This document shows positions 1 through 64,000 of a stretch of DNA of 64,000 nt, in pieces. The notes beneath the pieces are model-generated. The model ran no database searches. It was not told the origin of the DNA and saw only the letters and a program-made list of their open reading frames with translations. The stretch's first letter is position 1. Each line of letters begins with the position of its first letter. The stretch comes from Tritrichomonas foetus. Lineage: Eukaryota > Parabasalia > Tritrichomonadida > Tritrichomonadidae. The stretch spans positions 43,233 to 107,232 of the forward strand of contig MLAK01000804.1 of the NCBI GenBank assembly GCA_001839685.1, written 5' to 3'. A program made the position numbers and the translations under genes.

Positions 1-338
1 TACACTAATACTCAATATATTGTGAATAAAGTTTCCTAAAAGATAAAACTAATCTTCATGTGACGATTTTATGAAGGAATGTTTAAAACTAACTCTGTAT
101 TCAAAAAATTAAACTAATTCACTTTTATTTGATTGTTTATTAAAAGTTCACAGAATCAATAAAATTGGAAAATCACAAATTACACTCATATAAAAGATTT
201 ATACACATATAATGAATCCAAATGAAAAGCTATTCTATATATGATTTTATCTAAATCATTGCTAACTTCCCACATGACAGTGATGTATGATATATTAAAT
301 ATTAGTGTGTCGGTAACTTTCCCAAGAGATCTACATAG

Positions 339-1214
339 GACACGAGAGATGCATTGCATTTAGATAAAGATTTTATCGAAGAACTGTCCATTTTCAAAAA
401 TAGAGAAGCAATAAAATATTGACATTGGTATATCGAATATGAAGCGCGTAAATATGACGACAAAAAAAATGAAAGATGCTTCTTAATGATTTTTAATCGC
501 CGTGGTGGTTTGATATCAAGAATAGATTACTATTATATTTATTTGACCGTTTAATAAAAAATGACTATGAAGTAATATTTTAAATAAATTATCAATATTT
601 TAAATGACAATTCAATATAATATTTCTATCAAAATTGAGAAACAATGACATTGCCATATTTCTTCTGAATACGCGAATCGCTTTTTATTTGAAGATTAAC
701 GATATAGAATATCTCATTACACCATATTTTTTTACTCATTCGTTCATGAATTTTGATTATTAATTCATTATAGGCAAGAAATAGATATTTCTTGATATCG
801 TTTCAATAGATAAATCTTTGAAAGAAAAAAAAACTATTGAAAAATTAATATGACCATGACGCGTATTTTCTCAAAAAGTCGATTAACAACATTGTCATCT
901 CAAATTTCAATTGAAATTGATTAACAAAAATCCCAAAAGATAATTGTGATAACTTTTTGAGATACCATTTCAATAGATGGTGTCAGTTACACTGCATCAA
1001 GCTAATTCTCTTGAATTTCAATTAAAATGCTAAAAATTCGTGTGATCTGAAATTCGATGAACTTCATCAAATATTCAAAAAGTTATATGAAGACAAAAAC
1101 TATCATCGTTTTTCTTTCGGTCGGCCAGATTAAATCACAAAAATGTTTTATTTCGATGAAATTTTAAATTCAATATACATTCAATTAATCATCAATTGTC
1201 AATCGATTCTATAA
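339..1214 (+). pseudogene. Decayed coding sequence, several broken segments
   Basis: No intact gene lies in 1-1290. Three stretches read like protein. Segment 339-554 begins DTRDALHLDKDFIEEL and has one in-frame TGA at 420-422. Segment 635-771 is in another frame and includes NNDIAIFLLNTRIAF and NDIEYLITPYF. Segment 852-1214 is back in the first frame, with four internal stops, and includes CDLKFDELHQIFKKLYEDK. The alternation of frame and scattered stops suggests one old gene with indels and nonsense changes. The family is not recognised; the NDIEYL-type phrase is only loosely reminiscent of trichomonad ankyrin proteins. Bases 1-338 show nothing. Confidence 0.35.
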
Positions 1215-1290
1215 GGATATTCAACTGCATTTAAATTGTATTTGAAATTTTCACAAAAATTAATATAGACATTCTATTCAAATCAAAAAT

Positions 1291-2238
1291 ATGTCGTGTG
1301 GGCCTGGTGCGATTAAATGGATCGAAAATGTCTTCAATGATTGCATCATCACAACTCGTGACAAGTGGAGCTTTGCCATCGGACTTATTTCCAGTGTCGT
1401 CTTCTTAGTCAGCTCTCTCCCGCAAATTATTCTGAATTTTAAAGAAAAGAAAGTCGACGGCCAAAGTCCCTTCTTTTTCTCGCTTCTTTTCTTAGCCAGT
1501 ATCCTCAACATCATTGGTGTTTTTATTACAAAAGGACTCATTACCCAAATTATTCAAGGTATTATTTATTGCATTTTAGATGGAATTTTGTTCTTCCAAT
1601 TCATTGCATACAAATACATTATGAAAACAAACGATGTTCAAAACGACGATCAAAATCTTAAATCGTTACATGATTCATCCAACTCATCATCTTCATCAGA
1701 ATCATCAGATTCAGATGACTCAGATGATTCAGATACAACTAGCAATACAGACGGACACAAACACAGAGACAGCCAGGGAAATGTTGATGGCATCCGAACA
1801 GGCGGATTGGCCACAGCTGCACTTGTTGGTGAAGTTTCTGCTGCTACTAACTGGGCGGCACCTTACAAAGGCGACCAAATTGTCGGAACTATGTTTGGTT
1901 GGGTTGCCACTGTAATTTACATCTGCTCGCGTGTTCCACAAATCATGAAAAACGTCAAACTTCAATCAGTCGGAGATTTATCTGCATTTTACTTCTTTTT
2001 AAGTATTGCAGGAAACTTCACATATAGCTTTTCAGTATTTCTCAGAAATATAGAGTCCAATTATTTGTGGAAGCAGGCGCCTTTCCTTGCTGGTGCTCTC
2101 GGGCCGCTCGTGTGCGATGTCATCGTTCTCAGCCAAATGGCCTACTATGGAAAACCAAAGGCACAAGGAAGTACAACTGATAATGACGAAAATGATTCAG
2201 AAAGAGATGGAGAAGCAAGAAGAATCAATGAATTGTAA
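1291..2238 (+). CDS. PQ-loop repeat membrane protein (Ypq/PQLC2-like)
   Basis: This 315-residue polytopic membrane protein has two PQ-loop repeats, with Pro-Gln at about residues 44-45 (SSLPQIILNF) and 216-217 (SRVPQIMKN). About seven hydrophobic segments surround them. In the family, PQ-loop proteins of this length export cationic amino acids or cystine from lysosomes or vacuoles, so a lysosomal/vacuolar transporter is the likely role. The two halves are separated by an unusually long Ser/Asp-rich acidic linker (about residues 120-165), which should be cytosolic and could be phosphorylated. The C-terminus is a charged tail. The ATG at 1291 is the only reasonable start, and the sequence just upstream is AT-rich and non-coding. 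The exact substrate cannot be read from the sequence. Confidence 0.8.
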   Translation: MSCGPGAIKWIENVFNDCIITTRDKWSFAIGLISSVVFLVSSLPQIILNFKEKKVDGQSPFFFSLLFLASILNIIGVFITKGLITQIIQGIIYCILDGILFFQFIAYKYIMKTNDVQNDDQNLKSLHDSSNSSSSSESSDSDDSDDSDTTSNTDGHKHRDSQGNVDGIRTGGLATAALVGEVSAATNWAAPYKGDQIVGTMFGWVATVIYICSRVPQIMKNVKLQSVGDLSAFYFFLSIAGNFTYSFSVFLRNIESNYLWKQAPFLAGALGPLVCDVIVLSQMAYYGKPKAQGSTTDNDENDSERDGEARRINEL

Positions 2239-2368
2239 TTTTTGTTTTATTTAGTTTTTTAGTTTATATAAAAATTTCTTTGAATTAATCTAAAAAAAGA
2301 TCTTTTTTTCTATGTTTTTTCAAATGATAAAAGAATGAAATCATTTTTTGGTTGTTTAGCATATGATA

Positions 2369-2702
2369 ATGTTGGCAATGATACTTTCTTTGGAGAATTT
2401 CGGGTTAGAATTCAGCGAATTAGACAAAGTTGATGAAATTAAATATCATTCCATGATCAGATTAAAAAAGAGGCTTATGTGACACAGAAACCCATTTAGG
2501 TGTAAATGAAGGAAGTTTTATATGTATTGAAAAAGCAATCAACCTTTTATCTTTATGGCTAAGAAATACCGCGAGATGGAATGACAGCAACAATGTTTGA
2601 TTCTTTGAAAGATGAATGATGTTTTTGGGAACTCAATCTACTGGAAGTACAATGATTGCAGAAACATTGACACCAATAGAATTTATCATTATTTCCAAAT
2701 AA
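2369..2702 (+). pseudogene. Frameshifted coding relic 3' of the PQ-loop gene
   Basis: The gap 2239-2998 holds no intact gene. From 2369 one frame reads MLAMILSLENFGLEF and continues SELDKVDEIKYHSM before a stop. Around 2469 the protein-like signal moves to another frame (RGLCDTETHLGVNEG, then FICIEKAINLLSLWLRN), with stops near 2600, and ends at TAA 2700-2702. A single-base indel near 2469-2490 plus later nonsense changes would explain it. Family not recognised. The rest of the gap, including a palindromic ATAATATTAT run near 2940-2960, shows nothing else. Confidence 0.35.
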
Positions 2703-2998
2703 AAAAAAAAAATCAGTCCAACACAATCATTATGTTCAGTCTGATTTTCTTTAAATCCAAAAGAAGAGTGAATTATCACTGAACATTTAGCTAAATAGAC
2801 CTGAATCTTTTCAAGTCGAATAGAAAAAGAAAACATGGATTTATGATCAGCTCCGTGTTTTACACAAGTGAAATTTTAGGCCGATCAAATTCAACAGTGA
2901 CATGACGAAAAAATGATGATTTACAATTTCTTATTCTATAATATAATATAATAATATTATTATAAGCATATAATAGGTTTAACTTAGTGCATTTTTAC

Positions 2999-3388
2999 TT
3001 ATTTGGGAAGAGTGAAAATTCTTTCCATGAGTTGCCACTTTTCAGCCGAAGCAGCACCTGGTTTGGCCATTTGGAATTTGGCGACAAAGTCTTCCCATTC
3101 TGCTTGCCTTTCCATCTTGCTCAATTTGGCAAATGCTGAATCCCATTCGAAGTCGGCTGGTGTTTCGACAATCATGAAAAGGCGGTTTCCGAGAATGTAA
3201 ATTTCCATTGAAAGAATTCCAACTGCTTTGATTCCAGCTGGGATTTCTGGCCAATTGTATTCTGGTGAGTGCCAATGCTTGTATTCTTCGATTAGTTTTG
3301 GATCGTCTTTTAAGTCGAGTGTTTGGCAGTATCTCTTGAATGGCTGTTTGTAGGGCTCTTCAGGATAGCCAGCTTTGTAATCTGTCAT
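2999..3388 (-). CDS. L-rhamnose mutarotase-like protein (RhaM/DUF718 family)
   Basis: This 129-residue protein matches the RhaM family over its full usual length of about 105-130 residues. Enzymes of the family interconvert the alpha and beta anomers of L-rhamnose (some act on L-fucose). Family-like stretches visible are RYCQTLDLKDDPKLIEEY, NWPEIPAGIKAVGILSMEIY, GNRLFMIVET and a C-terminal EKWQLMERIFTLP. Tyr36 and His40 in EEYKHWH sit where E. coli RhaM has Tyr18 and His22, so the active site looks intact. It is a small soluble, probably cytosolic enzyme with no signal peptide. The family is mainly bacterial, so acquisition by lateral transfer is likely (inference). No sugar-catabolic neighbours are present. 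The start is the ATG at 3388, with an ACTTTTT-type box about 17 nt upstream. Confidence 0.85.
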   Translation of the reverse strand: MTDYKAGYPEEPYKQPFKRYCQTLDLKDDPKLIEEYKHWHSPEYNWPEIPAGIKAVGILSMEIYILGNRLFMIVETPADFEWDSAFAKLSKMERQAEWEDFVAKFQMAKPGAASAEKWQLMERIFTLPK

Positions 3389-3914
3389 TAAAGTGGTGTG
3401 TTCTCAAAAAGTTAAAACCGATTCCATTGAAACTATTGATTTCCTCATATCACTTCATTTTATTTAAACGGCCTCCAACTTAACATTCACTATTCTCTAT
3501 CCATCTCTGTTACGGCTAAGAGCCTTCCAAAATAAAACTTGTTTGTAACGGTTTGCTTTAAAAAAAAAAGAATCTGTAGTTCCGTTAATAACAATATTAC
3601 TAAATAATTTTGTTGTTTTGTTATGAATTATGAGTGAGGAAAAAAAGGCATGCTCACATTATTTGGAGCCGTGCTTTCAATATATTTTTAACATTTTAGA
3701 AAGTAGATTCCCCACAATTCCAGTATATGCTGCTCTCTAATGATGTTACATAACTCTCAGAGGAAATAAATCTGAAATTGACACAAGCAAGATTTCAACA
3801 ATACAAAAATAAATTTAAAAGATATAAATCAATCTTTTAAATTCAGGTTGAAATAATACCTAAATTATTGAAGATTTATGAATCATTAATAATAAATAAT
3901 ATTATTCAGTAGAA

Positions 3915-4196
3915 TTAAAATTTTTTAGAAGCGTGCTGTTTAGAAAAATAAAAACTACTGATCGAATTTAAAATATGTCTCTTTTCTAGAGTGAGAAAGG
4001 GGAAAAAAAGAGAGACAAAGAAAAAAAGTGTACATGCGCAAAATAACTGAGTATTATTTTCACCAATCAAAGAGAGAACACTCATCATAAGAATGGATTG
4101 ATTGTGATTTTCCTCAACTAATTGTTTTAGTAAAGAAATAGCCTTACTATTTTCAGGATTTCTGCACTGTAAATACAAAATAACTAGATTAAAATG
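3915..4196 (-). pseudogene. Possible Sel1-like repeat relic
   Basis: A frame on the minus strand, open from a TAA to about 3915, reads VHFNLVILYLQCRNPENSK, then AISLLKQLVEENHNQSIL, and ends in low-complexity Phe/Leu-rich sequence. The pattern of small and hydrophobic positions resembles one Sel1/TPR-like helical repeat, but there is no ATG-led gene of normal size. I treat it as a degraded fragment. The tail beyond about residue 55 looks like random AT-rich translation. Confidence 0.25.
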
Positions 4197-4201
4197 TACC
4201 C

Positions 4202-4450
4202 CTGAATGACTTTATGTTGATGCTAGTTCAAAATAATGAATAGATTTTTTGAAATATCACAAGGAATAAATTCATTTTTCAAATATTAGACCAAGTTCGT
4301 ATTATGCATCTGAATGATTTTGTTGTGATGCTAGTTCAAAAAAATATATTGAATTGGAAATATCATGATATTGTTGTATGTATGCCACAATCCGAATATA
4401 TAACGAATATGTGACTGATTTTTTGGTGATTGTGCTAATTGAATATATAA
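4202..4450. repeat. Degenerate tandem repeat of about 105 bp, 3 copies
   Basis: Three similar blocks start near 4202, 4310 and 4411. The first two share TGAATGA, TTTTG/TTATGTTG, GATGCTAGTTCAAAA and GAAATATCA. The third keeps TGACTGATTTTTTGG and GTGCTAATTGAATATA. They lie between the Sel1-like relic and the coiled-coil gene. The rest of 3389-4631 shows no gene. Confidence 0.5.
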
Positions 4451-4631
4451 AGTATAGTTTTTGATTTTTTTGAGCATTTACTTTTTAAATCATAAAAATT
4501 ATCTTTGGTTAAATAAATTATTGTTTGATTCTCAAGTAATCCATTCCATTTTTCAATGGCCAAGTTACATAAAAAACTAAAACATTACATAATAAAAAAA
4601 ATATTCTCACGTTTATTCTTTAAAAATTCCT

Positions 4632-5912
4632 CTACTCATGCGGTTCGATACCAACAAATGTATCCGCATCCAAAACTTTTCGTATTTCTTCTTTCTCTTC
4701 TTCTGACTGCAAATTTGTATAAAGCGCCAAAATACTACTTACTTGATTTTGGTAGTCATTTTTAGCTGCCTTCAATGCGGTCACAAATTCTTCTTTCTTT
4801 TCGTTCTTCAAGCTCATTGCATTAATTTGTTGATGTAAGTTGTCAAGAAGCTCAGATTGCATGTGAACTTGAGCATCTTCGATGAGAACTTTGTTTTCAG
4901 CATCGTGAAGTTGTTCTTCAATTTTCTTTTCTAATTGTTGGGTTTTATCCAATTGCTCCTGAAGATTATTGATTAGTTGTTGATCAGCTTCGTGTTGTTC
5001 TTTTAATTGCTGATTTTCTTTTTCAAGAATATTGTTTCGTTCTTCAAGAGCTCGATTAGTTTCTTGAAGGTTTTTGATATAGCTTGGATCTTTTGATAAT
5101 TCTTCATATTTTCTTCGTTCTTCCTCTTCTCGCTTTTTGGCTTCTTCAGCTTCTCTCTTTATTCTTTCCTCTTCGTCCTTCTGCTTTTGCTTGCGAAGTT
5201 GGTCTTTGATGAAAACGTTCTCGGATTGGTCAATTGAAGCTTTTTCTTTAACAGGATCAAATGTAAGCATTCTGCATACAGAAATGAGGAGGTTTAAGGC
5301 AGCAGAAAATTTTTCCATTTTTTCATTCAATTCTTCTGGAATGCTGTTCTTGCCACCGAAAACCTTCTCAAAAAATATTTCAGACATTGAAAAGAAATTA
5401 ATTTTTGAGAGCTGAATATCTTCGACATTTTCGACAGTTGGTCTGACATTGTTTTTGACTTGCTTTTCTAATGACTCTCTGTCGCGTCGATTTTGGTCTT
5501 TGTCGTTTTCGTCCTCGCTTTCATATTTTTCGGCGATTTTCTGGAGGAAGTCCTGTTGAAGGGTAGCAAACTGAGCGAACATTTCTTTGGCGCCTATTTT
5601 GATTTTCTCCAAAAGTTGCTTGTTTTCGTCGTTCGATAGAAATTCGATAATGAAATTTAATTTGGTGTCGACTTGATAATTTCGGATGATTTTGCTGGAC
5701 ACTTCGTCAAACCTACCTGTGATTTCGTACAAGGCCTTGTCGATTTCTGTTCCTTGGTTGAAATAGGAAACTTCATTTCCCCATAAGCGAATATCTTTCA
5801 TTATCGTTCGAAACTTGCTTTGAATGCCGTTTCGTTGCTCGAAATAGCGATTTAGGATTTTACCTTCTTTAAACTTCTGTATCTCTTCTGGCGAAATATC
5901 ATTGAAACTCAT
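4632..5912 (-). CDS. Coiled-coil protein, function unknown
   Basis: This 426-residue soluble protein starts MSFNDISPEEIQ. The longest open frame begins nine codons earlier with a TTG, so the ATG at 5912 is preferred. Residues 1-215 look mostly helical and globular. From about 230 to 395 there is a highly charged coiled coil, beginning with an ERIKREAEEAKKREEEERR run and continuing with regular Leu/Ile heptads. The C-terminus (about 395-426) is again less repetitive. There is no signal peptide or membrane segment. I do not recognise the family; a cytoskeletal or scaffold role is only a guess from composition. A GAAAAAGTG box lies about 40 nt upstream of the ATG. Confidence 0.75.
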   Translation of the reverse strand: MSFNDISPEEIQKFKEGKILNRYFEQRNGIQSKFRTIMKDIRLWGNEVSYFNQGTEIDKALYEITGRFDEVSSKIIRNYQVDTKLNFIIEFLSNDENKQLLEKIKIGAKEMFAQFATLQQDFLQKIAEKYESEDENDKDQNRRDRESLEKQVKNNVRPTVENVEDIQLSKINFFSMSEIFFEKVFGGKNSIPEELNEKMEKFSAALNLLISVCRMLTFDPVKEKASIDQSENVFIKDQLRKQKQKDEEERIKREAEEAKKREEEERRKYEELSKDPSYIKNLQETNRALEERNNILEKENQQLKEQHEADQQLINNLQEQLDKTQQLEKKIEEQLHDAENKVLIEDAQVHMQSELLDNLHQQINAMSLKNEKKEEFVTALKAAKNDYQNQVSSILALYTNLQSEEEKEEIRKVLDADTFVGIEPHE

Positions 5913-6617
5913 ATTTTTGGTGTTTTTTTGTTCTAACAATTTCGCTCGTCACTTTTTCAACCATATTCAGACTTGCCCATTCAAATTTTACCCATGAGGT
6001 GAAAATTGAATAGATTGCAATCACTTGTAATTCACTAGTTTATGATACGACTTGATATCAATTGAAAAGATGATGTTTACATCAATTTTGTTGTTTTTTC
6101 GATGGAATAATAAATTAAGAAAAATTATTTTACTTTACAATGTAAAATAACAATGGAATTGCACTTTACTATGCTATTTTGGAATTTGTTGTTGATTCAT
6201 ATTATTTGATAAATGAAATTATTCAATTATTTCAATTCGCTGTTTTTGATACTGAATTTTCTAGTGAATAAATACATTTATTGATTGTAGATTGCTCTGA
6301 TTAAATTATTTCTCTGAACGAATATCAATAATATTATTGATGATGAACTTCTTGACTCGCCATTTGAAGAAAAAATATCTGATGATTTTGACAATTTCAA
6401 TATCAATCTAGTTCAATGAATCTTATCAATCATATTTTTCATTCGTCATTATCATTTCCGAATCCTGCACCATATTTTGTTATAAGGATTAAATAAGAAA
6501 AGTTTAAATGAGTAATCAAGAAAATTTCAGACAAAAATACAAAATTCTTCCATTTCCAATATTTATTTATTATTTTTTTTTTCTGGCACAACATGCTTAT
6601 TAAATTAATAAATATAT
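5913..6617. other. Intergenic, no feature seen
   Basis: About 700 bp of AT-rich sequence between two minus-strand coiled-coil genes. It holds the promoter region of the 4632-5912 gene and the 3' flank of the long coiled-coil gene. I see no convincing reading frame, repeat or structured element. Confidence 0.5.
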
Positions 6618-9600
6618 TTATTTCATTGGGGTTTTCGAGCGGACTGGCGTACTCAGCCTACTGTTGCTTCTGTTACGTAGTATTGGTCTTGTAGGTGTTT
6701 GAGGCATTACTCCTCTTTTCGTTGTCTTCGAGATTGCCTGCGCAAGTAAAACGACAGAAATTAAAATTCGTACATTTATAATTAGTGGATCTGATTTTTG
6801 TGGTAGATTCGATCGCAACAAAAGAAGCTTCTTTTGTTCTCTTAAGCTCTGTAATTTCTCAGAAGCCTTAAGTCTAGAAGGTCCAGCACGAACCATTTCT
6901 TTAATCATTATTCGCATTTCATCGGCAGTTAAATTCGATTTTGATGAAACAATAAGACCAGCTGCCCATTTCTTCCATTCATCGTCAGCAACAACAACAC
7001 CAGTACCAGCGGCTCTTTGAACCAATTCGTTAATTGTCGAAATGATTCTTGGTTTGGTCCAATTTGGCTTAACTCCAGCATATGGAGTTAATGCTGCTCC
7101 AATTTCAGCGAGGACATCAAGAACAGCTTCTGAAGTCCTTGTTGGCTTGCTAGCTGCTGATCTTGGAGTCATTGAAGCTCCACGTGATGGTGATGTTATT
7201 GTTGACATTCGAGATGGTGTCATCGAGCCTACAACTGAAGGTGCAGCTGTCTTTATTCTTGATGGAGTATCTACACTTCGAATTGATGGGGCACCTACAA
7301 GAGATGCATTACCGTTAGCTGTAGTATTGAGGATAGCTGAATCATTGGTAGTAATCGATTGTAATAATGATTCGTTTGCTGCTAACGAAGCTTCAAGTTG
7401 TCGATCTGCTTCTTGATTCTTGATAATTATCTTAAATTTAGCAACTTTTCTGGACATTCTAGTATTTTGTTCAACTAATGCACTCATTTCACTACGCTGA
7501 TGTTGGACGATCGATTCGAATGAATTGACAACTTCTTTGAGTTGAGCTTTGAGATCTTTGACTTTCTTGGATTTAGCGGCAAGTTGTTTAACGATGACTT
7601 CTTTCTCAGCTGTGAACTTTTTAGTGACAAGGGCAACTTCTTCTTGTGCACGCTGATCAGAAGCTTCTGTTAATTCTTGAATTGTTCGTTCATATGCTCG
7701 TGTACGTTGATCAAGGAGAGTTTGAAGGCGATTACGTTGATTCTTAATAACTGTTGAATTCAATTCAGTTTCCATTGATTTAGATTGTAATGAAGTGCAT
7801 TGGCTTTCAACCATAAGATTTTTATCTAGAATTTCACTAAGTTCGTTTCTAGCACGACGAATCTCTTCATCTTTGCGTTGAATAATGTCTTGGAAGCGAA
7901 CCGTGATATCTTCACGATTGCGTGTTTGTTGAAGTTCTTTGGTAAGTTCATCAAGCTTTTGATCGTATTTCTGTTGTGTTTCGCTCATTTCAGTTTGATG
8001 TAAAGTTGTCAAAGAATCAACTTTAGATCTTAATTTTTCGATTTCTTCAGAAAGTGCTTCCGGCAATTTCAATACAGACCTCTTATAATTAATAATTGGT
8101 CTTATTTCGTTATTCATGTTTTCTAAAAGCTCTTCTATAATATCCATAAATGTATTCAATTGGTCAGCTGTTGTAGCGCTTGCGTCGAATTTACCAAATT
8201 CCTTCTTTAAGATCGATTTTATTCGTTTAATTGGTCCTTGAAGGCTTTCAAAGTAATCGGCAACATCTATTGGATTATGTTTTTCACGCTTGAATGGTAA
8301 TTGCTTATAAACACCATCAAGATCTGAATCAATTTGACTGACAAACTTCTGACTCTTATTCAAAATGGCTACAAGAATAACCAAACCAGCATAAATGTTA
8401 TTTTCACGCTTCAGGATAGTATTATCGATTAAAGCTTGAACATTATCATTGAAACCGAAAATAGCATCATACATTAAAACAATATCTAAATCATCTGGTG
8501 ATAATTGATGTGCGTAATCACGCATTTCTTCAATTCTAGTTACAATTTCGTTACGAAGTTCTTCATCATTAAACAAAGCAGCATTTTGATCCAAAATCTT
8601 AGTTTCTGCTGTATCTTCTTCAATTAATTTCTTTGTGAATCTGCAAAGTGCGTCAAGTGAACTTCTCAATTTTTGAATTGATGCCATGAGTTTTGGATTT
8701 TCATTTGCACTATCAATAAGATTTGGTAAATCATCTGGTGTTATATTCATATCATTAAATAATTTCTCCATTTCTGTGATAGTTCCATGAGCTTCGGAAA
8801 GTTGCTTTTCAGTTTCTGCGATTTTTTCTTCTTGCAAAAGTCGATCTTCTTGAGCGATTGCTTGTTTTTCTTCTAAATCTTCAATTGTTTGTTTAAGAAG
8901 TTCGATTTTGTCATTTGCATCATAAAGTTGTTGATGTAATTTATTGATTTCTTCTTCTTCTTCTTTACGATTTTGCAAAGACAAGGATGATGATAAATCA
9001 TTGTCACGACTGATGATATTTAATCTTCCTTCATATTCAAGAAGCTGTCCTTTGAGCTGAGCAATTTCTTGTTGAAGTGAATAATTTTCGCCTGCCATTT
9101 TTTCGAGTTGAGATGGTGTTGGTTGAACATTGGCGCCTTTTAATGCCTCAAGTTCGTTGTAAAGACGTTTCATGTTTATTTTTCCTTCAGCGATTTGATG
9201 TTTTGAATGTTCTAATGCTTGACGTGATTTCACTATCAACTTTTTACGTTCGGCAAGTTGCTTTTTAAGACTTGCATTTTCTTCTGTTAATGTTTCAATT
9301 TCATTATTGGCATGTGCAAGCTGTACGTTAAGACTGTTCATTTTTTCATGTTGAATTAAAAGTTTATCGCTAACTTCTCTTAATTTGTCTTCGAGAACTT
9401 GATTTGTTGCTTGTGCTTTAAATAGTTGTTCTTCGTATGCCCTTTTGTTTGCTAAGAATTTTTCCTTCAATCTTGTTCCATCTCGATAAAGCGTCTCGAT
9501 TTCCTGCGCAAGCTGGGCCTGGTCCTTCTGGCTGTCTTTGTTGTGACTTTGCACATCTTCGATATAAGTGAGAGCCTCGGCAAGTCGAATCCTCAGCTCC

Positions 9601-9968
9601 TCAATATCTGCATCGCGGAGCTGGCTCTGAATAGACATCGATACTCGTAATGTATTGGAATACTGCTGATATAAAGTCGTGTTTCGGGCGTTTTCGAGAG
9701 CGGTGCATAATAAATAACGAACGGTGCGATCAATCAGAGTTGCGGCTGTAGAAGTCATTGTTACATGTTCGGTTGAAACTGCTGTGATAAAGCTGCTGAA
9801 AATTTCTGCAACTTTGTGCAAATTGGTGGTTTCTTTCATGATTTCTGGAATTTGTGGAGTACTTGCTTTATAATATTGCTTAACAATTGTGGTTAATGTT
9901 TTATATTCTGGTAATGAATCAATCGTTGCTGGCCCCCTTGAAAGTGCCGAGCTGCTTCTTATCGACAT
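6618..9968 (-). CDS. Very long coiled-coil protein, probably cytoskeletal
   Basis: This 1116-residue protein is dominated by coiled coil. Residues about 120-430 and 640-890 are heptad-rich (for example QKDQAQLAQEIETLYRDG). They flank a less charged, probably globular helical section (about 440-620). From about 910 a Ser/Thr/Pro/Arg-rich linker carries repeated TPSR/SPSR-type motifs, followed by a small conserved-looking region with LAEIGAALTPYAGVKPNW. The extreme C-terminus is basic and rich in TP motifs (TPTRPILRNRSNSR, STPVRSKTPMK), typical of phosphorylated microtubule-associated or basal-body proteins. No family is recognised. A basal-body or axoneme role is inferred from architecture only. 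The start is ATG 9968. Confidence 0.75.
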   Translation of the reverse strand: MSIRSSSALSRGPATIDSLPEYKTLTTIVKQYYKASTPQIPEIMKETTNLHKVAEIFSSFITAVSTEHVTMTSTAATLIDRTVRYLLCTALENARNTTLYQQYSNTLRVSMSIQSQLRDADIEELRIRLAEALTYIEDVQSHNKDSQKDQAQLAQEIETLYRDGTRLKEKFLANKRAYEEQLFKAQATNQVLEDKLREVSDKLLIQHEKMNSLNVQLAHANNEIETLTEENASLKKQLAERKKLIVKSRQALEHSKHQIAEGKINMKRLYNELEALKGANVQPTPSQLEKMAGENYSLQQEIAQLKGQLLEYEGRLNIISRDNDLSSSLSLQNRKEEEEEINKLHQQLYDANDKIELLKQTIEDLEEKQAIAQEDRLLQEEKIAETEKQLSEAHGTITEMEKLFNDMNITPDDLPNLIDSANENPKLMASIQKLRSSLDALCRFTKKLIEEDTAETKILDQNAALFNDEELRNEIVTRIEEMRDYAHQLSPDDLDIVLMYDAIFGFNDNVQALIDNTILKRENNIYAGLVILVAILNKSQKFVSQIDSDLDGVYKQLPFKREKHNPIDVADYFESLQGPIKRIKSILKKEFGKFDASATTADQLNTFMDIIEELLENMNNEIRPIINYKRSVLKLPEALSEEIEKLRSKVDSLTTLHQTEMSETQQKYDQKLDELTKELQQTRNREDITVRFQDIIQRKDEEIRRARNELSEILDKNLMVESQCTSLQSKSMETELNSTVIKNQRNRLQTLLDQRTRAYERTIQELTEASDQRAQEEVALVTKKFTAEKEVIVKQLAAKSKKVKDLKAQLKEVVNSFESIVQHQRSEMSALVEQNTRMSRKVAKFKIIIKNQEADRQLEASLAANESLLQSITTNDSAILNTTANGNASLVGAPSIRSVDTPSRIKTAAPSVVGSMTPSRMSTITSPSRGASMTPRSAASKPTRTSEAVLDVLAEIGAALTPYAGVKPNWTKPRIISTINELVQRAAGTGVVVADDEWKKWAAGLIVSSKSNLTADEMRIMIKEMVRAGPSRLKASEKLQSLREQKKLLLLRSNLPQKSDPLIINVRILISVVLLAQAISKTTKRGVMPQTPTRPILRNRSNSRLSTPVRSKTPMK

Positions 9969-10934
9969 ATTCCCCGAAAAATTCTTGAATTTAATTTAGA
10001 GAGATAAACCGACGATAGGATATAGAAATTGATCAACGACCGTTAAATGACGTTAATGAATAGATATCTCAATAATTGATAAATAAAATAACCGTCATGG
10101 TATTAAAAAGTTGGCGAAAATCTTTTAAAAAGTTAGTTATAAAACATTATTTGAATGGAGTCGGAATTTTATATTTTTTCAATACTTTATTTGAAAGAAA
10201 ATAAATCATTTTGACTTTTTCTTTTTATTTCCCCAATTTGCCTATTGAAATACAGTTTGACCTTTATTGACCTAAAATAATTCATCAGAGAACGTACGTT
10301 TAAATCGGTTTATTTTTTCTTCTCTTTTTTTCTGAGGGAAATCTTAAAGATAGACAAGAAAGTAATCAACTCTTTACCATCTCTATATCTATTTGATGTG
10401 ATTTCAGTCGTCAAATTTCCTCTATATGATGAATGATTGATATGACAAATTTTCAAAAAAAAGTGGCTGGAAATTCTATTTGGTATGACTTTTTCATTAT
10501 ATATTTAGCCATAAAATTTGCAGGACCATATAAATGCTGAAAAAGTTGTTATTGAAAATATTATCGCTTCATTTTCCTTGACATCCATTCTAGTATTCAA
10601 GAGGGAAATCACATAATGAAATCCAATTAAATGCATATAACTCTTATGATAGGATTTTTCAATATTTTTTTTTTAACAGTATGTGATACTATTGTCAAGA
10701 ATGAAGATAATGTAGATCGTAATATTATCCAGAAATTATCTTCAACAATATGTCAATCACACAAATATGATTTTTTTTTTTTATTCATTTTTTCTTCTGG
10801 GATCTCGATGATGATACAATAACATCAGAGATCATGAATAATGTTGTTACCAGCTATCATATGATTGATAAGTCATAAAAATAAATTATATATGGCCTAC
10901 ATCGAATTAAAGTCAAAATTTTAGTTAATTACAA
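9969..10934. other. Intergenic, promoter side of long coiled-coil gene
   Basis: Nearly 1 kb without a supported gene. Close to the coiled-coil start there are two AAAAAGTT boxes (about 10104 and 10127), one within AAAAAGTTGGCGAAAA, which also contains an E2F-like GGCGAAA. A short plus-strand frame at 10631-10822 is AT-rich with no recognisable content. The right end is the 3' flank of the RhoGEF gene. Confidence 0.4.
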
Positions 10935-13574
10935 TTAGACCCACTCTTCATCTTTCACGCTCTTTGGGTTTTGTTTCATATTGTAAACAAAGTTATCTTT
11001 TTCGAATGACATTGATGACATAAACATTAATTCAGCTTCATCTTCCACTTTTGGCATTTTGATTGTCACTTTCTGTAAGCTTCCAATTGGACTTCCAGTT
11101 GATCCATAACCACCATGAATAAAAATGCTTGTTCCATCAGTGGTCATTGCAAATCCATGTAAAGATGGTTGCTTCACACCTTCTAACGTTGGTGTTGTCC
11201 ATGAATTCATACTTAGCTGTAAAGCAAATGGATCTGTTTCATAACTGTCACCACCAATAACGAAAATTGTATCATTGACAGTTACAGAACGATGCTGGAA
11301 TCTAAAGTTAGGATTAGGTTTACTTAACCTTACATAATTTGATACTTCACCATATTTGGTGATATGAATTGGATGATCATTATATTCGCCTTGACTATTT
11401 TTGCCACCAATGATGAATGCAGCACCATTTGTTGTTTCAATTGGTACAAAACTATGACCATAAAGTGACATAATTTCAATACCACGTGAAAGCTGAACTT
11501 GTTTCCATTCATTTGACTTAAAGATGAATTTATATATACCAAATTCATCTTTACCACCTGATAAAATCAAGAAATCTTGATAAGAAACAAGTTCATAGCC
11601 ATAACCAGGAGGTGGAACATCACCTTTCTCTGGCAATTTGGTCCATCTGTTTGAAGCGAATGAAAAATGCCATAAATCAGACAGTCCAGTTTTACCATCA
11701 GTTGTACCACCAAAAATATATAAACCATTTGAATTCGATGTCATTGCTGTCATAAAGCGTGGTGATGGATCTTTTCCGGGCTTATTTTGAATCACAACAA
11801 AATCGGTTTTATTTGGTGTGAATTTATAAATGTTTCCATTTAGTTGGCCATTTGGATTTTTCCCACCAAAAATCCAAAATGTTTTTTGTTCATAAACCAT
11901 TGAATGCTCAGCGAGTTCATAAACATTGTTTTGAGGAAGGTTTTCATAAACCATTTGAATTTGGTTTCTTTGTCTTTGCATGAAACAAATTGATGTTTCA
12001 CGGAATTGAGTTACAAGCTGATCACGAAATTCTGTTGTTTCGAGCAGGCAGACCTTGTCAACATCTGGTGCACGTAAAACAACAGATTTTTGGGCATATT
12101 TAATTACATCGAGATCAGAATATGAAAATGTTTTATCTAAAACAAGTTTATCACCATTAATTTTTGCCATCCAGAATTCATCTGAGAATAATATGAATAC
12201 ATACTTTTTGCTTTTAATTTCAATAAAGAAGGTGTTAATGTAAAGTCTATTTGGTTGAAATATTGTAACTTTGTTTGAGAACCAATTTTCCAATTGAACC
12301 ATTTTTTGGCGCCTTTCCACAAGTGATACATCTTGTTCCAACTTTTTCAACGTATCTTTGGTCAATTCTAATGCTTCACTCAAAACAGTATAATCAGGAT
12401 GAGTCTCAGGAGTGAATTTTAAGACTTCTCTCAGTAGTAATTGGTAACGAGGACCTCGTTGGACAGGTATGATTAATACCGAATCAAATGCAAGACCATT
12501 TGCATATGACGAATTTTGGAAATCACGGAAAACTGATGCCAAATGTCTTGAATTCATAGCGGTTGTGATGGCAGGAAGATATGCTTTATATAATGATACA
12601 TATTGGTGATAAACTTTTAGAAATGGAACATATTTCTTAAACCATGTTCCAATCATTGTCATATAATCAATTCTCATTTCATTAAAGTCATCATAAATTT
12701 GCTTGTGAAGTGAAATGATATAATGTGATGCATTTAAAAATCCTTCACTTTCACTTTTTGATAAAAAGTTTCCCTTTTTGAAAACAATACCAACATTTTC
12801 TTCAAATCCTTTCAATGTTTTATAATATCGAAGTTCAGTGTCTTTAAATTCTTGGAGAACGTTAACTCTTTTTGCAATTAATTTCTTTGTCTTTTCGTCT
12901 GGTTGAAATGACAAATATAATGAATTGAAAATCAATAAACGAATCATTTCATTTGGCTCATTGAACTCTTTTAATGTATTTCCTTTCTTGTCGTAAGCTG
13001 TGAATACATCTGGTGATATGTTATGCAATTTACACAAGAAATTCAAAATATGCTTAATTTTGAATTGTTCTGGTTGGAAAGCAACTGGCGCCATATAAAG
13101 AATATTTGCCTTATCGTCAATGACCGGAATTAATGCGTGAGATTGCTTGTGATCGTTGTTATTCGTCATATGAAGATAATACCTTCTAAGCTGTTCTTTT
13201 GGCTTGCCGTCGGTTGGTAAGAAGAAAAGGGCGTCGAGATATTTGAATGGAATTTCGTCATCTTTTAGGAGTAGAGAAAAGTTCGAAGGAGATTTCAATA
13301 TCACTGTTAGATTATTGTTTTCTGCACCAACTTGAGGTGCCACTAACTGTGCGAGTTCTTTCGAAGTCATTCCCGCAACTTTGCTTGCTGGAAGAAGAAT
13401 TATTTGCTTCTTTGGGGAATAATATACTTGACATACGGCGAAATCGCATGGTTTCCGGATTGTGTATTTCGGTTGAGCGTTGGCTTGCATGATATCGGCA
13501 GAAACAGACATAAGTCTAATTGAATCTTTCCCAAATGCAGCATGCTTTAATCCACCAGGCCTTTGAGAATACAT
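10935..13574 (-). CDS. RhoGEF (DH-PH) with C-terminal Kelch repeats
   Basis: This 879-residue signalling protein probably activates Rho/Rac-type GTPases and so acts on actin. Residues 1-230 look like an uncharacterised N-terminal region. A DH domain spans about 232-415, with the typical helix IPVQRGPRYQLLLREVLK at about 369-386. A PH-like domain follows at about 425-535 (YINTFFIEIKSKKYVFILFS). About six Kelch repeats span roughly 555-840, marked by FWIFGGKN, LYIFGGTTDG, FLILSGGKDE, AAFIIGGKNS, IFVIGGDSYE and IFIHGGYGS, which should form a beta-propeller for protein binding. DH-PH followed by Kelch is known in amoebae and trichomonads but is uncommon elsewhere. No signal peptide. The start is ATG 13574. 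Confidence 0.88.
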   Translation of the reverse strand: MYSQRPGGLKHAAFGKDSIRLMSVSADIMQANAQPKYTIRKPCDFAVCQVYYSPKKQIILLPASKVAGMTSKELAQLVAPQVGAENNNLTVILKSPSNFSLLLKDDEIPFKYLDALFFLPTDGKPKEQLRRYYLHMTNNNDHKQSHALIPVIDDKANILYMAPVAFQPEQFKIKHILNFLCKLHNISPDVFTAYDKKGNTLKEFNEPNEMIRLLIFNSLYLSFQPDEKTKKLIAKRVNVLQEFKDTELRYYKTLKGFEENVGIVFKKGNFLSKSESEGFLNASHYIISLHKQIYDDFNEMRIDYMTMIGTWFKKYVPFLKVYHQYVSLYKAYLPAITTAMNSRHLASVFRDFQNSSYANGLAFDSVLIIPVQRGPRYQLLLREVLKFTPETHPDYTVLSEALELTKDTLKKLEQDVSLVERRQKMVQLENWFSNKVTIFQPNRLYINTFFIEIKSKKYVFILFSDEFWMAKINGDKLVLDKTFSYSDLDVIKYAQKSVVLRAPDVDKVCLLETTEFRDQLVTQFRETSICFMQRQRNQIQMVYENLPQNNVYELAEHSMVYEQKTFWIFGGKNPNGQLNGNIYKFTPNKTDFVVIQNKPGKDPSPRFMTAMTSNSNGLYIFGGTTDGKTGLSDLWHFSFASNRWTKLPEKGDVPPPGYGYELVSYQDFLILSGGKDEFGIYKFIFKSNEWKQVQLSRGIEIMSLYGHSFVPIETTNGAAFIIGGKNSQGEYNDHPIHITKYGEVSNYVRLSKPNPNFRFQHRSVTVNDTIFVIGGDSYETDPFALQLSMNSWTTPTLEGVKQPSLHGFAMTTDGTSIFIHGGYGSTGSPIGSLQKVTIKMPKVEDEAELMFMSSMSFEKDNFVYNMKQNPKSVKDEEWV

Positions 13575-13918
13575 GTTATGTTAATATCCGATTAAATTGA
13601 TTGAATATTTTTTTTCTGTGAATATTTTGTATATAATCGTGACGATGATTTTTCTGTGTTTATCTGGTTTTATCCCTTTGAAAACTGTCAAAATAACTTC
13701 ATAAAAAGTTGTTCGGGAACAAATTGATAGTTCTCTTCCTCAAATTACGATCGGAAATTTTAACCTAAATTTTACCTTCGATGTGATCAGTGAAGTGAGA
13801 AAAGATGTGATGAGTTATTTTTTTGGTTTGTATTGTTTTATTTCAAAAGAACGTACTACGAAAACCTTTTGTGAAAATCCTTGTTGTTGTTCCTTTGAGG
13901 ATAAAATTTTCGTAGAGT

Positions 13919-14133
13919 TCAATCCTCCGAAAGATTAAGAAATATTATTTGGAACTTCGGCGTATTTTGTCATCTATTTTCATTGGTGAACATCCATGGA
14001 GTGTTATGGATACATCATGAATACTTTGTCAAATAATGAAAGCCTCAATTAATGTTCCAGATTATTTTTTCCTAACGTTGAGATTTACTTCATATGGAAA
14101 AAATAAAAGTATATCTATAAATCACTGCTAGAT
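13919..14133 (+). pseudogene. Possible protein-kinase C-lobe relic
   Basis: Within the 13575-14769 gap a plus-strand frame reads RRILSSIFIGEHPWSVMD, then an in-frame TGA (14018-14020), then ILCQIMKASINVPDYF, and runs on to a TAG near 14131. The spacing of G-x-x-PW, a QI-like helix and VP resembles the C-lobe of CAMK-type kinases (the region after the APE motif). No HRD or DFG is seen upstream, so only a fragment would remain. The rest of the gap shows nothing else. Confidence 0.3.
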
Positions 14134-14769
14134 CATAATTAGTGATTAACCTCTTCATCCTTCTATAATACTGCGATTCTTATATGCGAATCAAGCTTTT
14201 AATGACACTTGATGTACAATTTTCTCAATTTAGCATACTGTAACAAGCTTCACTCAGTGATCAGATCAAGAGCAATTGGGAATGTTATGTGAAAAATAGA
14301 AAAGAAAAATGAATAAACTACATGTTTGAGATGTGATAAATATGCCCATTATAAAGTGTAAAAATCAAAAGAAAAAAATCATGATAATAACAGATTTTTT
14401 TGATCAGCGACCATCAATATTTTTAGGTTCAACGACATAAGAGTCTTTTCTGTTTTATTTTCACAAATGCTTCCATTGGAATATGAATTGAGGCATTCAA
14501 AAAAAATTAGTTATTCAGGTAGATTGCAATATAACATTAGTTCACATTCACAATTATCACAAAATATCTATTTATTTTTAATAATTAGACAAATATGAAT
14601 ATCTTTTCGATTTTAGGATTCCCATAATTATATTTTTCTTCCAACAAATCTGAAATCAAGATTCAATTTCTCCAACACAAAAAAGATTAAAATTATTTCA
14701 AAATCTCTCACATAAAAATGAATTTTACCTATATTTTATTTATAAATATAAAAAAATAATAATAACATT

Positions 14770-16062
14770 TCATGCATGCGATGCAAACGATATGAAATCA
14801 TTTCCAAAGTAGGCAGCTGCTTTTGTGTATATTCTAGAGAGTTCTTGTTCATCAATGTGTCTTGACGTATCATGATGGTAGCACAAACCACACAATCTCA
14901 GAATAGCACCATGTAAATACATCGCTGGGGTTCTCTGCATTGGATCCGGATGATTTATTTCCATTTTCAGCTTATTTAAAATAATTTGAAGATGAGGAAT
15001 TAAAAACATTCGAACTACAGATGGATCAATACTTTGTAAGCCTAGGGCAGCACCGAATTGGGATATAGACTGAACGCGTGGATCAAAAATAATTGATGAA
15101 AGATGCTCTGCAACTCTTTGCTGAAGATTTGGATATTTATTTGAAAACTTTTGAATTATAATTCCAAGAAAGTCTGCTGCTGAACTACGAAGTTGAATAA
15201 CACCATCAGATAAGTCTTCGCCAAGTGATTGATGAATCATAAGTGTCATTGCAATTGATGTAAAATTCTGAAGAAATGGTTCGCAATCTAAATTTGGGTT
15301 TGAAAAGAGTGCTTTTGTGAGAGAAAGTGAAATCTGAAGCTGGTTTGTACTTCGACTTTGTAAGCTAATTGTGTCCCAAATTGTTCGAAGGAAAAATTGA
15401 AGGAGTGGCTGAATAGCAGCATCACGTGAAAATGATTCGATTAATTTGGCGAAATCTGGATTAGTTGTTGAGTTAGCAACATTTGATTGTTTCTTGATGG
15501 TTTCCAAAGACTTCAAATAAAATTGTTGGAGTTCTTTGCTGACCATTAATTTTGATGAGATCATCTGGACTGGCTGATCTGAGAGCTTTGTCTGTTCTGG
15601 AATCTGTCCGATGGATTGCGGGAGAGTGGCAGACGGCTTCGTTTCGCCTGCATTTTCTTCGATCTGTGGCTGAATTCCATTAATTGCGAGCCAATGGAAA
15701 TCAAAGCAAGTGTCGACGGGGTATTTTTTGAGCGGTGATGAAGTTATTTCTGATAGGGAAATCTGACGATCAACCTTTGCGAGTAATTCAACGTCGTGCA
15801 AAACACCTACAGATTTGAAATCGCCAACTTGATTCGATTTATAGCCGTAGAGTGGTTGACCCGTTTTTGAAATTAGCGCGTTATTTAAATCGTTAACTTT
15901 TAAGATTTTCCCTGAGCGGTGCTTTCGGATTCGATTGGCGAGATCTAATATAGTTGAAATGAAAGCTTCGGCGTCTTTTGCAACATCATCTACATCGATC
16001 TGGTTAGCGATATTTACTCCGAGTTCTTGTGAAATCGCTTGAACTGTGAAACTAGACGCCAT
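14770..16062 (-). CDS. TAF6: TFIID/SAGA subunit TAF6
   Basis: This 430-residue nuclear protein matches TAF6. Residues about 5-75 form a histone fold (VQAISQELGV, FISTILDLANRIRKHRSG), which in the family pairs with TAF9. The diagnostic linker motif follows at about 118-160: LSEITSSPLKKYPVD, then FDFHWLAINGIQPQIEEN. The second half (about 180-420) is the alpha-helical HEAT-like TAF6C domain. Length is close to the shorter TAF6 proteins of other protists. TAF6 is a core component of TFIID and SAGA, so it supports RNA polymerase II initiation. The ATG at 16062 is preceded almost directly by an ACTTTTT-type box. Identification rests on the linker and fold order. Confidence 0.88.
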   Translation of the reverse strand: MASSFTVQAISQELGVNIANQIDVDDVAKDAEAFISTILDLANRIRKHRSGKILKVNDLNNALISKTGQPLYGYKSNQVGDFKSVGVLHDVELLAKVDRQISLSEITSSPLKKYPVDTCFDFHWLAINGIQPQIEENAGETKPSATLPQSIGQIPEQTKLSDQPVQMISSKLMVSKELQQFYLKSLETIKKQSNVANSTTNPDFAKLIESFSRDAAIQPLLQFFLRTIWDTISLQSRSTNQLQISLSLTKALFSNPNLDCEPFLQNFTSIAMTLMIHQSLGEDLSDGVIQLRSSAADFLGIIIQKFSNKYPNLQQRVAEHLSSIIFDPRVQSISQFGAALGLQSIDPSVVRMFLIPHLQIILNKLKMEINHPDPMQRTPAMYLHGAILRLCGLCYHHDTSRHIDEQELSRIYTKAAAYFGNDFISFASHA

Positions 16063-16374
16063 TTACTTTTTAGTATCGATTTGGCCTTTAAATGACCTCT
16101 TGTTATTAATTTAATTGACCATTATATAGAAAACTATACTTATTTGTCAATTTCTTATATTTAGCAAATATAAATAAAAATCATATTACATTCACTTTTT
16201 CTTCAGTAATAACTTAATGTATAGTGAAATGTGCAGATTCTTTTCAAGCAAAATATCATTGATAAAAGAGAAAAAATATCATATAATAGATGCAACATAT
16301 CGAAATATACGAAAAATAACTAAGAACACTTTATTATTTATAAAAAAAATAGAAATTTCTACATTTTTGAGTGA
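16063..16374. other. Intergenic, no feature seen
   Basis: About 310 bp of AT-rich sequence holding the TAF6 promoter side and the 3' flank of the next gene. Nothing else is visible. Confidence 0.5.
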
Positions 16375-17196
16375 TTATACATTCCTTATTTGAATCTCTT
16401 CAGTAATGTAACTCAGAAAATCATTTCTTTCATCCGCACATGTTTCACTGAACGTCAAATCAAATGTGTCATTTCCAGAAGAAATCACAACAATGTTTTG
16501 ATTCGAAGGTGAAATTTGGATCGATGAAATATTTTCTTTCGGCATTTCCCAAAGTGTGTCTTCATTACTAATGATTTTAATATTCTGTGATGATCGATAA
16601 TCTAGTTTCCCTTGAACATGTTTTGGAAGAGTCGGACTCGAAAGTGAAACCAAAATTATGAAATTCTGAATCTGTGAATTTTGAATGGATATTTGGTCTT
16701 GCTGCTTCTCGGCGAAAAACTCTTGCTGATGTTTTTCTTCTTCAGTCAGTGATGCATCTTTTGGAATTTCTGGCGTTTGATTTACAAAATTAACTTCGAA
16801 AGGCTGCTCTGGGAAAGGTTTGCAATTATCGAGCGAATAAAGAGGCAGTCGGGCGCTTTTCATGAGTATTTCGATCAGTGATGTTGATATTCCAGACAGG
16901 TGGATGCAGCGACCATTATATGAGGCCACCAAAACTGATCCTGCTGGCGATAATAATGAAAAAGTGATGTCAACTGTGTCCCAAACTTCATCCCAGCCTT
17001 TGTCCGTTCGAATTAGGAATAATTTGGGATTTCTTGGCGAAAAAAACAGTTTGCAATTATTGATATAATCTTCACAACCGATTAACGTCAAATACCGCTG
17101 AATTTCGATCCATGAGTAGTCGTATCCTGGAACAGGTTGACCTCCGAAGCCAAATGAGTTCCAGTATTGAGAAAAAGGACGAATTGGTTCATCCAT
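16375..17196 (-). CDS. Hypothetical protein
   Basis: This 273-residue soluble protein starts at ATG 17196 (MDEPIRPFSQYWNSF). The frame is open a little further to a GTG, which I do not use. The N-terminal 130 residues are rich in aromatics (SWIEIQRYLTLIG, DKGWDEVWDTVDITF) and look like a folded domain. Residues about 135-170 are a Glu/Gln-rich low-complexity link. The C-terminal 100 residues look like a beta-rich module (IIVLSLSSP-like strands, ISSIQISPSNQNIVVISS). The last part could be PH- or FERM-like, but I do not recognise a family. No signal peptide or membrane segment. Function unknown. Confidence 0.65.
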   Translation of the reverse strand: MDEPIRPFSQYWNSFGFGGQPVPGYDYSWIEIQRYLTLIGCEDYINNCKLFFSPRNPKLFLIRTDKGWDEVWDTVDITFSLLSPAGSVLVASYNGRCIHLSGISTSLIEILMKSARLPLYSLDNCKPFPEQPFEVNFVNQTPEIPKDASLTEEEKHQQEFFAEKQQDQISIQNSQIQNFIILVSLSSPTLPKHVQGKLDYRSSQNIKIISNEDTLWEMPKENISSIQISPSNQNIVVISSGNDTFDLTFSETCADERNDFLSYITEEIQIRNV

Positions 17197-17421
17197 TTGA
17201 GGGTGAATTACACAAAAAATGGTTACATTATTCACAAAATTTTTGGAATGGAAAAAAAAGTGAAAAGATTGTCAAAAATAATCCCTGTTTTCATTTTCAA
17301 TATTGAGTATAAAGAAAGGATGCAAACTTACTATATGAATGTAATTAGTTAGATGTGTCATATATTGACTAGAAAAATTCTAATGTGCGTGGACTGTAAC
17401 TTTTTTTGGCTTTATTAATAT

Positions 17422-17539
17422 AAAACATTGATAGATAAACAAAGCATTGATAGATAAATAAAGCATTGATAGAAAAATAAATCATTAATAGATAAATAAA
17501 GTATTGACAGATAAATAAAGCATTGATAGATAGATAAAT
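17422..17539. repeat. Minisatellite, 19-bp unit, about 6 copies
   Basis: Head-to-tail copies of AAAGCATTGATAGATAAAT start at 17422, 17441, 17460, 17479, 17498 and 17517. The last copy is extended to 23 bp by an extra GATA. The array ends five bases before the stop codon of the 17545-18627 transporter gene, so it must lie in its 3' UTR or immediate flank. Confidence 0.9.
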
Positions 17540-17544
17540 TTTAT

Positions 17545-18627
17545 TTACAAAGTCGAATTATTTTCCTTTTTCATTTTCGGAGTAATTAAAACGATGCTAT
17601 CATTTCCCTCTTCATTTCGTTTCTTCTGCTCTTTATTTTTATTTTCATTAAATTTAATATAAGCATACAAAGTTGCTCCACTCAATCCAATCATTACAGA
17701 CAAAATATTTGTGAGTGAAGTTTCTGTATTAAAAATCACGAAAGACAAAATCGCCTGGAAAATCTTTTTTCCTGCACCTACAACGACATAAGAAGTTGCT
17801 GAAGTTTCACCAAGTAGTGAAAATGTGACAATATTCAATGCAAGTCCGAGAATTCCAGAAAATATGATAAAACCTTTGCTTAAATATAAAGATGATTCAT
17901 TTTTGATCAAAAATGATGAAAAAAGTGCATTGATACACCCTCTACTAGGATTACGAATGAAAATGTATAGGCCCAGGAAAAATGTAGATAGTAAATTATT
18001 CCAAAACGCAGCAGTAAAGAAATGAAGATCTCGATGAGAAATTAAAACTTTTGTTAAAAGAACATAACATGCTGCAAAACAAATTGATAGAAACATCCAA
18101 AAATAGCCAATTAATGAAAATTCCAAGTCTGTTGCAAGGCCAAATCCTGAACCAATAACTATTAAAAAAAGTGAGCACCATGTTTGAATTGATAAATGGT
18201 GGCCCAAAAAAATTCTATCACCAAAAGCGGTAACAACAACTGACAGGCATTTCAAAAGTGTCACCATGTGAATTGAAAGATAGCTTAATGTGTATGAATT
18301 GGCGAGCATAGTTCCAATAAAGGCAATATTTACAATGCTGCAAACTGCAAAATCTGAAAATGATATTTTCAAAGGAAAATTGTGAACAAAAGATAGAAAA
18401 GCAATTAAAAATGCACTTATGCCACACTGAGTAATAAGCAAATCTTCTGGTGAAATGACTTTGTTGACTTTACCAGCCCGAAGAATTAATTTATTCACAA
18501 ATACCATTAACAACGACATTCCACCATAGAGTATGGAGAGAATTGTTACTTTTGATGTTGCACTTAAATGCCAACAGTCGCAAAGTCTCTTCCCATGAAA
18601 GGAATTCCGATGAATTGGGGCATTCAT
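17545..18627 (-). CDS. Nucleotide-sugar transporter, GDP-mannose transporter-like
   Basis: This 360-residue membrane protein has about ten hydrophobic helices, as expected for the drug/metabolite and nucleotide-sugar transporter fold in Golgi or ER membranes. Two landmarks point to the VRG4/GONST group: TLLKCLSVVVTAFGDRI in the middle and ATSYVVVGAGKKIFQAIL near residue 285-302. The latter occupies the place of the GALNK motif that binds GDP-mannose, here changed to GAGKK. The C-terminal tail is Lys/Asn-rich and cytosolic, ending in PKMKKENNSTL. The first ATG (18627) is used; a second ATG lies one codon pair downstream. Substrate is inferred from the motif region and is not certain. Confidence 0.75.
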   Translation of the reverse strand: MNAPIHRNSFHGKRLCDCWHLSATSKVTILSILYGGMSLLMVFVNKLILRAGKVNKVISPEDLLITQCGISAFLIAFLSFVHNFPLKISFSDFAVCSIVNIAFIGTMLANSYTLSYLSIHMVTLLKCLSVVVTAFGDRIFLGHHLSIQTWCSLFLIVIGSGFGLATDLEFSLIGYFWMFLSICFAACYVLLTKVLISHRDLHFFTAAFWNNLLSTFFLGLYIFIRNPSRGCINALFSSFLIKNESSLYLSKGFIIFSGILGLALNIVTFSLLGETSATSYVVVGAGKKIFQAILSFVIFNTETSLTNILSVMIGLSGATLYAYIKFNENKNKEQKKRNEEGNDSIVLITPKMKKENNSTL

Positions 18628-20106
18628 TGAATTATTGGTCAGATCCTTTGAAATATTTCAAAAGAATAATCCTAATTGAGAGAGGTATAGCCATATAACC
18701 ATTCAAAAGAAAAATATTTCAAAAGAATAATCCTAATAAATATTCGCAAAATTGTTATCTCGAGATCTCTTCATTCACTGAATATCAGATGAAAATCATA
18801 TACTCATAAGTTATGAGTCATAACTATTCATATAACAATATTTCTTGGTATAACTGAAAAATCACATTACATTTTTATTGTTGGTAAACCATTGTTGGTG
18901 CAAAAATAATTTCTATATTGCGGGTAAACACAACGTTAAATAGAGGTTTTATTTAATTTTTATCTGTAGGATCACATAATTTGTGGGAAAGAAGATGTTC
19001 GGCAATTTCATTGATGATCGAATTCCGAAACCATTTGAAAAGTTGTTTTCATGAAAACTCGACTATTAACTTCTTAAGCTAATATAAATACTTCTTGAAT
19101 ACAAAAGGCCAACTACATTAAATAAATGATCGAAAAACTCATAAAAATTGTGATTGCAAACAGGTAAAAACAACATTAGAATAACAACTAAATAAAACAT
19201 TGGATTTAAAACTTCTTTTAATTTAATAGGAAACTTGATAACAGTGAACAACTAACCACCTAATTCATATTATAAAGTAATACTCTATAAAAATCTCACT
19301 CAAACACCATTAGCAGTGATATGTAATTTTTGGCATTATTTTTATAGCATCATAAATAGAATGGTGAAATATTTCATAAATAAAAAAGTAAATATAAATA
19401 TCATCTATTTTAATTGGAGGAATGGAATGTGGTGGTTGTACAATAAATAGTAGTGATTTAGCATACAGTATGTAAAGCTGTTTGAGAAAAATTAATTGTT
19501 GTTTCTTATATTACAAATAATTTTAACATTAATAAAGTTTGATCAAACTTCTTTAATCTAAGAAATCATATTTTCGATCTCATATATCTATCTAGGAAAT
19601 CACATGCAAGCAAATATTGAATGAAAATCAATGAATATCGAAAAAACATGATAACACATGCTTCAAACATACTCAAAGAAATATATTTTAATTTTTAATC
19701 ATTTATAGATTGTGGTTTAAAAAAATTCACACACAGAAATTTATGAAACTTTCTCTAAATAGAAATAAAAACTTCGCGACTAAACATTTCAAACCTGAAA
19801 AAAATTACTATTAGTTTCTTTCTTCACTCATTCTTTTCTTTTGGATTAAAAACTTTGAAAAACTACTTTGAGTTAGCCCATTGCCACATATTCAAATTTA
19901 CAGTTTTGAGGAAAAAATAAAACGCTTAATAAATCTATTTTGAAAGTCAAATTTTAAAATTCTATTTGTTCAAGTTATTTTTTATTTCAATGATGTCAAA
20001 AATTGTATTATCGATTTTTATCAACAAGAAAGGAAAAATAATTATAATAATAAAAAAGATTCTCGTCGAACACCAAAAAGTTGCTTCAATAATTGTGCCA
20101 AGAAAG
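18628..20106. other. Long intergenic region with a 26-bp direct repeat
   Basis: About 1.5 kb without an intact gene. Two identical 26-bp copies at 18651-18676 and 18712-18737 (AAATATTTCAAAAGAATAAT followed by CCTAAT) lie 61 bp apart, just upstream of the transporter start. Near 18993 a short plus-strand frame reads MFGNFIDDRIPKPFEKLF and may be a coding remnant. The remainder is AT-rich with no clear signal. Confidence 0.45.
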
Positions 20107-21054
20107 TTACTTTACTGTTTCATGCAAAACCTCAGTTTTATATTTATTGAAAGCATCCATATCTGTTCCAGGAAAATACCAATTCTGTGTATTCAAAAAA
20201 TCATAAATGTAGTTTATATCGGCTCTTATATTTGGGTCTTGTTCCCAGCATTTATTTATTAACTCATTCAAAATTTCAGGGTATTCATATTTTTCCGGGA
20301 ATTTAGGCCTCTCACCATTAATCACTAATTGAGATAATTTGTACAAGGTGATGTTGGGAGGATAAGCTGGACATTTAGTCACAATCTCATATAAAATAAT
20401 AGCTAATGAGTAAATATCAACTTTTGTTGAATACATCAAGTTTTCGAAAGTTTCAGGCGCCATGTATATAGGCGTGCCCCTTCCTTCAGTTGATTCTACT
20501 GACATGGATTTGGCAAGCCCAAAATCAGCAATATATGGATAGCCATCATCATCGATTAATATGTTTCCTGGCTTTAAATCACGATGACGAATGTTTTTAC
20601 TATGGATACATTTAAGACCAGAAACTATTCCATATATGCAGATTGATCTTCTTGTATTATTCCAAAAATCATCAGGAAGACCAATCTCAGAGAGTTTGCC
20701 AGAAGAATCCAAATTCAAAATTTTTTGAAGATCAGTTTTTTTATAATCTGTTGCTATGAATGGCTCAGGCACAATATTGAATGCTCTTATTCGAAGAATT
20801 GCAGGATGGTCCATTTTTATTAAAACTTCGATTTCTTTCAGGAAATCCTTTTGCTTTTCTGTAGAGTCAAGTATTTCATCACCATTTATGAAGAATTTAA
20901 TGGCGACAGGAATCCCTTCTGGATTTTTTGATTTCATTGTTGTTTTGTAAACTTTTCCAAAGCAGCCTTCTCCAAGACAAACCTTTTCATGTAGATTAAA
21001 ATCAGCGACTGGTTTCATATATCTTTGAAGGAAGGCACCACTTCTTCGAGACAT
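20107..21054 (-). CDS. TKL-type protein kinase
   Basis: This 315-residue protein is little more than a kinase domain. The Gly loop is GEGCFGKV (about 28-35), the ATP-binding Lys is in VAIK (Lys53), and the C-helix Glu is in FLKEIEVL (Glu74). The catalytic loop is HRDLKPGN, the metal-binding site is ADFGLA, and the activation segment ends in GTPIYMAPE. All key residues are present, so it should be active as a Ser/Thr kinase. The overall pattern (TEGRGTPIYMAPETFENL, DIYSLAIILYEIVT) fits the large TKL-like group expanded in trichomonads. No other domain is attached. It is transcribed divergently from the 21094 gene across only 39 bp. Confidence 0.88.
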   Translation of the reverse strand: MSRRSGAFLQRYMKPVADFNLHEKVCLGEGCFGKVYKTTMKSKNPEGIPVAIKFFINGDEILDSTEKQKDFLKEIEVLIKMDHPAILRIRAFNIVPEPFIATDYKKTDLQKILNLDSSGKLSEIGLPDDFWNNTRRSICIYGIVSGLKCIHSKNIRHRDLKPGNILIDDDGYPYIADFGLAKSMSVESTEGRGTPIYMAPETFENLMYSTKVDIYSLAIILYEIVTKCPAYPPNITLYKLSQLVINGERPKFPEKYEYPEILNELINKCWEQDPNIRADINYIYDFLNTQNWYFPGTDMDAFNKYKTEVLHETVK

Positions 21055-21093
21055 TTATTGTTCAGATGGCAATTTTTAAATTCAGGCCAAATA
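21055..21093. promoter_or_regulatory. 39-bp bidirectional promoter interval
   Basis: The ATG of the kinase (minus strand, 21054) and the ATG of the unknown plus-strand gene (21094) are separated by only 39 bp. All basal promoter sequence for both genes must sit here or overlap coding sequence. Both sides contain TTCAG-type sequences (TTCAGATGG, TTCAGGCC). Confidence 0.55.
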
Positions 21094-21609
21094 ATGACAG
21101 AAAAAAAATATAAAGCCAACAATCAATTGAAAAATCTTTTATGTAGTCAATATTTTCAATATATCATCAAATATTTCTTAAAGATCTCTCAAAAATTTCT
21201 TAATTTTCTGATGGAAAACTCGGAGTATCAAATTTTGGTGACAAGTTTGGAAGCCGTCTCAGCAGCAATTAGCGAATTCCTTTATCATAATTTTTTAAAG
21301 CGGAATTTGAAAGTGAAATTATCAAAAGAATTTTTCGAGACATATAATCAAATCCTGAGTCAGATTCATCAGAAAAAAGACATAAAATCAGCGGCATTTT
21401 TACGTAATATCGAATTGTTTGCTCACCAGATTCAGAAAATCGTTTTCGCATCAAATTTGGATAATGAAAAATCGAATGAACAAAAAATGGAGATCGTGAA
21501 ATTCTTTCGGTTAATTTCATATCCAATTGACCTTGAGTCTTTTATCGATGATACAGACCTTTCAAATGAAGAAGAAGAAGAAGAAAATAATGATGGATCT
21601 GATGGTTAA
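21094..21609 (+). CDS. Hypothetical helical protein
   Basis: This 171-residue protein starts at ATG 21094 (MTEKKYKANNQLKNLL); the frame is open slightly further to a TTG inside the neighbouring kinase, which I reject. It is mostly helical and Lys/Phe/Leu-rich, and ends in an acidic tail with six consecutive Glu and then NNDGSDG. No family is recognised. The last 50 coding bases form one arm of a near-perfect inverted repeat with the 3' flank. It is probably a real gene because of its clean frame and divergent placement, but it could also be lineage-specific. Confidence 0.5.
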   Translation: MTEKKYKANNQLKNLLCSQYFQYIIKYFLKISQKFLNFLMENSEYQILVTSLEAVSAAISEFLYHNFLKRNLKVKLSKEFFETYNQILSQIHQKKDIKSAAFLRNIELFAHQIQKIVFASNLDNEKSNEQKMEIVKFFRLISYPIDLESFIDDTDLSNEEEEEENNDGSDG

Positions 21610-21689
21610 CCGAAAGAATTTAATTTTTTAAATGATGATGTTGTTAATCATCTGATCCATCATTATTTTCTTCTTCTTTATTTGAAAGG
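21558..21689. repeat. Inverted repeat over a gene 3' end
   Basis: Arm 1 (21558-21610) covers the acidic 3' end and stop of the unknown gene. Arm 2 (21643-21689) is its reverse complement except for two missing GAA units and about three substitutions. The loop is 32 nt. Transcripts of the gene should fold into a hairpin of about 45 bp at the 3' end. Confidence 0.85.
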
Positions 21690-22099
21690 CTAGATGATTG
21701 GGAAAAATCAATTTGTTGTTATTAAAAGATTTTTACTATTCATTTTATATTATCTGCAAAAAATTCTTTTTCTAAATCTTTCAATTTATAATATTTTTTA
21801 ATTATTCACTTGAAATTACTATTTTGAACTTTTTAAATATCTTTTATAGTTGATGAAGCCAGATGTTTCTATAAATAAGATTTCTCAGTTTGATTATTTC
21901 GATTTGATATCAAAAATGTTTCAGAGCTATTCTTTCTTACTAGGCTATCGGCTATTCATTCTATTTGAACTTAATTATCTGTATTACCATTTTTGGTTTT
22001 TGATTTTGTTGTCAAAAAAACAGAAAAACATATTTCGAAAAAAAAAATGGTTACAGGAAACATCAAAGTATGAAGAAAAAATAAAAGTAAAAAGATGGT
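21690..22099. other. Intergenic, no firm feature
   Basis: About 400 bp between the inverted repeat and the eS19 3' end. A weak frame from ATG 21853 runs into the eS19 3' end but is Phe/Tyr-rich and featureless. Confidence 0.4.
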
Positions 22100-22546
22100 T
22101 TATTGGGCCTTCTTAATTTCTGAGGCGATTGTGTCGAGTTGCTTCTGTCCACGTGGGGTGATGGAGCGACCGTTTTCACCCTTCTTAACAAAACCTGCAG
22201 ATTCTAATTGTTGAAGAATAACACGAAGGACTTTGCCACTGCATTTGGCGTGGTGGCGTGGTGCGACACCGTTATTGATGCTAGCTCCATAACGATTGCG
22301 GAGTTCTTGGACGGATGTGTTTGGATGGAGGTAAACTTGGCGGCAGACTGAGGCGGCGCGTGTGTACCACCAGTTTTGGAAGTTTGGTGGCATCTGCTTT
22401 AAGCATCCTGTCTTGACAAGATCGGCCCACTTTGGAGCTTCGATGGTCTTGTTATTTTGGAAAAATTGAGCGAGTTTCTCTGTGAAAACAGATGGGCAGA
22501 CTTCGCGAACGTTTGATCCTTTGTGTCCTGTGAGAGAACCAATCAT
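22100..22546 (-). CDS. RPS19: Small-subunit ribosomal protein eS19
   Basis: This protein of about 148 residues matches eS19, a 40S head protein needed for pre-18S rRNA maturation. Landmarks are NVREVCPSVFTEKLAQFF, the WADLVKTG turn, WWYTRAASVCRQVYL, a GVAPRHH basic segment, and the C-terminal LESAGFVKK and ITPRGQKQLDTIA. The length is normal. The GC content and codon use are higher than in neighbours, as expected for a highly expressed gene. The start is uncertain: the ATG at 22546 adds about 10 residues (MIGSLTGHKG) before the usual N-terminus, and the frame remains open further to a TTG at 22558. A GGTTCTCTCACAG sequence in this leader looks slightly like a splice acceptor, but no trichomonad-type branch motif or donor is present. 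Confidence 0.92.
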   Translation of the reverse strand: MIGSLTGHKGSNVREVCPSVFTEKLAQFFQNNKTIEAPKWADLVKTGCLKQMPPNFQNWWYTRAASVCRQVYLHPNTSVQELRNRYGASINNGVAPRHHAKCSGKVLRVILQQLESAGFVKKGENGRSITPRGQKQLDTIASEIKKAQ

Positions 22547-23122
22547 CAGAAAGGCCAAACATATCTCTCAATTTTTTCTTTGGGTTTGTTTGATATTTTA
22601 TTGAAAATTTCACCCGATGAAAACTCATCGCCTACAATATATATAATATTTATACTTTAAAAATATATATTTAATAATATAATATTATTAATTTTTAAAT
22701 ATATATAGATGAATATCAATATGATAACAAGATATTTCCATTGTTGTTTTTGAGAAAAATCTCAACATAAGATATTTCAAAAAGCCCTGGTATTTAAATG
22801 CATAAATGGTCTGTCGTAAAATACAATTGTCACCTTTTTAGTATTAAATCAATCAAGATACCATAGAATCTATATAGTTTCTTTTAATATATTAGTAATT
22901 TTGTATAAAACACACACACATATATATATATATATAAACAAAAACGAGCTTTACGTAAAGAGTATAATCAAAACATTTTAGAGATAAAATATCATTTTGA
23001 CAGAATTTTTAAATCCGCATTTTATTATTCATTCATATTTGAATATCAATTAACCTGGAAATATTAATTAATCCGATCAGAATTCAGAATAAATCTCCTT
23101 TCAATGAATACTCACGAAAAAT
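22547..23122. other. Intergenic with CA/TA microsatellite
   Basis: This region contains the eS19 promoter side, ATAATATAATATTATTAAT palindromic AT sequence near 22680, and a (CA)5(TA)8 microsatellite at 22911-22936. No reading frame is convincing. Confidence 0.5.
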
Positions 23123-24052
23123 TCATTCGAGTTTGAAAAACGTTTCATCTTCATTAATTATCAATTCTGAATAAGAACCATCGCTTGTATTCAACTTGGA
23201 CACTTTGTCAATAATTTTGACAAGATGTTGAGCAAGTTTAATTATACCACAAGCTGCTTGTGTCCATTCACTCTGAACTGAGGACATATTTAGCATTGCT
23301 GTTATGTTTAAATCATCGTATTTAAAAGGAACAAAATGTTTGAGATTCAATTTAGCCGATGAACTGTTTGCTATAACAATACAATTCCTTAAGAAAGCAT
23401 CTACTGTGATCTGTAAAGCTTGAATATCTTGTATTTGTGATTTTTTAGGAAGAAAATACAATTTTCTTTTTTCATTTTGTATTTGTATTATTGTGGATGA
23501 TGGATAAGGGAAAATTTGAATGTCTGAAGAAATTTCAAAAACATTTTGGACAGAATGAGCAAAAAATGCAAGTTTGTAAATGGCACCATTAAATTCCGAT
23601 GAGTTGGCAAGTGGTGGCAAAAGGCGAAAACCAGCAAGAATTAGCTTGTTTAAATTAAATTCAAATAATGAACTAAAATGGGTATCCACATGCACTGATT
23701 GTGAAAAAGTGACAGTAGAATCAACTGCAGGTAGCGACGCAGTTTGAAATGGCATGTTTGTCATGGATGCAAAATCGCTAATTCCGGTCAGAGATTGGTT
23801 TCGTGTCATGTTTGATTTGTTCTCAAATTCGGCGTTCTTTTCAAATGCTCGCTGAAGTTTAGTTTCATGCTCGATCAAAACGGTTAAAATTCGGTTTGCA
23901 GTATCTAAATTACCAAAAAAATCAACTTCGTTTGGAGACGTGGCCATTGCAATATCTTCTGCAGTCATTAAACATCCTTTCGGAAATGAATTCTGGAGTA
24001 TTTCTGATTCAACGGTCAAAGAATCGATAATTTCTGCATTTTCATCATTCAT
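23123..24052 (-). CDS. Hypothetical protein
   Basis: This 309-residue protein starts at ATG 24052. The N-terminal 120 residues are Ser/Thr/Asn-rich and probably partly disordered. Residues about 130-300 look folded, with a hydrophobic pattern (LNKLILAGFRLLPPLA, IYKLAFFAHSVQNVF, SIQIFPYPSSTIIQIQ-like strands). There is no signal peptide or membrane segment. No family is recognised. An ATTCAAAAAGT box (sense strand) ends 8 nt upstream of the ATG. A divergent coiled-coil gene starts 200 bp away. Confidence 0.65.
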   Translation of the reverse strand: MNDENAEIIDSLTVESEILQNSFPKGCLMTAEDIAMATSPNEVDFFGNLDTANRILTVLIEHETKLQRAFEKNAEFENKSNMTRNQSLTGISDFASMTNMPFQTASLPAVDSTVTFSQSVHVDTHFSSLFEFNLNKLILAGFRLLPPLANSSEFNGAIYKLAFFAHSVQNVFEISSDIQIFPYPSSTIIQIQNEKRKLYFLPKKSQIQDIQALQITVDAFLRNCIVIANSSSAKLNLKHFVPFKYDDLNITAMLNMSSVQSEWTQAACGIIKLAQHLVKIIDKVSKLNTSDGSYSELIINEDETFFKLE

Positions 24053-24251
24053 TCTTATGACTTTTTGAATACTTTATATAACTTTTTATGAATATATTTG
24101 TCCCAATATTAGATAGACAAATAAATTTTGAAAATAATCAGCTTGTCAAGGAAAACTTTGAATGTTTTGTTTAGAGTTCAAAATTTTGATTGTGCCTCTT
24201 TACACCATTGAAAACAAAACATGTTTTGACCAAAAAGTGACAGAGAATTGA
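24053..24251. promoter_or_regulatory. Divergent promoter region with AAAAAGT boxes
   Basis: This 199-bp interval separates two divergent starts. It holds ATTCAAAAAGT in the sense direction of the minus gene (24060-24070), a second ACTTTTTATG just beyond, and CCAAAAAGTGAC in the sense direction of the plus gene (about 24229-24240). The boxes lie 8 and about 12 nt from the two ATGs. Confidence 0.5.
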
Positions 24252-25607
24252 ATGCTATCGGCGGAGGAATATCATGTTCTCGAGGAGCAGGTCGAGCAGC
24301 TAAATATCGAAAATGATGTATGCCAACAAAAAATTACCATTTTGCTCGAGAACAATAAAGAAATTCCCCTCCTAAAGAAAAGCATAAAAAAAATTAAGAA
24401 AGAGATCGCCGAAAGTGAAGCAGAGTATGAAAAAACAATCGAAACGTTAAATGAGCAACTCAACGACCATTCAAGTATTACACGAAGTCCTTCAAAATCG
24501 CTAAGTATTACGACATCACTCAATTCTTTACTTGGATTCCCGGACGATATTCAATATAACACCGCTAAATCGAAACTCGATACGGAAAATGAACGATTTG
24601 AGCAGCTTGTGAACGAAGAAATACAAGTTGCCGAATCGCTCGAAAAATCTGCCAATAAGGAGCAAATTCTATCAAATAAGATTCAAGATCTCATCAATTT
24701 CATACAGAAGTGCGAAGTATTGAAGCCACAGGTTGAAACTTATCTTGGATGTGGATTATATATTCAAGATTTGGTTTCCCGTTTGGATGACGTGAAAAAG
24801 CAGAGAAAGATTCAGAAGGGTCGGCAGTATCGTTTAAACAATTGGATTGCCCAAACAAATGCTGTTCATGATAGTCAAATGCAAATTTTTAACGGCCTTG
24901 AAAAGGATTTAGTAAACCTTGGAAATAAGCATAAAGAATTAGAGGATGATTACCATCAGGTTGAAATCTTGCTCCGTAATGAAACAACTAAATTCAATCA
25001 AGAAGAATTCAACATTTTGGAGGCTCTCGAATCAAAAGAAAAGTATGAAAAAGAAACCATGAATTTAGTGGACCAATCTAACAAAAAACTTGAAGAAATG
25101 AGAAACTCTATTCCTAAAATTGATGAACAAATGAAACAAATTCAAAATGAAATTAACTCACATGGTGTGAAAAAGAAAAAATTATTACAAAAAAAATTAG
25201 AAATGGTTCAACAATTAAAGAAAAGAATTACAATGGAGCGAAAAGCAATGCAGAAACAAGATATTAGTTCAGAATTAGTGATGGAATTAACTCAAGTTGA
25301 AGAAAATCATCTTCTTGAAAAAGAGAAAATCGAAAAAGAAGTTCGTTTGATTGAGGATAAATTGAAATGGCTTCAAGCAAACGCAGAAAAGAAGAAGCAA
25401 ATCATTGAAGAATTAGATAAATCGGTTTTCCCTATGGATGAGCCTGTAAGTGACAGCCAATGCATGAAAATGTTCGCCCAATCGCTTGAAGAAGTAAAAA
25501 TTACCAATAGCGCACTTTTGAGTGACATGCAGGAGATTGGAATGGAATTGGCTGGAATTGAAGGTGAAAATGAATCACTTCGGACAATTCTTTCAAGTTT
25601 GGAATAG
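24252..25607 (+). CDS. Coiled-coil protein
   Basis: This 451-residue protein is almost entirely coiled coil (about 1-75, 100-155, 185-380), with a short break around 82-100 (SPSKSLSITTSLNSL) and a turn near 390 (FPMDEPVSDSQCMKMFA). It has no membrane segment or signal. The length and continuous heptads suggest a structural or tethering protein, possibly of the flagellar or basal-body apparatus, as with other long coiled coils in this window. I do not recognise the family. ATG 24252 follows a CCAAAAAGTGAC box. Confidence 0.7.
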   Translation: MLSAEEYHVLEEQVEQLNIENDVCQQKITILLENNKEIPLLKKSIKKIKKEIAESEAEYEKTIETLNEQLNDHSSITRSPSKSLSITTSLNSLLGFPDDIQYNTAKSKLDTENERFEQLVNEEIQVAESLEKSANKEQILSNKIQDLINFIQKCEVLKPQVETYLGCGLYIQDLVSRLDDVKKQRKIQKGRQYRLNNWIAQTNAVHDSQMQIFNGLEKDLVNLGNKHKELEDDYHQVEILLRNETTKFNQEEFNILEALESKEKYEKETMNLVDQSNKKLEEMRNSIPKIDEQMKQIQNEINSHGVKKKKLLQKKLEMVQQLKKRITMERKAMQKQDISSELVMELTQVEENHLLEKEKIEKEVRLIEDKLKWLQANAEKKKQIIEELDKSVFPMDEPVSDSQCMKMFAQSLEEVKITNSALLSDMQEIGMELAGIEGENESLRTILSSLE

Positions 25608-26185
25608 CTTTTTTAACTTTCTTTCTTTCTGTTTTTTTCACAACTGCTCTCTTAAATGGAGTTTATATCTGAATGTGTTACTGAGTGTTGCAATCTTATA
25701 TTTGTTAAAAATACTATCTTTGTTTTTGTTTGATTTCTTTTTTTGTTTGTTTGTTAGGATAGATTATATTTTTATGTTTGAATCTCAGTTACTTTGGTCA
25801 AAAGTAATTCCAAAAAGGTTTTCATAGATGACCTGAATGAGTTGCTGGGTGAATTGATATGATTCGTGTTTTCTTTTCATGATTTTGGTGATAAAAGCAT
25901 CAATATCAGATATTCCCAGAAATGATAAGGTTTTCAGCAAAAACCATGTCATGATTCTAGTCGGCTTAATTATAATTTACACTTGTTATTAATTCATGTT
26001 AACAGTCTTAATTCTTCAGCATCTATTCACGCTTAATGTAATCTTCAAAAAATTCTATGGAAAAACACAAAAATTGAATTAACGAAAACAAAAAGAAATA
26101 TATATAAAACATTTTATTATTTCTATCCAAAAAACATCACACAAATATAAAAATAAAGCTGAGCATTTGAGCTAAAAAAATTCAT
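25608..26185. other. Intergenic between convergent genes
   Basis: About 580 bp between the 3' ends of the coiled-coil and phosphatase genes. It is T-rich (TTTCTTTCTTTC and TTTGTTTGTTTG runs) and has no supported feature. Confidence 0.5.
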
Positions 26186-27445
26186 TCAAACATTCAAATC
26201 TTTCTTCATGCAATTACCAAAAACCACACTTTTGCTTTCTTTCAATTTTTTCAGTTTTTTAGGCGCCAGATGAGACAATAAAAGTGGACTATCTCTTGGC
26301 AGTCCGATGAGCACTTCTGAAAAACGGCCATGTGGAGCGATTGATGACAATGGCGAATAACAATTCATAAGCTTTCGATTTGCTTTGTGTTTTTGTTCCT
26401 TTTTATGTTGATCAAGAGGACATATTCCAGTTGACATGGAAATGTTAATATAATTTTGAAGATCGCTATTGGTGATTCTGTCAAACACCGCATAGTTTCT
26501 TTTATAAAGGGGGAGAGGTGGAAACGTTTTTATTTCATCTTCACCATTTGGATCAAGAATCAAAACAGCTGATTCATTTCCTGAAACACCACAATAATTT
26601 GAGGCACTAAAAACGGTGATGCAACGATCTTCAAATTGTGAAATAAATCCTGTTTGAACACATTCATGGCCACGAATGAGCCTGACTGAATGGGAAACTT
26701 CAAGGAAGTTCAAAAGGGGGTCCTGCCCAAACAAATATCCAGTTCCGCGCGGAGATGCCTTGAAATCTTTTGTGGCTGCAGATGGATCTGACCAAACAAG
26801 TGGGCTGATGAACTGGTTCAGAAAATTATCGATCGGCCGTCGGATAGATTTCATTATTTCGACGGACGTCATTTGAGGGCCGATTCCACCGTGAACACAA
26901 ATGTTAACATCATCTATGATCGCTCCAATAGGCATATAAGAAAAAGACGTCAAAAAATTCTGATAGATATCGGCCAATCGGTATTCGTTATAAATTTCAC
27001 TGTAGAAGCCGTATTTTGAACAGAGCGCATCAAACTCATGATTGCCGCGAATAATGTAAACATTTGTCGGATATAAAACTTTCATCAGATATATCAAAGT
27101 GATTGTCTCCAGCGAAAATTCACCGCGGTCAACAATATCGCCTAGAAATAAATATTTCGTCGCGCATGGGTGGCCGCAGTCCTGGTGAATTCGGATTAAA
27201 TCGAGATAATGGCCATGAAGGTCTCCGACGATTGTGATGGGCGAAGTAAGCTCGAGAACCGATGGCTCCAGTGAAAAAATGAAGGAAACTTGTTCGCAGA
27301 GCTGGTGGAGCATTTTTGGTGGAATTACTGGAATATGGATTGGTATTTTAAGCGATGATGTTAGAAGGACGTCCTGGTGGAGCAATTCGAGGTGCTTCAT
27401 CAGGAAAGTCTTAAAAGCGTCATTCGAGGCGCTTTGAGATTGCAT
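26186..27445 (-). CDS. PPP-family Ser/Thr protein phosphatase
   Basis: This 419-residue enzyme belongs to the PP1/PP2A/calcineurin fold. The metal-binding signatures are all present: GDLHGH (about 74-79), GDIVDRG (about 102-108) and RGNHEF (about 133-138). Downstream, CVHGGIGP and RGHECVQTGF supply the later His ligands, and FSASNYCG precedes the C-terminus of the domain. The sequence is closer to PP1 than to PP2A but diverged. An extra C-terminal tail of about 100 residues is basic, with short hydrophobic patches, and ends MKKDLNV. It could be regulatory. The protein should be soluble. The ATG at 27445 is the natural start. Confidence 0.88.
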   Translation of the reverse strand: MQSQSASNDAFKTFLMKHLELLHQDVLLTSSLKIPIHIPVIPPKMLHQLCEQVSFIFSLEPSVLELTSPITIVGDLHGHYLDLIRIHQDCGHPCATKYLFLGDIVDRGEFSLETITLIYLMKVLYPTNVYIIRGNHEFDALCSKYGFYSEIYNEYRLADIYQNFLTSFSYMPIGAIIDDVNICVHGGIGPQMTSVEIMKSIRRPIDNFLNQFISPLVWSDPSAATKDFKASPRGTGYLFGQDPLLNFLEVSHSVRLIRGHECVQTGFISQFEDRCITVFSASNYCGVSGNESAVLILDPNGEDEIKTFPPLPLYKRNYAVFDRITNSDLQNYINISMSTGICPLDQHKKEQKHKANRKLMNCYSPLSSIAPHGRFSEVLIGLPRDSPLLLSHLAPKKLKKLKESKSVVFGNCMKKDLNV

Positions 27446-28148
27446 TCAAGTTACTAATATTTTCAATGCGGAAGAAATGCATTCAAACTTCTTTCTCTCT
27501 TGTTGACAAAAATTGAATAAAATATTTTTTGAGAGTAAATGGGAAATATTTCAATAAATAAGTTTTAAACACATACAAATATCAATTATTTTTTTCTATA
27601 TTCCCTATCAAGTATTTCAATGAGCTATTCGAAATTCAATGCATATAATTTACCTGTCTGAATCGAAATTCAGAAAGAAATATTCTTTCTCTCAAGGTTC
27701 CATAATTATACATGAATTCACACATATATATCAATATATTCATAAAATGTATAAACACACCATTCGAATTCAATTTAATTCAAATCAAAATGACTTTTCT
27801 TATAAATTGAATAATTATTCAATTTATTTGAGAATTGTTGTTGCTACTTTTATTCAATGTATTTGAGAACTACTGAAAAATTAAGTATGTTAATTTCACC
27901 ATAAAATTTAGTGATGAAAATGTTATTATATAGTATCATATTGAAAATCGATAATACAAGAAAATATCTTCAGTACAAACCCGTTTCTATGATTTTAAAG
28001 TGAAATAAAATTTCGTATGGAAATTCAATCACCTCAGAAAAATTGACAAGAATTGTAAAAATAAGAAAATACTTTTGTCAAAAATGTGGAAATTCACAAA
28101 ATTTGTTATTCAATCTTTTATATTCGTTGAATTGAGGAATATATTTGA
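27446..28148. other. Intergenic with perfect 26-bp palindrome
   Basis: No intact gene. Bases 27802-27827 form a perfect palindrome (half-site ATAAATTGAATAA). Next to it ATTCAATTTATTTGAGAA is repeated about 35 bp later as ATTCAATGTATTTGAGAA. Confidence 0.5.
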
Positions 28149-28370
28149 GAATTCTTCTTTATCATAAATACCAAGCATGCTTTGGCTTTTTGGCTCTTTT
28201 TCTAAGGGAAAAACTTGATATATTTCTTTCCGCAAATCAATATTGAACTACCAACCATAGAAGGATATGAATGGTGGGATTCTACATTCTTTGTATATAA
28301 AATTTATTCTTTTAGATACATAAACGAAGGTTATATCCTGAAGTATCAAGAAAAATTTCGAAATCAATAA
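28149..28370 (+). pseudogene. Short coding relic with one stop
   Basis: One plus-strand frame reads EFFFIINTKHALAFWLFF, a TAA at about 28203-28205, and then GKNLIYFFPQINIELPT, IEGYEWWDSTFFVYKIYSF and YILKYQEKFRNQ, ending at TAA. The composition is protein-like and unlike random AT-rich translation. It has no ATG-led start and is only about 70 codons. The family is not recognised. It ends 48 bp before the next gene. Confidence 0.35.
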
Positions 28371-28418
28371 ATTTCAATTGTTTTTTTTTTTTTAAACGGC
28401 CACTGTATTATTTTTTTA

Positions 28419-29213
28419 ATGAATCAGCAGGAGACAACAAATACTATTATTGATAAGTTTAATAATACAGGTATATTTTGTCATCTAAAAGCTTTATTTT
28501 TCCATTTGCTAACCAAAGAAATCATTCATTCTGATATTTATTCATTAAAATTAACACTAAAAACATATGTGAAACCAATAGATTTGATAGCTGTTAAAAT
28601 TGTTCTTCAGTATTTGGAATATCATCATTTTGATTATTCAAATGAAGCCTTTAAATCAGAGATATCAGAATTGTACTCTGACAATTTTTCTATGCCAGAT
28701 GCATCAAAAATTCTTATGATAAATGAGTCATCTAACTATCTTCGTCAACTTTTGCTTTCATATCAAGAACGATGTCAACAAATAGAACAAGAGAATTCGA
28801 TTTTTTTAGAAGAATCCAAAAATTCTCAAGAACTCAAATTATCTTCTAGTAATATATCAAACAGTTTTTCACATTCATCAATGAACATGTCACTTAATCA
28901 AAGTCAATTATCATCAAGTTTAATTACCATTCATTTTAATTCTGAAGGGCTTTTTAGTAATTCTGACTCAACTCAATCTCGAAAGCGAAAAAGAACGAAT
29001 GAATCCACTCGAAAATCGAATAAAGATAAAAATAATGAAGGAAATTTGAATGAATCAGATGACTTTTCTTGTAGTTACAACCATTCGGATTCATTTGATG
29101 ACAGCTCTGTGAGGAGACGCACATTGAAAGGAGTTAAAATTCCCCAAAGCGCATCATCAGATAATATTCACAATGAAGCTCATCAAAATCAATTGAAAGT
29201 GAAAAAAGACTAA
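28419..29213 (+). CDS. FOP/FOR20-like LisH protein
   Basis: This 264-residue protein has an N-terminal region resembling the FOP dimerisation/LisH domain of centrosomal FOP, FOR20 and OFD1 proteins. It shows a helix IDKFNNTGIFCHLKALFF followed by the LisH helix pair IAVKIVLQYLEYHHFDYS (about 57-74) and EAFKSEI. Proteins with this domain work at centrioles, basal bodies and cilia, which suits a flagellate. Residues from about 130 are Ser/Asn-rich and disordered, with a basic patch SRKRKRTNESTRKSNKD that could be a nuclear-localisation or binding signal. The assignment rests on a short domain. A T-rich tract and an AAACGGCC sequence precede the ATG. Confidence 0.6.
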   Translation: MNQQETTNTIIDKFNNTGIFCHLKALFFHLLTKEIIHSDIYSLKLTLKTYVKPIDLIAVKIVLQYLEYHHFDYSNEAFKSEISELYSDNFSMPDASKILMINESSNYLRQLLLSYQERCQQIEQENSIFLEESKNSQELKLSSSNISNSFSHSSMNMSLNQSQLSSSLITIHFNSEGLFSNSDSTQSRKRKRTNESTRKSNKDKNNEGNLNESDDFSCSYNHSDSFDDSSVRRRTLKGVKIPQSASSDNIHNEAHQNQLKVKKD

Positions 29214-29449
29214 TTTTCAGATCTTTGCCTCTATGTTTTGTTAATCCATTATGATTTCCATTCATTTCTATTGATTTCTGGCTTATTTTATTATGATTGA
29301 ATCAATGGTCTTCATATTCTTATAAATTTGTACATTAACTGCTAGATTATAGAATCAAACTCAAAATTAAAACTTTAAAGGTTAATTGTATTGTTTTCAT
29401 GTTCTCGATAACGATATAAAAATAAATAAAGCAAAATAAATTATAAAAA

Positions 29450-30129
29450 TCATTCTTTAAATATTGATCCAATTAATTCAAATGTTGATAATAAGAAGGA
29501 ATGGCTATTGGTATGTGATTTTGGTCGTCCCATATAGTTTCCATTTGATTCAGCTGGGACAGAAAAAGTACCTTTCAATATGAATTCTATGTTTTTTGAA
29601 ATCCATTCGCTTGATATGATAAGTGAAAATATTTGCATTAAACGTACTAAATAACTCTTCGATGGATCCATCTTGTTTCTGTGAATGCTCCACATAAGTT
29701 GTATAATTGAAATAAATATTTCTAAATAAAACATTCCTTTGTTGGTTTCATTTCCTGTTTTTCCAATTTCTTTTTCATCTACGTCATCATCTTCTTTTCC
29801 TATTTCTTCTACACCTTCGTTATCTTTGTTCCTATGTTCTCCTGACTTATGTGTAAAAATGGAACCTGAAATGAATTGGTTTATAACGAATGAAATTGTT
29901 TTTTAAAATATGCCAAATTTTGATTATAACTGAATTCAAGTTTGATATCATGGATTGTTGGATCATACTTTAGATGTTGAAAAATTAACGGAGAAAAGAA
30001 ACAACATATAGAACAGAGACATTTGAATGAATAGCCTTCTAGAAAAATAGTACAATCTTTTTCAGAATCATCTAAAATATCTATTCGATGAAAACCTGAT
30101 TGAATAAAATCGACATGAGTATTGTCCAT
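29450..30129 (-). pseudogene. Frameshifted BTB-like gene
   Basis: Two minus-strand frames read as one protein split by a frameshift. The first starts at ATG 30129 (MDNTHVDFIQSGFHRID), includes FLEGYSFKCLCSICCFFSP and stops at 29881. The second is open from the overlap and continues INQFISGSIFTHKSGEH, an acidic stretch with KEDDDVDEKE, and then LEIFISIIQLMWSIHRN to 29450. The overlap holds a run of six A on the minus strand (29899-29904), a likely indel site. The first part resembles a divergent trichomonad BTB domain. A sequencing error in the homopolymer is an alternative to real decay. Confidence 0.45.
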
Positions 30130-30210
30130 CTGGATAACAAAAATGATAAACACTTAAAATTTTAACACTCTTCGAATATGATGCAACTTTTTCTTATCAT
30201 CATAGAAAAT

Positions 30211-30310
30211 AAATATCATTAAAGGTAAATAAATATCATACAAAGTCAATAAATATCATACAAAGTCAATAAATATCATACAAAGTCAATAAATATCATA
30301 CAAAGAGAAG
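30211..30310. repeat. Minisatellite, 20-bp unit, 5 copies
   Basis: Five head-to-tail copies of AAATATCATACAAAGTCAAT start at 30211, 30231, 30251, 30271 and 30291. The central three are identical and the first and last diverge. The array lies about 30 bp beyond the stop of the 30343-31485 transporter gene. Confidence 0.92.
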
Positions 30311-30342
30311 ATATGAATCGCATTACTTATAATATTTATTTC

Positions 30343-31485
30343 TTACAAAGGGAGTTCAGTCTCCACCATTTCATATTGACTTGCCAATATGCTTTTCTTG
30401 TGTCTCATTCTACACTTCCAAAAAGACATTCCGCGATATTTCATTAATCCATATAGAAGCAAGAAATACGCGAAGAGTTGGAGCCATGAGCCTTTCGACC
30501 ATTCTTCACCAACTAGGCAATACTTCTCGAGTTTTGGATTACCTCTGAATCCATAAAAAATCGCCAGTTGGGTCAGCCACAGCAAAAAAGTTCGAAATGA
30601 TTCAATCAATGTTCGAACGACAGCTGACGAAGAATCTGTGAGCGAAATTGAGCTAATTTGGTATATACTTTCTATGAATACGCAAAGTCCCAAGATTAAG
30701 ACAACTTGTTGACTATTTTTTAACATCAAAATTGTATCATAGAAATCTTCATGAAGACCTTTTCCATCTTCACCGGGAATTTTGTTTGCGAATGGAATCA
30801 AAACGAATGCACCAATTAAAAATGCCCAAAAGCTTTGCATACCTGACACAATCATTACATGGATCCCTTTAATTTGTGTGTAATATTGATCCAAAGATAG
30901 CTCTATTGCATATGTTGTTTGACTCAGAATTTTTAAGATCAAAATGATCGTCGCCAACTTTTTGCTTACATGAATGGTCGTTGACGATTCGGCATTAATA
31001 ACACTGGAGAGCCCAACAAGAATAAGGGAAATGGTGACGATTCCGATTCCAATCCATTCGTACTTTTTGAACCTTCGATTGAAATAAAAACACGATATGA
31101 GTGAAACGCCAACCAATGTGGCACTGCGAAGCATGTAATCAATCGAGACGCCAATTAAAGCTGAGGTAACGGATGACATAACACCTTGAAAAAGATCAAA
31201 AAATCCGGATATAATAAATTCGAATATGGTTTTTCGGGGAAGGCTCCAAATTGGTGGATAACTGTCTTTTTTGAAAATCGATAGAAATATATAACCAACT
31301 AGCGATAAAGAAACACCGAAAAAGAGAGTTGTAGAGAAAAAAAATGGTTTCACAAATTTGTGCTTATCTCTTCCAGGCAACCCGTGGGCTTCTTGTTCGT
31401 ATAGAAATTTTTCCGCTAAAGCGTTTGCGATACCTAGAATGACGAAAGATATTGCAGGAATGAAAATGCGCTTCCTTTTCATCAT
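30343..31485 (-). CDS. DMT-superfamily transporter, SLC35F6-like
   Basis: This 380-residue membrane protein has about ten hydrophobic helices and the KFVKPFFFSTTLFFG entry motif typical of SLC35F6-type solute carriers. A second family-like stretch is IDYMLRSATLVGVSLISCFYFNRRFKKYEWIG (seen in two parts around residues 125-155), which matches the position where these proteins have the conserved helix followed by R-R. Substrates of this group are not well defined in any organism; ER, Golgi or lysosomal membranes are usual locations. The frame is open to a TTG at 31515, but ATG 31485 (MMKRKRIFIP) is a better start. An AATCAAAAAGT box lies about 55 nt upstream. A 20-bp minisatellite abuts the 3' end. 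Confidence 0.7.
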   Translation of the reverse strand: MMKRKRIFIPAISFVILGIANALAEKFLYEQEAHGLPGRDKHKFVKPFFFSTTLFFGVSLSLVGYIFLSIFKKDSYPPIWSLPRKTIFEFIISGFFDLFQGVMSSVTSALIGVSIDYMLRSATLVGVSLISCFYFNRRFKKYEWIGIGIVTISLILVGLSSVINAESSTTIHVSKKLATIILILKILSQTTYAIELSLDQYYTQIKGIHVMIVSGMQSFWAFLIGAFVLIPFANKIPGEDGKGLHEDFYDTILMLKNSQQVVLILGLCVFIESIYQISSISLTDSSSAVVRTLIESFRTFLLWLTQLAIFYGFRGNPKLEKYCLVGEEWSKGSWLQLFAYFLLLYGLMKYRGMSFWKCRMRHKKSILASQYEMVETELPL

Positions 31486-31816
31486 TGCCGATATTTGAAA
31501 TTTTTCAATGCGCAATCACAAAATTTTGAAGAAAAACAAACTTTTTGATTACAATAATAAAAATTGAATTTATTTTTGGTTGTAGGTTCGTGAAATTGAA
31601 TTCAGTAACTTTCTTTGACTGTTCAAGTTTGAATATATAAATGGCCAGATAACAGGCCAAATTAAATGTCTATTCATCCGACCAAAAATGGAAACCATGA
31701 TTTGATCAATTGATTCGTTCTTTTTTCAAAACTAAAATAACTGAAAAATGAAAAATATAGTCAAAAAGTGTACTTCACTCATAACTTTCATTTTTACATA
31801 ACAACAATAGAATAAT
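31486..31816. other. Intergenic, promoter side of transporter
   Basis: About 330 bp containing the AATCAAAAAGT box (31540-31550) for the transporter and the 3' flank of CCDC39. Nothing else is visible. Confidence 0.45.
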
Positions 31817-34663
31817 CTATTTATCTGGAAACATTCCAATGTTTTTAACAGACATTTGGGAGGCACGTGATGCTGCAGATGATTTGGATGCTGTAGATCC
31901 ACGTGATAAGTTTGATGCTCTTGATGCAGTAGATCGTTTACTTGATACTGATGAATAACTTGATATTGAAGATCCACTTCTTGAACTTGCACCAGAACCA
32001 GCTGGTTTTGGCTTGACAATAGTAGCACCTTTATTTGGTGATTTCATTGCTGGTGCAAGTGGCTTCAAAGCTAATCCAATCTGCGTAAGGCCAAGTTGAA
32101 GTTTTGGTTCAATTTCACGATTATTTTCAGCAAGACGAGATAAATCACTGACTGCATTTTCAACGATGGATTTCAACATTCTAAGTTCAATATCCATTTC
32201 GAGTAATGTTGCTGGATATTTTGCATCTGATGGTACATTTGCTGCTTTTCTTTGTTCTTCTTTTGATTTTGTAAGCATGTAAGAGGCTCTCTTTATTTTT
32301 TCATTAAGTTCGCGATTATCACCACTGATTTTTTCAAAAACTGGTTTCATTTTACTAATTTCTGCTTGCATTTGTGATATTTTTCTTTGTTGTTGTTCAA
32401 ACGTTTCTTCCATTGCTCTTCTTTCTTCTGATACTGCATGTGCTTCTGCACGACGTGCATTCAATCTTTGCTGAGCAACTCGGACTTGCTCTTCTAAAAT
32501 TCGTTTCTTTTCCATATCATTATCATTTTCACCAACTGCAGAAAATGATTTTCTAAACTGAGTATTTTGATTATTCAGTTTTTCCATAGCTTTTTCTAAT
32601 CCTCTTAATTCTCGAATGGCAGTCTTGACTTCTTCTTCTAATTCATCACCACGTTTATTAATTTCTTCCCTTTCTTGTGCGAATTTAATAACGTGATAAG
32701 TTTGAGAGACTTCTTCTCCTTCAACTTTATATTTACCCATCATAACATCATACTTTTTCATAAGGGTATCAGCTCTTTTCTTTCTTTCTTGAAGCTCAAT
32801 AGCTGCTTGATGATGTGATTCTTCTTCTGTCTTAAGTTGTGTTCGTAAGGCTGCCATATGTCCGTCAATTTCATATAATCTTTCTTCCATTGAAAGTTGA
32901 AGTTGTTGTCTTCTGTTTTCTAATGAAATAAGTTCGTCTGCTTTAATAGCTACTTGATCGGTTAATTTTTCAACTTGAAGACGAAGCATGTTTAATTGGA
33001 CAAGAACACTCTCTTTTTGAGTTCTTGCTTTAGCAGTAGATTTATCAAGAGAGTCTTGATCAAGATGTAATTCATTTAATTTTACAGCCAAATCTGTTTT
33101 GACTTTATCAAGTGCTTCTTTACGCCTCTGTGTTTGTCTTAAATCAAGATCAAGACGATGAAGCTGTTGAGCCAGCATTTTATCAGTTTCGAGTTTACCT
33201 TCTAATATTTTTGTTAATTGATCAATTTGATTTTGAAGTTCAAGTTTTTCTTCTTCTGTTCTTTCACCTTCTATTCTAGCAATTTTTCTTTCCATTTGTT
33301 GAATTTGGTAATTAGAATTATATAATAATTCCATTTGTTTTTGTGTTTCTCTATCAAATTCGGTGATTTTCATTGCTAAGTTCTTTGCTCGTGATTGTGA
33401 TCCTTGAATTTCAGCTAATAAACTTTTTTCGGTTTTTCTTGCATTATAAACATCTTGAGAAAGCCTAAAAATTTGATTCTTTTCAGCTTCAATATCAGTT
33501 TCAAGTTTCTTCAATTCGTCTTCTTCTTTCTTTAAGAAATCATTCATAAGATTTGTTTGCCCAACTAATTCTGTTGTATTGTCGTTTTGAGTTGCTAAAG
33601 CGTTTTCAGTTTCATGAAGACGAACAAGATATGCTTCTTTCTTTGCTCTTTCTTGTGCTGTTTTATTTCTATAGTTTTCAATTTCTTCTTGATAAAATCT
33701 GCAATCACTTTCAAGTTTTTCAAGTTGGTGTCTTTGTGTTTCAACAGTTTCAGCAAATTCTGTCAGACCACTTGATTCTTTTTCATATAATTTATGTTTT
33801 TGAGCAACAGTGTGATCTTTAATTGTTAATTGCCTGTCAATTTGCTGATTTTGGCTTTCAGCCATATCTAAGTTCTTTTTCTGTTCTGCAACAACTGTCT
33901 GAAGTTTTTCAATCGAACCTTTTCTTGATTCGAATCCTGCAGTTGTTTTTTCAATCGCTTCATTTAAAGTTTGCATTTGTTGTAAAGTTTGTTCCCATTG
34001 AGTTAATAATTTTGCTCTTTCTTCATGCATTTTCCGGAAATGCTCGGCCGTCATATCAAGCTCTATTTGAAGAGCTCTAGTTTGTGTAATTTCTTGTTCT
34101 AATTCAACTTTTTTGCCTTCGATAATATTTGTTGCTTTTTCAATTTCTTGAAGCATTGTGCGAACCCTTCCTTCATCTTCTCTCTGATAACGCTGAAGAA
34201 CCAAAAAATCTTCTTCTTTCTGGCGGGCTATAACAAGCCATTGATCGAGTTCTGCTTGATTCATCTTTGCTTCTTCTTTGAATTCATTAATTCTTCTTTG
34301 GCTGATGATAGTTTTACTTTGAACTGCATCAACTTTGGCCATGACATCTTGAGTTTGTTGTTGGAGTTTTGACATCTCACTGACAATTTTTCCATGTTCT
34401 CTTTCGCATAATTGTTGTAAATGCTTTTCTTCTTCAGCTTGTTGAATCCTAGCGGTGAGTAATTGTTGAGCAGTGACAACTTCGTTCTGCACATTTTTTA
34501 AATGTTCTGATAAAACAGTAACACGTTGCTGTAAATCTTGACAATCATTTTGAAGATTTGTGAGTTCGGAATTTTTTTGAACAATAACTGCATGTATTTC
34601 TCGATTTTCTTTGTTGGCAAAATCAGGTAGCTCCTCATAAAGATTTACTACATTGTCAGTCAT
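31817..34663 (-). CDS. CCDC39: Axonemal 96-nm ruler protein CCDC39/FAP59
   Basis: This 948-residue protein is coiled coil from about 20 to 860 and matches CCDC39 in length (about 940) and in local sequence. The stretch TYHVIKFAQEREEINKRGDE in the C-terminal third is characteristic, as are the alternating short Leu/Gln-rich coils. CCDC39 forms with CCDC40 the ruler that sets the 96-nm repeat of axonemes and positions inner dynein arms and radial spokes. The last 75 residues are a Ser/Arg/Ala-rich low-complexity tail (SSYSSVSSKRSTASRASNLS) absent from most CCDC39 proteins. The frame is open to 34771, but the ATG at 34663 (MTDNVVNLYEELPDFA) fits the family. An ATTAAAAAGTTG box lies about 66 nt upstream. 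No CCDC40 is present in the window. Confidence 0.78.
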   Translation of the reverse strand: MTDNVVNLYEELPDFANKENREIHAVIVQKNSELTNLQNDCQDLQQRVTVLSEHLKNVQNEVVTAQQLLTARIQQAEEEKHLQQLCEREHGKIVSEMSKLQQQTQDVMAKVDAVQSKTIISQRRINEFKEEAKMNQAELDQWLVIARQKEEDFLVLQRYQREDEGRVRTMLQEIEKATNIIEGKKVELEQEITQTRALQIELDMTAEHFRKMHEERAKLLTQWEQTLQQMQTLNEAIEKTTAGFESRKGSIEKLQTVVAEQKKNLDMAESQNQQIDRQLTIKDHTVAQKHKLYEKESSGLTEFAETVETQRHQLEKLESDCRFYQEEIENYRNKTAQERAKKEAYLVRLHETENALATQNDNTTELVGQTNLMNDFLKKEEDELKKLETDIEAEKNQIFRLSQDVYNARKTEKSLLAEIQGSQSRAKNLAMKITEFDRETQKQMELLYNSNYQIQQMERKIARIEGERTEEEKLELQNQIDQLTKILEGKLETDKMLAQQLHRLDLDLRQTQRRKEALDKVKTDLAVKLNELHLDQDSLDKSTAKARTQKESVLVQLNMLRLQVEKLTDQVAIKADELISLENRRQQLQLSMEERLYEIDGHMAALRTQLKTEEESHHQAAIELQERKKRADTLMKKYDVMMGKYKVEGEEVSQTYHVIKFAQEREEINKRGDELEEEVKTAIRELRGLEKAMEKLNNQNTQFRKSFSAVGENDNDMEKKRILEEQVRVAQQRLNARRAEAHAVSEERRAMEETFEQQQRKISQMQAEISKMKPVFEKISGDNRELNEKIKRASYMLTKSKEEQRKAANVPSDAKYPATLLEMDIELRMLKSIVENAVSDLSRLAENNREIEPKLQLGLTQIGLALKPLAPAMKSPNKGATIVKPKPAGSGASSRSGSSISSYSSVSSKRSTASRASNLSRGSTASKSSAASRASQMSVKNIGMFPDK

Positions 34664-35265
34664 GCTGATACGAAATTTATTTTGTACGTTAACAGAAACG
34701 ATGCACACGTTTAATAAATGTGTGATCAACTTTTTAATAATTGTACAGCTGCATTCCCATACTGAAAGCAACCAGCCAGATAATAAGGCCTCCTAATATA
34801 TTCTGTCAAAGAAGGCAGATGATTATAAAAATCAATTTAAATTATTCCATAACTGTTTTCATCAGTATTAGTAATCAATGAATCATCCTACCTGTATCGC
34901 GGCATTCCATATCTATAAATTTACCTAATGATATGCTTCATCATAATGAAACTTTCATAAACATGATTTGTTTATCAGTGAAGTGTTATTTTTAGTATCG
35001 CAAAGGTGTGACCATATAACAATAGAAAAATTGATTTAAGTTTGATTCACAGTTCTCACAACAATAAAAAATTTAAATGAATAACTGTTCACATAAGATT
35101 CTTTTCAGATTTGAAAATGACATCATATTTTTGAATAGTTTTTGTAATCATCTTTATCTTTTGTGGGTTTTTATTAAACCTAAAGTCAATATAAAGTACT
35201 GAAATAATCAATACAATTTCAATACATTCTTTCAATTATAATTTTAATTGTGAATCAGCAGAAAT
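34664..35265. other. Divergent intergenic region
   Basis: About 600 bp between the divergent starts of CCDC39 and the SAPS-like gene. It contains the ATTAAAAAGTTG box near 34729. No reading frame or repeat is convincing. Confidence 0.45.
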
Positions 35266-36903
35266 ATGATTAATCATCTTAGAGGAATCGTGCCCCCAAT
35301 AGAGGCTCCAGAAGATGACGAAGAGGCCTACAAGATTGTCAATTTGTTAAATAATCCAACATTAATTCCGATTTTTCAAATTAAGAAAAAGCAAACATTA
35401 TCGAAAAAATCACAAAAAATATTATCATCTCTTGGAAAACACATCGAAGAAATCATCTGCTATATATTCGAAGATACTCCCTCGCCACTTGGAACGCGTT
35501 GTTATTTAGCACTTCAAAGCTCGCAAGAAAACTTAATGAAAAGTTTAATTGAAGAAGGTTTACTTCAAGCGCCAGCTCACCGTTTGATGAGCGTAGGTGA
35601 TCCTTCCAAACTTTCAGTATGTCGTTTAGCCGGAGTCACGCTCGCCACAATTATGTGTCGTCCATCAGCGATTTCACAGTCATGCGGATATTTGTTCCAA
35701 CTTTTAGAATTTATCGATCAATTTTCTATCTATGACTTTTTCTATCAGTTATGTGGATCCAATCCAATATTTGAAGAAGCCCAAAAATGGCTCATTACTG
35801 TCAATTTTGATTCGGTTATCACCAACCAGATAAAAATCACACCTATTGATGATCCTCGTTTGAAGTACTACTTCAAACTCTGTGGAGTTACGCGCAATTC
35901 AAAAATCTTACAGCCAAAATTTACATCAAGTAAAGTTGTTAGTATTTTGTGCGGCAAGTTCACAACTTTATATGAAGGTGAACGTTGGGAAGCATTACTT
36001 TCTTTATATTGTGAAGAAACAAGAGTTTATATGCAATCTCTATTTCCCGTTATTGTTCAAAAATTGAAAGAGCCATTTACTGTTTGTACAAGATATCATG
36101 TTGCAATGTTAGGTGTTCTCACAAAAATCATAATTCATGATCAAGGTCTTCATCCATTTATAGCAATGGCAAACCTGGCGCCTGAAGTGATGAGACTTTT
36201 TGTTACTTTTCCAGAACATTCAATTTTAATGGGAATGATAGACAGATTTTCTAGAGCCTGCTTTGATGTCCCCGAAATAGCTGCTCAATTTGCCCCGGTT
36301 ATGTTACCTACCTGTATGGAGGCAGCTCGCTCAAGGAAAAGTGTCACATTGGCTGCACAAGCAATGAAGATTATTAACATGGCCAAATTAAAATGTTTCA
36401 ATGATCCACTCCTCAAAAATTTGCTACTTTATATTCCTGGATTCAAGCAATTTGTGCGAAAAGAACTAGCTGAGTACCTTGAATTGGAAAGACAAGAATA
36501 TGGTGGCGAAAGTGTTGGACTTGAGGCAAAACCGAAAAGTGTTAATGACAAAAAGAAGAAAACTAAAAAGAAGAATGATGGTTCAAAGAAAAAAGCAGAT
36601 GGAAAGAATCAAGCTTCCAAAGATAAAACTAAACCTCAAACCAATCAAATTCATGATTCTGATAACAAACCAAGTATTGCCAAATCTAAAGAAAAAGATT
36701 CAAACCAAGAATTAAACCAGGAACAAATATCTAAACTAGAAGCACTAACTGAAACAGCATCTGGATCAGAAAATGAATCCGAAAGTGAAACAAGTGACTC
36801 AATTGGGGGTGATGATGATGAAATTGAAGAAGAAGAAGAAGACGAAAACGAAGATGATGAATATCCATACATGTCAGCAAATATGATTGAAAATCAGCAA
36901 TAG
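35266..36903 (+). CDS. SAPS-like (PP6/Sit4-associated) helical-repeat protein
   Basis: This 545-residue protein has a helical N-terminal region (about 1-410) that weakly resembles the SAPS domain of PP6 regulatory subunits: YLFQLLEFIDQFSIYDFFY, RYHVAMLGVLTKIIIHD and PEVMRLFVTFPEHSILMGM correspond in order to blocks of that family. SAPS proteins target the PP6/Sit4 phosphatase. Residues 420-545 are low complexity, first Lys-rich (KKKKTKKKNDGSKKK), then Asp/Glu-rich (EIEEEEEDENEDDEY). The stop is TAG at 36901. In the same frame beyond it lies more Asp/Glu/Gln-rich coding-like sequence broken by five stops, so the C-terminus may have been shortened recently. The family call is tentative. Confidence 0.55.
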   Translation: MINHLRGIVPPIEAPEDDEEAYKIVNLLNNPTLIPIFQIKKKQTLSKKSQKILSSLGKHIEEIICYIFEDTPSPLGTRCYLALQSSQENLMKSLIEEGLLQAPAHRLMSVGDPSKLSVCRLAGVTLATIMCRPSAISQSCGYLFQLLEFIDQFSIYDFFYQLCGSNPIFEEAQKWLITVNFDSVITNQIKITPIDDPRLKYYFKLCGVTRNSKILQPKFTSSKVVSILCGKFTTLYEGERWEALLSLYCEETRVYMQSLFPVIVQKLKEPFTVCTRYHVAMLGVLTKIIIHDQGLHPFIAMANLAPEVMRLFVTFPEHSILMGMIDRFSRACFDVPEIAAQFAPVMLPTCMEAARSRKSVTLAAQAMKIINMAKLKCFNDPLLKNLLLYIPGFKQFVRKELAEYLELERQEYGGESVGLEAKPKSVNDKKKKTKKKNDGSKKKADGKNQASKDKTKPQTNQIHDSDNKPSIAKSKEKDSNQELNQEQISKLEALTETASGSENESESETSDSIGGDDDEIEEEEEDENEDDEYPYMSANMIENQQ

Positions 36904-37188
36904 GAAGACAATCAACAACAAGAATAAAATTTACAACAAAATGAAGCGGAAACTGGAAGTGAAAAAAATGATGAAAGTGAAGGAAACAAAGAAGAACAAA
37001 CTGATAATGCAGATCAAAACATTGACATTTAGATTTCAAATGAAAATGAGACACTTATTTAAGCTGATAATGCCGTTGGAACTAAAAATGAAATTGAAGC
37101 ACACATTGAAGATGAAAATGCACTTTCATGAGTTGAAGGGGACAATGATTTGAAAATCGTAAAAACCAGAGTTAAATCATGGAAGGTC
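36904..37188 (+). pseudogene. Decayed 3' extension of the SAPS-like gene
   Basis: Directly after the TAG the same frame continues EDNQQQE, TAA, NLQQNEAETGSEKNDESEG, then DQNIDI, TAG, ISNENETLI, TAA, ADNAVGTKNEIEAHIEDE, NALS, TGA, and VEGDNDLKIVKTRVKSWKV, TAA. Composition matches the acidic tail of the gene. Four of the stops including the annotated TAG fall where CAA or CAG would give Gln. This suggests an older, longer protein about 95 residues larger. Confidence 0.5.
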
Positions 37189-39401
37189 TAATCAAAGGTG
37201 AGTACAAAACGGTTTTGTTGTTTTTCCTTTTATTTTTGAGTTCAAGCACACTTTTATGTGTTTGTTAGTAAATGTTTAGTTACACATTCTTTGTTGCATT
37301 TTTTTAAGAGGTCTCGATTTGAATTCAATTTCCAACAAAAGAATCTCATCCCTAGCATTTTTTGAATAAAAGTTCCGAGTATTTGTGATGCACTCCATTA
37401 TTTTTGGGATGAATTAACACAGGCATCTGTAGATTTTATAAAACGTTTTCTAATATAATGATCTTCGTTTATTCTTCATATATGACTAGAAATAATTGAA
37501 TATCGGATACTATTTTCAGAAGAGTTTCACATAATGATTGGCAAATTTCTTTGAAATTTTTTTGAAAAAGGTCTGTCAAATTTATTCTATCGTCATTTGT
37601 TTTAAAAATAAGAAATAAAAGGAGGATAGAAGTGTGCAACCAAACTTTCACCGACTGATCGTTCCCAAATATTGATATCTTCTTATATAACAGTAGGCAA
37701 ATTAAATAAACAACACCTCGGGAAAATCCGTATCTGAAGATTTTATAAATAAAGTAAGAAAAGCTCAAAGGAGAAATGATGGTACAAATAATAAAGGACA
37801 AAGTAAGAAGCTAAAACAGAACTATCGCATATAATATTTAGAAATAAGCAATATATTAATATGATATTTTAATCGAGTTTTCGAATTTTCTTTTATGTTG
37901 AATTTTTCTGCTATACATTAATTTGAAAGGATTTGTTGTTTGATTATTTCGAGGCGTTAACTGAATTTAATTAGTTATGACGATTATTTTTAGAATCATA
38001 ATTTGCAACGAAAAATAACTCCATGAGTATTGAGTCATATGTTTTGACATCAAACAATCATGAATAATATCTGAAATACTAAAACGAAATAGAGCCGAAA
38101 TTAAAGATATTTCGATTTGAGGAAATTAGGAAAATTTATTTTCAGCTGTAAAATTTGAATCGGCTCGGTAAAGAAATATATAAAAGCTTGGTTCGTACTG
38201 AGTTATTCTGAAAAAGATCAGCGCTGAGGTCTTCTTCGTTATTTTAAGAATGAAGATTTTAAACTAACTTTTTTTGAGCGGTTCGACAACCCCTTTCAGA
38301 AATGTTTCTATGGTCGTGAACTTTTTCTAATAGTTTTTCAAATATGTCTCAATTTGTTAATCATTTTACGTGAATCTCTGATTTTCTAATTTGACAATTT
38401 ACCAACAACATTAGATATGATCTAAACTGCGTTTATTAAACTCTAAATATTAAAATTTGATCACAAAATACTATGTTCATGATTTCTGTGAAAAATAATC
38501 ATATTCGTATGATAAAATCTTACTTTTTGAGTGCCATTCAATTTTGCATTCAATTTATAATCAGAATTCTTCAAAATGCTTATCGTTTTCAAGATCAAAA
38601 TTTCGATAGATTATTTTCAGAAATACTTTGACGTTATTTATATCAGTTATTCTTCATTGTAAATATTTCTCTTTCCTTTAGAATTCTGGTTGATCCTAAT
38701 CACTCTATTGTGCGACAGCTTACCAGAAAATACTGAAGAATTCTTTGACATTTTCAATGAATATTCAATTATTTGAACAATGCGATTTTGAATGATTATT
38801 CAAATTCATGTAATGATTGAGAGAATCAGAGAAGAAAGAAAAATCTGTTTTTAGGATTTCAAATAAGACTTAGTATTCTGGATTCCATATATTTGGAGAT
38901 CAAAGGAATATCTATCGAATCGGCATATGGTCAGATAAACTATACAAATTACATTCACAATTTCAAAGAATTTAAATAGGAAACTCTTAAAAGCAGAAAT
39001 TTATTGTTTCAATTATATTTTCAAATTAATATATTACTTTTGTTAGTTCATTCAAAAATGAGTCGTATTCGAATATTTGTCTCAAAAGTGTTGTCACTTT
39101 TAGATACATTTTATTATGATACTATCAATTTTGAATGGCTCAATTTTGAGAAAATTAATCAATTCATATGAATAATTAAAATTCAATTATTGAATTAAGT
39201 AAATTCACACATATTTCAGAGCGTTAATATTCAAATTTCCATAACGTTGACAATATTTCAAATACTTTACAAATCGCTTTTGAAATAAAACGAGTAATTT
39301 TCTGAAAGTTCTATATTTATTCATTGAATTTTAATTCTAAAAACCTACTCAAATTCCTTTATGAAATTGAATGATAATTGTGTATCATTTCAAATTAAGT
39401 G
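37189..39401. other. Long intergenic region, weak relics only
   Basis: About 2.2 kb without an intact gene. A minus-strand frame at 37469-37801 (about 110 codons; LTDLFQKNFKEICQSLCE inside) may be a remnant. Near 38700 a plus-strand frame reads LLCDSLPENTEEFFDIF and then breaks. Neither is identifiable. The last part upstream of the Myb gene contains TGTATCATTTCAA close to the start, matching the TCA-Py-(T/A) trichomonad initiator type. Confidence 0.35.
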
Positions 39402-40223
39402 ATGATTCATTCTCATACATTGCACAGATCAATCATCAATATGGCTAATTCAATCCACCTAAAAGGACCCCAAACAATTCGAACCGACCCAGTATTCATG
39501 ACAACTCTCGCGAACTCGAACATCAACCCGATGAATACACCATCACTTAATTATTCAAATTCGGCTAAATTGCAACCAAAACAAGAACGAAAGTCACATC
39601 CACGATGCAGCTTCACTTATGAAGAAGATTGCTTATTGGTTGATCTTGTCACACATTTTGGGACAGATAGTTGGATCACTGTTGCGTCCTTTATGGGGGG
39701 CAGAAATCCACGCCAATGCAAAGACAGATATATGTGCTACCTTTCTCCGACAATTCGGAACGATCCTTTCACAAAAGAAGAAGATGATTTATTGAGAGAA
39801 AAATATCGAGAAATTGGTCCAAAGTGGGTAAAAATTTCTAAGTTTTTTGGAAATAGAACTGACATTAGCATCAAATGCAGATGGGCTGTTCTCAACAGGC
39901 GAGATCAGAAAAAAGCAACAAGAATTCGAAAGGCCAAAAAACCGCCAGTAACCACTAGTTATTTCATCCCGTTCAATAGCATGTTAAATCAGACTTCAAT
40001 GAGCAGCCCTATTATACAAAATAATACGAATGTACAGAAATTTGATATAATTAAAAATCAACAGAATATAAAACCATTTATTGAGAAATGTGATAATCAG
40101 ATTTCGATTAATCCCAAGGAAACTGTTGAAAACAGCTTAGAAAACTCAGGAGTATACTTTGATTGGGAATCATGCTGGGACATCGCACTGAACGAACTGA
40201 AAAATGAAATTGATGTGGATTAA
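39402..40223 (+). CDS. Two-repeat Myb DNA-binding protein
   Basis: This 273-residue probable transcription factor has two adjacent Myb repeats. Repeat 1 spans about 69-115 (FTYEEDCLLVDLVTHFG, SWITVASFMGGRNPRQCKDR). Repeat 2 spans about 121-167 (FTKEEDDLLREKYREIG, PKWVKISKFFGNRTDISIK). Aromatic positions that form the core are present. The basic stretch after repeat 2 (NRRDQKKATRIRKAKK) probably serves as nuclear localisation signal. The N-terminal 65 residues and the C-terminal 100 are Asn/Ser-rich and disordered. Two-repeat Myb proteins are expanded in trichomonads, where some act at the initiator-adjacent Myb element. The start could be ATG 39402 or ATG 39441; I use the first. Confidence 0.9.
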   Translation: MIHSHTLHRSIINMANSIHLKGPQTIRTDPVFMTTLANSNINPMNTPSLNYSNSAKLQPKQERKSHPRCSFTYEEDCLLVDLVTHFGTDSWITVASFMGGRNPRQCKDRYMCYLSPTIRNDPFTKEEDDLLREKYREIGPKWVKISKFFGNRTDISIKCRWAVLNRRDQKKATRIRKAKKPPVTTSYFIPFNSMLNQTSMSSPIIQNNTNVQKFDIIKNQQNIKPFIEKCDNQISINPKETVENSLENSGVYFDWESCWDIALNELKNEIDVD

Positions 40224-40815
40224 ATTGTGAATTTTGTTTTCCATGCTAAATAAAAATATGAACTATCCAGAAGTTTTATTTCTTTTTCTTTCGCCTTTAA
40301 TTTGCATAATTCGTAAAATTATCACAAAATATAATATTATCGAATGAGATTATCAAAAATCGTATATAACGATATTTTAATGTTTTTAGCGTTGTGATCT
40401 TTCAAAAACTTATGTTTAAAGTTGAAATATTAGCAATGATGATAAAATTGTTAATTACTATTGAAGCAAATAGTAATAATAATGATAATGATAATAGTAA
40501 TAAAAAAACAGAGATACTTCAACTCGGATCATGAAATAGGATTGAAATAGGAATCATCATCGAATATATAATATAAAACACTAAAACAAGTGAAACAGTA
40601 GACAATGATATCGAGTATTTTGATTCTCAAGTATCAAATTTTTTTCATTTTGATGATGGTGTTGTTTTTTTCAAAGACCTCAATAAAATATATCAAATTG
40701 TATTTTTAAACAAAAATGGTTTTTAATGAGTTGAGGTACCTCTAAACAAACCATGATAATCATTAAATTAAAAAAATATTAATAAAAAAGCAAGTTTTCT
40801 TTAAATTCAGAACTA
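40224..40815. other. Intergenic between convergent genes
   Basis: About 590 bp, AT-rich, with an imperfect (AATAATGAT) microsatellite at about 40468-40508. No gene. Confidence 0.5.
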
Positions 40816-42129
40816 TCATTGATCACCCCTTAAAAATCCAAGAAGATTTTGAGCTTCAGCGAAATCATATTGCGAAGTAGCACGATTCAAAATGCTTATA
40901 TGAAATTTAAAAAGAAACAGCAAAAAATAAAATTGATAACTAATCAAAATGAAAATAAAATATGGTGTTCCTGGTTCGAGATTCAAATTCTTGCATTTTA
41001 GAATTACTTTAATCGCTTCAATACATCTTTCATTTGCAGCATAATGAAGAGGTGTCCAATGAGTTTCATCAGGTTTATTTATATCGCATCCTTGATCAAG
41101 AAGAAATAGTAACATTTGAATATTATTCGCTTTTGCACAAAAATGTAAGAAAGAAGCTTTTGTTGCTTCAACATCTTCAATATTATCAAGCTTAGTATCG
41201 AAAATCCACTGGAAAATGGAAAATCTAAAGTATTCAGATGCTGCTTCAATAGATTTATTGATGTCATCATCAATATCACACATTTCTACAATATCAAAAT
41301 TTCCACCAGCTATCGCAAAACGAGAAACAAGATGAAGGTTGAAACGATTTGCGCCAGTTTGGACAAGAAATGAAAAAATATTAAAAGAGCCAAAAAATGC
41401 AGCAAGTTCAAGATAAGATACATTAAATCTCAGCATTTGCGAATAACAAAAAACACTTTTGTTATGTGAACGAGAGTTTACATCAAATTCTGGATTTTGT
41501 GCGACAATTTCTTTGAACGAATTTAAATCATCATCACGAATAATTCGTTCAATTGAATTTTTAGGGTACCAATTTCTAACTTGATCTTCATATTCAGGTG
41601 ACTCGTTCAAAAAGTTTGGGGATTTGTCAAAATCGAGTGGATGCATAATTTCTTTCAAGAAATCAAAAAATTCCTGGTAATATTCGGGTTCATGCGTTTT
41701 AACAATTCTCGAAAAGTATTGGAAAATTAAATAACGAGTGCCCATTGCTGGATATGTTTGATGGTATTTGTGAAGTGAAAAAAGTGCATCTTCATCAGAA
41801 ATTACACCTGCTATATTACACTCCAATATGAAAGCAATATGCCAACGTGATTCTAAAACACGAAGTGGGAAAATTAAAAGCATTGATTTTAAACCATTTA
41901 TATGCTCAAAAAGTTGACCTGTCATTAAAGCAAGTTCATGAAGTTTCAGTGGTCTATAATGTGCAGCAGTTAAAATTAAATCATTGATGAATTTGGTATC
42001 ATTTTTAAATTGTGAGTTGATTAGAGTTTTGACTATTTCATGAATGTTATCATTAGAAATTGACATTACTGCTTCTTGAACTTCTGCGTAGGCAGAAGCA
42101 AGTTCATAATCTGCTTCTTCAAAACACAT
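40816..42129 (-). CDS. Trichomonad ankyrin-repeat protein (DUF3447-like)
   Basis: This 437-residue protein has a helical N-terminal region (about 1-190) typical of the large trichomonad family, then diverged ankyrin repeats (about 195-380). The clearest repeat is DETHWTPLHYAANERCIEAIKVILK, preceded by NNIQMLLFLLDQGCDINKP. Function is probably protein binding; members are extremely numerous and mostly uncharacterised. After GTP in the last repeat there is an insertion of 24 hydrophobic residues (40891-40962; YFIFILISYQFYFLLFLF and more) before LNRATSQYDFAEAQNLLGF, where the family normally continues directly. This could be an unspliced or recently captured AT-rich insertion, or a membrane anchor. 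No canonical trichomonad splice motifs are present. Confidence 0.8.
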   Translation of the reverse strand: MCFEEADYELASAYAEVQEAVMSISNDNIHEIVKTLINSQFKNDTKFINDLILTAAHYRPLKLHELALMTGQLFEHINGLKSMLLIFPLRVLESRWHIAFILECNIAGVISDEDALFSLHKYHQTYPAMGTRYLIFQYFSRIVKTHEPEYYQEFFDFLKEIMHPLDFDKSPNFLNESPEYEDQVRNWYPKNSIERIIRDDDLNSFKEIVAQNPEFDVNSRSHNKSVFCYSQMLRFNVSYLELAAFFGSFNIFSFLVQTGANRFNLHLVSRFAIAGGNFDIVEMCDIDDDINKSIEAASEYFRFSIFQWIFDTKLDNIEDVEATKASFLHFCAKANNIQMLLFLLDQGCDINKPDETHWTPLHYAANERCIEAIKVILKCKNLNLEPGTPYFIFILISYQFYFLLFLFKFHISILNRATSQYDFAEAQNLLGFLRGDQ

Positions 42130-42549
42130 TAAAAATAGTTATCGTCCCATTGAATTATCCGTTTTGATAGTGGTTAGTTACAATTTGTTAACCGAATATA
42201 ATTTTTCGTTTGCCAGTTTCAACACCTAGCTGATGATCAAAAAACATGTCAATGTTGTATTTCCAAACTTACTATATTTAGTAATAAGAAATTAATAAGT
42301 TTATTCAATCTAAAATAAAATTTGATTGGATAATAGATTTTTGTTTTGCTGACAAAAAGTTTCTTTTTTTAATCAATGATAAATTAAATTAAATTAAAAT
42401 GGATGGATATTTTCATATAACATGTGGTTTTACAATTAAAAAAGAAACAAATAATCTAAGAAGTTCGAAAAAATAACGATGTTTACGTAGGTTCATTAAA
42501 ACTTATCTATAATATAAAAAAAATAGACAAAAACAATCCAAAAATTAAT
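42130..42549. other. Intergenic, no feature seen
   Basis: About 420 bp of AT-rich sequence, including an AAATT-rich run near 42383. Nothing else. Confidence 0.5.
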
Positions 42550-45150
42550 TCATAAATTTGAGATGAGACTTTCACTTTCCGCGATGCTGAACGCCTGGCT
42601 GGTATCCTTCGAATCAAGGTTGCACCAGAAGAAAACAATGATTGATCCTATGAAGATCACTAAAAAGAGAGATCCAACGACGATTGCCAGAATGCTTTGC
42701 TTCGTTGGTGGTGCTGGATCTGTTGCTGTTGGTGTCATAGTTGGTGGTTCTGGGATTGGCGTTGGTGTTAAAACTCCAGGAGGAATTGGACAATGTTCGT
42801 TTAATTGAAGTGGAAATGGTTCAACTTTACCATCAGTGATTGGATTCAACACAGAAACAGGTTGAATCATTGCCAAGCAATCTTCATTTTCAAAATCTCC
42901 AGATTCATTCACATGACTCAAATTTGTATTGTTCAGTTTTGACTGTAACTCATTGTTGCTTTCAGTTTGGGTGATGTGGAATACAGGAACGATAGATAAA
43001 ACACACCTGAAGCATTTCTCACCTTGATATTTAAATTTGATTGGTTCAAGAAGAGAAACTTCTTTGCTGAATCTGAGTGTGTTGTTATCAGTGTCGTGGA
43101 ATGAGATACGTGCAAGGTGTGAATAAGGGCCATCGTTCAGATATCCAAGTGAAAGCGATGGTTTGATTTCAATTTTTTCATCAATATCAAGAAGTTCGTA
43201 TCTTCCAGGTTGTTCGATAAATGCGTAATTTACAGACGGATCTGCATATTTGTGTGACACATTGATTTCAAGTTCGCCATAAATTTCTTCGATTCTTCCT
43301 TCAGCTATTAGAATCAATTCTGCACCATCTTTGAACAAGCAAGGAATTTGGAACTCAACATTTGTATTGGTTTTTTGGCTTGATTGGAGAAGTGGCCAAC
43401 GGCTAGTTCGATGTTTGTCAGAAAGATATAAAAATACATCATGCTTATCTTCATCATCAGTTGTCAGAAATAGCTCATATGTTTTGCCACATTCGATTTT
43501 AGGTGAATTATTCAGTGAGATGTTGACTGTTTTGTTGATTAACGTACTTAAAGGCTTAGAGTAAGGATTAGCACCATCTTTGCTGGGAACATATGGAATT
43601 TCTGGCTGTACGGTACAACCGCTAATATTCATTGCAACATAATGGAGGCTGGCGTCAGATAAAGGAGAATCATATGTGATTTGAAGTCTCCATACTCCAT
43701 TTGGATCTTCAAAGAAGAAGTTCCTGATTAAAAACTTATAAAGATGGAATTTTTGATTATTTTTGTCAGATGATGTTGAATAAGTTTTGACTTCAGCAGT
43801 GTTATCGAGTGGAGAAATGAGATAAATTCGAAGTAGGGAAGGTTGTGAAGCTGTTATATTTATGGTTAATTCGAGAAATTCGGTGAAAACAATATCAGTC
43901 TTTATGTCGACGAAAATTTCTGTGTTTCCGTTTCGGATTGAATTGATCTTTATTCCCTTTTCACTTGTTCGATTAAATGACTGGCTGAACAGTGGTGGTA
44001 ATTTGAATTTTCTTCCAACTAATGATTCTGTGATCGCATCAAGGTCAATTCTTCCAAAACCATAAATTGGCGAATAAGGAACTAATCCATTTGTGGTCCA
44101 GCTGTTATGTTTTGGATTATTTTTAGATGATGTGACGATCAGCAATGTTTGAATTTCACGCCATGTGAGTCCAAGGTTGATGTCAGCCATTACTGCAATT
44201 GCACCAGCGACTAACGCTGCACCCATTCCCTCAGGATCGACTGATTCAGTACATTCAGATTCATTTGAAAAAGTAGAGTTAACAGATAATCCTGGAAAAC
44301 CTGGGAATTTGGCAGATGTATTATCACCTTGTTGAGAACTTGATCCGCCAACTGGACCATTAACTAAAATGTTACATCCGCGTGGTGACCAAGATGAACG
44401 AGATCCGCGATTAGTTGAATCACTGACTACAATCACTCGAGGATTTCTCGCAAATGCAAAATTGTTTGTATCGGCGCCAATTTGTGAACCTGAACCAGCC
44501 GATACAACAAAATTCAATGTTTCTGGTGCAGAGTTGATGATGTTGTTGAGTTCATCATCATCTTCTTCATATTGGCATTCACGACTATCACATTTTAGTG
44601 GCATTCCAATTAGTTTTACATTATCGTGATTATCATTATCTCTTTTTAATGCGTCGAAAAAGTTGTCGCGATATTTACTGCCGATTTGGTAATAGTTGTT
44701 ATTGAATATTTCTGTATGATTTTGATCGCTTTCTGAATAGTCGAAAAGTGCAAAACAACTCACATATGCAAGCGGGGCAACACCAACAGCGCATGTGCCA
44801 TCGGCTCGTGCGGCAACAATACCGGCTAGCTGCGTTCCGTGAGAAGATAATGGGTCGGAAAGATTAATCGGTGTCGGGTCTGTCGAATTCGTGAAATAAT
44901 TGAAAGAGTTTTTAAGTTGGAAACCTTCACCCAAATCACCATGGTGGATGCATCCATTGTCTATAATGTTGACAGAAGCGCGAGCTCCGAAACGTTCGTT
45001 AGGAAAAACTTCGTCGAAATGAATATCTTCTCCAGGAATTCCGAAAAATTGTCCGGAATTATGAAGAGGATACATGTTTGCGTACTGAGGACAGTCTGGT
45101 CCATTGGCTTCGTAACTGAGAATGGGTAAAAAGATGGAGAAAAGAAGCAT
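42550..45150 (-). CDS. Furin/kexin-like pseudoprotease, type I membrane protein
   Basis: This 866-residue secretory-pathway protein has a short signal peptide (MLLFSIFLPILS), a subtilisin-like domain of the furin/kexin group (about 20-385), a P-domain-like beta module (about 390-530), further extracellular sequence with many N-x-S/T sites, a Pro/Thr-rich stalk, one membrane helix (about 819-842) and a 24-residue tail. Catalytic Asp64 (NIIDNG) and His104 (SSHGTQLAG) are kept. After CTES (300-303) the furin-type GTSAS becomes PEGMG, so the Ser nucleophile position is Gly308. The oxyanion Asn is Ser220 (SAGSGS). There is no prodomain between signal and mature-like start. It should be inactive as a protease and may act as a surface receptor or decoy. 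The start is ATG 45150. Confidence 0.85.
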   Translation of the reverse strand: MLLFSIFLPILSYEANGPDCPQYANMYPLHNSGQFFGIPGEDIHFDEVFPNERFGARASVNIIDNGCIHHGDLGEGFQLKNSFNYFTNSTDPTPINLSDPLSSHGTQLAGIVAARADGTCAVGVAPLAYVSCFALFDYSESDQNHTEIFNNNYYQIGSKYRDNFFDALKRDNDNHDNVKLIGMPLKCDSRECQYEEDDDELNNIINSAPETLNFVVSAGSGSQIGADTNNFAFARNPRVIVVSDSTNRGSRSSWSPRGCNILVNGPVGGSSSQQGDNTSAKFPGFPGLSVNSTFSNESECTESVDPEGMGAALVAGAIAVMADINLGLTWREIQTLLIVTSSKNNPKHNSWTTNGLVPYSPIYGFGRIDLDAITESLVGRKFKLPPLFSQSFNRTSEKGIKINSIRNGNTEIFVDIKTDIVFTEFLELTINITASQPSLLRIYLISPLDNTAEVKTYSTSSDKNNQKFHLYKFLIRNFFFEDPNGVWRLQITYDSPLSDASLHYVAMNISGCTVQPEIPYVPSKDGANPYSKPLSTLINKTVNISLNNSPKIECGKTYELFLTTDDEDKHDVFLYLSDKHRTSRWPLLQSSQKTNTNVEFQIPCLFKDGAELILIAEGRIEEIYGELEINVSHKYADPSVNYAFIEQPGRYELLDIDEKIEIKPSLSLGYLNDGPYSHLARISFHDTDNNTLRFSKEVSLLEPIKFKYQGEKCFRCVLSIVPVFHITQTESNNELQSKLNNTNLSHVNESGDFENEDCLAMIQPVSVLNPITDGKVEPFPLQLNEHCPIPPGVLTPTPIPEPPTMTPTATDPAPPTKQSILAIVVGSLFLVIFIGSIIVFFWCNLDSKDTSQAFSIAESESLISNL

Positions 45151-45895
45151 AATGATGGGGGAATTTGACCTTATATTGACCTACTCTATCGTTGTGATGT
45201 AAGATTACACCATTTAAAAACACCTCAAATTCACCTTATAACTTTGTTAATTGAAATATTGAGAAAATTTTTTGTCAATTTTAATATATTTACAGAAATA
45301 TTCTGATGTTTACAGAATCTTTCTGATATATCGCTCTTTGTCAATTAAAAATTATTGAATTATGTCTTGAAATTCTGTATTGTTAAAGATATCAAAATCG
45401 AGAGATATTCACATTAATCCTTAAAAATGTAAATTTGATAGCAAAATCAATCTCCACAGATAGTGTAGAAACCAATGATTTCATTACTTAAGCGAATTTG
45501 AAATGATCCCATAATCTGATTAGAATTTATTCAGGTGGCTGATTTATGCTTTCGATATATAAGCACATAAAATGTACAAATACATAGATAAATATAAGAT
45601 TTTGATCTAGGTACTATTTTATTAACAAACAAACATAAAAAGAAAATTTTGATTCATGGATGAATGATAACACATGATGTATGATCATTACATAGAGTCA
45701 GACCATAAAAATGAAGAAATCCTATCTGAAAGTCACTCTGATTTCTTCAAACTATCTATTTTTCATGGTCAACCTGTTGATATTTCTGATTAATTGAAAA
45801 ATGAAAATATATTGTATATTTTTGTTATTGTCTTCATATATTATATACTTTGATTTCTATATTGTATAAATACAACGCGAATAGTATCTTTTCGA
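45151..45895. other. Intergenic with long imperfect hairpin
   Basis: About 745 bp. Bases 45701-45721 (GACCATAAAAATGAAGAAATC) can pair with 45740-45770: GATTTCTTC, a 9-nt insert, ATTTTT, a bulged C, then ATGGTC. That gives about 21 bp. It lies in the 3' flank of the E2F-like gene. No reading frame is convincing. Confidence 0.5.
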
Positions 45896-46645
45896 TCACG
45901 AATTATTAAAGTGGTTAGTATTAAACCTTTCGACTGCTTGTTGATATAAATCCGCTCTCCTTCTATGTAGATTTCTAATATATACGTCATCCAGTCTGTT
46001 TAAAAGTGCTTCAATTGAACCATCTGGAAATTGCCGCAATCTTGGCACTTCCTGGAAAATCGCCGTAATTATCACATCGAGTGGCTGTTTAATTGAATAG
46101 TTGGAATACGCAAAACCATGCTCAATAACGCCGCATTGTTCTAAAACGAAAACAACTAAGTATAAACGTCTGAGAATCTTTCTAGAGTGCTCTTGACTCG
46201 TTGCCATTAAATTTACGACTTCTCGAATATTCAGTGAATTCACTCCCAAGAAAATGTATAGAGATATAAATCTGTTTACAAGAGTTCCTAGAGAAGGAGA
46301 TTGGCCAACACTGAATATTTCAACTATTGATTCTGTGTGTGATCGTATCTCATTCTGAACTCCATAGCGAACGAAAGCGGCTGTTGTCGATGAAAATCCA
46401 CGCCAGATAATTAACTTATCGCTAACATGGTTGAATACTTCAAGTGCGTCAAGAATATTAAATAAATCGCTTTGTCTTCGTTTATCGCAGTCAGCAATGT
46501 CGGCGAACCTGACTGGTGAATTATTAGTTAGCTCGAATTGTCGAATAACTCGTTGGATAAAAGCGCTAAATTGTTGTCGTTCGGTCGGTTTCTGATCATG
46601 CGCGAAGGAGCTTTTTTTCGTCTTCTTTCCTCCTGCTTTTGACAT
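45896..46645 (-). CDS. E2F/DP-like winged-helix protein
   Basis: This 249-residue probable DNA-binding protein starts with a Lys-rich tail (KAGGKKTKKSS). Residues about 25-84 resemble an E2F/DP winged helix: the recognition-helix block DKRRQSDLFNILDALEVFNH corresponds to RRIYDVTNVLE in E2F, followed by the wing SDKLIIWRG. A second possible winged helix lies at about 105-175 (LNIREVVNLMATSQEHSR, KILRRLYLVVFVLEQCGV). Two tandem DNA-binding modules without dimerisation or transactivation domains would recall atypical E2F7/8, but the second module is weak. E2F-like promoter sites are known in trichomonads, which makes a regulatory role plausible. The start is ATG 46645. Confidence 0.6.
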   Translation of the reverse strand: MSKAGGKKTKKSSFAHDQKPTERQQFSAFIQRVIRQFELTNNSPVRFADIADCDKRRQSDLFNILDALEVFNHVSDKLIIWRGFSSTTAAFVRYGVQNEIRSHTESIVEIFSVGQSPSLGTLVNRFISLYIFLGVNSLNIREVVNLMATSQEHSRKILRRLYLVVFVLEQCGVIEHGFAYSNYSIKQPLDVIITAIFQEVPRLRQFPDGSIEALLNRLDDVYIRNLHRRRADLYQQAVERFNTNHFNNS

Positions 46646-47976
46646 TTCTATTTTTGATTCTCAAATCCAAAAAAATTTTTTATTAATTTAATTTTTGAGT
46701 TTTGGTGAAATATTGATAGATATTTCAATACAATTGATTTAAAAAATATAAGTTTTTGATACAATTTTTTGAAATATTAACTAAAATTGTGAGATATTAT
46801 TTTGGAGAATATTCAATCTCCTTTATGAAATTTTTATATGGGAGTTTGAATTTTCAATAACAGGTCATTAGCATATCTCAATTTCTTGATTTTAGATGAA
46901 TCCAATCATATAAGAAATGTTCTAGATAAGAGTTAACATAAATTTCCTTCCAAAAGGAAAAAAGCAAAGATCATATGAAAAAGTTATGATAAATTTACCC
47001 AGAAAGAAATTTGAAAGGATAATTTTCTTCAATTTCTCCCACTTACAAAATTTAACTATGATTCAATATCATTGAATTTTTCAATCCCTTCATATTTTAT
47101 TTCGGCTGAAAATTCGATCTGCGTTAATCATAAAACTCAAGATTTTAGTTGAAAAAATTAATTTATATCAATATACACATATGAAAGGCCTCATACAATT
47201 TCTTTAGAGAAAAATTGAAAAAGAAAGGTGAAAAATTGATCATTTTATTTTCATGAATTTCCCTTTTTGACCAAAGATAATCCTTTTTTAAAAGAATATT
47301 ATTGAAATAGCTACGAGTATTTCTTCTTATTTCTTTATTTAAGAAGAACAATAAAAAAAAGAGATTTTAGATTGATATATTTTTCACAATAGTGATTTAT
47401 GCAAGGAATAAACCAAATAGTATTCAACAATATCAATATTGTTCGATATGAATCAATAATTTAAACTCAATAACAAATAACAAGTCAGATATTATTCGAA
47501 TATTTTTTGCATTATTATCAAATAAAGATACTTTCAATTATTTTTAATTTTTTCATTAATTCAAATTTTCTCAAAGGTTTATTTAAATTTGAAAGAGCAC
47601 AAATTTTTGAAATATTCTTTATTAGGTCGAAAAAAGAAAATTCGTAAAAAACTATATTTATTTTGTTGGTCACAAATTTGATGATGTAATATTCCTTAGC
47701 ACAATACATATCATTTATTAACGCTGAAAAAACTAAAAAATGTTCTTTGTATTGGGTTGTCTTTCGAATTTTATTTTGCAACAAATTCTATATACATTCA
47801 AAATATTTCATAGTTTTTGATTGACCTGATTATTTAGTTCAAAAATTGAGTCAATGCTAATAAATATTCTTACAAATAAAATGAAAATTTTTTCTTTCAA
47901 AATCATTCCGCTAAAAAAGGTTTCATAAACTAACTTAGTCGAATAGGGTTAAAAAAATTCACCTTTTTATATTTGA
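46646..47976. other. AT-rich desert, left part
   Basis: About 1.3 kb with only short AT-rich frames, such as 47518-47784 on the minus strand (LIKNISKICALSNLNKPLRK inside), which is not identifiable. Confidence 0.4.
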
Positions 47977-48147
47977 GATCAGATATTGTCGTCTGTAATG
48001 ATTCGTTCGATAAAGTCAAAATTAATAGAATTTCAGTCGAAAACTTTTGATTGGGCCGATATTTAAATTATTTATGATTTAATATATCATTCACGATGAA
48101 ACGTAAATAAGCCACGCATCATTTTTCTTGTTATTATTTTAATATGA
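47977..48147 (+). pseudogene. Short coding relic in the desert
   Basis: A plus-strand frame reads DQILSSVMIRSIKSKLIEF, QSKTFDWADI, TAA (48064-48066), IIYDLIYHSR, TGA, NVNKPRIIFLVIILI, TGA. Composition is protein-like but the fragment is short and unidentified. Confidence 0.25.
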
Positions 48148-49331
48148 AATGAAAAGTCTGTTAGCCAATCCTGAAATATTTCTGATTTTTTTTCCTCCTC
48201 AATACTAGCTTTTGAAATTGATCAAAATGATTTTTACATTCAAATATATGAAAAAAATATTTTATCTTCATGAACAGTCAAATTCTTCTTAAATACATTT
48301 TTTATAGAGCATATGAACCTATTCATATTACAATATATTAATATATAAATATTATAAAGGATGAATATACAATGCAATTCGAAGTTAAGCAAAAATCATC
48401 AAAATATTCATGTTTCAAAAATGTTTGATTTGAATGTACATTCAAAAAGTTTCCAAACAATAAAATAAAAATAACTCATTAATATTTCTACATCATTTGG
48501 TATAAATATTATTCTAGATATTACTTATTGCAAATAAAATATTTTAGGAGAGTTTTGAAATTTCATGAAATTTGATTAATTCACATTAAATTTTTTAAAT
48601 CGAATTCTAATTTTTCAATTCGATCATTTCCACTTTTACATCAGCAATAATGGCATAATTGTAATGCATGTCAGACATAAAGATTGCTGGACTTATAGTG
48701 GTTACGATTTTTTTTAAAAGTGGTCACATGTTTTCTCAATTTTCATTGTATTTTATCATCATTTCTAGAAGATAAAATTCTTAATAAAGATGGATATGTA
48801 ATACGGCAACTCCATTTTTAATATTAAACAGAAGATTTCACATTAATTTATCTCAGAATCATATCGATAATTATTAACTCAACGAGTAATTTGTGAATTT
48901 CTTGAACCAGAGGTATTTATTATACAGTTGAAAGGGAAGAACTTGGTATGCTGTAAAAAAAACCTTAATAAGGTAATTTCTTAGATTTTTTTCACACTCA
49001 GAACAAATTATTTAACTGTATCAAAATATCAGACAAAAAAGATCCGAAGAAATTGGCAATTTATTTCTTCTCATAGATAACATTAGATCAATTTCCTAAC
49101 GAAAAAAGGAACATGTGAAGAATGAGTGAAAATCATTACGATGATCATCAAAGTTTGATGTTTGTGGCCGTTTAATTTTTATATAGCGACCAACGTGACT
49201 TTTGAAATCTAATTTATCACAAAAAGTTAACATGCTATCTCAAAATTAATCAAATATTCTATTTACTCATCAATGACGAAAATTTCGATTACTTTCTCCC
49301 AATTTTTCGAACCATTTCTATCCCCATCAAA
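48148..49331. other. AT-rich desert, right part
   Basis: About 1.2 kb without a supported gene. A short plus-strand frame near 48650-48715 (NNGIIVMHVRHKDCWTYSG) may be another remnant. A CACAAAAAGTTAAC box lies at about 49216, some 115 nt upstream of the GDP-fucose transporter start. Confidence 0.35.
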
Positions 49332-50396
49332 ATGCTTGACTCGAAAGCAGAACTCCGGAAACAAACTATCCAGTCTGCTCTTGCAGTCACTTTCTATATG
49401 ACAGTATCAATCGGTTTGGTTTTTCTCAACCGCCTCGTATTAACAGATAAAACCGAGAAAGCTGGAGCTCTTTTTGTTTCTTGGTACCAATTCGTTGTTG
49501 CCTACGTCATCATTGTTATAATCACCACTTTTTGTCCAAACGTTCCACTTTTAAATCTCTTCCCACCATTAAAATATCAATGGAGCGTTGTCGTCAAAGT
49601 TTTGCCAGTCAGTTTCACATACTTGTTAATGATTGGCTTCAACAACAAATGCCTTGAATACGTTTCAGTTTCTGGATATCAAATTGTTCGCTCATTAACA
49701 ATCATGTTCAATATTATCCTTACTTACGTTGTTTTACACGATAAGACATCATTTAAGGCATGTTTGGCTTGTGGTGGTGTTGTTGCCGGCTTTTTCTGTG
49801 GAGTTGAAGGCGAGGTTGGATTATCCCTCAAAGGCGCAATTTATGGAGTTTTATCGTCACTTTTCGTCGCTTTATACTCAATCGTAGTTAAAAAAGTTAT
49901 GGGACTCCTCGACAATAACGAATATTTACTTATCGAATATAATACTCCGATCGCTATAATTATGTTAATTCCTATCGTTTGGTATTCAGGTGAATTCGAC
50001 GTTTTACAGAAAAACATGTCCTCTCGCTTCTGGGGCATGCAAACGCTTGCCGGAGTCGTTGGATTTATCATCAATATTGCAATTTTCTTAAACATCAAGT
50101 ATACAACACCACTCACTCATAACCTTAGTGGAACAGTAAAGGCATGCCTCCAGACCCTCCTTGCCTTTGTTGTCTTTCCAGGCTCAGAAATTATGACGCC
50201 AATGAAATTCTTAGGCACCATTTTGGTCATCGGCTTTTCAGCTTACTACGCATACGTCAGGAAGAGTGAAATGAAGCAGAGAATAGAAAACAAACAAACA
50301 GAGCAACAGAAAGACGATTTGAAGCCACTCTATGATGTAAATGATGAAAATGGTCCTGAAGACTTCGAGCAGGTTATTGAAGAAGAAGAAAAGTGA
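49332..50396 (+). CDS. GDP-fucose transporter, SLC35C1-like
   Basis: This 354-residue membrane protein has ten predicted helices and clear SLC35C1-type landmarks. YQIVRSLTIMFNIILTYVVL corresponds to the conserved RSLTI helix, and NTPIAIIMLIPIVW follows in the next block. The C-terminal YTTPLTHNLSGTVKACLQTL is the signature that distinguishes GDP-fucose transporters (THN-SGT-KA). It should import GDP-fucose into the Golgi or ER for fucosylation. The cytosolic tail is charged and ends with acidic residues. The gene is richer in GC than its flanks and has good codon bias, suggesting steady expression. The ATG at 49332 is preceded by TCCCCATCAAA. Together with the transporter at 17545 it points to GDP-sugar-based glycan synthesis. 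Confidence 0.85.
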   Translation: MLDSKAELRKQTIQSALAVTFYMTVSIGLVFLNRLVLTDKTEKAGALFVSWYQFVVAYVIIVIITTFCPNVPLLNLFPPLKYQWSVVVKVLPVSFTYLLMIGFNNKCLEYVSVSGYQIVRSLTIMFNIILTYVVLHDKTSFKACLACGGVVAGFFCGVEGEVGLSLKGAIYGVLSSLFVALYSIVVKKVMGLLDNNEYLLIEYNTPIAIIMLIPIVWYSGEFDVLQKNMSSRFWGMQTLAGVVGFIINIAIFLNIKYTTPLTHNLSGTVKACLQTLLAFVVFPGSEIMTPMKFLGTILVIGFSAYYAYVRKSEMKQRIENKQTEQQKDDLKPLYDVNDENGPEDFEQVIEEEEK

Positions 50397-50587
50397 AGTA
50401 TTTTATATGATCTATAAACGATGTCGATCCACTATTTTTTATCGTCACAAAATATTTTTTTTCGAGATTTTTTCTGATTTTTTGATAATTTTGGTATTTA
50501 ATAGAAACATTGTAGTCATTTTTACAAGTTTTTTCCCCTATGTGTTTTGTTTTTGGCATCTCTAATCGGTAAATGTGATGTGAATTT

Positions 50588-51041
50588 GCGAGGGCCCTTC
50601 GACTGATTCGGCTAGCCTAAAGTGGAGGAGAAGCATAGGGAACAGGAGCTCCAAGTCGAAGTGGCCCAAAGAACCAGCAAAGCTCACATAGCATTAACCA
50701 ATTTGATTGTTTCCACTTTAGGCAATTATTTATTTATACTTCACAATTATGAAACTCATAGGATAATGAATAACTACCATGTTTATTTTGGTTGATATTG
50801 CATTACACTTCTGCTTTATGGCCAAAAGTTAGGCCAGTAATTCAGATTCGCCTTTAAAATTGACCTAACGTGGTGGCAATCCTGTTCAAGCTTGGTCGTG
50901 AGGGAGAGGTGCACATTGAACTAAACAGAGGTGCTTTTTGTGGAGGCATCGCTGCTTTGGTGATGATTTCCAGAAATTCTTCATTCTTTTAACGAACGAT
51001 AAAAAGATAATACGTACTTCTTGGTCATAACAGCGATGCCT
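50588..51041. other. GC-rich island with long complementary arms
   Basis: About 450 bp that stands out from the AT-rich surroundings, especially 50588-50690. GGGCCCTTCGACT (50592-50604) pairs with AGTCGAAGTGGCCC (50654-50667) with one bulge. GCCTAAAGTGGA (50615-50626) pairs perfectly with TCCACTTTAGGC (50712-50723). The two stems interleave, as in a pseudoknot. AGGCATCGCTG (50944-50954) pairs perfectly with CAGCGATGCCT (51031-51041). It could be a structured non-coding RNA or a remnant of a mobile element. No known RNA family motif was recognised. The rest of 50397-51355 is unremarkable. Confidence 0.5.
50820..50905 (+). repeat. Dispersed repeat, copy A
   Basis: This segment is similar to 54306-54390 on the same strand. 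Both contain CCAAAAGT, then GAATTCA/AATTCAGA, CCTTTAAAATTGAC versus CCTCTAGAATTGAC, and TTCAAGTT/TTCAAGCTT. Similarity seems to extend upstream to a TAATGAATA motif. Copy A lies within the GC-rich island. Confidence 0.5.
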
Positions 51042-51355
51042 ACTTTTGTCTGATTCCAATGATTTCATGTAATTTGATAACCCGATGTGATCTCATTCCT
51101 GATGGAGTGGAAACTAAAAATCCATAGACAAATCAAATTTTGGTATCAGTTAATAGCTTTCCTTTTACCAAATCATTTTGGTGATTTCAAGTACGAAATT
51201 TGAACTTTTTGAGTGAATGATTTTCAGAAAATGTGAGTCAGATTTGACTTACAAACGCCATTGAAAAGTCTATCTCTGACCAAATAATAGTTGGATATTT
51301 TCTATACAACAGAATATTTTCTATGCTCTATCAGAATTCAAAATTTCACTCTTGA

Positions 51356-52183
51356 ATGATTTCCATGAAAAGATGCAGAAATCCTCTTTCGCATTTTTTT
51401 TATGGAAACAATTCTCAGAATGAATTTGAGAAACGCCAAAATGCAATACGAATGCAAGGATTTTCAGAAAAAGATTGCTATTCCTTAAAGATGGTCACAT
51501 CGCTATATGGAGTTCATCCAACACAACAACAACTTCTGAGTCTTGCGTTGATTGCATCCAAACATTTAGGCATTAGCTTAGACCGCGAGGCATCTCGACG
51601 CAAAATTGTTTTATTAAAATGGTTTGACGAAAATATTGACGTCATTGAGCCTTTCTTAAAAAACAATGTGGTTATATTAAATGATAAAGGGAACAAAGTG
51701 GGAAGTTATTCTTCACCTCTCATTGAAAAGTATGTATCAATCGAAAAGTTGAATAATGATGCGCATAATAAAATTAATGATGAACAAATGAATTATACCC
51801 AAAATATTGCTCAACTGATTACTCAAAATAACAAAGAATTTAATAATAATGGTATGAATCCCAATCAAATCAAAATAGAAGAAATACCTGATTCTAATTT
51901 CATCGATGAAAATCATGAAATCATTAAAAATGAATCAATTAAAAACAATTCTCAGGAAACTAATAATAATAGCAATAATAATGACGATAATAATAAGGTA
52001 ATTACAGAATATCATAATTCAGAATTTGGGTACGGAAATGAAAACATCAGAAAGAAGGGATATTTATTCAATAATGCATCAGACTTTCCTGAAAGACAAG
52101 AAACGGGAGTGTTTGACAATTATATCGATAATAGCGATGATAAAGTTTCGTTTATTGACTATGAAGTTTCTGATGGAAAATGA
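51356..52183 (+). CDS. Hypothetical protein, probably trichomonad-specific family
   Basis: This 275-residue protein has a compact N-terminal region of about 110 residues with a conserved-looking core: GVHPTQQQLLSLALIASKHL, followed by SLDREASRRKIVLLKWFDEN and EPFLKNN. This helix-rich, Arg/Lys-bearing block looks like a small DNA- or protein-binding domain, which I believe is common in trichomonads but cannot name. From about residue 130 the protein is Asn/Asp/Glu-rich and disordered (NNNSNNNDDNN). No signal peptide or membrane segment. The gene lies between the GC-rich island and a cluster of pseudogenes and appears intact. The ATG at 51356 is used. Confidence 0.6.
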   Translation: MISMKRCRNPLSHFFYGNNSQNEFEKRQNAIRMQGFSEKDCYSLKMVTSLYGVHPTQQQLLSLALIASKHLGISLDREASRRKIVLLKWFDENIDVIEPFLKNNVVILNDKGNKVGSYSSPLIEKYVSIEKLNNDAHNKINDEQMNYTQNIAQLITQNNKEFNNNGMNPNQIKIEEIPDSNFIDENHEIIKNESIKNNSQETNNNSNNNDDNNKVITEYHNSEFGYGNENIRKKGYLFNNASDFPERQETGVFDNYIDNSDDKVSFIDYEVSDGK

Positions 52184-52339
52184 AATAGAAAATTGAAATA
52201 AAATTTGTTTGAATGATGTTTTTAGCTTTCTTGTTGTCTTTTGTTTTATCTGGTAACTTATCAATAGGCTTTTTTTTAAAAAAAAATATTTTGACTTGAA
52301 GAATAATATAAAGCAAGAGTGAATGATAAAGAATATATC

Positions 52340-52591
52340 ATGAAAGAATGCAATGTCCCTGAAAAATGTTACAGAATTCACAAAATTTTGCTAAAAAGTG
52401 TCCAGTATGTAATTCATAATGTATTGCAGACTAAAAATCTTCAATAGACATTTTTAACAAAAGACGAATATTTGTTTGGAATAGATGATGTACTACATTC
52501 TAGGCATATTCTTAACAATATTGATATGATAAATATCTTTCATGAATGCGAACATCATAAGTTATCGAACGATTCAAAAGTGATATTTTGA
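52340..52591 (+). pseudogene. Coding relic with in-frame TAG
   Basis: From ATG 52340 the frame reads MKECNVPEKCYRIHKILL, KSVQYVIHNVLQTKNLQ, TAG (52445-52447), TFLTKDEYLFGIDDVLHS, RHILNNIDMINIFHECEHH and ends TGA 52589-52591. Just upstream the same frame gives NDKEYIM, so MKEC may continue from an older N-terminus. The KEYIMKEC phrase recalls the VAIK-region strand of a kinase, but no other kinase motif follows. Identity unknown. Confidence 0.4.
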
Positions 52592-52839
52592 ATTTCATAA
52601 TTTATCTCAATTTCTTGGATTCATATTTCTTTCTTCCGATTCAGACATGATATTGTCGCCATTTCTGGTATACGAAATGATTCACAATTGTATTTTTATA
52701 TTATAGAATGATTTATTCATTCATAAAGCATGAATCCTGCTGAGGAATACTTTTGGATAATTCAACCTAATATTTTATGAATGAAAAAATTGAGAATTCA
52801 AAACAGTTTCAATCATGGTGAATAATCCATAATTTCAAG

Positions 52840-53265
52840 TTAGTATTTCTGATTCGCCTTATTATTCAAAATTCTTGTATTTAGACCTGAATAGTCTGCT
52901 TTCTTTTTCCTGCAATGGATAATAATCCCTGCTGATGCAACACTAATAACAATCAAACCACATGATTAAGGGATAATCACAAAGATAAAATAATGTGTGA
53001 AATCGTCACCTGAATCATCGTCACAACCATCATCTCTAATTTCGATTCCATATGGAAAAGGGCAAATATTACTCCATTTAATTGGAAACATTTTTGGGAC
53101 TTTTGCGTTCTGTGAGATTACAATGACTGTTGTGACGAGAGTATTACATTACAGTATAAATTAATTTCGATAACGAATGGAATTGTTGTTAATATGAATT
53201 TTCTGGAATACTTTTCCAAATATTATCAATCTGAAAACATCCAATTTATCAGGAGTATCAAGTCT
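52840..53265 (-). pseudogene. Decayed type I membrane protein, C-terminal part
   Basis: The minus-strand frame reads RLDTPDKLDVFRLIIFGKVF and INNNSIRYRN, TAA, FIL, TAA, CNTLVTTVIVISQNAKVPK, FPYGIEIRDDGCDDDSGDD, FTHYFIFVIIP, TAA (52966-52968), SCGLIVISVASAGIII, HCRKKKADYSGLNTRIL and ends with TAA 52840-52842. A membrane helix followed by a basic stop-transfer RKKK and short tail is evident, as in trichomonad surface proteins. Three internal stops are all TAA. The N-terminal ectodomain is not recoverable nearby. Confidence 0.55.
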
Positions 53266-53672
53266 CTATGTTTAGTAAAAAAGAAAGTTTAATCATTTAT
53301 GTTAAAATCCAGCAAATTATTAATTTACCATTTTATATAAAGACAGAAGAAAAAGTGGTAAACACACGATAAAGTGGTAAACGCTGTTTTTGCACATCCA
53401 AGATTACTTCAAATTATTTTTGTCTTATATGAGCAACTCCATTCAGCTTAAATTTAACCAAAAATAAATAAAATATTAAAAATTATAAATTGATATATGA
53501 ATATCAAATTTTATTATATTATTGGATATTTGAAATATCTATTCTTTTTTTATTCTGTTCTGAACAATAATGTTTCACGGTATTTTCGAAATGTCTCACT
53601 GAATTCGCCAATTATGTGTCAATTTCATACCACATAACTCCATTCGCATCTATTCGATTATTCACAAAAATA

Positions 53673-53674
<2 letters not shown>

Positions 53675-53707
<33 letters not shown>
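53675..53707 (+). repeat. Poly(A) tract of 33
   Basis: An uninterrupted run of 33 A on the plus strand, far longer than other homopolymers in the window. It could mark the 3' end of a retroposed RNA copy, or simply be a slippage-prone tract. No coding remnant is evident directly 5' of it. The rest of 53266-54000 shows nothing. Confidence 0.95.
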
Positions 53708-53710
<3 letters not shown>

Positions 53711-54007
53711 GAAAGAATTGTATTTTTCAATAACTTCTTGATGTACAAATTGATGTTTCGTTGTTTATTTCATTCAATGACTGAAAAATGTGCATCATCA
53801 AGTAGACTATCTTAGATTCACTCAGTAAACTAAAGATATTTAGCATTACATATTCACTATTTTGTAAAATATCTACTTTAAAGCATTTCATTACTTGTAC
53901 ATAAAGTAAAGTGAAAATAATTTCTTGAAAATTTCTTCTTTCGTTTGAATGATTGTCAATATGTTTTGATCATATTTATCATTTCAGTCCTCAATAGTAA
54001 AGATTGA

Positions 54008-54345
54008 CAATGGCATTCACAAAATATCACAAACCAACCTTTTCTTGAGAAAATTCTCTTTGAATTCATTGAAAATATTAAGTGCGACCAGTTTCATTGT
54101 GAACATCAAAGTACAAATACAATTAATGAAAAGTGTTCACAGTAAAACCTATCGCATTTTCCTTTCCCATTTCCGGTAAAACTCAAAAAAGGGGCTTACT
54201 TATTGACGAATAAAATTCTAACGATGTTGCTTAGAGCTTGTAATGAATAGACTTTTGGTTCAACAGCTTTGGATAAGATATTTCCAATTTTTGTTTTATA
54301 CCCTCTTTTACAACCAAAAGTAAAGCTATGAATTCAAACTCACCT
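54008..54345 (+). pseudogene. Coding relic with two or more stops
   Basis: One frame reads QWHSQNITNQPFLEKILFEF, ENIKCDQFHCEHQSTNT, INEKCSQ, TAA, NLSHFPFPFPVKLKKGAY, LLTNKILTMLLRACNE, TAG, TFGSTALDKIFPIFVLY, PLLQPKVKL, TGA. Content is protein-like; identity unknown. Its 3' end overlaps copy B of the dispersed repeat. Confidence 0.35.
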
Positions 54346-54390
54346 CTAGAATTGACAAAATTTGGGTGTAATCTTTTTCAAGTTCAGTGT
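54306..54390 (+). repeat. Dispersed repeat, copy B
   Basis: Partner of copy A at 50820-50905, on the same strand. The two copies share several short blocks including GAATTCAAA/AATTCAGA-type sequence and a TCTAGAATTGAC/TTTAAAATTGAC core. In one frame both give PKV followed by L-stop-N-stop, so the stops predate the duplication or the element is non-coding. Confidence 0.45.
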
Positions 54391-54506
54391 TAAATTTTAC
54401 ACTGTTATGGAGATTTATATTTCTAAGAATAAATTTAATAACACACAAATAAATAAAGTGAATATAAAAAACGCAAACAGCATTTATTTTATAGATGACA
54501 TTCACA

Positions 54507-55061
54507 TTAAAATATAAAAGGAGAAAGGTCAGAATACTTTTGCCTTTCAATCGATTTTTGAAGAGCGTCCGGTAAATTCTGTTCTCGTGCAATTTTTGTG
54601 AGCGCTGGCAAAAGCTGCTCCATCAAGGCACAGTCGTCCAAATCACCATACCATGATGTAATTCTGATTAAATTATTGGGTTGTAAAATGGCAGAACCAT
54701 GAGTATCATCAACAAGTAATATTTTGTCTAATTTTCTTTCAATTAGGCTCAAATCTTTGACTAGATAACCGTACATGAATTTGCAGTGATGCTTGTAGAA
54801 TCTGTTTTCTTTCGGTGTGGAGGGACGCATTCGATCAATAATTTGAGAGGCGTAAACTTCGGATGAGGCTGTAAAAAAGTAGATTTCGAAGTAATCAGAA
54901 AGTTCTTTCAAAAACTCTGAAAGACCCGGACGAGTTTACACCCAAATTCTCCTTCTTCCAACTTTGATTGAGAAAGAAGTGGATTCAGTTTTTATCGCAA
55001 CAGTGGAGATGAGGGTGTTATTTAAATCTAGAACAATAGCTGGTTTAGAGCTCTTATACAT
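54507..55061 (-). pseudogene. FCP/SCP-like (NLI-interacting factor) phosphatase pseudogene
   Basis: From ATG 55061 the frame reads MYKSSKPAIVLDLNNTLIST, then SFSIKVGRRRIWV, a TAA (54936-54938), TRPGLSEFLKELSDYFEIYF, FTASSEVYASQIIDRM and, near the end, KILLVDDTHGSAILQ and RITSWYGDLDDC. The order matches small CTD phosphatases. Two defects are visible. A nonsense codon lies just before the conserved TRPG, where K or Q is usual. The catalytic DLDET is DLNNT, so the second, acid/base Asp is lost. The C-terminal part is otherwise well preserved (185 codons in all), which suggests recent decay or a sequencing error plus a pseudoenzyme. Confidence 0.75.
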
Positions 55062-56444
55062 TGATTTAAATCGAGAAAGATAAATCAATGAAGTGAAAAA
55101 TAAAGTCCACTTTTTGCAAGCGAGCTATTTAATATTATTCAAAATTTTCAATGAATAAATTGAAAGATAAGCCTGAGTTTTGAGAAGAAGAAGAAAAATG
55201 CGTTAAAATTGAATGGAATCAACTAGATTAATTTTGATATTATCTCCAGGAAATCATCATATATCATTTTTTTAGAGATATATAAAGTATTAAAATATAA
55301 TATGATAATAAATATTAATTTTAATTTGATTTCTATCCTTATACTGAGGGGATATATCATAATAAATAAATTCCATCATTTTATTCATTGAAAATATTTT
55401 GTCATAAAATAAAAAAACATGCGTCTTAAGATTTTTCCTGTTCAAACTTATTTTTTTTTTTGGAACTATAAAATATGAAAAAATATTTTTGATTGAAATT
55501 GATTCGACTATTCATTGAATATTTCTGAATATAATTGACAATATTATTCCTGTTTTTGAATACCATAACGTTGAATTGAAAAATTGAAGAATTGAGAAAG
55601 TGGTTTTTTACACAGAATTTTTTACTCAGAATTTTTTTCACAGGTAATGTGGGGATAATCTTAAGTAAATACTACATGCATCTCCACCATGAATACTTCC
55701 ATAGTTACGTGATCATTCTCTTTTATTTCAATCGTATATATAAATCACACAATTGTTTTGAGAAGAATTCTATTCATTCAATATTCATTTTCAATAACAT
55801 CTCGTTTAATTTTGACAACAAATACGTATGCTAACAAAACTCTCTCAGCTTTGTTGTGTTATCGTTGGAGAATAGCTGATTTCGAATTTTTGAATTATCT
55901 TTTCTTATTTCTTTTGATTTGCTTGCATAAATTGCAGATAATAATGATTTAAAATAACATCATTATGACTCAAAAAATATGAAAATTGAAAAGGGAAAAA
56001 TAAATCATTGAATTTATGCTTATGAAGTATTGAAATTATTGATTGGTGATTAAATAGCCATATCTTTTTTTCCATCAGAAGAAAATCCATAAAATTACTA
56101 TATTTATACTATATACTTAAATATAAATCTATGTTAAAAATATAAAAAACTTCAATCAGAGATTTGATGAGTCTGACTCGGGTTCTGATCAGTCTTTTGC
56201 ACTGCTTTGATAACAAAATTTAAAAAAGTCAAAAAGCTTCACAAATTGCAGTTTGTCGTGTTTTTCCATATTTTATAAAAAGGTCAAATATAAGATGAAA
56301 TGGGGAAGACACTTTTTTGGAGACTCTTCGGAAAAAGACGAATAAATGGTCTTGTGAAATTTTTGAATTAGTTATGAAAAAGTTTAGAATAAGAACAGCG
56401 ATCGAGAACTCAGATCCGTAAACCATTCAAATCCACAAAGCTCA
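55062..56444. other. AT-rich intergenic region
   Basis: About 1.4 kb without a supported gene. An AAATAAAGTCCACTTTTT block near 55101-55118, upstream of the phosphatase pseudogene, is shared with the promoter of the kinase at 58582. A short frame at 55592-55834 is Phe/Tyr/His-rich and featureless. The membrane-protein start is preceded directly by TCA. Confidence 0.4.
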
Positions 56445-56975
56445 ATGTTTTTCCTTTTAACATTTTTCGCTCATTCATGGGGACGAAGACAAGAATTTAA
56501 CATGTACGAATTCGTTCCAGGAAACTGGACCCAGCGCACTGAAATGAACATCACAATACCATATTCAATGGAATTTTTCGAAACTTCTGTCAATGACGAA
56601 GGTGTCAATGTTTCCACCTTCAAAGGGTCTTTCAATGAAACATCCGTTACAATTTCTGTTGATTCGAATTCCTCAGTTTGGGTCGAATACGGCGATTTTC
56701 CAAAATTCAACGTAAACTTCACAAGGCTGGGCGGCGGTGTTGGAATTTTTGATGGAGTCATTTCAAACGGAGTTTACCTGACTGCGACGATATTCAATCC
56801 ACTATCTGTGGAATTTTCAGTTGTTTTGCCCGGCGACGAAACCATTCATACATTTGGATTCTACAAGCGCATATATACTCAAACAACGGCGACCGAATTG
56901 ATAGTCACAATCGGGTTGGCAGTCGTCATCACAATCTTTATCAAGAAATATTTGGGACCAATGTTAGGTATGTAG
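56445..56975 (+). CDS. Small glycosylated type I membrane protein
   Basis: This 176-residue protein has an N-terminal signal peptide (MFFLLTFFAHSWG), a beta-rich luminal or extracellular part of about 130 residues with six N-x-S/T sites (NWT, NIT, NVS, NET, NSS, NFT), and a C-terminal membrane helix (about 150-166, LIVTIGLAVVITIFI) followed by KKYLGPMLGM. The topology resembles small ER membrane-complex or sorting components, but no family is recognised. No Cys are present in the ectodomain. The ATG at 56445 is immediately preceded by CTCA, close to the trichomonad initiator-at-start arrangement. Confidence 0.7.
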   Translation: MFFLLTFFAHSWGRRQEFNMYEFVPGNWTQRTEMNITIPYSMEFFETSVNDEGVNVSTFKGSFNETSVTISVDSNSSVWVEYGDFPKFNVNFTRLGGGVGIFDGVISNGVYLTATIFNPLSVEFSVVLPGDETIHTFGFYKRIYTQTTATELIVTIGLAVVITIFIKKYLGPMLGM

Positions 56976-57427
56976 GGAGATAAAACATGTCAAATATATA
57001 CAAATAATTAAAAGAAAAGGTCAGCTAATAATAAAATATTATTATCTTTCACATCAATTTTTACATACATTTTTTCAATATATATTTCTACTTAAAGGAT
57101 GAAAGTGTTAGAAGTTGTATTGTTTTTTTTTCCCCTTTTTTGGTAGCCGGCATTTTATTGGCAATACGATTGTTCATTAAAGAACCACTCTTATAATTCG
57201 TTTTCAAGAAAAATAGATGAAAATTGGAAAAGAAAAGAAGATTGAAGAAGCACAATATTAAATACATTTACATAAATTATATCTAATCATAAGTTATCAA
57301 AACGCAAAATGGGTATAAGATACAAATCCAAATGCTAGGAACGACATAATCTTTGAACAAAACCAAATTTTCTCTTTTTTCATTTCATTCGGTCAAATCT
57401 AATAAATGAAAAAATGAAAAAAGAAAA
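56976..57427. other. Intergenic between convergent genes
   Basis: About 450 bp of AT-rich sequence with a TTTTTTTTTCCCC tract near 57123. No supported feature. Confidence 0.5.
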
Positions 57428-58582
57428 TTAAGCTCCAGTTTCGATGACTTCATCCTCTTCTTCTTCAGGATTCTGTTGATTTGCTTTGTCGATTTCCCAC
57501 GCATCTTTAAACCATTCATATTTGACGATTTGTTCAAAGGAAGGTCTCTTTTTTGGGTCTTTTTGCAAAACATTTGTTAAGACTTCTTTTAATTCATTTG
57601 AAATAGGTCTACTTTCAGGAAATTCGAGTTCTTCCTGCTCAAGCATTTGTGTAACATGCAGTACAGTATTTGCAATTGAACAGCTCTGCCCGGAATCCAA
57701 ATTGAATGGCAAACGTCCATAAACAGCAGAATAAAGAGTAATTCCATAAGCCCAAACATCTGCCCGCTTTCCATCAAATTTCTCACCACTGCATTCTTCT
57801 GGGGAAAGAAAGGCAGGGGACCCTTTGGTGTCTTCCAGTAAGGTGTCTTCAGATTCGAGTTCTGTTGATACAGAAAAATCAGAAAGCACATAATATGTAT
57901 TAGAAAAGGCTAAAATGTTATCAGGCTTAATGTCTCGATGAACGATATTATTGGAATGTAAATATCGCAGTGCTTCTGCGGTTTGATGGAAGCAGACTGC
58001 AAGACCGTCATCATCGATTGAATTTCCTTTTTCCAGGAGGCTTTGAAGTGTTCCATTTATGGCAAAAGGTAAAATTAGGATGAGCGAATTCGTAACATCA
58101 TCTTCAATCGCCTCAATCAAAGACAAAATGTAAGGATTTGATAATTTGGCCATAATGTCAATTTCTCTGTTTACTTGGTCAAACATTGTTTCATTCGTCC
58201 CCAAATTTTGTTTTGATAATTGAGATTTGTTATAAACTTTAGCTGCACAAATTTCTCCGTTTTCGATGTTTTTTGTGAGGAAAACACGACTCATGGCGCC
58301 TTTTCCAATTTCGTTTAAAAATTGCCATTCGTATATTTGCGCCCGTTCGTTTTGAAGGAGAAAAGAAGCGAATGTTGGATAAGTTTTATTTAAATTATTT
58401 GGAGGCATATCGTTCACTTCATTTGGATTTTGGTTTTCGTCATTTAAAAATTGATATGAATCACCAGCAACTGGCCGTTTTCCGGCAATTGATGCACGTG
58501 AAGATTCGTTATTTTTCTTAGAGGAAGCATTCGCTTGGTCTATTTTAGCTTTTCTCGAAGCAGTTGACCCGCATGCACCCAT
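57428..58582 (-). CDS. CaMKK/SNF1-activating-like kinase, probably acylated
   Basis: This 384-residue Ser/Thr kinase begins MGACGSTASRK, a good N-myristoylation site with adjacent Cys4 for palmitoylation, so membrane attachment is likely. A disordered linker follows to about residue 83. The kinase domain (about 84-362) has GKGAMSRV (93-100), Lys115 in AAKVY, Glu140, HRDIKPDN (215-222), a metal motif DFS (235-237) in place of DFG, and SPAFLSPEE replacing the usual TPAFMAPE. The overall pattern, especially VLSDFSVSTEL and the P-x-F-x-PE segment, resembles CaMKK and LKB1/Sak1-type kinases that phosphorylate AMPK. The C-terminus is acidic. Gly to Ser in DFG is tolerated in some active kinases, so activity is uncertain. 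Confidence 0.8.
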   Translation of the reverse strand: MGACGSTASRKAKIDQANASSKKNNESSRASIAGKRPVAGDSYQFLNDENQNPNEVNDMPPNNLNKTYPTFASFLLQNERAQIYEWQFLNEIGKGAMSRVFLTKNIENGEICAAKVYNKSQLSKQNLGTNETMFDQVNREIDIMAKLSNPYILSLIEAIEDDVTNSLILILPFAINGTLQSLLEKGNSIDDDGLAVCFHQTAEALRYLHSNNIVHRDIKPDNILAFSNTYYVLSDFSVSTELESEDTLLEDTKGSPAFLSPEECSGEKFDGKRADVWAYGITLYSAVYGRLPFNLDSGQSCSIANTVLHVTQMLEQEELEFPESRPISNELKEVLTNVLQKDPKKRPSFEQIVKYEWFKDAWEIDKANQQNPEEEEDEVIETGA

Positions 58583-59212
58583 TTTTCGTATTTGTTAATT
58601 TAACTTTGAAATTTTTAATCGAAATAAAGTCCACTTTTCCAAAAGAAGTGCAACTTTTTGAATTAATTGTAATAAAAGTTGATAACTTTTTCTACACTAT
58701 CGTTCTGCAATTTAAAAAAGATATTGTATCAATATTGTGTAAATTCTTAGAAAAAGGTGAAAAATTGGTGAAAATTTGGAATATTTTCTGAAGGTAACTA
58801 ACGAACTATTATCAAATTTTATTTAACGTCATATCACTTTTTCAATTTTCGGCAAAACTCGTTATTTCGGTGATTGAATTTGGAAATTGTAAACAATTCT
58901 TCTAATAAATGGCCTGCTATTCTTAAAAAGTTATTTGGCTCTCAAAGGCCAATTTATGATTCACCATCACTTTTATCCGATGATTCTGAAATCTACAAGA
59001 ATCGTAGTAAATAGTTTAATATCCTATGAATATATCTTGATAATTATCAATAAAAATCTACTTTTCATTCAATCGCAAATATCATGAAAAAATTTATTGA
59101 GAAAGAAATGTTTTGTAGTTTTATTCCATACCCTGTTTAATTTCCTGCTTGTTTTATATTTTTGATCATTAAAAATGAATGAAAATAAAAAAAAAAAAAT
59201 AATTAAATATAT
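58583..59212. other. Intergenic with ATTCAAAAAGT box
   Basis: About 630 bp. Near the kinase start it contains ATTCAAAAAGT (sense of the kinase; 58653-58663) and GGAAAAGTGGACTTTATTT. The remainder to the guanine deaminase 3' end shows nothing. Confidence 0.5.
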
Positions 59213-60547
59213 TTATATCTGTTTCACGAGTTTTCCACGAACATAAACTTGTATCACATTTCTGTCGTCACCTTGATGGACAAATTTATCAAGTAAATCA
59301 GTTAATTTTTCTGTCCCAAAACAATCAGATATTCCAGCATTCATGTCAACAAGGAGGGCATCAAATTCTTTTCCAACAGTAAAGTTTCCAATCCTATTTT
59401 CCAGACCAACTGCCTTTGCGCCACATTCTGTCGCCAAATAAAGTACGTCCGGAACAGTAAGTGGTTTGTATTCTTCAACTTTTTCTTGGGATGACTCATC
59501 TTCTTTATTTGACGTACGTCTGTTGAACATTACTGCTCTCGAACATAATAACGCATTTCTCATTGAATGAATCATAGAAATCGATTCACCACCAGCAGCA
59601 TCAGTTCCAAGGCTAACATTTACATTTGCCTGTTGGAGTCTTCTGACATCACAGGCACCTGAAAATAGTTGGAAATTGGAAGATGGACAATGCGCGATTG
59701 TGGATTTTGTCTTGGCAAGAAGTTGAAGTTCATTATCAGTTAAATGAACACCATGTGCAAGGATTGTACGAGAATTTAATAATCCATGACTTTCATAAAC
59801 ACCACAATAATGTTCCGAATCCAAGTGAAGTGACTTGACCCATTCAATTTCATTCAAATTTTCAGAAACATGAGATTGAATCAAAAGCGAAGGATTTTCA
59901 TTATGAATGTCAGCCAAACCTTTCATAAGTTCAGACGAGCATGTTGGAACAAACCTTGGCGTAAGTATTGGACTTGTCAGATCGTCGTTCAGTGATGAGT
60001 TTTGAGAGAGGAGCTCATCAACAAATTGTTTGGCATTTTCAATAGCTTCTTGCGTTTTTTCGATATAATAATCAGGTGAATTTCTATCCATTGAAACCTT
60101 CCCAACGTATGCGCGCTGCCCATTCGACCTGCAGATGTCAGCGAGAATTATTGATGCATTCTTGTCAATCGTTGCAAAGTAGACAGCAGTTGTCGTTCCA
60201 CATGCCAGAGTACGTTTAACAACTGCATTGTAGATGCGTTTGGCGTGTTCAAGATCGGAGAATTTGGACTCCGCTGGAAACGTATATGTGTTGAGCCATT
60301 CCAACAGCGGTAAATCTAAACCGCATCCAAGAAAAGCATACTGTGGCGCGTGGATATGGGTGTCAATCAATCCCGGAACGAAAAATTGTGTTGGCGTGGT
60401 TTCGATCAGTTCAAAATCTCCGGGAACGCGGTGGTCGTCAATTGAAACGATTTTCCCGGAGGTGACTGTAATCCATTTGTCCTCAAGTATTTCGAAGTGT
60501 CCATTAACTGTATGAAGGAAATTCCCATGTAAAAGGAGAGATTTCAT
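59213..60547 (-). CDS. GDA: Guanine deaminase
   Basis: This 444-residue enzyme converts guanine to xanthine in purine salvage, important in an organism that cannot make purines. It belongs to the amidohydrolase superfamily. The zinc ligands are visible: H64-x-H66 in IDTHIHAPQYAF, His226 in QSHVSE (with Glu229), His265 or 268 in LAHGVHLT, and Asp316 in GTDAAGG. The PGLIDTHIHAPQYAFLG block and HCPSSNFQLFSG are typical of guanine deaminases rather than other members. The length is normal (about 440-455). No signal peptide; cytosolic. An ATTCAAAAAGT box lies 32 nt upstream of ATG 60547. Confidence 0.93.
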   Translation of the reverse strand: MKSLLLHGNFLHTVNGHFEILEDKWITVTSGKIVSIDDHRVPGDFELIETTPTQFFVPGLIDTHIHAPQYAFLGCGLDLPLLEWLNTYTFPAESKFSDLEHAKRIYNAVVKRTLACGTTTAVYFATIDKNASIILADICRSNGQRAYVGKVSMDRNSPDYYIEKTQEAIENAKQFVDELLSQNSSLNDDLTSPILTPRFVPTCSSELMKGLADIHNENPSLLIQSHVSENLNEIEWVKSLHLDSEHYCGVYESHGLLNSRTILAHGVHLTDNELQLLAKTKSTIAHCPSSNFQLFSGACDVRRLQQANVNVSLGTDAAGGESISMIHSMRNALLCSRAVMFNRRTSNKEDESSQEKVEEYKPLTVPDVLYLATECGAKAVGLENRIGNFTVGKEFDALLVDMNAGISDCFGTEKLTDLLDKFVHQGDDRNVIQVYVRGKLVKQI

Positions 60548-60837
60548 GGTTTGATAAGTAATGAATTGAATACATTAGACTTTTTGAATATATTTTTTGA
60601 ATAGATTGATGATGCGGATTTATTCAATATTTTGTCATTGTCATTCTTAAATTGTTTTTAAAATGAACGATGAATTCAAAAATTGAATCTATTCAATTTA
60701 TTTCATGTTCGATTGGTAAAAAGGGTTGAAAACCATCAACATTTTCGCAAGACTATAAATGATCGAACACTTCTGAATTGAGAAGAGATGAAGAATAAAA
60801 AAAAGCATTAGGTGGCTATTTATATTCATAGATAAAA

Positions 60838-61054
60838 ACGTGAAAAACAAAAAGATCTTTTTTTTATCAACGGAGAGACAGCTATGGGTCGAAAAATATA
60901 GAAAAAAGAACATGAAGCAGAAAAAGAGAAGTCCATCTAAATGTAAAAAATATCTCAATGACAGGAAGTAAAAGAAGAATATAAAAAAATAATTGAAAAA
61001 GAGGAATAAAGCTAAAAAAGGTGACAAAAAGTTGTATTTGTACAAAGCAAATGA
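60838..61054 (+). pseudogene. Charged coiled-coil relic with many stops
   Basis: In the gap 60548-61129, one frame reads KREKQKDLFFINGETAMGRK, I, TAG, KKEHEAEKEKSI, TAA, M, TAA, KISQ, TGA, QEVKEEYKKIIEKEE, TAA, S, TAA, KR, TGA, QKVVFVQSK, TGA. The lysine/glutamate pattern suits a coiled coil, and Gln would fit at the five TAA/TAG stops. It is either an old pseudogene or a purine-rich tract that mimics one. Confidence 0.3.
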
Positions 61055-61129
61055 TTGATTAGATGATCATACCTAATAGACCAAAAATGAAATCTAATAT
61101 ATCAAATTTGGGAGAAAAGCATAAAAAAC

Positions 61130-61200
61130 TCCGGCGCGGGGAGTCGAACCCCGCTCCCACGGATGAGAACCGTGTATCCTAACCGATGAACGACGCCGGA
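61130..61200 (-). tRNA. tRNA-Glu(CTC)
   Basis: A 71-nt cloverleaf on the minus strand. Acceptor TCCGGCG pairs with CGCCGGA, the anticodon stem is CACGG/CCGTG with loop TTCTCAT (anticodon CTC, reading GAG), and the T arm is CGGGG-TTCGACT-CCCCG. There is no intron and the terminal CCA is not encoded. Internal A and B boxes are present, so transcription should be by RNA polymerase III. It is much more GC-rich than its surroundings. Confidence 0.97.
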
Positions 61201-61821
61201 TCTACATTTCATTTAACTTTGATAATTATTTCTGAGATATAGAAAGTTTACTTTTCAACAGAATAGCCATCAAAATAATCATTCCATAACCTTATTATAT
61301 TTCCCTTTTTCAACCCTTGCCAAAATTAAAATGAAATTTGGGAATAAGTTAAATAGCTATAAACTTCCATTAAGGGGCAACTGACATATGAAGTGACCGA
61401 ATGAAAAAAATGAAGTGATTGTTTCTATGTGATCTCTCAATCGTGATTTGACAGGATTTNTCANAAAAGAATTGAATGCATAAAAAATAGTTCTTTCAAT
61501 TTTTTTTTTGTGTGCATTCAAATGATCATATTAATCGAAAAAAATTCTCTTTATCAGAAGATTAGTAATGCTTACTTTTATTCTTTAATTGGTATGCAAT
61601 AATATATATATATCGAATAATGAAGACTTTTGCGCAAGAAAAAATGGTGCAATTTCATATGATTTTGTGATCAAGTTTTGGCGATACAGTTTTAGATAAA
61701 CATGCATATAGCGTGGGAATTTTAACTTATTTTAAAAGTAATAAAATCGATAAAATATTTATATATTATAAAAAAATAGTTACTTAATTGTTTATTTTTC
61801 CCCTCCTGTTTTTATAATCTC
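61201..61821. other. Intergenic with ambiguous bases
   Basis: About 620 bp between the tRNA and the transposase-USP stop. Two undetermined bases occur at 61460 and 61464. A TA-rich run (ATATATATAT) lies near 61601. No gene or clear terminal inverted repeat is visible. Confidence 0.6.
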
Positions 61822-64000
61822 TTACAGATCCTGCATAATTTGCTCATATAATAAAATTTCTGGCCGTGATTTTTTGTCAATCTCAAAAGGACTTTTTATT
61901 TGATTGATAAATGAATCTGAAATCAAGAACCACTTATTATTTTGGCGTACTACATCGAAATAATGCCCAGAATCTGGTAAATCTCGGAAATAAACTATCG
62001 ATTTCATTGAATATAATTTTTGATTTATATGAAGTGTTTCTTTGATGTGAAAAATTTGTTCATAATTCGAATCAGTTAAATGAATAATTAAGAGAATGTT
62101 GATGGACACAATTTGAGTCATCATTAAAGGAGTATTTCTACAGAACTGACAAATACTATCATTTATAGGTTCATTTTTACAACAATCTTCAATATTTTGT
62201 AATTCAGAGCATGAAATTGAGTAAAGTAGGTTATTTTCCAACACTTCATTTCGAGCGCCACATTGTGAGCATAAAATGGATTTAGCAATAAATCCAGTCA
62301 TATTTGCTATCATATTATATTTTTCTTCTAAGTCGTTCAATAAAAATAGTAAAAACGCAGAGGTATCTCCTTTTTCATTGTACTTGATTGTTTGTGTAGA
62401 ATTATTAATATAATAATTTATTATATAATCAATATCTCTTTTGTTAACGATGTCTTTTGTACATTTTTTCAAAAATAATAACAAATCGTCTTCTTTATTG
62501 AATAATAATAGCTTAGTTCGAAAATGCTCTGAACTCATTAATAATTGAATTCCACTGTTTATGTAACAATTATTAGCTATATTATATAAACGAAAAATAT
62601 TTCCTAGTAATGCTTGATCAAGAAATAGTTTCCCAAAGTTAAACAAATCGAAAATGGTCATAGAAAACCAATCATCTGCATTGATGTCCTTAAAAAAAGA
62701 ATCTTCTTCAGGTGAATTGAAGTTGGTTTCACGAAAATCTAAATCGTTTGTTTCTTCTTCTTCTTTGAAATCTGAATGAAGGACATCAGTTTCCCGAAAT
62801 TCTATATTTATTGGAGTGAAAACTTTCTTTAATTTGTAATCACCTTCTTTCCTCCCTGATTGTCTCCTAAGATTTCTAGTTTTGTTTTTTTGTTGTATAT
62901 ATTTTTCTGTTTGTTGCTTTTCTTTGTTTAGGGTTTTTCGCAGTATATATTTATCGATAATTTGTTTATTATGATCATTTAATTCTGCGATATTAAAATT
63001 GTTCATGAGCTGGTAATAAAACTTGTGCCCCTCATTCCAAAGTAAAACCGTAATTTTCATTCTGGTTGAAAAAGTCATTTTCCAAGATTTATTTTTGGGA
63101 GCCAGTTTGATTTTGAGTGAATGTAAACTTTCATTACATTGAGTATTCTTATGGGGTTCTGTTTTTTCAAAGATAATAACATTATCATCAAGAAACGTAT
63201 CAAGTCTATTTTTTAAATTAATATTTTTCGCAAAAGCTGGAATTTTAAAATCAATTAAATTCTCATGCAAACATTTCTGATGGTTATTCGAAAAATGTTC
63301 TGTAATATTAAAAAATTGTTCTTTTTTTGTTATCAGAGGTAAATCTCTGTCAAGCATCAGGACTTTAACGAATTTTAAAAAAGACTTGATTATATCTGAA
63401 AATATATTTTTATTGTCGAAATTAAATTTAAGAAAACGGTTTTTAAATTGCTTATATGCGTGATTTACATCTATAAATTGAATAATTTTCCAGTTCAACT
63501 TAGTAAATATTCCACCTACATTGTTATCGTTATCCATTGTGATACTATCTATTTTTGATAATGAACACCATTTAGAACTTAATTTATTTAAAATTTCTGA
63601 TTCAAGTGACTGGGGAAATCCTTCGCAATTTCCAATAGACCAATGGCTTTTTAATGACACTACATAATAGTCAATTATCTTTTGTGTTGCTAAATCTATG
63701 AAAGCACCAAAGCATTCATGTGCATTTCTTGGGTGAGACCAAGCAGAATCAAATGAAATGCTTGACTTTTCATTCATCATAGAGCGAGCATTTCTCAATG
63801 ATTCATTTGTTAAATCATTTAATATCTCATCCACTTTTTTAGTTAAACGTAAATAATGCTTTTCTGAGATTGTGGCTATATTTAATTTAGCCAGAAATCG
63901 TTCAGCTTGACTAAATGATAAACCTTCTGTCAGGCAACTGAGCGTAAATTGAAGAGGATCAACTTTTTCATTACATATTTTATGTAAAAGATTTTTTTTT
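61822..64000 (-). CDS. Mutator-like transposase fused to USP (C19) deubiquitinase; 5' partial
   Basis: The frame is open from its stop at 61822 to the window edge, so the start lies beyond 64000. Position numbers here count the GTG at 63834 as 1. Upstream of it the frame continues with LSCLTEGLSFSQAERFLAKL. Residues 20-300 match a Mutator-like DDE transposase: SISFDSAW (Asp29), YYVVSLKSHWSIGNCEG, ITMDNDNN (Asp101/103), DVNHAYKQFKNRF and NTQCNESLHS (Glu235). A basic and then acidic linker (300-405) follows. Residues 414-667 are a USP catalytic domain: Cys box YNIANNCYINSGIQLL (Cys423), zinc-finger pairs CSQC (522/525) and CQFC (562/565), and His box SGHYFDVVRQNNKWFLISDS (His624, Asp640). All catalytic positions appear intact. 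It is probably a mobile-element protein, or a gene domesticated from one. Confidence 0.82.
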   Translation of the reverse strand, partial: KKNLLHKICNEKVDPLQFTLSCLTEGLSFSQAERFLAKLNIATISEKHYLRLTKKVDEILNDLTNESLRNARSMMNEKSSISFDSAWSHPRNAHECFGAFIDLATQKIIDYYVVSLKSHWSIGNCEGFPQSLESEILNKLSSKWCSLSKIDSITMDNDNNVGGIFTKLNWKIIQFIDVNHAYKQFKNRFLKFNFDNKNIFSDIIKSFLKFVKVLMLDRDLPLITKKEQFFNITEHFSNNHQKCLHENLIDFKIPAFAKNINLKNRLDTFLDDNVIIFEKTEPHKNTQCNESLHSLKIKLAPKNKSWKMTFSTRMKITVLLWNEGHKFYYQLMNNFNIAELNDHNKQIIDKYILRKTLNKEKQQTEKYIQQKNKTRNLRRQSGRKEGDYKLKKVFTPINIEFRETDVLHSDFKEEEETNDLDFRETNFNSPEEDSFFKDINADDWFSMTIFDLFNFGKLFLDQALLGNIFRLYNIANNCYINSGIQLLMSSEHFRTKLLLFNKEDDLLLFLKKCTKDIVNKRDIDYIINYYINNSTQTIKYNEKGDTSAFLLFLLNDLEEKYNMIANMTGFIAKSILCSQCGARNEVLENNLLYSISCSELQNIEDCCKNEPINDSICQFCRNTPLMMTQIVSINILLIIHLTDSNYEQIFHIKETLHINQKLYSMKSIVYFRDLPDSGHYFDVVRQNNKWFLISDSFINQIKSPFEIDKKSRPEILLYEQIMQDL

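Follow-up and report, generated by a model that had tools for sequence, protein, structure and literature searches.

The window analysed here, a stretch of 64,000 nucleotides from a Tritrichomonas foetus contig (C414 below), ends in an open frame that appears to encode both a transposase and a ubiquitin-specific protease (USP), which raises the questions of whether the two form one protein of a mobile element and what a deubiquitinase would do there. We know of no settled explanation for the presence of ubiquitin or SUMO proteases on transposons. Hypotheses on such proteases are given in the accessible portions of two papers (PMC2836005, PMC9741609). The neighbours of the element in the window, a protein kinase (57428-58594) and an amidohydrolase (59213-60574), are ordinary host genes.

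The transposase-USP frame

The frame lies on the reverse strand and contains the following features, numbered by window position and by residue of the 725-codon frame.

61822..63999, reverse strand: open frame, transposase plus USP, 725 codons plus stop; its 5' part is lost to the window edge and an assembly gap
63268..63951, reverse strand: Mutator-like transposase match, residues 17-244 (Pfam PF20700)
63748..63750, reverse strand: catalytic Asp candidate D84, read in frame; an Asp stands opposite in the diverged relatives L058 and L056
63526..63534, reverse strand: catalytic Asp candidates D156/D158, columns invariant in a four-sequence alignment
63130..63132, reverse strand: catalytic Glu candidate E290, column invariant in the same alignment
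61846..62592, reverse strand: USP (UCH, C19) domain, residues 470-718 (Pfam PF00443)
62566..62568, reverse strand: catalytic Cys C478, aligned with the USP12 Cys box, invariant among 16 sequences
61963..61965, reverse strand: catalytic His H679, aligned with the USP12 His box, nearly invariant among 16 sequences
61915..61917, reverse strand: catalytic Asp D695, aligned with USP12, nearly invariant among 16 sequences

Both Pfam matches exceed their cut-offs within the one frame: PF20700 (Mutator) scores 48.4 bits against 26.5 (E 8.5e-13) and PF00443 (UCH) 51.2 bits against 23.9 (E 1.7e-13), so the initial annotation of a transposase joined to a USP in a single frame holds. The catalytic residues that it named are all there, its local numbering being offset by 55, as are its two CxxC pairs (residues 577-580 and 617-620). 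The 16-sequence USP alignment consists of the window protein and 15 of the 24 database proteins matched. It is almost certain, as read from these domains and the copies described below, that T. foetus has a transposon whose Mutator-like DDE transposase carries a complete C-terminal USP domain.

USP12 and USP46 are the sole solved relatives of the USP half by sequence (E up to 0.1), and in the sequence alignment both the Cys box and the His box of USP12 line up with C478, H679 and D695. The proposed USP fold was borne out by an alignment-based model, for which USP12 and USP46 top the list of structural matches and structures of the SAGA DUB module (Ubp8) are among the close ones; a model from the single sequence failed (mean pLDDT 32.4) and was set aside. 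Such structural matches are evidence on the fold only, and the substrate cannot be read from them. With its intact triad and predicted fold, the domain is probably catalytic.

Since the window ends at an assembly gap, position 64000 being the final base ahead of an N run (C414:107233-108590), the 5' part of the element must come from other copies. Extension past the window, proposed earlier as a way to both the start and the terminal repeats, recovered the repeats, with the true start hidden in the gap. In other copies an upstream piece of about 200 residues, with a probable coiled coil, lies ahead of an A-run; it matches no Pfam model above cut-off, and those below it are mostly coiled-coil models. 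A zinc finger is common, though not universal, in MULEs (Mutator-like elements). The junction between this piece and the transposase falls at the A-run (L039:4000-4040 and the equivalent positions of other copies). At L003-L005, which have no N at the A-run, the reading frame changes between the piece and the 725 codons; at C287 and C545, where the assembly has N there, the frame is open through for 928 codons. The copies may disagree because the assembly is uncertain here or because expression involves a frame shift. A trichomonad initiator-like motif precedes 1 of 18 window frames, which does not exceed the background rate of 0.068 per 30-mer.

Copies, ends and target site of the element

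Copies were sought in the T. foetus genome to which the window belongs (63.7 Mb, 1064 contigs). Ten of the 50 matches, that of the window included, are complete over the 725 residues at 100% identity, each on a contig of its own, and a search with only the USP half gives 15 places where it is entire at 100%. The search for further copies with both domains, proposed earlier, thus succeeded. Both element ends were present in 10 of 16 fetched loci, giving an element of 3302-3488 bp, and in these ten the aligned pieces match the reference copy at C148 with 99-100% identity, a figure that a short-read assembly may have raised by making copies seem more alike than they are.

That the join was made in assembly was a concern raised with the initial annotation, and the gap at the end of the window, like the gaps that cut several other copies, lends it some colour. 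The identical join nevertheless recurs on ten contigs, all ten complete copies have different flanks and the same terminal repeats lying outside the join, and the domain order is repeated in diverged relatives; the probability of an artefact is virtually nil, and recurrence on ten contigs together with the outlying repeats refutes it for practical purposes. The transposase and USP were also thought of as possibly separate genes in other copies. Ten full copies keep one frame, while at C436 the two parts are in separate frames, with an N and about 140 fewer bases between them, and the C507 copy has a broken frame. Contig C373 holds decayed copies with many stops. This 66-kb contig also has an intact-frame, diverged copy of the mariner-USP type described below and a miniature-element end, and is thus transposon-rich. 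The copy at C455 is 1131 bp long, keeps both ends and has lost some 2.3 kb of internal DNA, as would be expected of a non-autonomous derivative.

The 3' end of the element maps to C414:104602-104619, that is, window 61370-61387, and comprises two features for which no strand is assigned.

61370..61373: TTAA, the target-site copy at the 3' end of the element
61374..61387: the 14-bp terminal inverted repeat GGGGCAACTGACAT

Exact GGGGCAACTGACAT occurs 41 times in the genome and not at all in the reversed control, and TTAA adjoins it in 41 of 41 cases. In the ten complete copies and the 1131-bp copy no target duplication beyond TTAA was found. The near-identical copies, the terminal repeats and the target-site structure together point to transposition, and the near identity suggests that it was recent; the element is probably a recently active cut-and-paste DNA transposon of about 3.4 kb that inserts at TTAA.

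What remains when the element is removed was assessed most closely at C148 (L039), where the copy lies inside a host gene. With one TTAA left, the joined host frame is open for 527 codons and with none for 70; with two, the frame begins just a few codons ahead of the join. The joined protein has 21 non-self matches at 21-36% identity, and 19 of these, at 21-31%, begin at or before residue 31 and cross the join at residue 39/40, the others beginning at residues 37 and 43; this comparison with paralogues, made for C148 only, gives ranges and not gap positions. Across 11 copies the open-frame test is mixed. One TTAA is favoured at C148 and C435 (L046), and a longer frame results at C436 (L050) and C507 (L051) when no TTAA is left, which may be chance; in the remaining seven the spanning frame is at most 103 codons, the longest, at C585 (L041), also arising with none. 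Around the C287 copy, which lies in a short tandem array, a search of the rest of the locus with 8-base flanks finds the join with one TTAA at a single place and the other two joins nowhere, and once the flanks reach 10 bases or more no join of any kind occurs in that locus.

These ends bear on the class of the element. The parts seen of one account give MULEs target-site duplications of 8-11 bp and terminal inverted repeats of 14-500 bp (PMC6446971), and those of another give TvMULE2-4 of T. vaginalis duplications of 10-14 bp (PMC2725143). At 14 bp without TTAA, the repeats here are at the low end of the MULE range, and the TTAA target with no 8-11 bp duplication excludes a canonical MULE despite the Mutator-type transposase. 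The Mutator-like reading therefore stands for the transposase (PF20700 and the DDE residues) and fails for the target site. piggyBac elements have TTAA targets and short terminal repeats, and the element shares both; its transposase, by contrast, matches the Mutator model PF20700, and Pfam up to E 1 returns no piggyBac model.

The genome also has a related, palindrome-like miniature family of 238 bp with ends TTAAGGGTCAACTGCCAT (L064, L065, L066), of which three of three fetched copies are flanked by TTAA only. Several dozen ends of the TTAAGGGTCAACTGCCAT type stand within the list, which has 119 ends at up to three mismatches against 20 in the control. The family is perhaps mobilised by a related TTAA transposase.

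Diverged relatives and a second USP-bearing family

Relatives of the Mutator-like family are diverged and vary in their USP. L057 (C755), 29% identical, has a UCH match of 25.1 bits (cut-off 23.9) and one stop in frame, and its transposase clears the Mutator cut-off only when taken together with its in-frame neighbours. L058 (C802), 26% identical, is an uninterrupted frame of 770 codons with a UCH match of 23.6 bits, just below cut-off (E 4.5e-5); Pfam reports no Mutator match in its transposase half, the kinship coming from direct comparison. The USP of L058 keeps the Cys, His and Asp, and the L057 locus as read ends ahead of the His box. In L056 (C592, 32%) what follows the transposase is only a USP remnant, of which 43 residues match the USP of L057 at 44% identity. 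In the four-sequence alignment the D84 column, D156/158 and E290 are conserved wherever the sequence was read. At L062 (C339; transposase 27% identical, 425 codons) no USP was seen in the downstream frames by eye, a 223-residue piece having been scanned with Pfam. The remnant in L056 and the apparent absence at C339 indicate that some relatives can do without the USP. At its N-terminus L056 (L056:1000-2700) resembles the ankyrin-type DUF3447 (E 3.3e-4, under cut-off), and L057:394-1353 looks like it by eye, perhaps a third domain on the transposase.

Intact catalytic residues had earlier been taken to argue for selection. Between the window and L058, pN/pS is 0.73 for the transposase and 0.79 for the USP (interval 0.66-0.93), on saturated synonymous sites, so that constraint on the USP of this family appears visible and is weakly measured. 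Database searches with the window protein and the transposase alignment, in which the roughly 8000 candidates sharing most words were scored for each, returned one protein only, which comes from T. foetus's own element; scans of IMG/VR with the transposase alignment and with protein P0003 turned up no relative, and NCBIfam gave nothing for the window protein or L058.

A second mobile family in the same genome has the reverse layout, with an N-terminal USP (PF00443, E 7.7e-24) and a C-terminal DDE_3 transposase (PF13358, 84.7 bits against 28.6, E 7.3e-24) of the Tc1/mariner/IS630 type; its match to the IS630-type model NF033545 (E 6.8e-20) has 71.7 bits, below the NCBIfam cut-off of 100.

L055:1215-3301 and L059 (C21): second-family frame, 747 codons (708 at C826), defined by PF00443 and PF13358

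Nine places match 570 residues of this protein at 100%, and six rows of equal score, close to the end of the genome-wide UCH list, lie in 747-codon frames. The 5' end begins with TACAGTCG, and the DNA match of other copies starts within some 15 bases of it; that end also has many short derivatives, and both 3' ends read run into N. Tc1/mariner elements duplicate TA at the target site. Both domains also share one frame in L060 (674 codons), which represents a lineage with about 55% identity across the part that matches. Between it and the 747-codon frame pN/pS is 0.40 for the USP (95% interval 0.33-0.48, 308 codons) and 0.13 for the DDE domain (0.09-0.19, 167 codons), and both halves are therefore under purifying selection; the interval for L060 against L063 (0.24-1.31) is too wide to inform.

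Ten of the 73 DDE_3 matches in the genome share a frame with a USP, a pattern that suggests that one branch gained it. Between the two families the USPs are alike over 42 residues only, at 26% identity, and their best PDB relatives differ (USP12/46 for the Mutator-like family, USP2 for the second), which points to separate captures. By eye, the second-family protein is TRFO_12536 and that of L060 is TRFO_27008, and among 24 database matches (E up to 10, about 8000 candidates scored) these two alone combine PF00443 with PF13358. The genome-wide UCH search gave at least 143 matches, with 142 of 205 candidates scored, and none in 14 control genomes, which are probably prokaryotic. Host USPs have expanded greatly, many of the UCH matches falling in frames 2200-2700 codons long.

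Precedents and possible role of the USP

The initial annotation knew of no USP attached to a transposase. In the parts available of Bao and others (2010; PMC2836005), which cites Gladyshev and Arkhipova (2009) for it, the T. vaginalis protein XP_001314237.1 combines transposase_11 with Peptidase C19. It resembles the present case, since a transposase of a related parabasalid bears a C19 (USP-type) peptidase, and differs in that transposase_11 (PF01609) is another superfamily and that a single protein is named there, without element, copies or ends; a search of the T. foetus genome for PF01609 gave no match. For a USP on a Mutator-like or Tc1/mariner transposase no description was seen in the portions consulted of open-licence PubMed Central, so the claim of novelty falls for C19 on transposases in general and, within that scope, stands for the Mutator-like case. 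The same parts of PMC2836005 describe ULP1 and OTU domains in Mutator, Ginger1 and Helitron elements, also cysteine proteases of the ubiquitin/SUMO pathway on transposon proteins, and C-terminal in Ginger1; their peptidase families are Ulp1 and OTU, whereas here it is C19. Helentrons carry VTD deubiquitinases, which the authors suggest, in the sections seen, shield transposition proteins from the proteasome (PMC9741609); these too are transposon-borne, of another deubiquitinase class and on rolling-circle elements without a DDE transposase. The TvMULEs of T. vaginalis are likewise Mutator-like elements of a parabasalid, with 10-14 bp duplications in TvMULE2-4, and the terms protease and ubiquitin are absent from the main text as seen (PMC2725143). 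A USP on a transposase is thus already known in kind; what surprises is that two superfamilies in one genome have it and that the Mutator-like element targets TTAA.

The role that we prefer is protection in cis. The tethered USP would strip ubiquitin from the transposase and from proteins of its complex, the host could then not mark the transposase for the proteasome, and the complex would not be cleared until insertion and repair are complete. The USPs sit at opposite ends of the transposases of two superfamilies, so that tethering alone is common to them, which is the ground for this preference; the arrangement fits a need for tethering over one fixed geometry. That the USP of this TTAA transposon protects its Mutator-like transposase and complex in this way we consider an even chance.

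Tethering to a protein that must bind DNA would also suit an action on chromatin, in which the USP deubiquitinates histones at the donor or the target site and thereby opens chromatin or avoids silencing; the closeness in fold of the SAGA DUB module (Ubp8) accords with this, and we hold it unlikely. The sequence relatedness of USP12 and USP46, which also rank first structurally, could instead indicate a domain of the USP1/USP12/USP46 kind that steers repair of the excision gap. USP1, USP12 and USP46 depend on WDR48, and USP1 acts on FANCD2 and PCNA. A link of transposon proteases with repair is suggested in the parts seen of Bao and others (2010; PMC2836005), and for this element such a role seems distinctly unlikely. 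A captured host fragment, in frame, functionless and decaying, would make the USP a passenger. Pack-MULEs, with their captured host fragments, offer a partial likeness. The decayed USP of L056, the apparent lack of one at C339, the many stops in the C373 copies and the broken frames at C436 and C507 would all suit a passenger, yet the window copy has the full triad, both CxxC pairs and nearly the full Pfam length behind an intact, in-frame transposase, and USPs are kept in relatives at about 25% identity; this reading is very unlikely.

Returning to protection in cis, the wider proposal is that USP capture is a repeated solution in parabasalids, with Mutator-like and Tc1/mariner/IS630-like transposases having acquired a USP independently, at the C-terminus and the N-terminus respectively, and one of a third superfamily having acquired its own in T. 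vaginalis, the Mutator-like branch being new and having switched to TTAA. We advance this tentatively, at slightly less than even confidence. A single protist has one class of enzyme on transposases of two superfamilies, in opposite layouts; Mutator-type transposases gain a member that targets TTAA; and the public records TRFO_12536 and TRFO_27008, named hypothetical protein and USP domain-containing protein, turn out to hold a transposase domain. If the proposal is true, ubiquitin tagging of transposases would be a general host check on transposition.
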